47,886 nt of DNA from contig CALHBL010000128.1 in NCBI GenBank assembly GCA_937930825.1, positions 1 to 47,886 of the forward strand, written 5' to 3'. A program made the translations under genes and the position numbers. The notes under the pieces are model-generated. The model saw only the letters and a program-made list of their open reading frames with translations. It did not search any database and was not told the origin of the DNA. The stretch is from an uncultured Bacteriovoracaceae bacterium. GTDB taxonomy: Bacteria; Bdellovibrionota; Bacteriovoracia; Bacteriovoracales; Bacteriovoracaceae. Below, one piece after another: positions 1-47,886 of the stretch (positions are counted from its first letter, which is position 1; the number at the start of each line of letters is the position of its first letter).

Positions 1-429
1 ATCTTCTTCAAGGTCACTTTCTTCAAGGTTATCTGCTAACGAACTATCTTCATTAAAGTCTTCCTCAAGCTCATCAACGATGGAAGCTGAGCCAAAATCA
101 GGAGAGGGGGTATCAGTAATTAAGTTTGAAACAAGAAGAGAAAAGGGACCAATAGCTATTAAATCTCCATTCTTTAATGGAGATCCTTCAGAGAAGTTTC
201 CATTGATACTAAGCGTGTTAAAGCCAGGTTCTTTAGTTATAGTCCATAGACCATGCTCAAAGAATATTCTTGCATGCTCACGAGAAACTTGTTTATCCTC
301 AAGCATCACTTGACATGAGTTTGCCCGGCCCACAAAGAATGTTCGCCCAGCTCCCTGGTTCCCCTCAATTTCTTTTCCTAAATCTACTTGAAAAAGAGGT
401 TCATTATCTTTAGAAACACTTATATTCAC
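1..429 (-). CDS. FHA-domain protein, 3' end cut by window edge
   Basis: A reading frame on the minus strand begins at a GTG (427-429) and runs open through position 1, so the C-terminus lies outside the window. The translated part (143 residues) holds a forkhead-associated (FHA) phosphothreonine-binding fold: a glycine-arginine pair in 'FVGRANSC', then 'VSREHARIFF', then a 'SINGNF..GSPLKNGDLIAIG' like segment, followed by a very acidic tail rich in Glu/Asp/Ser. It overlaps the end of the preceding FHA gene by 20 bases, so the two are probably translationally coupled. FHA domains read Ser/Thr phosphorylation; no kinase is in view. The GTG start is my choice because no ATG exists early in the frame and the FHA fold begins soon after it. 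Confidence 0.8.
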   Translation of the reverse strand, partial: MNISVSKDNEPLFQVDLGKEIEGNQGAGRTFFVGRANSCQVMLEDKQVSREHARIFFEHGLWTITKEPGFNTLSINGNFSEGSPLKNGDLIAIGPFSLLVSNLITDTPSPDFGSASIVDELEEDFNEDSSLADNLEESDLEED

Positions 430-1411
430 CTGTTTCGTATCCTAGTTTTTCTTCTAAGGAAGCAACTTGCTTCTCTGCTTTCTTGTATCTTTCATCCTCA
501 GGATAATCCTGTAAGAAGGTAATGATTGCGCAGTACTGGTTCATCGCTGAACTAATTTTTAATGCATCTTCATCTTGCTTTGCTTTTACTTCAATCGCTT
601 TAATATAAGCCTCAAGAGAATCTTTCGTCCTCTTTAAATAGAAAGAGGCATCTCCATGATTAGGAACTAATATTAGGGCCAACTCAAATTGCTCGATCGC
701 CCTAAAAAAGTTTTGCTCACGATACTCTCGCTGCCCTCTATGAATAAAAGCCTGTAATTTATTTTTCACATCCTTATCTACAATTTCCGTTTCTCTCTTA
801 TCAGTGAATTCTATTTTCTCTTTCTTAATACCACCCATCACTCGGCCCTTTCTTCGACCAGCAGGATTTTGCTGTCCCTCAGGAAGCATAAAGAGCCCTC
901 CTGCCAAGACTATCAATATAATTAGGATATTAGGCTTCTTCTTCTTATCCTTTTTCTTCTTCTTTGAGCTAGAAGTCTCTTTTTCAAAGTCCTCAGAAAA
1001 GTCCTCATCATCTTCATCTTCATCTTCATCTTCTTCTACGGAAATAAGAGCCGCTTCCTTAACTACTATTTTGTTATACTTATATACCGTTTGACCGATT
1101 ATAATTTTATCGTTATTAACTAATCTGTGCTGACTCACCTTCAAGTCATTAACAATAACTCCATTCTGACTTCCAAGGTCAGTGAGAACATACTGATCTC
1201 CAACTAATGCTAACTCTGCGTGCTCCCGTGATGACTTTGTATCTAGTATTTGAACATCTACTTTATCTGAGCGCCCCATAACAACTCTCTTCTTAGAGAA
1301 GTAATATGAGGTTCCCTTACTCTTTCCAGTCATGCACATGAGGCGATAGTGGGTCCCCGCCTCCTTAGGAGCTTTCATATTCTTTGTGATTTTTACGGGA
1401 GGATTAACCAT
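410..1411 (-). CDS. FHA-domain membrane protein with C-terminal TPR-like region
   Basis: This 333-residue protein has an N-terminal FHA domain (about residues 25-110) with the usual marks: 'MGRSDKVDV' (46-47 Gly-Arg), 'SSREHAEL' (60-67) and 'LGSQNG' (79-84). A strongly acidic run (about 126-142), then a Lys-rich run (150-159), lead into one hydrophobic segment (about 161-176), so the FHA domain is probably cytoplasmic and the remainder across the membrane. Residues about 217-250 look like one or more TPR helices ('GQREYREQNFFRAIEQFELAL'-type pattern). The start codon overlaps the stop of the gene before it (TAATG). It is the second of three consecutive FHA genes downstream of a TadC-like gene, so a regulatory or scaffolding role for a pilus or secretion machine is plausible, but that is inference. 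Confidence 0.85.
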   Translation of the reverse strand: MVNPPVKITKNMKAPKEAGTHYRLMCMTGKSKGTSYYFSKKRVVMGRSDKVDVQILDTKSSREHAELALVGDQYVLTDLGSQNGVIVNDLKVSQHRLVNNDKIIIGQTVYKYNKIVVKEAALISVEEDEDEDEDDEDFSEDFEKETSSSKKKKKDKKKKPNILIILIVLAGGLFMLPEGQQNPAGRRKGRVMGGIKKEKIEFTDKRETEIVDKDVKNKLQAFIHRGQREYREQNFFRAIEQFELALILVPNHGDASFYLKRTKDSLEAYIKAIEVKAKQDEDALKISSAMNQYCAIITFLQDYPEDERYKKAEKQVASLEEKLGYETGEYKCF

Positions 1412-2973
1412 TATTCAATTCTCACAAAAGTTATATAGAAAGATTTAGCAAAGTTATCCTTACCTATTAACGAAGAGACATGAACTGTATGGGCTACACC
1501 TCCAAGCTCATATTCACCCTGCTGGTTAGTTCCCAAATTATTAGCACTATTATCGCATAGCTCTATTACTGTAGCAGCAAAGCCCTGCTCTCTTGAAACA
1601 TCTAATAAGCTCATTCCCTGACTGGAAGTCTCTCGCATTCCCGTTAGGTCTTCTGCTTCTAGGTTAATATGAGAGAGATTTTTTTGAGAATCAAGAATAA
1701 GCGTCGGCCCATTAGCTCCTTGCATGAACTCATAGAGCTGACGAACATAGGTTTCATCACTCTCTTCTTCAGCAAAGTCTGTATCTTCTTCATTATTCAA
1801 TTCTCGAATTCTTGCCAGAAGGGCATTAATACTATTTCTCAAGGGGTTAAGTTCACTGAAGAGAAATTGACTATCAAGTCCTTTTCTCTTACCCCGAAGA
1901 GACTCTTCAATTTGGAAATTAATTTCTTCCAGTGGCCTAACCGTTAAGTAATAAACAAAACCAAAGAAGACTATCGCGACAAGGGCAGTGGTAACAAGAG
2001 ACTCCATATAAGCTTTTCTTGATTTAGCAGCTTCAATTTTTAAGGCCGTAGGCTCAAACTTAATCGCAATAACCCCAACGCATTCATTCTTTCCTGAGCG
2101 AGGGTTGAAGGCGAAAATCTTCTTCGCTATCCCAATTTCTCCATCATCAAGAAGTTTCTTTAAAACTTTCTGCTGCCCATTATCTGCATTAGCTCTAGCC
2201 TGTTGCCAAGCATAAACGTAGAAAGTATCCCCAACCACTTCATTCAGCAGAGAAAGAGGTCTTACTATACGACCGTTGAGGTCAAAGAGGCGATAGTCCT
2301 TAACACCTTCTTCACCCTTAATAAAACTAGTATTAACCTTATCTAGCTCTCGCTTTTCTAAGGCCTGATTATTCATTCGCGCTACCATATCGGCATAACT
2401 GCTACCTCTTGTGGCAGTCTCTCGAATAAGGATTTTCTTTGACTCTTGCAGAGCTGGAAAAATTGTAAGAGATATGGCCGCTATGGAAAAGAGTGCAAAG
2501 AGGATTCCAAGAAGATGCTGCCACTCATACTCTTCATTAATACCATGTATAACTGGCATAATTTTATTCTTAAATAACCAAAAAACCTTTGAGATGATAT
2601 TATTTGGTATTGGGCCAGGGTCCATGAAGTCGGAATCATCATCTTCATCATTTTTTACCCTCTTCCTTATGACTACTTTCTTTTCTTCAACATGAACAAC
2701 TTGAATTATTGAATCAGGTAGAGCAATTTTATCGCCATTTTCAACAGTTGCTCTTTTTATGGCCTTACCATTTAAAAAGGTTCCGTTACTACTTCCTAAA
2801 TCTTTAATATAGCAAGAGTCGCTTGCGACACTAATAGAGAAGTGCCTCTTTGATACACCTGCAACAGGAAAATGAATCTCACAGCTTTCATCACGCCCAA
2901 GAGAGTTTTCTCCGTCCTCTAGGACAAACTCCTTACCACGCATTTTTCCTGCAACAACGACGAGCTTATACAC
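1411..2973 (-). CDS. FHA-domain transmembrane sensor-like protein
   Basis: The 520-residue product carries an FHA domain at its N-terminus (Gly-Arg at 26-27, 'VSKRHFSI' at 40-47, 'LGSSNGTFLNG' at 59-69). A first membrane helix lies at about 154-174, an extracytoplasmic region at about 175-325, and a second helix at about 327-345. After it come a HAMP-like helical stretch with 'VRPLEEIN' and a C-terminal PAS-like region (about 422-515, with 'LILDSQKNLSHINLEAEDLTGM' style sequence, here only partly quoted). There is no histidine kinase, GGDEF or other output domain, so the FHA domain may be the output by docking a phosphorylated partner. The start overlaps the end of the DUF192 gene by 8 bases. 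Its function is not known to me; the domain order is what I can support. Confidence 0.85.
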   Translation of the reverse strand: MYKLVVVAGKMRGKEFVLEDGENSLGRDESCEIHFPVAGVSKRHFSISVASDSCYIKDLGSSNGTFLNGKAIKRATVENGDKIALPDSIIQVVHVEEKKVVIRKRVKNDEDDDSDFMDPGPIPNNIISKVFWLFKNKIMPVIHGINEEYEWQHLLGILFALFSIAAISLTIFPALQESKKILIRETATRGSSYADMVARMNNQALEKRELDKVNTSFIKGEEGVKDYRLFDLNGRIVRPLSLLNEVVGDTFYVYAWQQARANADNGQQKVLKKLLDDGEIGIAKKIFAFNPRSGKNECVGVIAIKFEPTALKIEAAKSRKAYMESLVTTALVAIVFFGFVYYLTVRPLEEINFQIEESLRGKRKGLDSQFLFSELNPLRNSINALLARIRELNNEEDTDFAEEESDETYVRQLYEFMQGANGPTLILDSQKNLSHINLEAEDLTGMRETSSQGMSLLDVSREQGFAATVIELCDNSANNLGTNQQGEYELGGVAHTVHVSSLIGKDNFAKSFYITFVRIE

Positions 2974-3316
2974 TTTTCAACTCCAATTTATCTCCAACTT
3001 CAATACTATGATCGAGCGTTCCACCCATAAACTCTAATACGCTACTCGCCTTGAAATACATCAGAGTCATTCTCCATGGTTTTAAGTTTCTAAAAATTTT
3101 TACAATCTTATTTTCATTAGAAAGAAAGACAACATCTATCGGGTAGTTCATAAAGAAGGTATGTATTGAGTTACAAGATTCGATCAATAATGCATCCTTT
3201 TCCCCTAGATCCTGGCTAAACATTAACCCTATAGTTTTTTCTTTAATAGAGTTTGCGACTTCAACATGAGCAGCGACTACTAAACCCTCTTTTTCTACTG
3301 ATAGTAAGTTCTTCAT
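2966..3316 (-). CDS. DUF192 family protein
   Basis: This 116-residue protein matches the DUF192 family pattern: 'KTIGLMFSQDLGEKDALLI' near residues 28-46, 'IHTFFMNYPIDVVFL' near 51-65, and a closing 'SSVLEFMGGT' segment. The family is small, often secreted, and lacks a firmly established biochemical role. Here there is no obvious signal peptide, so it may be cytoplasmic. Its ATG overlaps the TAA of the TadC-like gene by one base, and its end overlaps the next FHA gene, so it is part of one transcript with them. A DUF192 gene between tadC and FHA genes suggests a link with pilus assembly; that is inference. Confidence 0.85.
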   Translation of the reverse strand: MKNLLSVEKEGLVVAAHVEVANSIKEKTIGLMFSQDLGEKDALLIESCNSIHTFFMNYPIDVVFLSNENKIVKIFRNLKPWRMTLMYFKASSVLEFMGGTLDHSIEVGDKLELKSV

Positions 3317-4221
3317 TACTTAGCCCCTCCCATTGCTTCTAGGGCAAGAGGTGCTCCAACGATTAAGAAAACAGCTGGAACAATTAAGAACAACATTGGA
3401 AATAGAATTTTGGTAGCAGCTGTTGCACCAGCTTTTTCAACATCAGAAGACCTCTTTTGACGAATCTCTGTACTTAGTGCTTTCAATATAGGCCCAATAC
3501 TAGCACCAACAGAGTCAGCAGCAATAAGAGTCGCGCAAAATGAAGAAATCGGAATTAAATCTATTCTCCACGCCATATTCCTCAAAGCTTCGGCCCTTGA
3601 AGCCCCTATTTTAATTTCTTTCATTAGGATACTAAATTCAGATGTAAGTGAAGAAGGTTTTGCTTTTTCATTAACCTTTGCCATCGCGGCGATGAAATCT
3701 AATCCAGCTTCAACACTCAACGCCAGCATATCAACAGCAAAGGGCATATTCCTCATTACCTCTTTTTGCCTTTCCTGAACTTTACCTTTTATCCATAAGT
3801 CAGGGTAAATATACCCTACAATTGAGGCAACGAAGATTAAGTTTAGTGACCATGTTTCTTCAAGAAATGTCCTAATCACTAAGAAAAGAATGGGAAAACC
3901 AACAATGAGAAAAAGTTTAAAACTAAAGAAATCTTCAGGAGTTAACACATCAGTAAGACCTGCTGTAGCTAAACTTCTTTTATACCGCTCTCGTATTTTC
4001 TTTTTATTCTTAAAACTTGCTACGATTGGTGTCACGTACCTACGAAAAAATGGCCTGGAATACTTAAGAATAATTCCATGCTTAGCGAGGGAGTCTTTAT
4101 CGCTCCCTGCACCAGTTTCTAATTTTTCCTGTGCCTTATATTCATCTTCCTCGATAAACATAAGACTCATCACTAAGAAGACCGATAGGCCTGCTAAGAA
4201 TAGTGATGCGTACATTAACAT
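3316..4221 (-). CDS. tadC: TadC-like type II/IV secretion inner-membrane protein (T2SSF domain)
   Basis: The protein (about 301 residues) has an N-terminal membrane helix, a basic cytoplasmic segment, two further hydrophobic helices near the middle, and a T2SSF domain with the characteristic 'PFAVDMLALSVEAGLDF..A' helix, ending in another hydrophobic helix. This is the TadC type of platform protein for Flp/Tad pili. I place the start at 4221 because GAGGAG (4228-4233) sits six bases upstream of that ATG; an upstream in-frame ATG at 4248 has no comparable ribosome site. TadA and TadB, which usually flank TadC, are not upstream: the neighbour is nagZ. The gene is therefore the first of an operon with DUF192 and FHA genes. 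Confidence 0.85.
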   Translation of the reverse strand: MLMYASLFLAGLSVFLVMSLMFIEEDEYKAQEKLETGAGSDKDSLAKHGIILKYSRPFFRRYVTPIVASFKNKKKIRERYKRSLATAGLTDVLTPEDFFSFKLFLIVGFPILFLVIRTFLEETWSLNLIFVASIVGYIYPDLWIKGKVQERQKEVMRNMPFAVDMLALSVEAGLDFIAAMAKVNEKAKPSSLTSEFSILMKEIKIGASRAEALRNMAWRIDLIPISSFCATLIAADSVGASIGPILKALSTEIRQKRSSDVEKAGATAATKILFPMLFLIVPAVFLIVGAPLALEAMGGAK

Positions 4222-4301
4222 ACGACACTCCTCGCCATTTATACTCATAGAATATCAAAGACTTAACAGCTAGGAATGGGAAGGAAATAAAGTCCACTCA
4301 A

Positions 4302-4318
4302 CTTACTAATCTAGTAAG
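4302..4318. repeat. Short perfect inverted repeat upstream of tadC
   Basis: CTTACTA (4302-4308) and TAGTAAG (4312-4318) form a 7-bp dyad with a 3-base spacer in the 117-base gap between nagZ and tadC. There is no T-run after it on either strand, so it looks more like an operator or a weak 3' end of nagZ than an intrinsic terminator. Confidence 0.35.
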
Positions 4319-4338
4319 GTTCATAGTAACTGAGTAAA

Positions 4339-5427
4339 CTAGTTTTCTTTTTCTTGATGGAGAGCTTCTATTTTTTCAGTAATTTCTTTAATAAAGGTTT
4401 GTGATGCTCCTGTATTAATTCTCTTACCAACTTCAGGTATATAGACAGGCTTATACTCAGATAAGTATTCTTTCTTAACGTTCATCACTCGTGAATATAC
4501 CTGAGTAATAAGTTCGTTCTTTATTCTCATTGTTTTCTTTGCTTCTTTGAGAGCTTCTAGCCCTTCGCGAGCAAACTCCATACTTCGATATTCAATTATA
4601 TCTGCTCCGGCCTCAACTGCCATTACTGCAGCTTCACCAACACCATAGTTATCGGTAATGGCCTTCATTTCCATATCATCTGTAATTATTAGCCCAGTAA
4701 ACTTAAGATTCTCTCTAAGTAGTTTATAGGCATTTGAGCTAAGAGATGTTGGTAATGTTGAGTCAATGGCATCAACAACTAAATGGGCCATCATCACAAA
4801 CTCTGCTCTTGATTTTATAGCTTTAGTAAACGGCTTAAACTCTTCAGTCTGCAATTCTTCTAGAGTTCTTTTCACTATAGGTAAATCATAGTGTGAATCT
4901 TTAGTGGTTGAGCCATGACCTGGAAAATGCTTCGCGCATGAAAGAACACCATTAGTCTGTAGACCTCTTATTATGGAAGAGACATGCTTAGAAACAGTTT
5001 CTTCATCTTTTCCGAATGCTCTGTCCCCAATTACTTTATTATTAGGATTAGTCCAGATATCGCAAACCGGAGAAAAGTTCACGTTTATGCCGCATGCATT
5101 CAACTCATCGGCCATGATTTTAGCAATATGATAGGTAAGCTTTGGGCTATCGATAAGACCAACATCGTACATTGACGGAAGTTGAGTAAACCCATTCTTA
5201 AATCTAAAAACTCTGCCACCTTCATTATCGACTGCGATAAATAATGGGTACTCGTCCCTCACTTGTTGAATAGAATTAACAAGTTCAGCTAATTGAGCAG
5301 GGTTTTCGTAATTATGAGAAAAGAGAATTACTCCTCCAATATTTTCACTTTCAAGAAAGCTCGCTTCTTCTGGTAAAAGCTCTGGCCCCGATATACCAGT
5401 CATAATTAATTGACCTAATTGATTCAT
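4339..5427 (-). CDS. nagZ: Beta-N-acetylhexosaminidase (glycoside hydrolase family 3)
   Basis: This 362-residue enzyme matches NagZ, which removes N-acetylglucosamine from anhydro-muropeptides during cytoplasmic peptidoglycan recycling. Diagnostic motifs are 'AKHFPGHGST' (about 165-174), the following 'DSHYDLP' loop carrying the catalytic Asp/His dyad typical of NagZ, and 'IITDDMEM' (about 247-254), which contains the nucleophile aspartate. No signal peptide is present, consistent with a cytoplasmic enzyme. A good ribosome site (AGGAGG, about 5434-5439) precedes the ATG. It follows a lipoprotein, PilZ and mreB genes on the same strand, an envelope-related context. The C-terminal end beyond the barrel is short, without the second GH3 domain of larger family members. 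Confidence 0.93.
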   Translation of the reverse strand: MNQLGQLIMTGISGPELLPEEASFLESENIGGVILFSHNYENPAQLAELVNSIQQVRDEYPLFIAVDNEGGRVFRFKNGFTQLPSMYDVGLIDSPKLTYHIAKIMADELNACGINVNFSPVCDIWTNPNNKVIGDRAFGKDEETVSKHVSSIIRGLQTNGVLSCAKHFPGHGSTTKDSHYDLPIVKRTLEELQTEEFKPFTKAIKSRAEFVMMAHLVVDAIDSTLPTSLSSNAYKLLRENLKFTGLIITDDMEMKAITDNYGVGEAAVMAVEAGADIIEYRSMEFAREGLEALKEAKKTMRIKNELITQVYSRVMNVKKEYLSEYKPVYIPEVGKRINTGASQTFIKEITEKIEALHQEKEN

Positions 5428-5446
5428 ATAGTCCTCCTATTTAAGC

Positions 5447-5461
5447 TTTCAAGTATTGAAA
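5447..5461. repeat. Dyad upstream of nagZ sharing a 12-mer with the dnaJ leader
   Basis: TTTCAA (5447-5452), a 3-base spacer, and TTGAAA (5456-5461) form a short dyad 20-35 bases before the nagZ start. The 12-mer TTGAAAACTCAC that includes its right arm (5456-5467) recurs at 12071-12082 in a larger dyad upstream of dnaJ, in the same orientation and at a similar distance from the start codon. Confidence 0.35.
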
Positions 5462-5559
5462 ACTCACCAAATGACTTGAATACCCGAATGGTATTAAGCC
5501 TCAAGGTACGCTATCGCGCTTGAATTCCTTTCCAGTAGCTGTGGAATACAGGCCTAACT

Positions 5560-6324
5560 TTACTTGTGGTAAAGAGAGAACCCCTGAGCTGGCCATAACA
5601 TTTTTGCATACTTATATTTTTCAGAGAATAGAAAGAATACGACACTTCCTGAAATATTCATTGAAAATCGATCTTCACCTTCTCGTGTTCTACCATCATA
5701 CTCCATAAAAGCAGAAGCAAAAGGCTCATCATTAATATTTAAGTATTGTTCGGCTATGAATGGATATCCATCCCAAATAACATGGAATTTCATCTTCCCT
5801 GCTTTTGCCTTTATTGCTTTTTCAATAAAACCTGTAAAGTAAACACAATCAACAACCTGAGAGAAGTAGCAAAAGACACCATTGCCGCCAGGAAATTTAA
5901 ACTTCTTTGTTCCTTGCCACTGCTTTTCAGGACTTTTCAACTTAACAACAAGCTCACGATTAGCAGCATCCACAAAAGTTTCACTCTGGTAAAGCTTACT
6001 ATCAAACCATACCTTATATTGTGACTTATCCGGTCTCAGCAACCTTATCTTCTTCTTCAAATAGCCTGGTGTTGAAAAAACGATTGATTGCTCTAAAGTC
6101 TTATTAGATTCATTTGAAGTCACTTTATACTTGGAAACAATACTCTTACCATTCTTTGCTGTGCCAGATTCTCGTTTAACATCGAAAGAACCTGATTTAT
6201 CGTCAAGTTTCATCTCTACACTATATTTAAGAATGCTATCTTTTGAGCTTCTCTTGCTAGCACAAGATGAAATTAAAAGAGTTAGAATCAAGAGTTTATT
6301 TAATAAAAATAGGCTTCTATTCAT
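5560..6324 (-). CDS. Putative lipoprotein of unknown function
   Basis: The product (254 residues from this start) begins with a basic N-terminus and a hydrophobic core ending in 'LLISSCASK', which looks like a lipobox with the cysteine near residue 21. The mature part is predicted to be mainly beta-rich, with charged segments and no motif I recognise. I chose the ATG at 6324 because it has GAGGA (6332-6336) in front and overlaps the end of the PilZ gene by 8 bases (a coupled start); the longer frame to 6366 would destroy the signal peptide. It sits between the PilZ gene and nagZ on one strand. Function unknown; envelope location is well supported by the leader. Confidence 0.75.
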   Translation of the reverse strand: MNRSLFLLNKLLILTLLISSCASKRSSKDSILKYSVEMKLDDKSGSFDVKRESGTAKNGKSIVSKYKVTSNESNKTLEQSIVFSTPGYLKKKIRLLRPDKSQYKVWFDSKLYQSETFVDAANRELVVKLKSPEKQWQGTKKFKFPGGNGVFCYFSQVVDCVYFTGFIEKAIKAKAGKMKFHVIWDGYPFIAEQYLNINDEPFASAFMEYDGRTREGEDRFSMNISGSVVFFLFSEKYKYAKMLWPAQGFSLYHK

Positions 6325-7177
6325 CAATAAAATCCTCAAATTCCTTTTGGGCCACTGAAGACTCACTAGATTCTCTGAGGAGATTGGTTATATGAACAGT
6401 CAGTTTTTCAGAAGGGTTAAAATTCAAGCCAACCTTATGCTTACTTGAACCTTTTGCTGCACTAACATAGTCAACCTTGTATATAAGGTTAGCGCCTTTA
6501 ATAACAAATATATCCCCATCAAAGAGAATATAGAAACTATACTTATTCTTATCATTAAAATACTTTGTTTCTTCCTCGCCAACTGTAAATGCAATTCCAG
6601 TACGAGAAATATCTAAGGACCTAAATCCAACAAGGTCTTCAACATCATTGATTTTCTTTTTTAATTTTTCCTTAAGCTCTTTCTTTTGCCTCTGCTTATA
6701 GTCGATATAGAGCTTATCTTCTTCACGCTTTATTTCGATTACATTACTTTCATCTTTCTCATTTAAAACTCTAAAGTATGCATACACTTGATGATGAGGG
6801 AAAGTAAGCAGTCTTTCGGCAATACGCTTTTCAGATCGATAAAATTCCCCTTTGAGGCGGATAACAAGAGCGTCCTGAATATCGTCTTTAGACACTTCAC
6901 CTTCTGAGAAATAATCGGACTCATTCAAAGAAAAAGTAAAGAGTACAGATTTACCAATTAAAGGATCGTCACAGTCGCTTCCTTCACTGAAGAGACTGAG
7001 TAGATATTCGGCAGAGTCAGATGTCTTCAAAAGTGAAAAGTTCTTAGCTCTATAGAGAACTGATTCTCCACCTTTGATCCAAACCTTCATCATTAGCTTT
7101 TGCTTAGCAATAAGACTCAACTTTGGGGTCATTTCATCCAAAGTGAGCTTTATAAAATTTGAGCTTTCACCGATCAT
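6317..7177 (-). CDS. PilZ-domain protein, probable c-di-GMP-related
   Basis: This 286-residue protein has a C-terminal PilZ-like domain from about residue 160: 'LVGFRSLDISRTGIAF' corresponds to the D-x-S-x-x-G signature, and 'KVGLNFNPSE' near 245-255 to its closing strand. The N-terminal 150 residues form a separate unclassified region. The RxxxR motif needed for classical c-di-GMP binding is not obvious ahead of the domain (the region has 'KREEDKLYIDYKQRQKK'), so nucleotide binding is uncertain. It follows mreB by 15 bases with only a weak ribosome site, implying co-transcription. A PilZ protein coupled to MreB could link second-messenger state to cell shape; that is inference. Confidence 0.75.
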   Translation of the reverse strand: MIGESSNFIKLTLDEMTPKLSLIAKQKLMMKVWIKGGESVLYRAKNFSLLKTSDSAEYLLSLFSEGSDCDDPLIGKSVLFTFSLNESDYFSEGEVSKDDIQDALVIRLKGEFYRSEKRIAERLLTFPHHQVYAYFRVLNEKDESNVIEIKREEDKLYIDYKQRQKKELKEKLKKKINDVEDLVGFRSLDISRTGIAFTVGEEETKYFNDKNKYSFYILFDGDIFVIKGANLIYKVDYVSAAKGSSKHKVGLNFNPSEKLTVHITNLLRESSESSVAQKEFEDFIDE

Positions 7178-7192
7178 TTTCTTAATAATTCC

Positions 7193-8230
7193 CTACGAAA
7201 GAGTTGTAACTTGCTTCAAAAGATCAATTGATTCTAAAGCTTTTCCACACCCTCTTACTACGCAGGTTAAAGGATCTTCTGCTAAGCTAACAGGAAGACC
7301 TGTTTTTTCTTTAATGAGAATATCTAAGTTTGCCAGGAGAGAACCACCGCCTGCCAAAATTATTCCATTATCAACAATATCTGCTGCAAGCTCAGGAGGC
7401 GTTTTCTCTAGAGAGATTTTAATCGCTTCAACAACTTCAGAAATGGGGTCACTCAATGCATCTCTTATTTCATCACTTGTAACTTCAATAATTTTTGGTG
7501 CCCCTGCGATTAAGTCACGCCCCTTCACCTCAAATGATTTCACTTCTTCATCAAAGGGATAGGCATTACCGATACTAATTTTAATTGCTTCAGCAGTTCT
7601 TTCACCAATGAGGAGTGAATATTTCTTCTTTATATATTGAGTAATCGCTTCATCAAACTTATCTCCAGCAACTCTTACCGACTTAGAAAAGACAATTCCA
7701 CCAAGAGAGATAACGGCGACTTCTGTGGTTCCCCCTCCAATATCGACAATCATATTTCCGCTTGGCTCGGTAATGGGCAAACCAGCTCCAATTGCTGCGG
7801 CCATAGGTTCTTCAATAAGATAAACTTCACGAGCTCCTGCTTGCTCAGCCGATTCTTTAACCGCTCGCTTTTCAACCTGAGTAATCCCAAAAGGAATACA
7901 AATAATTATTCGTGGCTTAACTAGCTTTGAGCCAGCAAGAGATTTTTGAATAAAGTAACGAAGCATAGCTTGAGTAACTTCAAAGTCTGCAATCACTCCG
8001 TCCTTCATAGGACGAATGGCCTTAATAGAGCCAGGCGTTCGCCCAAGCATTTCCTTAGCTTCCTTACCAACCGCTAAAACTTTAGAAACTCCCTTCACTC
8101 CCTGATGAACAGCAACTACAGAAGGCTCATTTACAATTATTCCGCGGTCTTTCGCATAGACCAGACAATTTGCTGTACCAAGGTCGATGGCCAAGTCATT
8201 TGAAAACCAATCTAAAAACTTCTTAAACAT
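7193..8230 (-). CDS. mreB: Rod shape-determining actin homologue MreB
   Basis: The 345-residue sequence is a full-length MreB, which polymerises under the inner membrane and directs lateral wall synthesis. It shows the actin-fold ATPase motifs: '[14 protein letters not shown]' (phosphate-1), '[15 protein letters not shown]' (phosphate-2) and '[11 protein letters not shown]' (adenosine). The N-terminal 'FKKFLDWFS' amphipathic stretch fits membrane binding. The ribosome site AAGGA lies 8 bases before the ATG. mreC and mreD, commonly next to mreB, are absent here; instead a PilZ gene, a lipoprotein gene and nagZ follow on the same strand. A candidate promoter lies at 8292-8319. Confidence 0.97.
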
Positions 8231-8291
8231 AAAATATTCCTTATCCTACTAATCTAAAGTGATAATATTTTCTCATTCCTCAGCTACCAAG

Positions 8292-8319
8292 CTTATAAGA
8301 ACGAAACTCTTTTCCTCAA
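8292..8319 (-). promoter_or_regulatory. Candidate sigma-70 promoter for mreB
   Basis: On the minus strand TTGAGG (8314-8319) is followed after 16 bases by TATAAG (8292-8297), about 60 bases before the mreB start. Both hexamers are four-of-six or better matches. No experimental support. Confidence 0.5.
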
Positions 8320-8481
8320 CCAAAACGCAAAAGCTAAGTAAATAACCCGCTTTACTTTAGTCAGGTTTTCAGTCCATTTCGCCTGCAATTATTCAGCTAA
8401 TGACAACGCCCAGCATCTTTAAATCGCGAATTACCAAGTACTTCGGTTTAATAAGTAAAATTTAACACTTAGAGAGCTCTG

Positions 8482-8613
8482 ATGACAACAAAAGATGCCC
8501 TACCACCCTTGCCAATACAAAAGGCTCGGTCTACTATGAGCGAACAAATCGTAAATCAACACTTAGCAGCAGAGGTTAACTCATGGGAATGGGTAGAAAG
8601 AAATCAGTTTTAA
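8482..8613 (+). CDS. Possible 43-residue small ORF overlapping the basic mini-gene
   Basis: An ATG-initiated frame encodes 43 residues beginning MTTKDALPPLPIQKARS and ending WEWVERNQF. It has a weak purine-rich stretch (AGAGAG, about 8471-8476) ahead of it and overlaps the start of the next small gene by 31 bases in another frame. I recognise no family. It may be a genuine leader or co-translated peptide, or simply an open frame in the 5' leader of the mini-gene; the overlap and the W-x-W ending are the only unusual marks. Treated as tentative. Confidence 0.3.
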   Translation: MTTKDALPPLPIQKARSTMSEQIVNQHLAAEVNSWEWVERNQF

Positions 8614-8690
8614 AAATGAAGAGAAGAAAAGGTCAAGCTAAGAAGAAAGCAAGAATTCTTCGCAGAAAAGCGGCCGGTAAAGAAAGCTAA
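8583..8690 (+). CDS. Small basic protein resembling bS22/mS38 (AURKAIP1/COX24-type, DUF1713)
   Basis: This 35-residue frame (MGMGRKKSVLKMKRRKGQ..., ending AAGKES) is about half Lys/Arg. Its core 'KMKRRK' followed by 'KKKARILRRK' resembles the K-M-x-x-x-K ... R-x-L-R-R-K pattern of mitochondrial mS38 C-termini and the short bacterial bS22-type ribosomal proteins of 30-35 residues, which bind near the decoding region of the small subunit. AGAGG lies 7 bases before the ATG, a good ribosome site, and a hairpin terminator follows 38 bases after the stop. It is a stand-alone plus-strand unit between mreB and the chaperone block. The family match is by eye on a very short sequence; a basic nucleic-acid-binding peptide is the fallback. 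Confidence 0.65.
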   Translation: MGMGRKKSVLKMKRRKGQAKKKARILRRKAAGKES

Positions 8691-8728
8691 GACTTTCTAA
8701 GCTAAAGAATTAAAGTATATACCAAGCC

Positions 8729-8759
8729 GGCGCCAATTATTTGGTGCCTTCTTTCCTTT
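8729..8759 (+). terminator. Intrinsic terminator after the small basic gene
   Basis: GGCGCCAA (8729-8736) pairs with TTGGTGCC (8741-8748) through 8 base pairs including one G-T, with a TTAT loop, and is followed by TTCTTTCCTTT. This closes the plus-strand mini-gene transcript. Confidence 0.7.
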
Positions 8760-8848
8760 AACAGACTTAGTAAAGATTCTCATGAGACTTCAAGTTATCA
8801 GTGAGTTATCTCATCTTGATAAACTCTTGAGTCATCTTAGAACTCGCT

Positions 8849-10837
8849 CTAAATGGCCTGTACATCCGTTATTGTCTTGCTCTCAAGTTCTAGTTTATCT
8901 ATTTTACCATTTCTAAAATGAAGACTTTCCATATTCTTTATCCAGACGCCATCAGTAAGCTCCCATGAGCCTGTTTGTCCATTGATCTTACTAAGTGAGC
9001 GAATGGCCATATTCAACTCGTCACGAGAAGTATAGCTCGCTCCTTGTAAGACATTAATAGCGACCTTCATTGAATCAAGTGAACGTAATTCCACTAGGCC
9101 AATTTTCTTTCCATAGCTACTCTGAAAGTTTTTAGAAAGGTCTTCTGCAACTTTCTTTACGCTATCGCCTATAAAGTGAATATTCTTATATTTATAACTC
9201 TCTTGGCTTAAGAGGTTACTTCTCCAATTAGGTGCACCTATAAAAGGTACGTTAAAAGCATCATAGTAAGTGAAACTCGGTATAATCTGAATTGCATCTA
9301 AAGGAAGAGCAGGAACAAAGACCCAGTCAAAGTCCCTTTGAGGCTTCAGGGTCTGTATACGACGAATATTTGATCTCTCTAAGGAGTGAATCTCATTTAA
9401 AATATCATATTCTTCAAGTCTTGTTCTTGGAAACTTAAGCCCAAGTAAGTTCTTTACTGGCTCTCTAAAATTTTTCTTAGATCCATCAAAGCTGAAAACT
9501 CCAGCAATAGGCATATTCATTAAATTAGCTCGCCTCCAAAATTCATTTGCGTATGCTCTACCCATCCTCGACTCTGGAAAGATGATTGCTCCCTTATCAC
9601 CAAATTTCTTTACTATATTGGAATTAAAAATCTGATTAACTTGGGACTCTATTGAGCCAGGAATTTCGACGAGAAGATGATCTTTGTTCTCCTTATCCAT
9701 GTAAATTTCAGAAAGACTTACAAAGAAAACGCCTCTCTCCTTTGCAACTCCGTACTCCTTAGTCGCCTCTAAAGGATCCAGGCCCCCAATGATAACTGAG
9801 ACAAAGTGCTTTTCAACTAGTTCCTTTACTTCGTGAGCACCAACCACTCCCGAGCCCAGAGAATCTTTTACTATAATCTTAATATTAGCTAATTCTGGGT
9901 TTGATTTTTGTAACTCTCTTAGTGCTGCATCTATTCCTAGTAGCGCCCTCTTTGCAAACTTCGAGCGCTTTCCAGTTAAAGGAAGAATTACTCCTATGGC
10001 AGTGGAATCTAGCCTCGTATAGTTCTCTACTCGATAGCTAAAGTTCTTTAAAAGTAATTCTATTTCCGCATGTCTGCTAAAATTTGTATCAACCCACTTA
10101 ATTAAATCTTTCGCTTCATCTTTATCTCCGCGGTAATAAACTTTCTCTGCCTCAAGATAGGAGAGGTAACCAACAACAAAGGGTGAAGACTCTTCAAACT
10201 CCTCTAATAGCTTATACTTTTCAGCTTGATCAAGGGCCCTGAACTTAGTGACAAGAACTTCATACAACGGCTCAATTCTCAATTCTGATATTTTTTCTTT
10301 TAAAGACAGAGTATAAATTAAAGAGGTTAAGGCATCTTTTTCTTGATTATTTTCAGCTGCTAACCTGTATCTCAGTTTATGAAACTTAACCATTTCTGTA
10401 GAAGATAGAGACTTGTAAGGGGCTTTCTTAATCACTGAATAGGCTTTTTCTTTCATACCTAGCTTGTAGTAACTTGACCCTAAATTTAGATAAATCTGAG
10501 CTGTTAAACTCTGATCATCCGTAGAAGACTCCAAAGCTTGATTGAAGTTAAAGATCGCTTGTTCAAAGTTTGATTTACCAAAGTAAACCACACCAATGAG
10601 ATTTCTTCTTAAAGCTTTTTCTTGTGCATTTAGAGTGTCTTCTTTCATAGCTTGAAGTGAAGCAAGCGCCTTTTCCGATTCGCCTCTTTTGTAGTCTGCT
10701 TTGATAACTTCAATTTGGCTTAAGAAAGGCTCTGAGTAGAAATCATTTTCATCATCGGAAAGCATTTTGATTCCGCCACATCCAGCAAGAAAAGAGAGTG
10801 CAAATATTAGAATATAAGACAGAAATCTAGACTTCAT
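8849..10837 (-). CDS. LpoA/LppC-like lipoprotein: TPR repeats plus periplasmic-binding fold
   Basis: This 662-residue protein starts with a lipoprotein leader ending 'LSFLAGCGG' (Cys at about residue 20). Residues about 30-280 are helical with TPR-like repeats ('GVVYFGKSNFEQAIFNFNQAL', 'LNLGSSYYKLGMKEKA'). From about 285 a type I periplasmic-binding fold follows ('IGVILPLTGKRSKFAKRALLGI', 'IIGGLDPLEATKEYGVAKERGV'). The same TPR-plus-PBP1 order is found in LpoA, the outer-membrane activator of penicillin-binding protein 1A, and in related ABC-transporter-like lipoproteins. I therefore infer an envelope role in peptidoglycan synthesis, with ligand sensing as the alternative. It follows dnaJ; its ribosome site is inside a 14-bp hairpin (10842-10882). 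Confidence 0.82.
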   Translation of the reverse strand: MKSRFLSYILIFALSFLAGCGGIKMLSDDENDFYSEPFLSQIEVIKADYKRGESEKALASLQAMKEDTLNAQEKALRRNLIGVVYFGKSNFEQAIFNFNQALESSTDDQSLTAQIYLNLGSSYYKLGMKEKAYSVIKKAPYKSLSSTEMVKFHKLRYRLAAENNQEKDALTSLIYTLSLKEKISELRIEPLYEVLVTKFRALDQAEKYKLLEEFEESSPFVVGYLSYLEAEKVYYRGDKDEAKDLIKWVDTNFSRHAEIELLLKNFSYRVENYTRLDSTAIGVILPLTGKRSKFAKRALLGIDAALRELQKSNPELANIKIIVKDSLGSGVVGAHEVKELVEKHFVSVIIGGLDPLEATKEYGVAKERGVFFVSLSEIYMDKENKDHLLVEIPGSIESQVNQIFNSNIVKKFGDKGAIIFPESRMGRAYANEFWRRANLMNMPIAGVFSFDGSKKNFREPVKNLLGLKFPRTRLEEYDILNEIHSLERSNIRRIQTLKPQRDFDWVFVPALPLDAIQIIPSFTYYDAFNVPFIGAPNWRSNLLSQESYKYKNIHFIGDSVKKVAEDLSKNFQSSYGKKIGLVELRSLDSMKVAINVLQGASYTSRDELNMAIRSLSKINGQTGSWELTDGVWIKNMESLHFRNGKIDKLELESKTITDVQAI

Positions 10838-10841
10838 TTTT

Positions 10842-10882
10842 AACCTTTAGAATGGGCCCTTAAAGAAACCATTCTAAAGGTT
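10842..10882 (-). promoter_or_regulatory. 14-bp perfect hairpin enclosing the ribosome site of the LpoA-like gene
   Basis: AACCTTTAGAATGG (10842-10855) and CCATTCTAAAGGTT (10869-10882) are exact reverse complements with a 13-base loop. On the minus strand the 3' arm contains AAAGG (10844-10848), six bases before the ATG at 10837, so the folded RNA would hide the ribosome site. No T-run follows in that direction, so it is not a standard terminator. Confidence 0.6.
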
Positions 10883-10909
10883 GCTTCCCTGTTTTAAAAG
10901 ACTCGAAAT

Positions 10910-12037
10910 TTATTGAAAGAGGTCTTTTACTTTATCGAAGAAACCTCTGCTCATGGGGTTACTCTTATCATTACTTTCTAACTCTCCGAGTCTTTTAATC
11001 AAATCTCTTTGCTCAGAAGAAAGCTTCGTAGGTGTTTCGACATGAATCGTCAAAATAAGATCACCTTGCCCATAAGCTCCTAGCCTTTGGATGCCCTTTC
11101 CTTTTAGCCTCATTTTCCTACCTGACTGTGCTCCGTCGGGAATTGTGACCGACACCTTGCCATCTAGGGTTGGTACTTCTATCTCATCACCTAGGGCCGC
11201 CTGTGAAAAACTAATAGGGACAGTGCAGTGAATATTAAAGCCCTCTCGCTCAAAAATAGAATGATCCAAGACATTTATTACGACATAGAGGTCACCACTT
11301 GGGGCTCCCATACTACCCGCGTCTCCTTCACCAGAGAGTTTTAGTCTTTGATTGGTATCAATTCCCACCGGTACTTTTACGGCAAGATCTACTTTCTTCT
11401 TCTGCCTACCTTGACCAGAGCAACTACCACAAGGGTCAGTGATCATTTGGCCACTTCCCTGACACTTTGGACAAGCGGTAGCAACAGTGAAGAAGCCTTG
11501 CTGACGCCTAACTTCCCCCATACCCTGGCACATATCACAAGAAGCAGGCTTGCTTCCTGATTTTGTGCCAGCTCCCTTGCAGGGTACGCAATCAGCATAG
11601 CGAGTAAGAGAGATTGTCTTCTCAGCACCAAATGCTGCTTCTTCAAATGAAACATCTAAAGTCATTTGTAGGTCATTTCCTGGGGTACCACGATAGCGTC
11701 TTCTGCCACCACCACGTCTTCCTCCACCAAGGATGTCTCCAAAGATATCGCCAAACATATCGCCTAGATCACCAAAGTCTCCAGCGCCGCCTCCACCAAA
11801 GCCAGCTTGGCCATCGACACCTGCATGACCAAACTGATCATAGCGAGACTTCTTACCTTCATCGAGGAGAACCTCAGCAGCTTCAGAAGCTTCTTTAAAC
11901 TTAGCTTCGGCTTCTGGATTATCAGGGTTCTTATCCGGATGATATTTAAGGGCCAACTTTCTGTAAGCCTTTTTAATTTCATCTTTAGCGGCCCCACGTT
12001 GCAGACCAAGAATCTCGTAATAATCTCTTTTACTCAT
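10910..12037 (-). CDS. dnaJ: Chaperone protein DnaJ (Hsp40)
   Basis: The 375-residue protein is a full type I DnaJ, the co-chaperone that delivers substrates to DnaK and stimulates its ATPase. The J domain has the HPD tripeptide at residues 33-35; a Gly/Phe-rich linker with '[11 protein letters not shown]' follows; then four zinc-binding CxxCxGxG repeats at about 150-212 ('CVPCKGAG', 'CDMCQGMG', 'CPKCQGSG', 'CGSCSGQG'), and the C-terminal substrate-binding barrels. AGGA lies 7 bases before the ATG. It follows dnaK, but a terminator-like hairpin (12104-12133) and an 11-bp dyad (12052-12081) lie between them, so its expression may be set separately. Confidence 0.97.
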
Positions 12038-12051
12038 ATCGCTATCCTGTT

Positions 12052-12081
12052 TGAGTTTTCAAGACAAGAGTTGAAAACTCA
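12052..12081. promoter_or_regulatory. 11-bp inverted repeat just upstream of dnaJ
   Basis: TGAGTTTTCAA (12052-12062) and TTGAAAACTCA (12071-12081) are exact reverse complements around an 8-base spacer, ending 14 bases before the dnaJ start. It does not cover the ribosome site. It could be an operator or an RNA hairpin; part of it is shared with the nagZ upstream region. It is not the CIRCE element. Confidence 0.5.
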
Positions 12082-12103
12082 CTAAACCTTATGTGGCTTG
12101 CCT

Positions 12104-12133
12104 AAAATAAGTAAGGGAGGACCCAGTCCTCCC
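12104..12133 (-). terminator. Terminator-like hairpin between dnaK and dnaJ
   Basis: On the minus strand GGGAGGAC pairs with GTCCTCCC (12115-12122 with 12126-12133) around a 3-base loop and is followed by TTACTTATTTT. The strong stem and moderate T-run suggest partial termination after dnaK. Confidence 0.7.
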
Positions 12134-12158
12134 CTACTCTTTAAGTCATTAATAGTTT

Positions 12159-14072
12159 TTAAACTTCTTTAAAGTCTGCGTCTACAACATCTTCATCTGC
12201 ATTATTAGCTTGAGCTCCAGGATTTGGAGCACCGCCAGCTTCAGGACCAGGCTGGCCTTCAGCTCCACCGGCTTGATACATCTCAGTGGCCACTTTATGA
12301 GTAACAGTTTGGAGTGCTTCAGAAGCTGCCTTAAGTTCGTCGAGAACTTCGGACTCAAGCTTAGTTTTAGCTTCGGTTACTGCTGCTTCAACTTCAGCTT
12401 TAGATGCATCAGAGATTTTACCCTCATCATCTTTAATCATTTTCTCAGCAGATAAGATCATTGCATCGAGGCTATTTCTTGTATCGATAACTTCTCTTCT
12501 CTTTTGATCTTCTTCTTTATTTTCCTCAGCTTCTCTTACCATTCTTTCAACTTCTTCATCTGAAAGACCTGAGCCGCCAGTAATCTTAATTTCTTGAGAC
12601 TTACCAGTTGCTTTATCAGCTGCAGAAACATTCACGATTCCATTTGCATCGATATCAAAAGTAACTTCAATTTGAGGAACACCACGTGGAGCTGGAGAAA
12701 TCCCTGTAAGGTCGAATTTACCAAGCGCCTTATTATCTTTAGAGAATTCTCTTTCTCCTTGAAGGACGTGAATACTAACAGCTGGCTGGTTATCTGCGGC
12801 AGTTGAGAAAACCTGAGATTTCTTTGTAGGAATCGTCGTGTTCTTCTCGATAATCTTTGTCATGACGCCACCAAGTGTTTCAATACCAAGAGAAAGAGGT
12901 GTTACATCTAGAAGAAGAACATCTTTAACATCTCCAGCAAGGACACCACCTTGAATGGCCGCACCAGCAGCAACAACTTCGTCAGGGTTAACGCCTTTAG
13001 ATGGCTCTTTTCCAAAAATTTCTTTCACTCTTTCCTGTACTGCAGGAATACGAGTTGAACCACCAACAAGGATAATTTCATCAATCTCATTCTTGGCTAG
13101 ACCTGAATCACTAATAGCTGTTTCACAAGGAACTGATAAGGCCTTGATATGATCAGCAATAAGAGACTCAAACTTTGCTCTACTTAAGTTTATGTTTAAG
13201 TGTTTCGGTCCAGACTGATCAGCAGTGATGAACGGAAGGTTAATATCTGTACTCGTTGTATTCGAAAGCTCATGCTTGGCTTTTTCAGCAGCTTCTTTCA
13301 ATCTTTGAAGCGCCATTTGATCAGATCTTAAGTCGATCCCTTCTTGTGACTTAAACTCATCTGCCAAGAAGTTGATAATATTTTCATCGAAGTTTTCACC
13401 ACCAAGAAAAGTATCACCGTTAGTTGCTTTAACTTCAAATACACCATCACTAGTAATTTCTAGAATTGAAATATCAAAAGTACCACCACCAAGATCAAAG
13501 ACTGCGATATTCTTATCTTGCTTAGTCTCAAGGCCGTAGGCCAGCGCTGCAGCAGTTGGCTCATTTACAATTCTCTTTACTTCAAGTCCTGCAATTCGGC
13601 CCGCATCTTTTGTTGCCTGCCTTTGAGCATCGTTAAAATAAGCAGGAACTGTAATAACAGCTTCACTCACAGTTTCACCTAGGTAGTCTTCTGCAGCTTG
13701 CTTCATTTTTTGAAGAACTTTTGCAGAGATCTCCTGAGGAGACATCTCTTTACCATCTACTTTTACCCAAGCATCGCCATTCTTATTGGCGAAGATTTCA
13801 AAAGGAGCAACTTTTGCAAATTGCGCTGCTTCTGGTGTCGAAAATTTACGACCAATCAATCTCTTAATTCCGTAAAGTGTTTTACTTGGATTAGTAACTG
13901 CTTGCCTCTTAGCAACCTGACCAACAAGGGCTTCCCCGTCTTTACCAAATCCAATCACAGAGGGAGTCGTATTATGCCCTTCTGCGTTTGCTATAATTTT
14001 ATACTTTCCATTTTCAAGAACAGCTACACATGAGTTAGTTGTCCCTAAGTCAATTCCAATAATTTTTCCCAT
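12159..14072 (-). CDS. dnaK: Chaperone protein DnaK (Hsp70)
   Basis: This 637-residue protein is a standard DnaK, the ATP-driven cytoplasmic chaperone. The nucleotide-binding domain begins '[17 protein letters not shown]' and includes '[16 protein letters not shown]' and '[15 protein letters not shown]'; the interdomain linker '[16 protein letters not shown]' follows; the helical lid ends in a Gly/Pro/Ala-rich tail closing with the conserved acidic '[12 protein letters not shown]'. AGGAG lies shortly before the ATG. It sits between grpE and dnaJ in the usual order grpE-dnaK-dnaJ, though hrcA is not upstream. Confidence 0.98.
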
Positions 14073-14086
14073 TATATTCTCCTTAA

Positions 14087-14677
14087 TTAACCATTATTTG
14101 CAATTATTACTTTTGCTGCTCTCAAGAGCCTTCCATTTAAAGAATAGCCTGGCTGAAAGACTTGTATTATTTCTTGATCTTCCTTCCCTTCTGCTGGCTG
14201 TTGGGCCATTGCTTCGTGAAGATTTGGATCAAATGTTTTTCCTAATGCTTCTACTTTCTCTAAACCACTACTCTTTAAAACATCTAGAAATTGTTTTCGA
14301 ACCATATCGATTCCAACAAATATATTTTTTACTTTTTCCTCTTCATCATTAGCTATCGCATCAACAGTTCTATCCAAGTTATCAACGACCTCTATAAGGT
14401 TTGATAAGACTTTCTCATTACCGTACTTAAGGAGGTTTTCTTTTTCTCTTTCACTACGTTTCTTGAAGTTTTCCATTTCAGCAGCAAGGTAGAAGAACTT
14501 TGCCTTATAATCTTCTTCCTCTTTCTTTTCACTTTCTTTAGCTGAATTGAGTTCTTCAACATTTGAAGTCTCCTCATCTGACTGAACTTCTTCAGCAGCC
14601 GCAGATTTAACCTCTTCAACAATCTCTGGCTCAATAACTTTTTCTTTCGCCTTTTCCTTAACTTTTTCTTGTGTCAT
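14087..14677 (-). CDS. grpE: Nucleotide exchange factor GrpE
   Basis: The product (196 residues from this start) is GrpE, which releases ADP from DnaK. The first 60 residues are a low-complexity Glu/Lys-rich extension; the long coiled coil follows ('[19 protein letters not shown]'); the C-terminal beta domain contains '[16 protein letters not shown]' and '[18 protein letters not shown]'. I chose the ATG at 14677 with GAGG eight bases upstream, rather than the TTG at 14698. The gene is first in the grpE-dnaK-dnaJ run. Upstream I see no CIRCE element; a TTGACA hexamer (minus strand, 14738-14743) is a possible -35 but its -10 partner is poor. Confidence 0.93.
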
Positions 14678-14796
14678 TCGTTCAACCTCTGAGTGCAATT
14701 CTTTTCAACACTTCCAAGATGGTATGCTCCCCAATTTTGTCAACGGTACTAATTAAATTAACTTACACCTATGATCTAAGTTACTGATATTAAATG

Positions 14797-15903
14797 CTAA
14801 AGATGCATTAAGAGACGATCAATAAGCCCATCGAGAACTAGCATTCCCTTTGAGCTTAAATAAAATTCATTAAAGTCACCTCTTCCTAGCCCATTATTCA
14901 CCCAATCTCTCAAGACTGGACTTACTGCATCATCCTTTCCTGGAAAAAGGTCCTCAGGCTTAAAGCCTCTATTTGTTCTCATGCTCATATAAAGAGATTC
15001 CAGCTGAAACTGCTCATGAGTTAATTTTTCAATTTCTAACTCTGCTCCTTTTGGCTTCCATTTATAGCGAAGCTTCTCTTCACTTAAGAGGCCAACAGCA
15101 CTGGGCCCCAGGGCCCCAACACTTTCACTCTTCCAATAACTTAAATTATGTTCTGACTCAAAACCGTTCTTTGCGAAGTTTGAAACTTCATAGTGAGAGT
15201 AGCCAAGATTTGATAAGAAATTTGCAACTCCTAAGAACTCTTCCTCCAAGAAATTTTCATCTGGCAGCTCACCCTTGAATTTATAATTGCTTTTAGCAGT
15301 TAGAATATAGAGGCTTATATGGTTTGGATTGAAGGCCAAGATTTCTTCAAGTTCCTTTAAGACTGTTCTCTTCATAGTCTTAGACCTTGGAAGGCCAAGC
15401 ATAAAGTCTACTGAGAAGTTATACTGATGTTTATTGAAGTAGGTTAGGGTCTCTAAAACATCTTCAACTGAATGAACTCTATCCAAAAGTTTTAAATAGT
15501 CAGTCCTTAAGGATTGAACGCCTAAGGAATAGCGATTGATGCCAAAATCCTTCCATGCTTCTATTCCCTCGTCATCCCAAGTGCCAGGATTTACTTCTAA
15601 AGTAAACTCACCTTCACTACTTAAGCTGATTCCTCTTTTACTGAACTGATTTTTTAAAAATGTTGCTCCTCGCTCTCCCCATAAAGAAGGAGTCCCCCCG
15701 CCAATATAGAGAGTTCTAAGCTCACTCATTTCAAGATTATTTTGCAAGAGAAGACCTTGGTGCTTATCGAGCATCATTTCAAACTGCTTCTCGAATAAAG
15801 TAAATTCACTCGATGATTGAGGTACTTTCTTATAGAAGTCGCAGTAGTTACAAAGGTGCCTACAAAAAGGAAAGTGGATATAGAGAGATTCTATTTTATT
15901 TAT
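14797..15903 (-). CDS. hemW: Heme chaperone HemW (radical SAM), apparent AUA start
   Basis: The frame encodes a HemW-type radical SAM protein: 'YIHFPFCRHLCNYCDF' carries the CxxxCxxC iron-sulfur motif, without the fourth Cys of the true oxidase HemN; 'LYIGGGTPSLW' follows, and the radical SAM core with 'SLGVQSL' and 'VDFMLGLP'. HemW handles heme insertion in the cytoplasm. The first ATG in frame (15777) would remove the cluster motif. Upstream of it the frame stays open to a TGA at 15925-15927 with no ATG, GTG or TTG; AGGAG (15910-15914) lies six bases before an ATA at 15901-15903. I therefore place the start there, giving 368 residues, normal for the family. An error in the sequence is the main alternative. 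Confidence 0.85.
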   Translation of the reverse strand: MNKIESLYIHFPFCRHLCNYCDFYKKVPQSSSEFTLFEKQFEMMLDKHQGLLLQNNLEMSELRTLYIGGGTPSLWGERGATFLKNQFSKRGISLSSEGEFTLEVNPGTWDDEGIEAWKDFGINRYSLGVQSLRTDYLKLLDRVHSVEDVLETLTYFNKHQYNFSVDFMLGLPRSKTMKRTVLKELEEILAFNPNHISLYILTAKSNYKFKGELPDENFLEEEFLGVANFLSNLGYSHYEVSNFAKNGFESEHNLSYWKSESVGALGPSAVGLLSEEKLRYKWKPKGAELEIEKLTHEQFQLESLYMSMRTNRGFKPEDLFPGKDDAVSPVLRDWVNNGLGRGDFNEFYLSSKGMLVLDGLIDRLLMHL

Positions 15904-15963
15904 ATTCCGCTCCTGGAAAGGAATTCAAGTATTAATTACTAGGTTTACTCACAGTCTTCCGTT

Positions 15964-15969
15964 TATAAT
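15964..15969 (+). promoter_or_regulatory. Candidate -10 box for the M16 peptidase gene
   Basis: A perfect TATAAT lies 48 bases upstream of the ATG at 16017. A matching -35 at normal spacing is not clear (TTTACT at 15944-15949 is only 14 bases away). GTTTAT (15961-15966) and ATAAAC (15980-15985) form a dyad around it, which might be an operator. Confidence 0.4.
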
Positions 15970-16016
15970 AAGTGAGGCCATAAACCCAATAAATTCATAG
16001 AAACAAAAGAGGATTC

Positions 16017-18605
16017 ATGCAGCACGAGCTCATTAAGCTTAATAACAACTTACAAACCTTATTTGTCGATGCTCCTGGAAGCACAGCAGCAACAGTTCAA
16101 ATCTGGTTTCGTGCAGGCTCAGCGCTTGAAAAGAAATCCAATCAAGGCATTGCTCACTTTCTAGAGCATATGTTCTTTAAAGGCACGCCAACAAGGCCTG
16201 GAAGTGCTATTGCCCATGAGGTTGAAAGCTTCGGCGGGGAAATCAATGCCTTCACAAGCTTTGACTATACTTGTTATTATATCAATACTCCCAATAACCA
16301 CCTCAATAAAACAACTGAGATTCTCTTGGATATGGTTTCAAACCCTGAGTTTAAGCAAGAAGATCTTATTCCAGAAAGAGGTGTTGTATTCGAAGAATTT
16401 AGAAGGTCGGTTGATAACCCCAATCAATACGCCTTTCATAAACTCCAAAAGTCTTCTTTTACTGGAGGTTATGCCCACCCTATTCTTGGTACTGAAGAGA
16501 ATATCCTCGCTTTTTCTCGTGAGCAACTTAAAGACTTTAGAGAGAATTTCTATAATTTAAGTAACGCTCTCCTCGTTGTAGCAGGGGATATAAAGAATCT
16601 TGAGAAAACGAAGAAAGTCATTGAAGCCTATAAACTTCCCGAAGGGCCGCAGTCCGATTTCCCGGCCTTTAAACTTAAGAGCAAGAGCAGTGCAGACTTC
16701 CATGAGAAAGACACGCACATGGTTCAACTCTCTCTTTGCTTTCAAGCGCCTAAATTTGTGGATTCTAATGCTGCTTCAGAAGACCTGGCCATCAATTGCC
16801 TTGGTCATGGTGAGTCCTCAAAGTTATACCAATCTCTAGTCGCTGAGACTTCTCTTGCAACAAGCTGCGGCTCATCCACAATGTTTATGAATAAAGGGGG
16901 ACTTCATTATATAAAAGTCCTCTGCCCGGAAGAGAGCATAGAGAAAGTCTTCAAAAAATTAGAGAGTGTCATACTAGAGATAGCCAAAGACGGCATTAGC
17001 GAAAAAGAAATTCAAAAAATAAAGAATCAATATATCGCTTCTAAAGTTTACGATATGGAATCTATTGAGTCATACGCCTTTTCAATGGGGCATAGTTTTG
17101 CTTCTACTGGCGATATAGGCAGTGAAGATGCCTTCATTCAGAAAATTAAGTCTACAAGTGTTGAGCAAGTCAATGAGAGCTTAAGAGATATTTTTAAGCG
17201 CTCAATGCACCTTAGTCTGCAAACGCCACTTGGAAAACAAAGCCCAAAAATCAAAAGTCTTACTAAGAAATTTCAGACCGATCTTCAAAAAAAGATCGCT
17301 GCTCTTAAAGACCCTATCGCTCACAAGTATAAAGTCACTAAATCCAAAGTTGATACTCAGGTCGAGCTTCTAAGCATACGGCCCGGAGTTAAGCTCATTT
17401 ACCGTCATAACCCTATGAATCCAACCTTTGTTCTTCATGCCTATTTAAAAGGTGGAATCACTGAAGAAACTGATAAGACAAATGGCCTCTACCATTTAAT
17501 CAGCTCAACGATTAATAAAGGCTATGGGAAAATGGCCTATAAAGATTTAAAGACTGAGCTTGATAATCTCTCCGCTTCTTTATCCGCTTTTTCAGGGAAG
17601 AACGCCTATGGCCTTACAATGCATGGTCAAAGCGAACACTTTACAACCCTCGCTGATCATTTCTGCGGAACGCTTCTGCGGCCTAGTTTCAAAGGCGAGC
17701 ACCTAAAGCATGAGAAAGAAATTGCCATGCGTATTCTTAAGAATCATGAAAAAGACCCCATAAAGAATTGCTTTAGAGAAGTAGGCTCTATTCTATTTAA
17801 CGGCCACCCCTACGCAAGGTCTGTTCTTGGTAATCAGAAAACTATTAAAAGTCTAACTGGTAAGTTTATTAAAGATACTCATCAAAGCAATTTGAAGAAT
17901 AAGGAAATCTTACTTACCTACTGCGGTGATAAGAGTTTAAAGGAAGTTCTGAATCACCTTGAGCCCCTTCTCTTTAGCCAATTAAAAGCGAGAAAGGTAA
18001 AGGCCCCTAAGAAAGGTAAAGTTAGTCCAAAAAGAGGAGTAAAAACATTTATACCTTTTGATCGGGAGCAAACTCAAATTTTCACTGGTATTCCAACTCA
18101 CCCTCTAGGGCATAAAGATAATATGGCCCTCAAAATTATTACGACTCATCTCTCGGGCCAAAGCTCTGAGCTCTTCGTTGAAGTAAGGGATAAGCAGGGT
18201 CTTTGCTATACAGCGCAGCCTATTCATTTCTCCGCCCTTGAAGCTGGTTACTGGGGCATCTATATGGCCAGTGGGCATGACAAGGTTGGCCCGGCGTTAA
18301 AAGCAATTGAGAAAATTATAGAAAGTATTAAAACTAAAGGTTTAAAGAGATCTGACTTTCTAAGAGTTAAGAAAATGATTGATGGCCAAAGCCTTCTAAA
18401 TATTCAAACTAATGATGACTATGCCAATATCTACTCTGTAACGACTCTGCAAGGGCAAGACCTAGACTTCTACTACAATAGCAACTCTGCAGTAGAGGAA
18501 CTTAGCTATGAAGATTTTCTGAAAACTATTAAGAGAGTATTTGCTGGGAAGTGGTCTTCTGTGATCGTTGGTCAGTCATCACCCGAAGGATTTAAATCAA
18601 AATAA
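16017..18605 (+). CDS. M16 family zinc metallopeptidase, two M16 domains
   Basis: This 862-residue protein has two tandem M16 (pitrilysin/insulinase-type) domains. The N-terminal one is catalytic: 'GIAHFLEHMFFKGT' carries the inverted zinc motif HxxEH (His47, Glu50, His51), and 'GVVFEEFRR' supplies the downstream glutamate ligand. The second half ('SIRPGVKLIYRHNPMNPTFVLHAYLKGG' region, about 445-700, and a later M16 C-like lobe) lacks the motif, as expected for the non-catalytic half of the clamshell. No signal peptide is visible, so it probably acts in the cytoplasm on short peptides, for example degraded signal or prey-derived peptides; substrate is unknown. AGAGGA precedes the ATG. It stands alone on the plus strand with its own terminator. 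Confidence 0.93.
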   Translation: MQHELIKLNNNLQTLFVDAPGSTAATVQIWFRAGSALEKKSNQGIAHFLEHMFFKGTPTRPGSAIAHEVESFGGEINAFTSFDYTCYYINTPNNHLNKTTEILLDMVSNPEFKQEDLIPERGVVFEEFRRSVDNPNQYAFHKLQKSSFTGGYAHPILGTEENILAFSREQLKDFRENFYNLSNALLVVAGDIKNLEKTKKVIEAYKLPEGPQSDFPAFKLKSKSSADFHEKDTHMVQLSLCFQAPKFVDSNAASEDLAINCLGHGESSKLYQSLVAETSLATSCGSSTMFMNKGGLHYIKVLCPEESIEKVFKKLESVILEIAKDGISEKEIQKIKNQYIASKVYDMESIESYAFSMGHSFASTGDIGSEDAFIQKIKSTSVEQVNESLRDIFKRSMHLSLQTPLGKQSPKIKSLTKKFQTDLQKKIAALKDPIAHKYKVTKSKVDTQVELLSIRPGVKLIYRHNPMNPTFVLHAYLKGGITEETDKTNGLYHLISSTINKGYGKMAYKDLKTELDNLSASLSAFSGKNAYGLTMHGQSEHFTTLADHFCGTLLRPSFKGEHLKHEKEIAMRILKNHEKDPIKNCFREVGSILFNGHPYARSVLGNQKTIKSLTGKFIKDTHQSNLKNKEILLTYCGDKSLKEVLNHLEPLLFSQLKARKVKAPKKGKVSPKRGVKTFIPFDREQTQIFTGIPTHPLGHKDNMALKIITTHLSGQSSELFVEVRDKQGLCYTAQPIHFSALEAGYWGIYMASGHDKVGPALKAIEKIIESIKTKGLKRSDFLRVKKMIDGQSLLNIQTNDDYANIYSVTTLQGQDLDFYYNSNSAVEELSYEDFLKTIKRVFAGKWSSVIVGQSSPEGFKSK

Positions 18606-18611
18606 ATGTTT

Positions 18612-18641
18612 GAGCATTGGAGACCTCTTCAATGCTCTTTT
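18612..18641 (+). terminator. Intrinsic terminator after the M16 peptidase gene
   Basis: GAGCATTG (18612-18619) pairs with CAATGCTC (18630-18637), with further pairing in the loop, followed by TTTTAT. It begins six bases after the stop codon. The symmetric stem may also slow transcription arriving from the minus strand. Confidence 0.75.
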
Positions 18642-18704
18642 ATAGTCTTTAAGCTTTAAATGTCCATTACGCACTCAAGTGGTTGAAACACTAGCTTCTT
18701 AAAC

Positions 18705-19880
18705 CTATTTTTCAGTAGCTTCCCCAGGGTATGTTATCGCATCGCTATCGATTCTTTTAACTGCTTCTTGAATTGCAGGAAGCTCATTAATTCTTCTTGG
18801 AGAACTATCACTTACTTGGCTACAAACACTTGCTGTATTACAGGCCTCGACAAGAATTTTTTGCCCTTGCTTTCTCATTAGGTCGCCAAGAATACTTTCA
18901 TTTATCATTTGCTCGATTGTATACTTTGCCAGCCTTACATTACCTTCATCAATTCCAAGTTCTTTTGCTAAATTCCCAGATTGCATAGACATTAAAGCTG
19001 AAAGCTCTTTCACATCTCTAAGCCTATCTTTTAATTTTACGATCTCTTCAGAGAACCCCTTTCCATCTTCTGCGATTTTAATTTTTTGCATATAGTTTTT
19101 TAAGGATTCAGCTGATTGAGCTTTAGTTACTGGTTTCTTCATCGGCTTGACTGCTCGTTGTGCTTTTTCCAAACTAGTCCCTATTCTTTCATGCTCTTCT
19201 TCTAATAATTTCATTTGAGCATCTAGTTCTTCCATTCCATCTTCAAAAGATCCACCCGCTACATCTTTTTTAAATTCTGTTATCTTACCTATCGTATAAT
19301 TCAAGTCACCTTTACTCTTAATAAGCTGGTCCCTAGTCTGGTTTTCTCTAGCCGCACTTGTAGTTGCATTATCTATGTCACTATCCAGCTGAGCCTTTTG
19401 TTTTACTCGCTTTTTAAATTCTACTTGTTGTACTTTTAATGCTTCTTCTCTACGGAGAAGTCTTTTCTTCTGTGCAGCAATTTGCTCTTTAGTCTTGGCT
19501 AGTGCAGTTTTGGCAGCTTGAGGTACAGGGTTGTGATTCTCAGTCATCGGTTTAAATTTATGTTGGTATTTGTCAGCAAATGCCTTCTTCCTCTGAGCAT
19601 TCTCCCTGGCCAACCTGTTTTTGAATTTAAGACTTGCGAATGGTCCATTCCAAGGAAACTTATGAACATAGGGAGTTCGATCACAAATATTCTTATTCTC
19701 CGCACCACAAGGAAATTCAACCTCCGTTTTACCAGGCACTGACATAAAATCCTCATATGTCATATTTCCTAAAGCGCTTATCATTTTTTCATGATCTTCA
19801 GTAGAAACTTTTCCATTAGCAATATAGGCATATGCTGATGTTATTTGAATGAGAAAGACCGTAAAAATTATTTTATACAC
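18705..19880 (-). CDS. Secreted coiled-coil protein of unknown function
   Basis: The product (about 391 residues) begins with a signal peptide (YKIIFTVFLIQITSAYA, predicted cleavage before YIANG). Residues about 35-70 contain two cysteines ('FPCGAENKNICDRTPY'), and about 120-310 form a long charged coiled coil. Two more cysteines appear late ('VEACNTASVCSQVSD'). I recognise no family. I place the start at the GTG at 19880, because GAGGA (19889-19893) lies eight bases upstream; the ATG at 19889 overlaps that site and has none of its own. It is probably periplasmic or exported. It follows the adenylate cyclase on the same strand after 131 bases, so a separate promoter is likely. Confidence 0.7.
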   Translation of the reverse strand: MYKIIFTVFLIQITSAYAYIANGKVSTEDHEKMISALGNMTYEDFMSVPGKTEVEFPCGAENKNICDRTPYVHKFPWNGPFASLKFKNRLARENAQRKKAFADKYQHKFKPMTENHNPVPQAAKTALAKTKEQIAAQKKRLLRREEALKVQQVEFKKRVKQKAQLDSDIDNATTSAARENQTRDQLIKSKGDLNYTIGKITEFKKDVAGGSFEDGMEELDAQMKLLEEEHERIGTSLEKAQRAVKPMKKPVTKAQSAESLKNYMQKIKIAEDGKGFSEEIVKLKDRLRDVKELSALMSMQSGNLAKELGIDEGNVRLAKYTIEQMINESILGDLMRKQGQKILVEACNTASVCSQVSDSSPRRINELPAIQEAVKRIDSDAITYPGEATEK

Positions 19881-20011
19881 TAAAAACATCCTCGATAGTT
19901 TGTAGAAGTTACTTATAAAGTATCCTTGTTTTAAAAAATAATTTCAAATTCTTATTAGAACGGAAACATATGCCGCAGTAGAGCCATTATAGATAGGCTT
20001 AGAGCAGTTTT

Positions 20012-21223
20012 CTAGCTTATTAAGATGTAAGTTTGCATTAGGCCCTTACCTTTAATCTCTATCTTATCTCTTTTTTCAAAGTGAAAATCTTCTTTAAGAA
20101 GTTCATAGGTAGATTCCGACACTTGGATTTTTCCGACTAGACCTTGGGATTCCATTCTTGAAGCAACATTTACAGCATCCCCCCAAAGATCATAAATAAA
20201 TTTCTTCTTTCCTATTACTCCTGCCACCACCGGCCCAGAGTTGATTCCGGCCCTAAATTTTAAATTATTACCGGTCTCAAGGTTAAATTTTTCTAATGTA
20301 GGTTTTAGCTCAAGGGCAAAGTTCACCATTCTCTTAGCATCATCCTCTTTATAATCAGGTACCCCAGCGGCAACCATATAGGAATCTCCAATTGTTTTAA
20401 TTTTTTCCAGATCATACTTTGATGACAAATCGTCGAATGAAGAAAAGAGTCTATTCAATAAAGTCACCACTTCTTCAGGCTTCTTAGTTGAAGCCATTTC
20501 TGTAAACCCGACCATGTCCAAGAATAAAACGGTTACTAAACTATATCCATCTGCAATAGTCTGATTTTCACTTCTTAATCTCTTCGCAATTGAGATAGGT
20601 AGAATATTATGGAGTAAATCTTCGGATCTCTGCATAAGTACTTCAAGATGGTTCTCTGCAAAGTCTACAGTAGCATTAAAAAAGTATGACACAATAATCA
20701 CTAAGGACAATGAGCAAATAATATTACTATATCTAAATATAGATACGGCAATGGGAGGAATCGAATAAAATGAAGCTCCCCCCTTAAAGTTAATTTCTAA
20801 CAAGAGAAAAGTGGCCATACACATAAGAGCGAGAGGAAACTTTATGATTGGCTTGGGTTTTGCTGCAAAGAAAGGAAGCATAATAGCGGCAATAATAAAA
20901 TACTGAAAGCCTGTATCCCAGCCCAAGTAATAAACGGCGGCCACTTGGTACAGGACAACTTCTATCAAAGCAATAGATGTTGCTAATAGATACTTCTCCT
21001 TTCTATTTATTTGAATAAGAATAAGAAAGGCAAAGACACTCAAAATATTTACTAATGCTAAATTCGTTGCCTTTAAAAAAAAGAAGAGTGGAACCCAGAC
21101 CAGATGAATGGCAAGTGCAAAGTGATAAGCAAGCTTACCCACAATAAAGTAGCGCTTTTCTTTTATATTTATCTCTAAAGTTTTCTTACTTAATCGATCA
21201 ATAATCGTTTCTACTTGGGCCAC
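20012..21223 (-). CDS. Membrane-bound class III adenylate cyclase
   Basis: The 403-residue protein has an N-terminal block of about six hydrophobic helices (about 27-190), a signalling helix 'DLLHNILPISIAKRL' and a class III cyclase domain. Catalytic residues visible are the metal ligands Asp236 ('FLDMVGFT') and Asp280 ('TIGDSY'), the adenine-selecting Lys276 and Asp345 ('YDLWGD'), and Asn352 and Arg356 ('NVASRM'). These fit synthesis of cAMP from ATP rather than cGMP. The start is a GTG; an in-frame stop lies directly before it. Its own ribosome site is poor (AAGG 11 bases away), but a 14-codon mini-ORF with a strong site overlaps it, suggesting coupled translation. Confidence 0.93.
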   Translation of the reverse strand: MAQVETIIDRLSKKTLEINIKEKRYFIVGKLAYHFALAIHLVWVPLFFFLKATNLALVNILSVFAFLILIQINRKEKYLLATSIALIEVVLYQVAAVYYLGWDTGFQYFIIAAIMLPFFAAKPKPIIKFPLALMCMATFLLLEINFKGGASFYSIPPIAVSIFRYSNIICSLSLVIIVSYFFNATVDFAENHLEVLMQRSEDLLHNILPISIAKRLRSENQTIADGYSLVTVLFLDMVGFTEMASTKKPEEVVTLLNRLFSSFDDLSSKYDLEKIKTIGDSYMVAAGVPDYKEDDAKRMVNFALELKPTLEKFNLETGNNLKFRAGINSGPVVAGVIGKKKFIYDLWGDAVNVASRMESQGLVGKIQVSESTYELLKEDFHFEKRDKIEIKGKGLMQTYILIS

Positions 21224-21255
21224 CTATTCACCAACCTTCTAGCTATAAGAACCAT
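21211..21255 (-). CDS. Possible 14-residue leader ORF overlapping the cyclase start
   Basis: An ATG at 21253-21255 with GGAGGG five bases upstream (21261-21266) opens a frame MVLIARRLVNRWPK that stops at 21211-21213, 13 bases inside the cyclase gene and in a different frame. The strong ribosome site compared with the weak one of the cyclase suggests that ribosomes load here and re-initiate on the cyclase GTG. The peptide itself may have no function. Confidence 0.45.
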   Translation of the reverse strand: MVLIARRLVNRWPK

Positions 21256-21391
21256 AATTACCCTCCAAAGATAGAGAAGAAATTGCAACTAAAATTCTAA
21301 TGATATCAAGACAGTTATGATTATACCTGCCTATAGATAGAACGCTATTACTCAATTTAATTTATAGGATCAAATCTATTCATAAGAAGAG

Positions 21392-21964
21392 TTAACCAAT
21401 GAGCTTCTTAGAGACAAAGAGATAAACAGACTCTGAATCCCAGTCACGATTGAATGTTTTTTCGGAAACGAGATTCATAACTGTAGTGATCTTATCGAAG
21501 TTCGATGAAACTCCATCGAAGAAGCTTGGAATATCGTAGGCAATGGGCACTACTGAATTAAGCTGCCGATAAGCAATTTGCCCTACTTCTTGATAGTACT
21601 TAGTATCTATAATTTTCTTCTTAAGAGAATCTGAAAAGAAGCCACAAACAATCAATGCTGTGTCCCCTATATCCTTCAGCTGACGCGTCCTCTCCTTTGT
21701 TGAAAGGTTTGAAGATTCAAGAAGCTTTACACCTAAAACCTTCTCTCTGACTTTGCCTTCACTCGTTTCAAAGAGTTCTCCTGAAGAACCAAACTTATCC
21801 ATAACTAAGCTGGAGTAGTAAATGGCTTCATTGGAAAGAGGGCATGTCGCCTTCTTATTAAATTCCATTAATTGAGAGTAGAAAAAAGATTGTAGTGATG
21901 ACTCTAAAGATACTGAGCCTTCCTCTTTCTTAGGCTTAAACACCCAAATACCTCCAAGTTTCAA
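21392..21964 (-). CDS. Conserved-looking protein of unknown function
   Basis: This 190-residue protein has no signal peptide, membrane helix or motif that I recognise. It is rich in helices, with a segment 'STKERTRQLKDIGDTALIVCGFFSDSLKKK' (about 105-134; quoted in part elsewhere only by position) and a conserved-looking 'YYQEVGQIAYRQL' around 141-153. It is transcribed divergently from the methylmalonyl-CoA mutase operon, 161 bases apart, and away from the adenylate cyclase gene by a 168-base gap. Its codon use matches its neighbours. Function unknown; divergence from the mutase operon is the only contextual hint. Confidence 0.7.
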   Translation of the reverse strand: MKLGGIWVFKPKKEEGSVSLESSLQSFFYSQLMEFNKKATCPLSNEAIYYSSLVMDKFGSSGELFETSEGKVREKVLGVKLLESSNLSTKERTRQLKDIGDTALIVCGFFSDSLKKKIIDTKYYQEVGQIAYRQLNSVVPIAYDIPSFFDGVSSNFDKITTVMNLVSEKTFNRDWDSESVYLFVSKKLIG

Positions 21965-22125
21965 CTAGTTCACTCCACTATTTTAACAGAATAAAGGCAG
22001 TGCACAAAAACAAGGTAATTAATGCCCCAATACACTCTTCATAATGCCTAGTTTTTGAGCTTTCCAAGCACTTTTGATACGTTAGCCTCCTATTCAAATA
22101 AAAATCATCAAGAGAGGAAACTAAA

Positions 22126-24261
22126 GTGAATAAAGAGAATAAAGAAGCGTGGTCCCAACTCCTCACTAAAGAAAGTAAGGGCAAGAGTATCTCTGACTTA
22201 ACAAAGATGAGCCCTGAAGGCATTCCCATTCGCCCTCTCTATACACAAGAAGATCTTGAAAATAATAAGCAAACTAATACAATGCCAGGAATTGATCCTT
22301 TCATTAGAGGACCAAGAGCTACGATGTATGCAGGAAGGCCGTGGACTATTCGCCAATATGCAGGTTTCTCTACGGCGCAAGAGTCTAATAATTTCTATCG
22401 CAAGGCCTTAAGTTCCGGCGGCCAAGGTGTCTCAGTCGCCTTTGATTTGGCAACCCACCGAGGTTACGACTCTGACCACCCTAGAGTTTTAGGGGATGTT
22501 GGAAAAGCAGGCGTTGCGATTGATAGTGTTGAAGATATGAAGATTCTATTTGATGGTATTCCGTTAGATAAAGTTTCTGTTTCTATGACTATGAACGGTG
22601 CTGTTCTTCCTATACTTGCCAGTTATATAGTTGCAGCTGAAGAGCAAGGAGTGAGTCCTGAAAAGCTAACTGGAACAATTCAAAATGATATTCTTAAAGA
22701 ATTTATGGTTAGAAATACTTATATCTATCCGCCAACTCCTTCTATGAAAATTATCTCTGATATCTTTGCTTACACTTCAAAGAATATGCCTAAGTATAAT
22801 AGCATCTCTATTTCTGGCTACCATATGCAAGAAGCTGGAGCAGACGCTGCACTTGAATTGGCGTATACACTGGCCGACGGAAAAGAGTATATAGAAACTG
22901 CTCTTGAGTCCGGCCTAGAAATTGATCAGTTTGCTCCCAGACTTTCATTCTTCTTTGGCATTGGAATGAACTTCTATATGGAAATTGCCAAGCTTAGAGC
23001 TGCGCGCCTTCTATGGTCTGAAATCGTGAGTAAGCATAACCCGAAGAATACGAAATCCCTTATGCTAAGAACCCATTGCCAGACTTCAGGTTGGAGCTTA
23101 ACTGAGCAAGATCCCTACAATAATATTGTACGAACAACTATTGAGGCCATGGCAGCAGTCTTTGGCGGAACTCAATCACTCCATACCAATAGCTTTGATG
23201 AGGCCATTGCCCTTCCTACTGAATTCTCTTCTCGAATTGCCCGTAACACGCAGATCATCCTTCAAGAAGAAACTGGTATTACTAATGTGGTCGACCCATG
23301 GGGTGGATCTTATATGATGGAAACGCTTACTCAAGAAATTGCTGAACGAGCAAGAGAAATCATGAGTGAAGTTCAAGAGCTTGGCGGGATGGCAAAGGCA
23401 ATTGAAAAAGGTGTACCTAAACTTAATATTGAAAAGTCAGCGGCCTTAAAGCAGTCACGAATTGATAGAGGTGAGGACGTTATTGTTGGAGTTAATAAGT
23501 ATAAGACTGATGCTCAAGATGAAGTTGAAATTTTAGAGATTGATAATGTTAAAGTTAGAAAGGAACAAATTGAAAGACTCCAAACACTAAAGACCGAGCG
23601 AGATAACAAGGCCGTTGAAAAGTCCCTCAAAGACTTAGAGGACTATTCTAATGGCGGCGCGGGAAATATTCTGGATCTTGCAGTTAAAGCTACAAGACTT
23701 AGGGCAACCGTAGGCGAGATTACAAGTGCTTTAGAAAAATCATGGGGCCGCTTTAAAGACCAGTCGAGAACAGTAAGTGGTATCTATGGCCAAGCTTTTG
23801 AAAAGGATGAGAACTGGATGGAAATTAAAACTATTATTGACTCCTTTGAAAAGGCCCAAGGAAGAAGACCTCGTATGCTCGTCGCTAAAATGGGACAAGA
23901 CGGACATGATCGTGGAGCTAAAGTTATCGCCACTGCCTTTGCTGATGTTGGCTTTGATATTGACCTTGCCCCTCTCTTCTCAACTCCCGCCGAAGTTGCA
24001 AGACAAGCTGTAGATAATGATGTGCATGTTGTAGGTGTCAGCTCTCAAGCTGCTGGCCATAAAACATTAGTTCCAGCACTTATTACTGAGCTAGTGAAAC
24101 TGGAGGCCAAGGAAATAATCGTTGTGGTTGGTGGCGTTATTCCAAAGCAAGACTATGAATACCTAAATAGTATCGGTGTTAAAGGTATCTTTGGTCCAGG
24201 GACTCCTATTCCTGAATCTGCTCGTGCAGTGATTGATGCCATCAACGAGGCTGTTAAGTAA
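22126..24261 (+). CDS. scpA: Methylmalonyl-CoA mutase, single-chain B12 enzyme
   Basis: The 711-residue protein carries both the substrate barrel and the C-terminal cobalamin domain. The barrel shows '[18 protein letters not shown]' and '[17 protein letters not shown]', typical of the methylmalonyl-CoA mutase catalytic chain; the B12 domain has '[15 protein letters not shown]' at about 588-602, with the histidine that ligates cobalt. It interconverts methylmalonyl-CoA and succinyl-CoA in the cytoplasm. The start is a GTG with GAGG eight bases upstream. Its stop overlaps the MeaB start by one base (TAATG), so the two are coupled. The small chain found in some bacteria is absent. Confidence 0.96.
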
Positions 24262-25262
24262 TGACTAAAGAGTCTGAATCAATTGAGATGGCAAAGCTCT
24301 TACTCACTGGTAATCGCAGGGCCTTAGCAAAGGCGATTACTCTTGTTGAATCTACAAAGCAACAAGATAGAGCGCTCTCCTCAGAGTTACTTCGAGAGGC
24401 ACTTCCAAAGTCAGGAAAGAGTCTTAGAATTGGTATCTCGGGAGTTCCGGGTGTCGGTAAATCAAGCTTTATAGAAATTTTTGGCCTGGAGCTCATAAAA
24501 AGAGGTCATAAAGTTGCTGTCCTAGCAGTTGATCCTAGCTCACCAGTATCTGGAGGGAGCATTCTCGGTGATAAAACGAGAATGGAGGAACTCTCTCAAC
24601 ATGAAAATTCTTTCATAAGGCCAAGTCCAACGTCAGGAAGTCTTGGAGGAGTGGCCGCTCAAACCCGCGAGGCCATCTTTCTGTGCGAAGCAAATGGCTT
24701 CGATATCATTCTCATCGAAACAGTAGGTGTAGGACAATCAGAATTTGAAGTCTCTTCAATGGTTGATCTGTTCATGGTTCTTATGGTGCCAGCTGCAGGA
24801 GATGAACTTCAAGGCATTAAAAAAGGAATTATAGAACTCTCAGATCTTCTCATTTTCAATAAGGCAGATGGAGACCTCCTTACCATGGCCGAAAATTCTA
24901 AGAATCAATATACTGGCGCGCTTAGTATCGTTAAAAAGAATAGCTTCTGGAGCCCTATCGCTTTGACCTGCAGCTGCCTTAATAAAACAGGCTTTGAAGA
25001 AATTATTGAACAGGTATTCAAATTCCAAAGTAAAGCAAAAACAGAGCATGTCTTTGAAAGTAAGAGGCAAACCCAAAAGAAAGCTTGGCTCAAAAGCTAC
25101 TTTTATAAAGATATTCACCGCTATGTTCAGTCACAAGATAAGTTAAATAGCCTCTACAGTGAACTTGAGGCGCAAGTTTTCAATGGCCTTATTTCAACAG
25201 AACACGCCAGTAAGGAGCTTATCAAAAGACTTTTTAAGGACGGGCCAAATGAACAACTCTAA
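24261..25262 (+). CDS. meaB: Methylmalonyl-CoA mutase-associated GTPase MeaB
   Basis: This 333-residue G3E-type P-loop GTPase protects and reloads the B12 mutase. It has the Walker A 'GVPGVGKSSF', the switch region 'VDPSSPVSGGSILGDKTRM', the 'ILIETVGVGQSE' segment with its Glu-Thr, and 'LLIFNKADG' as the NKxD base-specificity motif. The C-terminal helical part fits the family dimerisation arm. Its start overlaps the mutase stop, and its end overlaps the agmatinase gene by 14 bases. This adjacency supports the mutase partner assignment rather than an arginine-transport ATPase (the old 'ArgK' label). Confidence 0.95.
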   Translation: MTKESESIEMAKLLLTGNRRALAKAITLVESTKQQDRALSSELLREALPKSGKSLRIGISGVPGVGKSSFIEIFGLELIKRGHKVAVLAVDPSSPVSGGSILGDKTRMEELSQHENSFIRPSPTSGSLGGVAAQTREAIFLCEANGFDIILIETVGVGQSEFEVSSMVDLFMVLMVPAAGDELQGIKKGIIELSDLLIFNKADGDLLTMAENSKNQYTGALSIVKKNSFWSPIALTCSCLNKTGFEEIIEQVFKFQSKAKTEHVFESKRQTQKKAWLKSYFYKDIHRYVQSQDKLNSLYSELEAQVFNGLISTEHASKELIKRLFKDGPNEQL

Positions 25263-26157
25263 ACTGACAGCGCCCAAAGATGGAGTTTATGAATTCTTCA
25301 AGCAAGGGCACCAGATAGAAGAAAACTCACTCCACTTAATAGGTTTTGAGTTTGATGGCACTGCTTGCTTTAGAAAAGGCGCTAGACTTGGTCCAGACTC
25401 AATTAGAAGTAATAGCCCGGGAATAGAGTCTTATAGCCCTTACCTGGATTTAGACCTTGAAGACTATTCTAACTTAATTGACCTAGGCAATCTTCCCGTA
25501 GGTCATACTGAAGACCAAACAGCTAATTGGAGAATAGGTACTGATGCATTCTTTAAACTTACAGAGAAATCTAATCTGAATAAGGATAGAGCAAAGATAC
25601 TAACTCTTGGTGGAGAGCACTCTATCTCCTACGCTCCCATCAAGAAATACCTCGAGACCTTTGATGACTTGGTTCTTATTCATCTCGATGCTCATGCCGA
25701 TTTAAGAGATAGTTATGAAGGGCATCACTATAGCCACGCTAGCATAATAAGACGCGTTCTAGATCACTGGGGAGACAACCACCATCTTATCCAATATGGA
25801 ATTCGCTCAGGAACTAAAGAAGAGTATAAGTGGATGGAACAGGAAGGAACAATTAGAAAGAGCTTAGATAATTTCTTAGATAGTATCAAAGAAATAGATC
25901 CAATGCGGCCTCTCTACCTTACTTTGGACTTAGACTACTTTGATCCCGCTTACCTTCCTGGTACTGGAACTCCCGAAGCAGGAGGAGAGACCTTCCACTC
26001 TTTTATCAGGCTCTGTAAAATTTTGAAGAGTAAGAATTTTGTTGGCGCTGATGTTGTTGAGCTAGCGCCAGAGATTGACTCCACAGGAAATAGTAGTGTC
26101 TTCGCTACTAAAGTTGTAAGAGAATTAATCCTCCTCTTAGGAAGGGATAACAAATGA
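25249..26157 (+). CDS. speB: Agmatinase (ureohydrolase family)
   Basis: The protein (302 residues from this start) is a binuclear manganese ureohydrolase: 'LGGEHSISYA' and 'LIHLDAHADLRDSY' give the first metal ligands, and 'LDLDYFDPAYLPGTGTPEAGG' (here 21 residues, ligands Asp at the first, third and eighth positions) the second set. Agmatinase converts agmatine to putrescine and urea. The choice over arginase rests on the next gene, arginine decarboxylase, which makes agmatine. I start at 25249, with AAGGA nine bases upstream; the frame is open 90 bases further back inside meaB but without a suitable site. It ends by overlapping speA (ATGA). Confidence 0.9.
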   Translation: MNNSKLTAPKDGVYEFFKQGHQIEENSLHLIGFEFDGTACFRKGARLGPDSIRSNSPGIESYSPYLDLDLEDYSNLIDLGNLPVGHTEDQTANWRIGTDAFFKLTEKSNLNKDRAKILTLGGEHSISYAPIKKYLETFDDLVLIHLDAHADLRDSYEGHHYSHASIIRRVLDHWGDNHHLIQYGIRSGTKEEYKWMEQEGTIRKSLDNFLDSIKEIDPMRPLYLTLDLDYFDPAYLPGTGTPEAGGETFHSFIRLCKILKSKNFVGADVVELAPEIDSTGNSSVFATKVVRELILLLGRDNK

Positions 26158-28061
26158 AAGACTGGACTAAAGAAGAGGCCGAAGCGACCTATCGAGTTTC
26201 CAAATGGGGAGAAGGGTACTTTGATATAAATTCAAAGGGTCATATCACGGTAAATGCAACATCGATTGGCCTCCCTATTCCTATTACTGAAGTTGTCAGC
26301 GAAATGCGCTCGCAAGGAGTGGAGCTTCCGGCCGTTATTCGCTTCCATGATATTCTCAGGTCACAGGTCAAAAAGATTAATGAAACTTTTCGTGAAGTCA
26401 TTAATGAAGCCAGCTATCAAGGAAATTTCAATGGCGTTTACCCTATAAAAGTAAATCAAATGCGAGAGGTTGTTGAAGAGATCATTGATGCAGGAGAAAG
26501 TTATCACTATGGACTCGAAGCGGGCTCTAAGGCCGAACTACTTGCAGTCCTTGCCTACAATAGTAATGACAACGCCTTAACTATTCTCAATGGCTACAAA
26601 GACGAAGACTATTTAAGCTTAGCCTTAATGGGGACAAAGCTTGGAAGAAAGATCATTATCGTTATAGAGAAATTCTCTGAGCTTCCTAAGCTCTTAAAGC
26701 TAAGTAAGAAGTTTAAAATCACCCCCATTATTGGCCTTCGAGGAAGAATGTCTATCAAAGGACAGGGAAGATGGGCGAATTCAACTGGCGACCGAGCAAA
26801 ATTTGGCCTCTCCGCATCTGAAATGATTAGAGCTGTTCAACTTATGGATGAGCATGGTCTTAAAGACTCCATCAAGCTATTTCACTTTCATATAGGTTCA
26901 CAAATTTCAGATATTAGAACTTTAAAAGATGCTATTAATGAAGGTGCTCGCATATACACTCAACTTTTCAAACTAGGCTGCGCTCTTGAATACTTTGATG
27001 CTGGAGGTGGGCTTGGTGTAAACTATGATGGTAGCCGAACTAATACTGACTCATCAATTAATTATCATCTCAATGAATATGTCGCAGATATTGTCTATGG
27101 GCTGAAACAAGTTTGCGACCTAGAGAGTGTTCCTCACCCCAATATAGTAACCGAAAGTGGAAGGGCCATTACCGCCCACCACTCACTTGTTGTCACTAAT
27201 GTTGTAGATAAAATATGTGTTTCTCAAACTGACTTTAATACAGACCCAATAAAGGATGAGCATATTCTAGTAACGAATATGAGAGAAATGCACGAGTGGA
27301 CACCTGATAAAGATAATTACCAAGAGATTTATAATGAGGCGACTCAGATTAGAGAGCAGGCCCTCCATGCCTTCAATCTCGGCGTTATCAACTTAGAGGA
27401 AAGAGCAAAGCTAGAAACTCTCTATTGGAGGGTGGTAGATAAGGTCATGACTTTTGCCCAGACTTTAAAGTCAATGCCCGAGTCTCTGCAAAATCTTGAA
27501 AATGATCTCTCTCCTCAGTATCTTTGTAATTTCTCTGTTTTTCAATCAGCCGCTGATCACTGGGCGATAGATCAGTTGCTTCCCGTTGTTCCTTTGACAA
27601 GACTTAATGAAAGGCCAGGCCTCACCTGTTCTATTGCAGATATCACTTGTGACAGTGATGGCGTTATCAATAAATTTATTAATCAAGACAAAATATCTCC
27701 GACCATGCCTATTCATGACCTAAGTGAGAATGAGGAATATCTTGTAGGGATATTTTTAACGGGGGCCTATCAAGATGTTATGGGGGACATGCATAATCTC
27801 TTTGGCCGCTTAAATGAAGTTCACGTTTACGCTGATGCAGATGATCCTCAGGGTTTCTATATCGAGGAAATAATTAAAGGCAACACATCTTCGGCCGTCT
27901 TATCGACGATGCAGTATAATCCCGAATATATGGCCCAGAGAATGAAGAAAGTTGTCAGCAAACTCGTAAGCCAAGGCCAGATGCAGCCAAGGCAAGGAGT
28001 TAAATGGGTTGATTTCTATGAAGACTGTCTAACTAGCTATACCTATCTTAAGAGCGAGTGA
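26154..28061 (+). CDS. speA: Biosynthetic arginine decarboxylase
   Basis: The 635-residue enzyme is a fold-III PLP decarboxylase of the SpeA type. It has 'GVYPIKVNQMREV' with the PLP-binding lysine, 'GLRGRMSIKGQGRW', 'LFHFHIGSQISDI' and 'FDAGGGLGVNYDGS', and the late 'CDSDGVI' segment that supplies the active site across the dimer. It makes agmatine from arginine; the neighbouring agmatinase completes putrescine synthesis. Its ATG overlaps the speB stop by four bases. It closes the plus-strand operon; a GAGTGAGT/ACTCACTC inverted repeat overlaps its stop. Confidence 0.96.
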   Translation: MKDWTKEEAEATYRVSKWGEGYFDINSKGHITVNATSIGLPIPITEVVSEMRSQGVELPAVIRFHDILRSQVKKINETFREVINEASYQGNFNGVYPIKVNQMREVVEEIIDAGESYHYGLEAGSKAELLAVLAYNSNDNALTILNGYKDEDYLSLALMGTKLGRKIIIVIEKFSELPKLLKLSKKFKITPIIGLRGRMSIKGQGRWANSTGDRAKFGLSASEMIRAVQLMDEHGLKDSIKLFHFHIGSQISDIRTLKDAINEGARIYTQLFKLGCALEYFDAGGGLGVNYDGSRTNTDSSINYHLNEYVADIVYGLKQVCDLESVPHPNIVTESGRAITAHHSLVVTNVVDKICVSQTDFNTDPIKDEHILVTNMREMHEWTPDKDNYQEIYNEATQIREQALHAFNLGVINLEERAKLETLYWRVVDKVMTFAQTLKSMPESLQNLENDLSPQYLCNFSVFQSAADHWAIDQLLPVVPLTRLNERPGLTCSIADITCDSDGVINKFINQDKISPTMPIHDLSENEEYLVGIFLTGAYQDVMGDMHNLFGRLNEVHVYADADDPQGFYIEEIIKGNTSSAVLSTMQYNPEYMAQRMKKVVSKLVSQGQMQPRQGVKWVDFYEDCLTSYTYLKSE

Positions 28062-28076
28062 GTTAGCTACTCACTC
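28056..28076. repeat. 8-bp inverted repeat at the speA 3' end
   Basis: GAGTGAGT (28056-28063, including the speA stop codon) and ACTCACTC (28069-28076) pair around a 5-base loop, between convergent speA and hflC. No clear T-run follows, so it may be a weak terminator or an mRNA 3' stabilising structure. Confidence 0.5.
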
Positions 28077-28084
28077 TATATTAG

Positions 28085-29062
28085 CTAATAAGACTTTTTA
28101 AAGTACTTAAATAAGTCTCCATCAGAGCTCATAAGAAATTTCGCATCTTCACGAAGTGAGTTCTTATAAACATCCATAGTTTTTGTGAACTCAAAAAAGC
28201 TAGGATCCTGAGAGAGGGCTTGAGCATAAATTCTAATTGCCTTTGCCTCTCCTATCCCTTTAACAATCTCCGCTTTCTTATATGCTTCAGACTTAATTTC
28301 TCTTAAATCTCTAGCGAGTCGACCTTCAATCTTGGCCTTTTCACCTTGACCAATTGAGCGAATTTTCTGAGCAACTCTCTGTCTTTCAGAAATCATTCTC
28401 TCATAGACTTTAGTCTCAACAGATGCCTCATAGGAAATTCTTCTAAACTGAACATCTATAAGCTCTATCCCAAATTTTGCAAGTTCTTTACTTGCAGACT
28501 TCGCAATCAAATTTGAAAGCTTCTCTCTTCCTTCAAAAATCTTTTCTATTTCTCCAGTAATTTCGTCCTCGATCACTGGCTCACCACTTGCTTTAAGCTT
28601 CACAATTTCATTTTTCTTTTCTTCAATCTTATCCAAAATACCGTTAGAGTTTCGAACTGCCTCAACAAGGTTTTGATTAGAAATAACATCTCTAGTTGCA
28701 GAGTCTAAGAGTGCATCTAAGCGCCCTTTAGCTCCACGCTCATTTCTAACTGTCTGAATAAATTTAAGAGCATCTACAACTTTCCAACGAGCAGTAGTAT
28801 CAACTTTAATGTACTTCTTGTCCTTTGTAGGGATTTGATTTGGAAAACCATCCCAGCTTAGAATTCGCTTATCAACAAACTGAACTTTTTGAACAAAAGG
28901 AAGTTTAAAGTGAAGCCCTGCCTCTACTAAAGGCTCTCCTACTGGCTTACCAAACTGAGTAATAATCGCTTGTCGACCTTCATTAATTTCAAAAAATGTC
29001 ATTTTGAAAATAATCATAATCAAAACAAGAATAACTATAGAAACTATGCTTTTATTTCCCAC
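28085..29062 (-). CDS. hflC: Membrane protease modulator HflC
   Basis: The 325-residue protein has an N-terminal membrane anchor (about 5-24) and an SPFH/band-7 domain that starts 'INEGRQAIITQFGKPV'. With HflK it forms the periplasmic-facing cage that regulates the FtsH protease. A helical stretch 'RQRVAQKIRSIGQGEKAKIEGR' lies at about 228-250. It overlaps the end of hflK by 11 bases. This hflK-hflC order is standard; ftsH is not in the window. Confidence 0.95.
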   Translation of the reverse strand: MGNKSIVSIVILVLIMIIFKMTFFEINEGRQAIITQFGKPVGEPLVEAGLHFKLPFVQKVQFVDKRILSWDGFPNQIPTKDKKYIKVDTTARWKVVDALKFIQTVRNERGAKGRLDALLDSATRDVISNQNLVEAVRNSNGILDKIEEKKNEIVKLKASGEPVIEDEITGEIEKIFEGREKLSNLIAKSASKELAKFGIELIDVQFRRISYEASVETKVYERMISERQRVAQKIRSIGQGEKAKIEGRLARDLREIKSEAYKKAEIVKGIGEAKAIRIYAQALSQDPSFFEFTKTMDVYKNSLREDAKFLMSSDGDLFKYFKKSY

Positions 29063-30026
29063 TTATAACTCCACTTTTTGAAAAAACTGGAAGAACACCT
29101 TTTACTGCATCATCAACGATCGTAATATCTTCGACCTTCTTTAAAATGCTGGACATTGTCTCAAGGTAGATTCTTTTCCGAGTAATTTTCGGGGCCCTCT
29201 TATATTCTTTCAGAATTGATAAGAATTTCTCTGCGTCACCCTGAGCCTTATTTACCTCAGCTTTAGCAGAACCTTCTGCCTCACTGACAAGCTTTTCAGC
29301 TTTACCTCTGGCTTCAGGAATAACTCTATTGTATGACTCTTCAGCTTGATTAATTACTTTCTCTTGCTCCTGCTTCGCAGCATTCACTTCATTAAAAGAC
29401 TTCTTAACAAAATCTGGTGGGTTCACATCCTGAAGCTTTACAGTAACGATCGTTACCCCAAGATCATAGTTATTCAAAATCTCTTGCATTAACCTCTGAG
29501 CTTCACTTGCTATCTCAACTCTTCCTGTTGTTAAAACATCTGTAACAAGTCTATCACCAACAACTCTTCGCATGATTGATTCTGAAACATCTCGAATATT
29601 TCTCTCAGGAGAGGACGTTTGAAATAAGTATTTAAACGGGTCACTAATTTGATACTGAACAACCCATTCAACGTCAGCAACATTAAGATCTCCAGTCAAC
29701 ATTAGTGACTCTTGATCAAAACTTTTTTGATTATAAGTCGTTCTTCTTCCTTGAGTACTCTTGGTTCTAAAGCCAAACTCCTGCTGTAAAACTCGTTTAG
29801 TCTTAACCAGAGTAACCTCATCAACACCTAAGGGAAGTTTAAAGTGAAGACCCGGTTGAGAAGTTCCTAGATACTTTCCAAAACGAATGATCACTGCTTC
29901 TTCATCTGGCTGAACTGTATAAAAAGAAGTTCTTCCTAGTGTAATTAGAAATAATACTATAAAAACTGGGCCGATAAATTTGCTGCCCTTATCAAAATCA
30001 TTCTTAGCTTTGTCCCACTCGCTCAC
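29052..30026 (-). CDS. hflK: Membrane protease modulator HflK
   Basis: This 324-residue partner of HflC has one membrane helix at about 18-35 ('IGPVFIVLFLITLGRTSFY') and an SPFH/band-7 domain beginning 'VQPDEEAVIIRFGKYLG'. The helical segment 'AAKQEQEKVINQAEESYNRV' is typical of HflK. The start is a GTG with AGGAG about seven bases before it. The long Gly-rich N-terminus of some HflK proteins is missing, so the cytoplasmic end is short. It follows the biotin carrier gene after 14 bases, so it may share a transcript with the carboxylase genes. Confidence 0.94.
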   Translation of the reverse strand: MSEWDKAKNDFDKGSKFIGPVFIVLFLITLGRTSFYTVQPDEEAVIIRFGKYLGTSQPGLHFKLPLGVDEVTLVKTKRVLQQEFGFRTKSTQGRRTTYNQKSFDQESLMLTGDLNVADVEWVVQYQISDPFKYLFQTSSPERNIRDVSESIMRRVVGDRLVTDVLTTGRVEIASEAQRLMQEILNNYDLGVTIVTVKLQDVNPPDFVKKSFNEVNAAKQEQEKVINQAEESYNRVIPEARGKAEKLVSEAEGSAKAEVNKAQGDAEKFLSILKEYKRAPKITRKRIYLETMSSILKKVEDITIVDDAVKGVLPVFSKSGVISGK

Positions 30027-30040
30027 AAAGTCTCCTTTTC

Positions 30041-30547
30041 TTACTCTATTTCCACCATAAGAACACCTGAATCCAGGGCGTCCCCTTCACTGACGTGAAT
30101 TGCTTTAACACTTCCTTCAACAGAAGTTTTGATCTCATTTTCCATTTTCATGGCCTCAAGAATGAGAACACATTCTCCCTTCTTGACCACTTGTCCAACT
30201 TCAATATTGATTTTTACCACCTTACCCGGCATTTGGGTAAGTAATTCGCCACTTGCTCCACCAGAAAGGCCAGATGGCTTAAAGCCTCTATAAACTTTCA
30301 AGACTTGATCAACATTGAGAAGCCTCCGTGGAATATGCTGACGCGCAATCTTCTTCCACGCTTTGTTGTCATCAGAGCAGTAGTAGTTCCCTGCTAACTT
30401 TCTAATAAAAATAGATTCTTTATTAACAACCTTGTTTTCAGTAACTGTACAGAATTCATACTCAACAAGTTTTGATGAGTGCTGCACTGTTTTAGTTAGA
30501 TCAATAATATATTCACTATTTTCTGAATCTATAAGATAAGTTCTCAT
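30041..30547 (-). CDS. Biotin carboxyl carrier subunit of acyl-CoA carboxylase
   Basis: The 168-residue protein ends in a biotinyl domain: 'MPGKVVKINIEVGQVVKKGE' then 'LILEAMKMENEI', with the biotinylated lysine at residue 134 and the usual 'AMKM' context. The first 100 residues are a family-variable region that probably contacts the carboxylase subunit. Its ATG overlaps the stop of the biotin carboxylase gene (TAATG). With the two genes before it, it completes a three-subunit carboxylase, most likely for propionyl-CoA. Confidence 0.92.
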   Translation of the reverse strand: MRTYLIDSENSEYIIDLTKTVQHSSKLVEYEFCTVTENKVVNKESIFIRKLAGNYYCSDDNKAWKKIARQHIPRRLLNVDQVLKVYRGFKPSGLSGGASGELLTQMPGKVVKINIEVGQVVKKGECVLILEAMKMENEIKTSVEGSVKAIHVSEGDALDSGVLMVEIE

Positions 30548-31998
30548 TACATCCCCATATTACGAGCTTCAGCTGCAGCAAGTTTTCTGTAAATAGATAC
30601 AAAGTCTATACTTTTGTCGATCCTCTCTTGTGGAGCAGTATCGGTAATATAGTTTGTCGTATAGCCCCCTTCGTTAAAGACAGGGTCGTCCATAACTACT
30701 TTGTGAAGTGGAATATTATTCTTAAGTCCTTCTATGTAAAGGCCTGCAAGTGCTGCTTTCATCTTTCTAATGGCAACATCTCTAACAAGACCTTTAGCAA
30801 CTAACTTTCCAACCATGGGATCAAAATCAGGAGTAACTTCAAGTCCTCTATAAAGGCAATGATCAAACCTAACTCCCTGAGGGAAGTTTGTTTCAAACCC
30901 AGTTACAACTCCCGGAGAAGGAAGCATAGTAATCGGATCTTCAGCGCAAATTCTGCACTCAATCGCATGGCCAGTCTTTTTAATCCATTCCTGTGAAGGG
31001 ATTTGAAGGTCATCTCCAAAAGCCGATTGGATCATGCAAATAATAAGGTCTACACCTGTGATCTCTTCAGTGATTGGATGCTCTACTTGAATACGAGTAT
31101 TCATTTCCAAGAAGTAGAACTTCTTATCCTCACCCATAATAAATTCAACTGTCCCTGCTGAATCATACTTTACACTGCGAGCTAGTTTTACAGCTGTCTC
31201 ACAAATATCTCTTCTTAACTCTTCATCTTCTCCAATGAAAGGAGATGGAGCTTCCTCTATAATTTTCTGATGACGCCTTTGAATTGAACATTCTCTTTCA
31301 AAGAAGTGGTAAACATTGCCCTTCTTATCCGCCATTATCTGAACTTCAATATGATGAGGGTTAACAATAAGTTTCTCAACTAATAAATCCCCGTTTCCAA
31401 AAGCAGCTGTAGATTCTCTCACAACAGCTTCGAAATTCTTTTGAACTTCTTCGGGAGATATGCAGGCGCGCATTCCCCGGCCTCCACCGCCAGCAACCGC
31501 CTTTAATAGAATAGGATACCCAATCTCTTCAGCAACCTCTAAGGCCTTCTTCACTGTCGGCACAGCTTCAGATGTTCCAGGCACAACTGGTACGCCGGCA
31601 TCTCTGGCCAAAGCCTTTGAAGTCGCTTTATCACCCATCACTTTTATAGCTTCATTGTGAGGGCCAATAAAAATAATCCCAGCTTCTGAAAGCATTGTTG
31701 AAAAGTTTCCATTTTCCGAAAGAAAACCATAACCAGGATGAACACCATCAATATTATTTTCTTTTGCTAGCGCTACAAGTTTGGCCATATCAAGATAGGT
31801 CTCAGCATTACCGTTACCTTCCAAATGCACCCACTCATCACAATATTCCAAATGAGCAGCATCAGGTTCATTATCAGTCCAAAGACCTACTGAGGTGTGA
31901 CCTAATTCTCTACACGCTTTGGCAACACGAGAAGCAATTTCTCCTCGGTTAACAATCATTACCCTCTTAGGTTTAATCTCTTCTAGTCGAATGCTCAT
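30547..31998 (-). CDS. pccA: Biotin carboxylase subunit of acyl-/propionyl-CoA carboxylase
   Basis: The 483-residue ATP-grasp enzyme carboxylates biotin. It shows the N-terminal 'VMIVNRGEIASRVAKAC', the glycine-rich ATP loop 'KAVAGGGGRGMRA', and 'FLEMNTRIQVEHPITE' with the metal and bicarbonate residues. It lacks an attached biotin domain, which is supplied by the next gene. The start overlaps the pccB stop (ATGA). It could equally be annotated accC-like; assignment to propionyl-CoA carboxylase rests on the neighbouring pccB and the mutase elsewhere in the window, so the substrate is inferred. Confidence 0.93.
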   Translation of the reverse strand: MSIRLEEIKPKRVMIVNRGEIASRVAKACRELGHTSVGLWTDNEPDAAHLEYCDEWVHLEGNGNAETYLDMAKLVALAKENNIDGVHPGYGFLSENGNFSTMLSEAGIIFIGPHNEAIKVMGDKATSKALARDAGVPVVPGTSEAVPTVKKALEVAEEIGYPILLKAVAGGGGRGMRACISPEEVQKNFEAVVRESTAAFGNGDLLVEKLIVNPHHIEVQIMADKKGNVYHFFERECSIQRRHQKIIEEAPSPFIGEDEELRRDICETAVKLARSVKYDSAGTVEFIMGEDKKFYFLEMNTRIQVEHPITEEITGVDLIICMIQSAFGDDLQIPSQEWIKKTGHAIECRICAEDPITMLPSPGVVTGFETNFPQGVRFDHCLYRGLEVTPDFDPMVGKLVAKGLVRDVAIRKMKAALAGLYIEGLKNNIPLHKVVMDDPVFNEGGYTTNYITDTAPQERIDKSIDFVSIYRKLAAAEARNMGM

Positions 31999-33560
31999 AA
32001 TTGAATATTTCCATGTTTTCTAGGAGGAAGGCTTACTTTCTTGTCTTTAAGGACGCAGAAGTATTCATAAATACTCTTTCGTGTTTCTTCGGGAAGAATA
32101 ACAGAGTCAACATAGCCAACTTCAGCCGCTCTATAAGGATTACTAAACTTCTTTTCATAGTCAGCAACTAAGCTCGCTTTCTTCTCATCAAAAGCAGCTC
32201 CCTCAAGACCCTGTAGTTCTTTTCTAAAAACAATATTAACGGCACCTTCTGCACCCATTACCGCAATCTCAGCAGTTGGGTAGGCCAGATTAATATCTGC
32301 TTTAATATGCTTTGATGCCATTACATCATAAGCACCACCATAAGCTTTTCGAGTAATCAATGTAATCATTGGTACTGTAGCTTCCGCATAGGCATAAAGA
32401 AGTTTAGAACCATGAGTAATTATTCCTCCATACTCCTGAGTCACTCCTGGAAGAAAGCCAGGTACATCAACGAGGGTTAAAAGAGGAATATCAAAAGCAT
32501 CACAGTAGCGCACAAACCTTGCGGCCTTTCTCGAGCTATCAATATCGAGAACACCTGCTAAAATCTGCGGTTGATTGGCCACAATGCCTATTTTGATTCC
32601 ACCAATTGAAGCAAACCCAACAACTATATTCTTAGCGAAATCTTTATGAACTTCTAAGAAGTTTCCATCATCAACTATATCAACGATGACCTCTTTCATG
32701 TCATAGGGCTTTTTTGGATTTGCTGGAATAATTTCTTTTAATTTACCATTCTCACGAAAGACTGAATCTGTAGATTCTTTACTTACTTGATCCCTATAAT
32801 TTGATGCTGGGATGTAAGTCAATAATTCGCGAACTCTTTCGAAAGTCTCGTCTTCATCAGCACATTTAAATTGAGCTACACCCGATTTTTCATTATGAGT
32901 TGTAGCACCGCCAAGGTCTTCCTTCGTCACTTCTTCATGCGTTACCGTTTTAATTACGTCTGGACCTGTAACAAACATATAGGAGGTTTTATCCACCATA
33001 AAAACAAAGTCTGTTATTGCTGGTGAGTAAACGGCCCCTCCTGCACAAGGCCCCATAATGAGAGATATCTGCGGGATCACGCCAGAGCATAGAACATTTC
33101 TATAGAAGATATCAGCATAGCCTGCAAGAGATTCAACACCTTCTTGAATTCTTGCGCCACCACTATCATTCATTCCAATAATGGGAATGCGATTCTCAAG
33201 AGCAAAGTCCATTATTTTACATATTTTCTTAGCATGGGCAGCACCGAGTGCTCCGCCCCAGCAAGTGAAGTCTTGAGAATAGAGTGCTACTTTTTGGCCA
33301 TTGATTTCACCAAGCCCAGTAACAACGCCATCCCCAAGATACTTATTCTTCTCCATTCCAAAAGAAGTACACTGATGAACAACAAATTGATCAAACTCAA
33401 TAAATGAACCTGGGTCTAAGAGTCTTTCAACTCTCTCTCTTGCTGTATATTTTCCTTGGGCGTGATGCTTCTCAATTCGAGCAGCGCCTCCCCCTATTTT
33501 TGAATTTTCTCGTAAACCTAAAAGCTCATTACGCTTTTGGTCCAACAGATCACTGGACAT
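31995..33560 (-). CDS. pccB: Carboxyltransferase subunit of propionyl-CoA carboxylase
   Basis: This 521-residue crotonase-fold protein transfers the carboxyl group from biotin to the acyl-CoA. Typical segments include 'DSGGARIQEGVESLAGYADIF', quoted here by its opening 'DSGGARIQEG', 'GPCAGGAVYSPA', 'VDVPGFLPGVTQE' and 'MGAEGAVNIVFRKE'. Such sequences are close to PccB/MmdA type chains that make methylmalonyl-CoA from propionyl-CoA. The ATG follows directly after a run of seven T, and its ribosome site AGGAGG is the 3' arm of a terminator-like hairpin (33561-33611). First gene of pccB-pccA-carrier, with hflK-hflC after. Confidence 0.94.
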   Translation of the reverse strand: MSSDLLDQKRNELLGLRENSKIGGGAARIEKHHAQGKYTARERVERLLDPGSFIEFDQFVVHQCTSFGMEKNKYLGDGVVTGLGEINGQKVALYSQDFTCWGGALGAAHAKKICKIMDFALENRIPIIGMNDSGGARIQEGVESLAGYADIFYRNVLCSGVIPQISLIMGPCAGGAVYSPAITDFVFMVDKTSYMFVTGPDVIKTVTHEEVTKEDLGGATTHNEKSGVAQFKCADEDETFERVRELLTYIPASNYRDQVSKESTDSVFRENGKLKEIIPANPKKPYDMKEVIVDIVDDGNFLEVHKDFAKNIVVGFASIGGIKIGIVANQPQILAGVLDIDSSRKAARFVRYCDAFDIPLLTLVDVPGFLPGVTQEYGGIITHGSKLLYAYAEATVPMITLITRKAYGGAYDVMASKHIKADINLAYPTAEIAVMGAEGAVNIVFRKELQGLEGAAFDEKKASLVADYEKKFSNPYRAAEVGYVDSVILPEETRKSIYEYFCVLKDKKVSLPPRKHGNIQL

Positions 33561-33611
33561 AAAAAAACCTCCTAAAAGCCTAGGTAATATACCCTTATGG
33601 CGTTTAGGAGG
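33561..33611 (-). terminator. Terminator-like hairpin containing the pccB ribosome site
   Basis: CCTCCTAAA and TTTAGGAGG (33603-33611 and 33568-33576 in minus-strand order) are exact complements. Inside, GCC/GGC and a GGTA/TACC core extend the stem. The 3' arm is followed by seven T residues (33561-33567) and then the pccB ATG (33558-33560). It fits the end of the upstream regulator transcript, and its 3' arm includes AGGAGG, the pccB ribosome site. Confidence 0.8.
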
Positions 33612-33635
33612 CTATTTCTCTGCGTTATTTATTTA

Positions 33636-35219
33636 CTATTCGTTTGCTGCCTGCTTTCTCTTATCAAGGTCATACTTATCAACTTTCATAATAAGTGACG
33701 CTCGACTAATTCCAAGTTCTTTAGCAAGTTTTGACTTATTGAAGTTGCAGCGCTTCAGGCCTTCTTTGATCATAATGGATTCAAGTTCCTCAAGAGCGGT
33801 TTTCAAAGATCCATTGGTATTGATACCTCTTACCGAAGCCGTTCCACCAGAGCGAGGACCACCAACCGCATCCATTATCCGCGGACTCATTTGCTCTGGA
33901 GTAACAATCTTATCGTCACCCGCAAGGACAACAAGTCTTTCGATTTCATTTTCAAGCTCTCGCACATTACCTGGCCAGTGATAGTCTAGCATTTTCTCTA
34001 AGCACTTTTTTGAAAAAGTCTTCATGGCCAGACCGGCTTCGTCACACCTCTTCTTAAGAAAGTGATCCATAAGTATAGGGATATCTTCTTTACGCTCTTT
34101 CAAAGCAGGTAAGTTTACATTGATTACATTGATTCTATAGTAGAGGTCTTCTCTGAATTCACCGGATTCCATCATTTTCTTGATGTCTCTGTTAGTTGCA
34201 GCAATAATCCTCACATCTGTTTTTCTCGGAGCATTTGCGCCAACTGGTAAGAAGGTTCCTTCTTGAAGTACTCTTAGAAGTTTCACCTGCATTGAAAGAC
34301 TAGTATCTCCAACTTCATCAAGAAATAGTGTGCCACCATTTGCTTGCTCAAATAGACCTTTCTTATCTTTGATTGCACCAGTAAAGGCTCCTTTAACATG
34401 TCCAAATAGTTCTGAGTCAAGGAGGTTATCGTTAAAGGCCGAGCAGTTTAGGGCCAAGAACATATTATCTTTTCGTGGTGAGTAGTAGTGAATTGCTTTG
34501 GCAACAAGTTCCTTACCTGTACCATTTTGACCTTGTACAAATACTGAAGCTTCTGAAGTTGAGATCTTCTCTAGCAAATTATAGATCTGCTGCATCTTCT
34601 TAGATTTACCAATCATCATATGATAGCGATACTTATCACCTAACTCAGAGTTAAGCTCTTGAATCCTTTCTTCTCTCTTTGAAATCTCTTCATGGAATTC
34701 TACAATTTCTTCTGAAACTAATTCAACAAGTTCGGGTAAGTATTCAACATCCAAATCATTCATAGAACGTAAATGATCAACCGCAGACTTAGCATCAGCT
34801 TCAGAAGCGCCAGACTCCACAACCTGAGCAACTAAGGCAGACTTCTCATCTTCAGTGATTGAATCAAGAACAAAGGGATAGGCGATTACTGTTCCCATAT
34901 ACTCGCCATCTACAACAACTCTTGAGGCAACACCTTTGATATGAGTAAATGAGCTCTCAAAAATAATGGTTTGATTATTTTCATCTTTTAGGGTCTCAGT
35001 TACATTCTCAATATCTTGATGAGTAAAGTTATGGCCCATTGGCATATTCATCTGAACCTTAAAGAATAAATTCTTATGCTCTTTTCCTTTATCAAGATGC
35101 CCACTTTGAATTTTTCCATGAGAGTCAGTCCAGATTAGCTCTGTACCGTACCACTTATGTAAAATCTCAGATAGCTTTGAGATAACATGTAAATTCTTCA
35201 TCTCTTTCCAATTGATCAT
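33636..35219 (-). CDS. Sigma-54-dependent transcriptional activator
   Basis: The 527-residue protein has an N-terminal sensor region (about 1-180, resembling a PocR/GAF-type ligand domain but not certain), a coiled linker (175-200), an AAA+ domain (about 200-430) with Walker A 'GQNGTGKE' (230-237), the sigma-54 contact loop 'GAFTGA' (277-282) and Walker B 'TLFLDE' (297-302), and a Fis-type helix-turn-helix ('[18 protein letters not shown]', about 496-513). There is no receiver domain, so a small ligand probably controls it. It lies directly before the carboxylase genes, making them candidate targets, but I see no matching -24/-12 promoter there. Confidence 0.93.
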
Positions 35220-35446
35220 CTCTATCTCCTGACTAATTTTCTTAGCCTAAGTAACGTCCAAAAAAGAAACATCACCGTGAATAACTGTTTAACTTTTCGG
35301 CAGTTTCTTAAATCTCTTGAGGTTGCCTAGAATGATTTTGAATAGATTTTGATCGAAATATACTATAATATATGTAAATTCGGCTATTTAGATAGCCCAA
35401 TAAGTAGGCAAAAGTTACTTCATCGGCAGATGATTGTGTAAGACTT
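35220..35446 (-). other. Intergenic region upstream of the sigma-54 activator
   Basis: This 227-base AT-rich gap contains GGCTAT/ATAGCC around a 4-base loop (about 35385-35400), a weak 3' structure for the thioredoxin-like gene, and a run of alternating AT including TATAGT and TATTAT that could be -10 elements. AGGAG precedes the activator ATG. I see no gene, repeat or convincing -35 in it. Confidence 0.4.
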
Positions 35447-36109
35447 CTAATCAGAAACGGCCTGATTCAAATAGAAATTCACTCTTTTTAGATAGCTAGG
35501 GTGCTTCCAATCTTGAGCACCAATGAATTTATTTAAGTTCTTCCCATCTTTAGCAAAGAGGTAGGTCTCTGGAACTTTTACTGTTCCAAACTTGAGCATA
35601 GAGGATCCAACTTTATCATGAGCAAGAATGATATTATCTGGTAGCTCCCCAAACCTCTTCATAAACTTCTTAATTTTCTTATCATCATCTTTTACAGCAA
35701 GAAGTATTGCTTTTACACCACTGGACTTTAGCTTATTGGCAAAGTCAATAAACTCAGGAAGCTCAGCTTCACAAGGGCCGCACCACGTACCCCAGAAGTG
35801 AATTAAAATGGCGTTAACTCCGCTACCATTAAAGATATTCTTATCGGTTACAAAGCTTTGATTAGAATCAGTCTTAGAAAGCCTCTCAAAACTGAAAGAA
35901 GGCATCGTCTTTAGAATTAAAAAGTTGTTCGTACTTGTTAATTTCTCAATCTGTCTTTTACGAATTATGGAATAGCCAAGAGTTGATGCCATAACCAAAG
36001 CGATAAAAGCTATTTTCAAGCTAAAAGGGACTTCTTTCTTCTTTGTAGAGTTAGAATTAGGAGGCATAGGCCGTGTAGATTGTTTTGAAAGTTCTGACTC
36101 TTTTGACAT
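35447..36109 (-). CDS. Membrane-anchored TlpA/ResA-like thioredoxin
   Basis: The product (220 residues from this start) has a basic N-terminus, a membrane anchor at about 27-44 ('IAFIALVMASTLGYSII') and a periplasmic thioredoxin fold with 'HFWGTWCGPCEAELPEF', the CxxC redox pair of TlpA/ResA proteins, and a cis-Pro segment 'GTVKVPETYLF'. Such proteins reduce disulfides of apocytochromes or other exported proteins. I start at the ATG at 36109 (GAAGAG six bases before it) rather than the TTG at 36115. It begins immediately after the strong terminator of the ribosomal protein operon. Confidence 0.88.
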   Translation of the reverse strand: MSKESELSKQSTRPMPPNSNSTKKKEVPFSLKIAFIALVMASTLGYSIIRKRQIEKLTSTNNFLILKTMPSFSFERLSKTDSNQSFVTDKNIFNGSGVNAILIHFWGTWCGPCEAELPEFIDFANKLKSSGVKAILLAVKDDDKKIKKFMKRFGELPDNIILAHDKVGSSMLKFGTVKVPETYLFAKDGKNLNKFIGAQDWKHPSYLKRVNFYLNQAVSD

Positions 36110-36121
36110 TACCAACTCTTC

Positions 36122-36154
36122 AAAAATAAAAAGACCTTCCGAAGCTGGAAGGCC
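36122..36154 (-). terminator. Intrinsic terminator of the ribosomal protein operon
   Basis: On the minus strand GCCTTCC pairs with GGAAGGTC (stem arms 36147-36154 and 36133-36140) around a 6-base loop, followed by TTTTTATTTTT (36122-36132). It lies 38 bases after rplQ and ends 12 bases before the thioredoxin-like start codon. Confidence 0.9.
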
Positions 36155-36191
36155 TATTTTAAATGAATTTACTTAGACTTTAAAACAACAA

Positions 36192-36548
36192 TTAATCGAC
36201 AAGAGCGATTATTGCCATTTGCGCGTTATCACCAACACGCCCGTCAGCAAGCTTAAGAATTCTAGTGTAACCACCAGCTCTTTCTTTAAACTTAGGTCCA
36301 ACTTCATCAAAGAGTCTTTTAACAGCATCTTTGTTGTTAAGCTTCTTAAAAGCAAGTCTTCTGTTAGCAACTGTATCATTCTTAGAAAGAGTGATTAGCT
36401 TTTCAACATAACCTCTAACAGCTTTACACTTAGCTTGTGTAGTCTTGATCTTCTCGTGATCAATAACTTCAATCGCTAAGTTTCTTAATAATGATCTTCT
36501 ATGGCTAGAATTTGTTCCAATTCTATATTTTCTTTTTTGGTGTCTCAT
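36192..36548 (-). CDS. rplQ: 50S ribosomal protein L17
   Basis: The 118-residue protein is bL17, opening with 'MRHQKRKYRIGTNSSHRRSL' and containing 'NLAIEVIDHEKIKTTQAKCK', both typical. It binds 23S rRNA near the exit tunnel. It is the last gene of the superoperon, 24 bases after rpoA and before a strong terminator. Confidence 0.97.
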   Translation of the reverse strand: MRHQKRKYRIGTNSSHRRSLLRNLAIEVIDHEKIKTTQAKCKAVRGYVEKLITLSKNDTVANRRLAFKKLNNKDAVKRLFDEVGPKFKERAGGYTRILKLADGRVGDNAQMAIIALVD

Positions 36549-36572
36549 ACCAAACTCCTCAATCTGCTAAAT

Positions 36573-37598
36573 CTACTCAGCGTCTTTGTTCTCTTGCATC
36601 TCTTTCATGATGCTGTCGACTTTCATACCAAGCCCAAGGCCCATCTGAGATAGAATTTCTTTAATTTCGTTTAATGACTTACGCCCAAAGTTCTTTGTTC
36701 TAAGCATCTCACCTTCAGTCTTAGATACTAATTCATAAATATACTTGATATTAGCATTCTGTAGGCAATTCGCTGATCGAACAGAGAGCTCAAGCTCACT
36801 AACAGGCTTCAATAGGAAGTTGTTAGCTGGAGTTTGAGTAGTAGTCGTTGTCGTTGTCTCAACTCTAACAGTCTCATCTTCATCTTCGAAGTTAAGGAAA
36901 ACAGCGAGCTGATCTCTTAAAATCTTTGCTGAATAAGCAACTGCATCGTTAGGATCAATTCCACTATTGGTCCATACTTCTAATGTAAGCTTATCGTAAT
37001 CCGTTCTCTTACCAACTCGAGAGTTTGTAACAGTAAAGTTAACTCTGTTCACTGGTGAAAATAGTGTATCTAAATAGATCCAGCCAACAGGAAGATCAAA
37101 TTCTTCCTTATTATCAAGAGCACTTACATAACCCTTACCACGGGCCACTTTAATTTCCATTCTGATTGAACCACCAGATGAAACGTTACAAATAACGTGA
37201 TCAGGGTTTAGAACCTCAACACTGCCATTATCAGCAATGTCTGATGCTCTAACAGGACCTTCACCAGTTTTCTCTAAAGTGAGAATAACGTCTTCTTTTG
37301 CTTTTAGCTTAAATCTAACTTCTTTTAAGTTAAGGATAATTTCAGAAACTTCTTCCTTAACGTTATTGATCGTTCCGAACTCGTGATCAACCCCTTCAAT
37401 TCTAACGGATACGATACCCGCACCCTGTAGAGATGAAAGAAGCACTCTTCTGAGTGAATTTCCAAGCGTCTGACCATACCCACGCTCAAGAGGTCTAGCG
37501 ATAAACTTCCCGTAACTTGAGTTTGTTGTATCGGCGTCACCTTCTAAGGCAACTGGTCTAATCATATTAGTCCAATTCTTTTCAACAAATGTATCCAT
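36573..37598 (-). CDS. rpoA: RNA polymerase alpha subunit
   Basis: The 341-residue alpha chain has the N-terminal assembly domain ('FIARPLERGYGQTLGNSLRR', 'LLSSLQGAGIVSVRI') and the C-terminal DNA- and activator-binding domain from about residue 265 ('LSVRSANCLQNANIKYIYEL', 'NFGRKSLNEIKEIL'). The linker between them contains an unusual run of seven threonines. It lies between rpsK and rplQ; rpsD (S4), which usually sits before rpoA, is absent. It is co-transcribed with the ribosomal protein genes. Confidence 0.98.
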   Translation of the reverse strand: MDTFVEKNWTNMIRPVALEGDADTTNSSYGKFIARPLERGYGQTLGNSLRRVLLSSLQGAGIVSVRIEGVDHEFGTINNVKEEVSEIILNLKEVRFKLKAKEDVILTLEKTGEGPVRASDIADNGSVEVLNPDHVICNVSSGGSIRMEIKVARGKGYVSALDNKEEFDLPVGWIYLDTLFSPVNRVNFTVTNSRVGKRTDYDKLTLEVWTNSGIDPNDAVAYSAKILRDQLAVFLNFEDEDETVRVETTTTTTTQTPANNFLLKPVSELELSVRSANCLQNANIKYIYELVSKTEGEMLRTKNFGRKSLNEIKEILSQMGLGLGMKVDSIMKEMQENKDAE

Positions 37599-37624
37599 TC
37601 TAGTAGTCTCCTGTGAAACTTAAA

Positions 37625-38011
37625 TTAAACTCTTCTTCTCTTAGGTGCACGACATCCATTATGCGGAATCGGTGACTTATCGGCAACGGCTGTTATTTTT
37701 AAGCCTGCCTGAACCAAAGCTCTGATAGCGTTTTCTCTACCTGCCCCAGGACCCTTAACTCGAACTTCAACTGTCTGTAGACCATGCTCCATAGCTCGCT
37801 TAGCTGCTTCCATAGACGCCATTTGAGCGGCGAAAGGAGTAGACTTTTTAGAACCACGAAAGCCTAACTGACCGGCACTTGCCCATGACAGAGCATTACC
37901 CTGTGTGTCAGTAAATGTAACAATTGTGTTATTGAAAGATGCCTGAATATGGCAAATTCCACTAGGAATATTTTTTTTAACTTTCTTCTTTGAAGCTGTT
38001 TTCTTAACCAT
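37625..38011 (-). CDS. rpsK: 30S ribosomal protein S11
   Basis: The 128-residue protein is uS11, with '[20 protein letters not shown]' and the closing '[18 protein letters not shown]'. It helps form the mRNA path on the platform. It follows rpsM after 14 bases, the usual order, and has a Lys-rich N-terminal extension. Confidence 0.97.
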
Positions 38012-38025
38012 GTCTCGCCCCTACC

Positions 38026-38409
38026 CTATTTCAACGATTTAATAGATTTCTTACCAGCGATAGAAACGGAAGGACCTTTTCGGGTTCTTGCGTTTGTATG
38101 GGTTCTTTGACCCCTAACTGGTAAGCTTCTTCTGTGCCGAACACCTCTATAGCAACCCATATCTTTCAGTCTCTTAATATTAAGACCGACTTCTCTTCTC
38201 AGGTCACCTTCTACATTGAAATCTTCTTCAAGAATCTTACGGATGGTTTGAATTTCTTCTTCTGTTAAGTCATTTGAACTTTTATTCGAGTCGATATTTG
38301 CTTTCGATAAAGCCGTGAGAGCAACGGTTGGTCCAACACCATAAATAGATGTTAGGGCAACCCTCATTACTTTATTTCTAGGAATATCGACACCAAGAAT
38401 ACGAGCCAT
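38026..38409 (-). CDS. rpsM: 30S ribosomal protein S13
   Basis: The 127-residue protein is uS13, with the N-terminal '[19 protein letters not shown]' and the RNA-binding tail '[20 protein letters not shown]'. It contacts the head of the small subunit and the P-site tRNA. It follows rpmJ and precedes rpsK. Confidence 0.97.
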
Positions 38410-38442
38410 AGCTACACTCCTAATATATTATTGAGGTTAAGA

Positions 38443-38559
38443 TTAACCTTGTCTTTGTTTATGTTTTGGACTTTTCTTACATACAACACGAAGAATGCCC
38501 TTCCTCTTGACAACTTTGCAATCCTTACAGATTGGCTTTACTGATGCTCTTACTTTCAT
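38443..38559 (-). CDS. rpmJ: 50S ribosomal protein L36, zinc-binding form
   Basis: A 38-residue frame starting [20 protein letters not shown] fits bL36. The zinc-ribbon ligands Cys11, Cys14, Cys27 and His32 are all present, so this is the zinc-bound type. GGAAG lies five bases before the ATG. It sits in the usual place between infA and rpsM. Confidence 0.95.
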
Positions 38560-38573
38560 TCTTACTTCCTTTA

Positions 38574-38798
38574 TTATCTACCTTTGCTTCGGTAGGTAAT
38601 TCGACCTTTTGTTAAGTCATATTTCGAGATTTCAACCAAAACCTTATCTCCAGGGAGGATTTTGATGAAGTGCATTCTCATTTTTCCACTTATGTGCGCA
38701 ATGACAAAGTGCCCGTTTGGCAACTTTACCTTAAACTTTGTGTTGGGTAAAAGCTCTGTAACTTCACCTTCAACTTCGATAACTTCTTTGTCTGACAT
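38574..38798 (-). CDS. infA: Translation initiation factor IF-1
   Basis: The 74-residue OB-fold protein is IF-1, with '[22 protein letters not shown]', quoted only by its start '[12 protein letters not shown]', and the C-terminal '[15 protein letters not shown]'. It occupies the ribosomal A site in initiation. It follows adk after a 100-base gap containing a promoter-like site, and map, often found here, is absent. Confidence 0.97.
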
Positions 38799-38829
38799 AA
38801 AATTAAATTGCCTTATTTTGTGTTTTGCC

Positions 38830-38858
38830 TATATATAAAAGTAAATGCAATAATGCAA
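38830..38858 (-). promoter_or_regulatory. Candidate internal promoter before infA
   Basis: TTGCAT (minus strand, 38853-38858), a 17-base spacer, and TATATA (38830-38835) form a good sigma-70-like promoter 32 bases before the infA start. It would add transcription of infA, rpmJ, rpsM, rpsK, rpoA and rplQ. Confidence 0.55.
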
Positions 38859-38898
38859 ATTTTTACTGGTCAAACCGTAACCACTCTATAGGCCTTAC

Positions 38899-39537
38899 TT
38901 ATCTCGTTATTTCTTTCAATTTATCAAATACTTCATCAGCACCAGCTGAAGCATCAATAACTCCTAGCCGATCTTCTGCTTTATAATGGGCCAACACAGG
39001 CTCGATTGCTTCCTTGAATACTCCAAGCCGAGTTTTTACAGTTTCCTCGTTATCATCTTTACGCTGCATCAAGTCGGCACCACACTTGTCACACTTATCA
39101 CTAAGCTGAGGAGCTTTAGAGAGTAGATTATAAATCTCACCACAACCAGTGCAGGTTCTTCTATTAACCAGTCTAGCGGCTAACATATTCAAATCAATTT
39201 CAAAATAGATGGCCCTGCTCTCAACACCTTTCAGAACTGATGAATCAAGGGCCTTGGCTTGATCAAAATTACGTGGGAAACCATCAAATATATAAGCCGT
39301 ACTTTCTAAATCACAATTCGACTTCAACAATTCAAGGACAGTATCATCATCAACTAGACCACCAGTGTTCATTATCCCCTGAACTCTTTGCCCAAGCTCA
39401 GAACCAGATTTAATTTCTTTTCTTAGGAGGTCACCTGTCGATATATGCTGGTAACCAAGCTCGCTCACTAGTCGGGCTGCTTGGGTCCCTTTACCTGAAC
39501 CAGGGGCACCTAATAGAATTAATTGGGGTTTAGTCAT
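38899..39537 (-). CDS. adk: Adenylate kinase, zinc-LID type
   Basis: The 212-residue enzyme interconverts ATP, AMP and ADP. It has the P-loop 'LGAPGSGKGTQA', the AMP motif 'FDGFPRN', and a LID with four cysteines ('CTGCGEIYN' and 'CDKCGADL'), the zinc-stabilised form. It begins immediately after secY (shared bases at 39537) and precedes infA, the common spc-operon arrangement. Confidence 0.97.
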   Translation of the reverse strand: MTKPQLILLGAPGSGKGTQAARLVSELGYQHISTGDLLRKEIKSGSELGQRVQGIMNTGGLVDDDTVLELLKSNCDLESTAYIFDGFPRNFDQAKALDSSVLKGVESRAIYFEIDLNMLAARLVNRRTCTGCGEIYNLLSKAPQLSDKCDKCGADLMQRKDDNEETVKTRLGVFKEAIEPVLAHYKAEDRLGVIDASAGADEVFDKLKEITR

Positions 39538-40847
39538 TAGAACCTTCTATTCGCGCCCTTGTACTTACCTCGAGACTTATGATTAGTCTCGTACTTGTCG
39601 GCGTACATAAAGGATTGAATATTCATCATTACTCTTATTGAAACAGAAACCAAAATCAGCATAGCAGTTCCGCCAAATCGAGTCTGAGCACCGCTAATGA
39701 GTGTTGGTGTAATACAGATAACAACTAGGAATAGAGCACCAAAGAAAGTCAGCCTATTCAATAGAAAGTCTAAATAATCTTTTGTCTGCTTACCTGGTCT
39801 GTAACCTGGGATAAACGCATTATTCTTCTGAAGCATTTCAGATATTTTCTTAGTCTTAAACTGAATTGGTGCATAGAAGTAAGTCATATACACGATCAAA
39901 AGCGCAAAGAGAATATTGAATAGAAGTTGACCTGGATATAAACTCTGCTGGATTTGATCTACATACGGCTTAATCCAACTCTCTGCTGGCACAAAGCTTG
40001 CGAAAGTCGCAGGTGCAGCGAGAAGAGAACTTGCAAGAATAGGAGGCATAACACCACCAGTATCTACTCTTAAAGGAAGAGTTTGTGCTCCACCATATAC
40101 TCTATTATGAACTACTTTCTTAGCATATTGAACAGGCACTGCCCGGTGAGCTCTTTCTATAAAGGCTACAATATAAAAGGCAACACCTATAACAACGAAG
40201 AAAAGTAGCATATTAAGGCCGCTCAATTCTCCGTTTCTGAAAAGAGTTAGCTTCTGTAGTATTTCTGAGGGAAGTTCAACTGCGATACCTGCAAAGATAA
40301 TCAGAGAGACACCATTCTCTAGTCCGAACTCTGTAATCCTCTCACCTAGCCAAAGCAAGAACATAGTACCACCGGCAAGAGTAATCATAGCTGTTAAGCG
40401 AAATAACATACCAGGCTCAGGTATTACGGCAACACCACCTGGACTTTTAAAGCTTTCAAAGACTGCGGCCATCCCATAACCTTGTACACAGCAAAGAACC
40501 ACTGTAGCGTACCTAGTCCATTTCTGTATTTTCTTATGTCCATCGGCATCTTCTTGAAGCTCAGCAAGCTGCGGGATAACTTCACCTAATAGACTGAAAA
40601 TAATAGAAGTCGTAATATACGGCATGATACCAAGAGCTAGAATAGAAAAGCGCTTAAAGGCACCACCTGAGAATGTATTAATGAGATCGAAAATACCACC
40701 GCCAGACTCAGCGAAGTATGATTGTATGGCTGACCCGTTAACACCAGGAACTGGTATTTGAGCTGCCATTCTATAAACAAATAGTAAAAGGAGTGTAAAA
40801 AAGATCTTCTTCTTTAGCTCTTCAATCTTTCCTTGAGCGGATGCCAT
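39537..40847 (-). CDS. secY: Protein translocase subunit SecY
   Basis: The 436-residue integral membrane protein shows about ten membrane helices, the plug region 'AIQSYFAESGGGIFDLINTFSGG' near the start, and 'PFIPGYRPGKQTKDYL'-like cytoplasmic loop 'NAFIPGYRPGKQTKDYLDFL'. It is the central channel of the Sec translocon. It lies between rplO and adk, the standard place. Confidence 0.97.
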   Translation of the reverse strand: MASAQGKIEELKKKIFFTLLLLFVYRMAAQIPVPGVNGSAIQSYFAESGGGIFDLINTFSGGAFKRFSILALGIMPYITTSIIFSLLGEVIPQLAELQEDADGHKKIQKWTRYATVVLCCVQGYGMAAVFESFKSPGGVAVIPEPGMLFRLTAMITLAGGTMFLLWLGERITEFGLENGVSLIIFAGIAVELPSEILQKLTLFRNGELSGLNMLLFFVVIGVAFYIVAFIERAHRAVPVQYAKKVVHNRVYGGAQTLPLRVDTGGVMPPILASSLLAAPATFASFVPAESWIKPYVDQIQQSLYPGQLLFNILFALLIVYMTYFYAPIQFKTKKISEMLQKNNAFIPGYRPGKQTKDYLDFLLNRLTFFGALFLVVICITPTLISGAQTRFGGTAMLILVSVSIRVMMNIQSFMYADKYETNHKSRGKYKGANRRF

Positions 40848-40870
40848 CTTGCTTATTCCTTTGATTCTTA

Positions 40871-41323
40871 TTAATCTCTTATGCTTCCGCCAGCTTTAGT
40901 TATTGCTTCTTTGGCTGATTTTGAAAACTTTGAAATTTTAACAAAGGTCAATGCTTTTGTAAGCTCTCCATTAGCTAAAACTTTTATAGGACGTCTTTTG
41001 TTGATACCCTTTAATAAGCCTTTTTCGATTAGAGCTTCACGAGTGACCTCGCCTCCGTCAAATTTAGCTTCAAGTTGAGCCAGCGAGATTTCCGCGTTAA
41101 CAACCTTAAACGGTGCATTAGAAAAGCCTTTCTTAGGAAGTCTCATATAAAGAGGCATCGCGCCACCTTCGAAACCAGTTCTTACACCGCCACCAGCTCT
41201 CGCTTTCTGACCCTTGTGACCTTTACCGGCTTGAGTACCTTGACCTGAACCCTGTCCACGACCAATTCTTTTGATATTTCTGTGTGCGCCTTTAGGGCTT
41301 TTTATATTATTTAGTGTAAGCAT
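40871..41323 (-). CDS. rplO: 50S ribosomal protein L15
   Basis: The 150-residue protein is uL15: 'RIGRGQGSGQGTQAGKGHKG' and 'GGAMPLYMRLPKKGFSN' are typical. It is a late assembly protein of the large subunit. Gene order rpmD-rplO-secY is the usual one. Confidence 0.97.
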   Translation of the reverse strand: MLTLNNIKSPKGAHRNIKRIGRGQGSGQGTQAGKGHKGQKARAGGGVRTGFEGGAMPLYMRLPKKGFSNAPFKVVNAEISLAQLEAKFDGGEVTREALIEKGLLKGINKRRPIKVLANGELTKALTFVKISKFSKSAKEAITKAGGSIRD

Positions 41324-41339
41324 AACTTCCTCTCGAACC

Positions 41340-41522
41340 TTATTCAGTGATCTCTAGTAGGTGAATAACTTTTTTAATCATCCCTCTTACTGATGAAGTA
41401 TTTTCAAGAGTTTTTGAAGAACCTGTCTTTCTTAACCCTAAGCCTCTAACACAAGCTTTTTGCTTCTCAGTACTGCTGATAACACTTTTCTTTAGTTTAA
41501 CTGTAATTGTTTTACCATTCAT
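41340..41522 (-). CDS. rpmD: 50S ribosomal protein L30
   Basis: The 60-residue protein is uL30, with 'TVKLKKSVISSTEKQKACVR', 'GLGLRKTGSS' and 'VRGMIKKVIHLLEI'. It lies between rpsE and rplO as in most bacteria. Confidence 0.95.
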   Translation of the reverse strand: MNGKTITVKLKKSVISSTEKQKACVRGLGLRKTGSSKTLENTSSVRGMIKKVIHLLEITE

Positions 41523-41538
41523 ATTTTACTCCGAAAGA

Positions 41539-42138
41539 CTAAAGTCTAAGACCTTTTGCGTCTCTGCCTCTTATTTTGGCTATTTGTTCAACTGATCTTA
41601 ATCCACCTAACGCCTCAAAAGTTGCCTTAACAACATTGTGTGGATTATTTCCTCTAAGCGACTTAGTTAGGACATCTCTAACACCCGCTAGTTCAAGTAT
41701 TGCTCGACAAGCACCTGCAGCTTTTACACCAGTACCTTGAGCAGCAGGCTTGAAAAGAATCTTTCCTGCATCATACTCACCTAATATCTCATGAGGAATT
41801 GTGCCACCATCTAGAGGTACAGCTATTAAATTCTTCTGAGCAGCTTGAGTAGCTTTACGAATTGCTTCAGGCACTTCCTTAGCTTTACCAAGGCCATACC
41901 CTACACGGCCTTTCTTATCACCAACAATCATTAGTGCAGAGAAAGAAAACCTTCTACCACCCTTAACAACCTTGGCAACTCTATTTACCGCAACAACCCT
42001 TTCTTCGAATTCTGACTCGACTTGGGGAGCCTTTCTTCTTGGAGCTGGCTTTTTACGTGGAGCCTTTTTTTCAGGAGCTTTAGCTTCAGCACTAACTTCA
42101 ACTTTTTCAACTGTCTCTGTTTTATTTTCTTCGCTCAT
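41539..42138 (-). CDS. rpsE: 30S ribosomal protein S5
   Basis: The 199-residue protein is uS5, with the core '[20 protein letters not shown]' and '[11 protein letters not shown]' at the end. It helps decoding accuracy and mRNA unwinding. The first 40 residues are an extra Lys/Pro/Ala/Glu-rich tail, longer than in the model enterobacterial protein (about 166 residues). Confidence 0.97.
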
Positions 42139-42150
42139 ATTTTCCTCAAA

Positions 42151-42525
42151 TTAAACTTGAATTCCGTTTTCTCTAATTGAATCTGCAAGTGCTGCAATAA
42201 CACCATGATACTTATTACCTGATCTATCAAAAACTACCGTACTAATTTTCTTATCTTTAAGTCCTTCAGCCACTTTTTGACCAACAACTTTAGCACCTTC
42301 TTTATTCATTCCCGCATCCACTTTTGTCTTACCAAAAGTTTGTACAGAGAAGAGAGTCTTTTGAGTACCATCATCAATCACTTGAACAAATAAATTCTTA
42401 TTTGTTTTTGTAACACATACTCTTGGTCGCTCAGCGCTACCGTTAACTTTCTTTCTTATCGAAAGTTTTCTTCTCATTCTCTTTTTAAGAGATGGGTTTG
42501 AAATTTTTCCGTTTGGCTTTCTCAT
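42151..42525 (-). CDS. rplR: 50S ribosomal protein L18
   Basis: The 124-residue protein is uL18, with '[20 protein letters not shown]' and '[20 protein letters not shown]'. It binds 5S rRNA. It lies between rplF and rpsE in the conserved order. Confidence 0.96.
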
Positions 42526-42560
42526 ATCTAATTACCTTAACCTAATACGCTATTGCTTAA

Positions 42561-43100
42561 TTACTTTTTACCACCGGTCTTACCAGCTTTTCTTGTAATA
42601 TGCTCATCTATATACTTAACACCTTTGCCTTTGTAGGGCTCTGGTGGTCTGAACGATCTCACTTTAGCTGCAACAAATCCAACAAGTTCTTTATTAGCGC
42701 CAGAGATATCAATTACGTTCTTTGTTACTTTCGCACTTACACCTTTTGGGAGCTCAAAGTTAATTGGATGAGAGAAGCCTAAATTCAAAGTTAAGCTAGA
42801 ACCAGAAACTGAAGCTTTATAACCGACACCATTAAACTCTAGAGTCTTTGTAAAGCCAGTTGTTACTCCAGTAACCATATTATTGATAAGAGTTCTAGTT
42901 GTTCCCCAGAGGCTCACACTTTCTTTGGAGTCATCAATAGGAGTTACAATAACTTCCTTACCCTTCATCTCGATCTTTACTTTATCAGTAAAACTATAAT
43001 CAAGCTGTCCATTTGGACCTTTAACATCAACTTTCGCACCATTGAGTTTAACTTCAACTTTTTCAGGTACAACTACAGGCATTTTTCCAATTCTTGACAT
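42561..43100 (-). CDS. rplF: 50S ribosomal protein L6
   Basis: The 179-residue protein is uL6, starting 'MSRIGKMPVVVPEKVEVKLN' and ending with 'RSFRPPEPYKGKGVKYIDEH' before the basic tail. It binds near the sarcin-ricin loop. It follows rpsH and precedes rplR. Confidence 0.97.
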   Translation of the reverse strand: MSRIGKMPVVVPEKVEVKLNGAKVDVKGPNGQLDYSFTDKVKIEMKGKEVIVTPIDDSKESVSLWGTTRTLINNMVTGVTTGFTKTLEFNGVGYKASVSGSSLTLNLGFSHPINFELPKGVSAKVTKNVIDISGANKELVGFVAAKVRSFRPPEPYKGKGVKYIDEHITRKAGKTGGKK

Positions 43101-43134
43101 TTTTTCTTCCTCTTAATTTCTTAAATAGTCTTGA

Positions 43135-43518
43135 CTACCAAACACTACAAAGAATTTCACCGCCAACTTTCTTAACCTTAGCTTCTCTTGAGCTCATTAC
43201 TCCTTGAGAAGTAGATACTACAGAAATACCTAAACCACTAAGAACTCGTGGCATATCTCTATAACTTCTATACTGGCGAAGACCAGGCTTTGAGTATCTT
43301 TCAATACCCACAATGGCATCTTCTTTAAATAGAACTTTGATTCTAATATCTGCTTTGTCTTTAGCAATAATCTTAAAAGAACGAATAAAACCTTCATCTT
43401 TTAAAACTTTACAAACATTAGCCTTAAGTTTACTTGCTGGAAATTCTACTCGGTCATGCCCAGCACTCATTCCATTTCTTATTCTTGTCAGCATATCTGC
43501 TACAGGATCTGTCATCAT
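43135..43518 (-). CDS. rpsH: 30S ribosomal protein S8
   Basis: The 127-residue protein is uS8, with 'DPVADMLTRIRNGMSAGHDR' and 'VLSGLGISVVSTSQGVMSSR'. It is a primary 16S rRNA binder and often the translational repressor of the spc operon. Two ATGs start the frame; GGAG is nine bases before the first. Confidence 0.97.
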   Translation of the reverse strand: MMTDPVADMLTRIRNGMSAGHDRVEFPASKLKANVCKVLKDEGFIRSFKIIAKDKADIRIKVLFKEDAIVGIERYSKPGLRQYRSYRDMPRVLSGLGISVVSTSQGVMSSREAKVKKVGGEILCSVW

Positions 43519-43535
43519 AATAGTATTCTCCGCCC

Positions 43536-43841
43536 TTACCAGCTTGACTTTGTTATACCAGGAATCATTCCCCTTAGGGCCAATTCTCTGAACTTAATTC
43601 TAGAAAGACCAAAGGCTCTATAATAACCCCTCGATCTTCCAGTTAATTCACATCTATTTCTGACTCTATTCTTACAACCATTTCTTGTAAGAGATTGTAA
43701 TTTCATTTGAGCCATGAATCTTTCTTCTTCAGAAAGACTTTCATTTCTAACTTTCTTACGAAGCTCTATTCTTTGCTTAATCTGCTTTTCAGCGAGCTTC
43801 TTTCTTTTTTCATTCTTAACTGTTAGAGATAATCTTGCCAT
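43536..43841 (-). CDS. rpsN: 30S ribosomal protein S14, zinc-free long form
   Basis: The 101-residue protein is uS14 of the long type, with '[20 protein letters not shown]' and no CxxC pairs, so it does not bind zinc. It lies between rplE and rpsH. Confidence 0.96.
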
Positions 43842-43855
43842 CGTAAATATCCTTA

Positions 43856-44395
43856 CTATTTTTTAAAAGGCATACCAAACTGAGCTAGAAGCTCTCGCCC
43901 TTCCTCATTATTTGATGCTGTTGTTACAATCGAGATACCAAGACCTCTAACTTTATCAATTTTATCATAATTTATTTCTGGGAAAATGATCTGCTCTTTA
44001 AGGCCGAGAGTATAATTACCCTTACCATCAAATGCCTTTGCAGAAACACCTCTAAAATCTCTAACTCTTGGAAGAGAAATTGAGATTAAACGATCTAAGA
44101 ATTCATACATCTTCTCGCCTCTTAGAGTCACAGCAGCTCCAAGAGCTTGACCTTCACGAACCTTGAAAGATGCAATCGATTTCTTAGCTTTTGCAGTTAC
44201 GGCTAATTGGCCGGTAATTGCTCCAAGATCACTCTTAATACTGTCTACAACTTTAGAGTTGAGAACACAGTCTTTAGTTACACAGTTTATAACGATTTTT
44301 TCAAGCTTAGGAATTGTGTTTACGTTCTTGTATGCAAACTTATCCTGCATTGCTTTTTTAATTTCGCTCTTATATTTATCACCTAATCTAGTCAT
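43856..44395 (-). CDS. rplE: 50S ribosomal protein L5
   Basis: The 179-residue protein is uL5, with '[18 protein letters not shown]', '[20 protein letters not shown]' and '[20 protein letters not shown]'. It binds 5S rRNA and contacts P-site tRNA. It follows rplX. Confidence 0.97.
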
Positions 44396-44412
44396 GACTA
44401 TGCCTCTTATAA

Positions 44413-44724
44413 TTAATTAAGAATAGATCCGCACGCTACAGCAACTCTTACTTTCTTGCCATCTCGCTCTTCGATTCTAACTCTAGTTCCTTTCTTTGTT
44501 TTTGGACTAACAACCATAACATTCGATACATGTATAGGACGCTCAACTTCAGCAAAACCACCCGCTGGGTTATCTTGCGAAGGCTTCATGGCTTTCTTAA
44601 CCATATTAACGCCATTAACCAATACATTATTTCTCTTATCATTGATGTTCTGAATATTTCCGGTTTTACCCTTATCTTTTCCAGCCACTATAATAACTTC
44701 ATCATTCATTTTTAACTTTTGCAT
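44413..44724 (-). CDS. rplX: 50S ribosomal protein L24
   Basis: The 103-residue protein is uL24, with the KOW motif '[20 protein letters not shown]' and '[19 protein letters not shown]'. It is an assembly initiator near the tunnel exit. It lies between rplN and rplE. Confidence 0.96.
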
Positions 44725-44742
44725 ATCTACTTCCTAAAGGGA

Positions 44743-45111
44743 TTAAAGTACTTCCGGAGCAAGAGAACAAATCTTAGTGAAGTTTCTTCCTCTTAATTCA
44801 CGAGCAACAGGGCCAAAAATTCTTGTTCCTAATGGCTCACTATTTGGGTTTAAAATTACAACACTATTCTTATCAAATCGAATATATGACCCATCTTCTC
44901 TTCTAATTGGGTACTTCGTTCTAACAATAACTGCTTTCTTCACATCACCCTTCTTGATCTTTCCACCAGGAAGAGCTTGCTGAACAGCAACAACAATAAT
45001 ATCACCTAGACCAGCACTCATTCTCTTAGAACCACCAAGAACCTTGATACACTTTACGATTTTAGCGCCTGAGTTGTCTGCTACATCTAATTTTGTTTGC
45101 ATTTGGATCAT
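44743..45111 (-). CDS. rplN: 50S ribosomal protein L14
   Basis: The 122-residue protein is uL14, beginning '[20 protein letters not shown]' and ending with '[10 protein letters not shown]'. It lies at the subunit interface. It follows rpsQ. Confidence 0.97.
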
Positions 45112-45143
45112 TACTTTATCTCCGAACCTTTATTAACACTTTC

Positions 45144-45395
45144 TTAGTTAATACTAAGGAGCTCCCACTTTTTCATTTTTGAATGAGGTCTTGATTCAAT
45201 AATCGTAACCTTATCACCGGCCTTAGCTTTATTCTCAACATCATGTGCATGATACTTCTTAGATTGAGAAATAAACTTATTATAAGTCTTGTGCTTGAAG
45301 CGTCTCTCAACACTTACTACGATAGTTTTTGCATTACTATCTGCAACCACAACACCAGTCAGTCTTCTCTTAATTTTTGTATTTTCAGTAGTCAT
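45144..45395 (-). CDS. rpsQ: 30S ribosomal protein S17
   Basis: The 83-residue OB-fold protein is uS17, with '[20 protein letters not shown]' and '[20 protein letters not shown]'. It is a primary 16S binder. It follows rpmC. Confidence 0.96.
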
Positions 45396-45404
45396 TTCTT
45401 AACC

Positions 45405-45602
45405 TTACTTTTTTAAATTTTTTGCTGTTAAAAGCTTAGCAATATTCTTTTTCAAAACTTTGAGGTTATGTGGCTTTTCTAAGCCAGAAGTAACCTTCTC
45501 CATTTTAAGATTGAAGATTGCTCTTCTTGCTTCAGACACCTTGGCATTAATTGCAGCAGCATCTAAATCTTTAACTTCACTATACTTAATTATATCTGCC
45601 AT
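45405..45602 (-). CDS. rpmC: 50S ribosomal protein L29
   Basis: The 65-residue helical protein is uL29, with 'LRRAIFNL'-like 'EARRAIFNLKMEKVTSGLEK' and 'LKVLKKNIAKLLT'. It sits at the tunnel exit near trigger factor. It lies between rplP and rpsQ. Confidence 0.94.
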   Translation of the reverse strand: MADIIKYSEVKDLDAAAINAKVSEARRAIFNLKMEKVTSGLEKPHNLKVLKKNIAKLLTAKNLKK

Positions 45603-45622
45603 AACTTCCTCAACCTCTTTAA

Positions 45623-46048
45623 TTAGCTGGCGCTTTCTACAGTTGCCTTCTTAATAATTTTCGTCTTAACCGGTAACTTGTAACAAGCTAGTCTCAAGGC
45701 GCTTTTTGCTAGGTCATGATCGTCATGACTGATTTCAAAAAGAACTCTTCCGGGCTTGATAACAGCAACCCAGCTGTCTGGAGATCCTTTACCTTTACCC
45801 ATTCTTACTTCAGCTGGCTTCTTTGTTAGGACTTTATCTGGAAAGATTTTGATCCATACATTACCGCCCCTCTTAATTTGACGAGTCATAGCAATACGAG
45901 CAGCTTCTATTTGGCGGTTCGTTATATACCCACAAGAGGTTGCCTGTATAGCGAAATCGCCAAAGGTTATAGTATTTCCACGATAGGCTTTACCCTTCAT
46001 GCGACCTTTTTGCTGCTTACGCCATTTTACCTTTTTTGGACTTAACAT
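45623..46048 (-). CDS. rplP: 50S ribosomal protein L16
   Basis: The 141-residue protein is uL16, beginning '[20 protein letters not shown]' and with '[20 protein letters not shown]' and '[20 protein letters not shown]'. It helps position A-site tRNA. It follows rpsC. Confidence 0.97.
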
Positions 46049-46089
46049 CTTTTCTACCTCAACTTAGTTAATTTACAAAAACTCAATCT

Positions 46090-46719
46090 CTATTTGTAAA
46101 TCTCACCTTTATAAACCCAAACTTTGACACCAATAATTCCGTAGGTAGTCTTAGCTTCAGCAGTGTTATAATCAATATCAGCTCTTAGTGTGTGAAGAGG
46201 TACTTTTCTTTCTGAGTACCCCTCAGCTCTGGCCATTTCAGCCCCACCAAGACGACCAGCAGTTCTCACTCTGATCCCTTTTACGCCAGCTCTAAAAGCT
46301 GACTGGATAACCTTCTTCATAGCTCTTCTGAAAGCCACTCGCTTCTCGAGCTGTGCAGCAATATTCTCTGCAATCAGTTTTGCATCAGCGTCAGGTCTCT
46401 TAACTTCAGCTATATTGAAAATCAATGTTCCTGAAGTGATCTTCTTAAGATCGATTCTTATTTTTTCAATTCCAGCACCCTTCTTACCAATGGCAACACC
46501 GGGCTTTGCTGTAAAAACTGTAACCTTAACTTGGTCAGAAGTTCTTGCAATATCAACGCTTGCTACAGAAGCATTTTTCATTTTTTCTTCTACGTAGCTA
46601 CGAATCTTCAAATCTTCTTGAAGGGTCTTAGCGTAAGTCGTCTTATCTGCATACCAGTTAGAATTCCAACCTTTTATGTAGCCTAATCTAAAACCGTATG
46701 GATGTACTTTTTGTCCCAT
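46090..46719 (-). CDS. rpsC: 30S ribosomal protein S3
   Basis: The 209-residue protein is uS3, with the N-terminal 'GQKVHPYGFRLGYIKGWNSN', a KH domain with 'GVAIGKKGAGIEKIRIDL', and the C-terminal 'RTAGRLGGAEMARAEGYSER'. It lines the mRNA entry. It follows rplV. Confidence 0.97.
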   Translation of the reverse strand: MGQKVHPYGFRLGYIKGWNSNWYADKTTYAKTLQEDLKIRSYVEEKMKNASVASVDIARTSDQVKVTVFTAKPGVAIGKKGAGIEKIRIDLKKITSGTLIFNIAEVKRPDADAKLIAENIAAQLEKRVAFRRAMKKVIQSAFRAGVKGIRVRTAGRLGGAEMARAEGYSERKVPLHTLRADIDYNTAEAKTTYGIIGVKVWVYKGEIYK

Positions 46720-46727
46720 AATATTAC

Positions 46728-47063
46728 CTATGCTTCCTTCATTTCAACAGTTACGTGACTGGTTCTTTTACGAATACGAAAAGCTCTACCTTGTGCTCGG
46801 GGCTGAATTCTTTTCAGAGTCGGGCCACCGTCTGCAAAGATTGAACTAATCACTAAGTTATCAATATCATACTTCTCAGAGTCAGCAGCGATTGCAAGAC
46901 CGCTATTAATCAGCTTAGTAAGCATAATTGCGATCTCTTTCTTCTCACAATAGCGCAAGATTTTCAGAGCGTCAGAAGCCTTCTTATTTCTAACGAGGTC
47001 GCAAACCTGTCTTACTTTACTTGGAGAAACTCCAACTCTTCTATTTTTTACTAAAATGGCCAT
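46728..47063 (-). CDS. rplV: 50S ribosomal protein L22
   Basis: The 111-residue protein is uL22, with 'VGVSPSKVRQVCDLVRNKKA' and the tunnel-loop end 'RIQPRAQGRAFRIRKRTSHV'. It lines the exit tunnel and its loop is a target of macrolides. It follows rpsS. Confidence 0.97.
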   Translation of the reverse strand: MAILVKNRRVGVSPSKVRQVCDLVRNKKASDALKILRYCEKKEIAIMLTKLINSGLAIAADSEKYDIDNLVISSIFADGGPTLKRIQPRAQGRAFRIRKRTSHVTVEMKEA

Positions 47064-47089
47064 AACACGGCTCTCCTACAATTACTTAA

Positions 47090-47371
47090 CTACTTCTTAG
47101 ATTTTTTATCTGAACCATGGCCATAGTATGTTCTTGTTAAAGAGAACTCACCAAGCTTATGACCAATCATATTGTCAGTTACATATACTGGAATAAATTT
47201 CTTACCGTTATGAACAGCAAAAGTTAATCCGATAAACTCAGGAACAATAGTTGATCTTCTCGACCAAGTCTTGATTACCTTATTAGCTTTATTCGAGTCA
47301 TCACTCATTGCCATCACTTTTTTCATTAATGATGTATCTACGAATGGACCTTTTTTCAATGAACGAGACAT
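47090..47371 (-). CDS. rpsS: 30S ribosomal protein S19
   Basis: The 93-residue protein is uS19, with '[19 protein letters not shown]' and '[20 protein letters not shown]' and '[15 protein letters not shown]'. It lies in the small-subunit head. It follows rplB. Confidence 0.97.
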
Positions 47372-47384
47372 CTACTTACCCCTA

Positions 47385-47886
47385 CTACTTTCTACGTTTA
47401 ACAATATAACGATCAGTTCGTTTATTGGTTCTAGTTTTATAACCTTTAGTTGGTGTTCCCCAAGGAGAGACCGGATGGCGTCCACCTGAAGTTCTACCTT
47501 CACCACCACCGTGAGGGTGATCGATCGGGTTCATAGCTACACCTCTAACACCTGGTCTAAAACCAAGCTTTCTCTTAGCACCAGCTTTACCAAGATTTCT
47601 CTTCTCATGATCAGAATTTCCGACCTGACCAATAGTCGCTCGGCAATCTTGACGTACCTTACGTAATTCACCTGAAGGCATTCTTAAGAGAATTTCATTC
47701 CCTTCTTTCGCCATAACCTGAACGTATGCTCCAGCTGATCTTGCCATTTGGCCACCAGCACCTGGGTTTAGCTCTACATTGTGAACAAGAGTACCTACTG
47801 GAATATCTTTTAACTTCTTAGAGTTACCTACTTTAATGTCAGCGTCAGCAGATGAAATAACAACATCGCCGGCCTTTAAACCCTGA
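47385..47886 (-). CDS. rplB: 50S ribosomal protein L2, 5' end beyond the window
   Basis: The frame is open past the ATG at 47747 to the window edge, and the extra part ('[10 protein letters not shown]', '[19 protein letters not shown]') belongs to uL2, so the N-terminal third lies outside. The visible 167 residues include '[20 protein letters not shown]', with the histidine near the peptidyl transferase centre. It is the first visible gene of the superoperon and precedes rpsS. Confidence 0.97.

Follow-up and report, generated by a model that had tools for sequence, protein, structure and literature searches.

The infC gene, which encodes IF3, starts at AUU in Escherichia coli, AUC in Streptomyces and AUA in Staphylococcus aureus. 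Natural genes with AUA, AUU or AUC starts other than infC are, to our knowledge, very few. Genes with non-canonical starts that come closest to the locus described here include: (i) pcnB of E. coli, which starts at AUU (Binns and Masters 2002, cited in PMC13009471), (ii) ccpN (AUA) and cvfC1 (AUU) of Staphylococcus, which give a reporter yield of ~10% of AUG in poor medium (PMC13009471), and (iii) sigR of Streptomyces, which has a GTC start that is repressed by IF3 (PMC5472188). AUA and AUU starts of S. aureus support ~10% of the expression obtained with AUG (PMC13009471). A literature search returned no paper connecting hemW with AUA start codons.

The hemW locus examined here is from an uncultured Bacteriovoracaceae bacterium and lies in a window of 47,886 nucleotides, the whole stretch of DNA that was analysed (contig CALHBL010000128.1 of assembly GCA_937930825.1). 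The features of the locus are:

12159..14072, minus strand: dnaK, with an ordinary ATG start
14087..14677, minus strand: grpE, the next gene downstream of hemW, with an ATG start after AGAGG
14797..15903, minus strand: proposed hemW coding sequence, 368 codons counted from the ATA
15133..15150, minus strand: HNLSYW, the HNxxYW motif of the hemW product
15775..15777, minus strand: first in-frame ATG of hemW, too late for the start
15841..15864, minus strand: codons of the CxxxCxxC iron-sulfur motif
15901..15903, minus strand: proposed AUA start codon, 13 codons ahead of the first Cys
15910..15914, minus strand: Shine-Dalgarno AGGAG, 6 nt from the ATA (spacer CGGAAT)
15925..15927, minus strand: upstream in-frame TGA
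15961..15970, minus strand: candidate -10 region TATTATAAAC, picked by eye

Read along the minus strand, the frame is TGA (15927-15925) ATT CCT TTC CAG GAG CGG AAT ATA (15903-15901) and continues from the ATA with AAT AAA ATA GAA TCT CTC TAT ATC CAC TTT CCT TTT TGT (15864-15862). The first-pass annotation, which had proposed the AUA start, described a CxxxCxxC motif in frame upstream of the first ATG, an interval between the in-frame TGA and this motif that is free of ATG, GTG and TTG, and an AGGAG placed six bases before the ATA; direct reading of the frame confirms all three points, and every coordinate given, base for base. Gene callers restricted to ATG, GTG and TTG would probably put the start inside hemW and remove the iron-sulfur site.

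The predicted 368-residue product is best named HemW, as a divergent relative, since TIGR00539 (HemW) is its best NCBIfam match (196.3 bits) and leads the next family by 35 bits but does not reach the curated cut-off of 205.4 bits. Radical_SAM is the single Pfam domain of the product. HemW proteins are recognized by a CxxxCxxC motif that lacks the fourth cysteine, together with HNxxYW (PMC11442138, PMC10320005). The product carries CRHLCNYCDF, a CxxxCxxC motif with no counterpart of the fourth Cys of HemN, as well as HNLSYW, and the earlier assignment of the gene as hemW is upheld. The gene directly precedes grpE, dnaK and dnaJ, which are read in the same direction, and is divergent from an M16 peptidase gene; this arrangement, at window positions 10900-18605, recurs in most of the family's long loci. 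Strings similar to the putative -10 region are present at a comparable distance in three genomes of the genus (G001, G002 and G003), while a consensus promoter scan gave no match at 15961-15970. A search of positions 14000-17000 against Rfam returned no matches and, thus, no known riboswitch, and single-sequence folding revealed no obvious structure shared around the hemW starts.

The Bacteriovoracaceae are related to predatory bacteria, whose prey is other bacteria. Of 129 genomes of this family, 124 yielded hemW or a relative, and 120 complete loci were analysed; a contig scan with an alignment as query recovered 80 named loci, and a scan with a single hemW protein recovered none. The nearest genomes are metagenome assemblies of Bacteriovoracaceae and Halobacteriovoraceae that are marine or estuarine, going by isolate names. 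The hemW start of the family is mostly ATG, with TTG or GTG also frequent, and the modal ATG is 13 codons before the first Cys (40 of the 86 ATGs counted). The ATA at 15901-15903 coincides with this modal position. Only six of the 120 complete loci have no canonical start of any kind before the motif: the present locus, G001, G002, G004, G012 and G108. Four of these six belong to the genus of the present sequence, while the two outside it have ATT at position 12 (G012) and CTG at position 14 (G108), counted in codons before the first Cys. In another genus, the ATA at position 13 of G036 has an AGGAG six bases ahead of it, and a TTG is found farther upstream. By comparison, the hemW of E. coli starts at ATG, and canonical starts are found in all 20 hemW loci sampled elsewhere in the phylum, outside this family. 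One further locus (G105) appeared start-less within 25 codons and was rejected as such, as it has a GTG ~35 codons upstream of the first Cys.

Within the genus, which is represented by metagenome assemblies of seven species, position 13 is ATA in the present sequence, G002 and G003, ATT in G001, ATC in G004 and GTC in G005, while G006 has an ATG one codon upstream, at position 14. Shine-Dalgarno matches are at normal spacing before each of the six non-canonical codons: AGGAG (present sequence), AGGA (G002), a reduced GGA core (G003), GAGGT (G001), AAGGA (G004) and AAGGAG (G005). The present sequence, G002 and G003 share ATA AAT AAA, with codon similarity that begins at the ATA and not before. 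A non-canonical start is thus probably used in six of the seven species, judged from these alignments. Four have no canonical alternative, while G003 and G005 are graded as probable only, because canonical codons are also found farther upstream; these in-frame codons (TTG in G003, ATG in G005 and the TTG of G036) have a Shine-Dalgarno site that is absent or weaker. The genus forms a single clade in a quick hemW tree (SH-aLRT 99), in which the present sequence is nearest to G006, G004 groups with G005, and G001 groups with G002 and G003. Protein identity of the genus HemWs to the present sequence is 56-59%. Given the single clade and this level of identity, the non-canonical start appears to have been held through long divergence or to have arisen repeatedly, with the codon itself changing, and is best described as a trait of the genus and not of the family.

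The codons upstream of the first ATG have the marks of translated sequence. Over 22 codons around the motif, comparison with G002, G003 and G006 gives 11 synonymous and no amino-acid differences, and comparison with G001 gives seven synonymous and again none at the amino-acid level. This pattern points to translation under purifying selection. A start at the ATG of 15777 is thus excluded on evolutionary grounds, as the codons that precede it are constrained at the amino-acid level.

Start-less genes are rare around hemW and in the genus. Among 11 control gene families in the same loci, all 346 instances have a canonical start close to where one is expected; one further control family, which has a variable N-terminus, includes four doubtful cases. 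The difference between hemW and the controls has a Fisher p of ~3e-4, or 0.012 when the variable family and its four doubtful cases are counted, values that are indicative only as related species are non-independent draws. The location of the ATA at the modal ATG position is a stronger argument than these p values. In the genus background (818 kb, with 572 instances of genes that have two or more orthologues), loose counts flagged many genes that proved on inspection to have an ordinary start; only hemW and a single signal-peptide gene then remained start-less, once three truncated genes of G006 were set aside. ATG is absent near the start in 33% of hemW loci versus 9% for ten control genes, yet some of these controls, such as accC, are as high as hemW, and the leaning to GTG or TTG is thus not peculiar to hemW.

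Initiation at ATA, ATT or ATC has a precedent in this family. In nearly all readable loci, infC has one of these codons after a GGAGG-type site, usually with no in-frame ATG, GTG or TTG, and five genus members have ATT. Such initiation is thus normal here for at least one gene. A search of the genome's own assembly found neither infC nor rplT, probably because of an assembly gap.

On the basis of sequence, hemW joins the few genes whose non-canonical starts are conserved (infC, pcnB, sigR and ccpN). Similarly to infC, it has a putative AUA/AUU/AUC start with a good Shine-Dalgarno site that is conserved between species. It differs from infC in that infC exerts feedback on itself, whereas HemW is no translation factor and an effect of IF3 would be one-way; furthermore, the hemW trait is at the level of the genus and is not universal. 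Like sigR of Streptomyces (PMC5472188), hemW belongs to a process other than translation and has a non-canonical start that its relatives retain, and the hemW of G005 apparently shares the GTC codon. The sigR start has been tested experimentally and sets a sigma/anti-sigma ratio, whereas no such partner is known for hemW. The ccpN (AUA) and cvfC1 (AUU) starts of Staphylococcus (PMC13009471) likewise combine conservation with a strong Shine-Dalgarno site, although they were mapped by ribosome profiling and belong to other genes and another phylum. Going by the account of pcnB given in PMC13009471, hemW would also resemble this E. coli gene, in which a weak AUU start limits a protein needed in small amounts, a case shown experimentally for another gene and organism.

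The use of AUA as the hemW start is well supported. The observations that bear on it are the position of the codon, the Shine-Dalgarno spacing, the recurrence among relatives, the purifying selection before the first ATG and the rarity of such starts among neighbouring genes. The proposal of the first-pass annotation is borne out by the same ATA, with its Shine-Dalgarno site, in G002 and G003 and by other non-canonical codons at this place in three more species. That annotation had named an ATG at the same place in a close relative, combined with a read error, as the finding that would overturn it; the ATG of G006 is instead one codon upstream, and the other members, which are independent assemblies, have no ATG there. 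Although the source is a metagenome assembly in many fragments (443 contigs, completeness of 88%), it is barely credible that the missing start reflects faulty sequencing, misassembly or gene decay: G001, G002 and G004 were assembled independently and also have no canonical start, the ATA recurs at this position in two sister species, and the frame is uninterrupted and evolves under purifying selection. Initiation at another in-frame non-canonical codon nearby (the ATT at 15922-15924, the ATA at 15892-15894, or the ACG before the ATA of G002 and G003) is improbable. These codons are in frame, and the ACG of G002 is 4 nt after AGGA, but the ATT at 15922 has no real Shine-Dalgarno site, the ATA at 15892 is 15 nt from AGGAG, and the ATA at 15901 alone occupies the modal ATG position and recurs in G002 and G003. 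An out-of-frame TTG (15926-15928) opens a frame that overlaps the proposed start and ends 8 nt into hemW, and other overlapping upstream frames are found in some relatives; ribosomes could thus start there and enter hemW by frameshifting or by coupled termination and reinitiation. This route is scarcely to be expected, as the start, frame and end of these ORFs vary between species, G108 has no overlapping ORF, no conserved slippery site was seen, and the AUA has a good Shine-Dalgarno site of its own. Stop read-through is excluded here, as no start codon lies in the interval that separates the two in-frame stops upstream of hemW.

The main rival concerns the meaning of the weak start and accepts the AUA itself: the codon would have drifted from ATG and been tolerated since little HemW is needed, with neither selection nor IF3 control. 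The ATG of G006 is in keeping with such drift, and a family in which starts are mostly ATG and hemW often uses TTG or GTG is as expected under relaxed demand. Set against it, six of the seven species have a non-canonical codon despite their long divergence, even though a single mutation would turn ATA, ATT or ATC into ATG; the codon switches among non-canonical kinds, and the neighbouring genes have not drifted in this way. Functionless drift is, thus, a serious contender but a doubtful one. The preferred reading, to which a probability of roughly 0.8 is assigned, is that hemW is a further gene with a weak start discriminated by IF3, which the genus may have kept for low or IF3-dependent expression. 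The presence of non-canonical codons at a fixed position in six of seven species, despite protein identities of 56-59%, suggests that the weak start is selected. It is not indispensable, as G006, the nearest neighbour on the tree, uses ATG.

In the mechanism proposed for this selected weak start, the AGGAG six bases upstream would place the AUA of 15901-15903 in the ribosomal P site, where the ordinary initiator tRNA would read it with a third-base mismatch. IF3 would destabilize these initiation complexes, such that the rate of HemW synthesis would be a fraction of that from AUG and would rise when IF3 activity drops and drop when it rises, in the manner of infC. Selection would keep the weak start, the simplest purpose being to limit the amount of a heme-binding chaperone. 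We infer the IF3 sensitivity, the low yield and the purpose by analogy, and the suggestion of the first-pass annotation that the AUA limits hemW expression is plausible, as it matches the characterized AUA and AUU starts. An unlikely extension is that hemW translation in the genus is coupled to IF3, in which case HemW would rise along with IF3 when IF3 falls or is impaired. Such coupling would link heme delivery to initiation fidelity, and selection would keep any non-canonical codon while its identity drifts. A heme-trafficking gene that keeps a weak start across a deeply diverged genus, with a codon that varies between species, is in effect an experiment of nature on how weak initiation is selected and bears on the reach of IF3 control past its own gene.

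Certain other genes of these genomes have unusual start regions. The hemW of G105 has a probable GTG start, which would give an N-terminal extension of ~20 residues relative to its relatives. Three genes of G006 (G006:C15 near 26033, 119615 and 121623) are apparently truncated or frameshifted versus their orthologues and may be assembly errors or pseudogenes. A gene with a signal-peptide-like N-terminus has a probable CTG start (CCGGAG TAAGTA CTG AAA) in G002 (G002:C23:25439-27370) and G003 (G003:C101:12525-14447), and its G001 orthologue has TTG at the same place.
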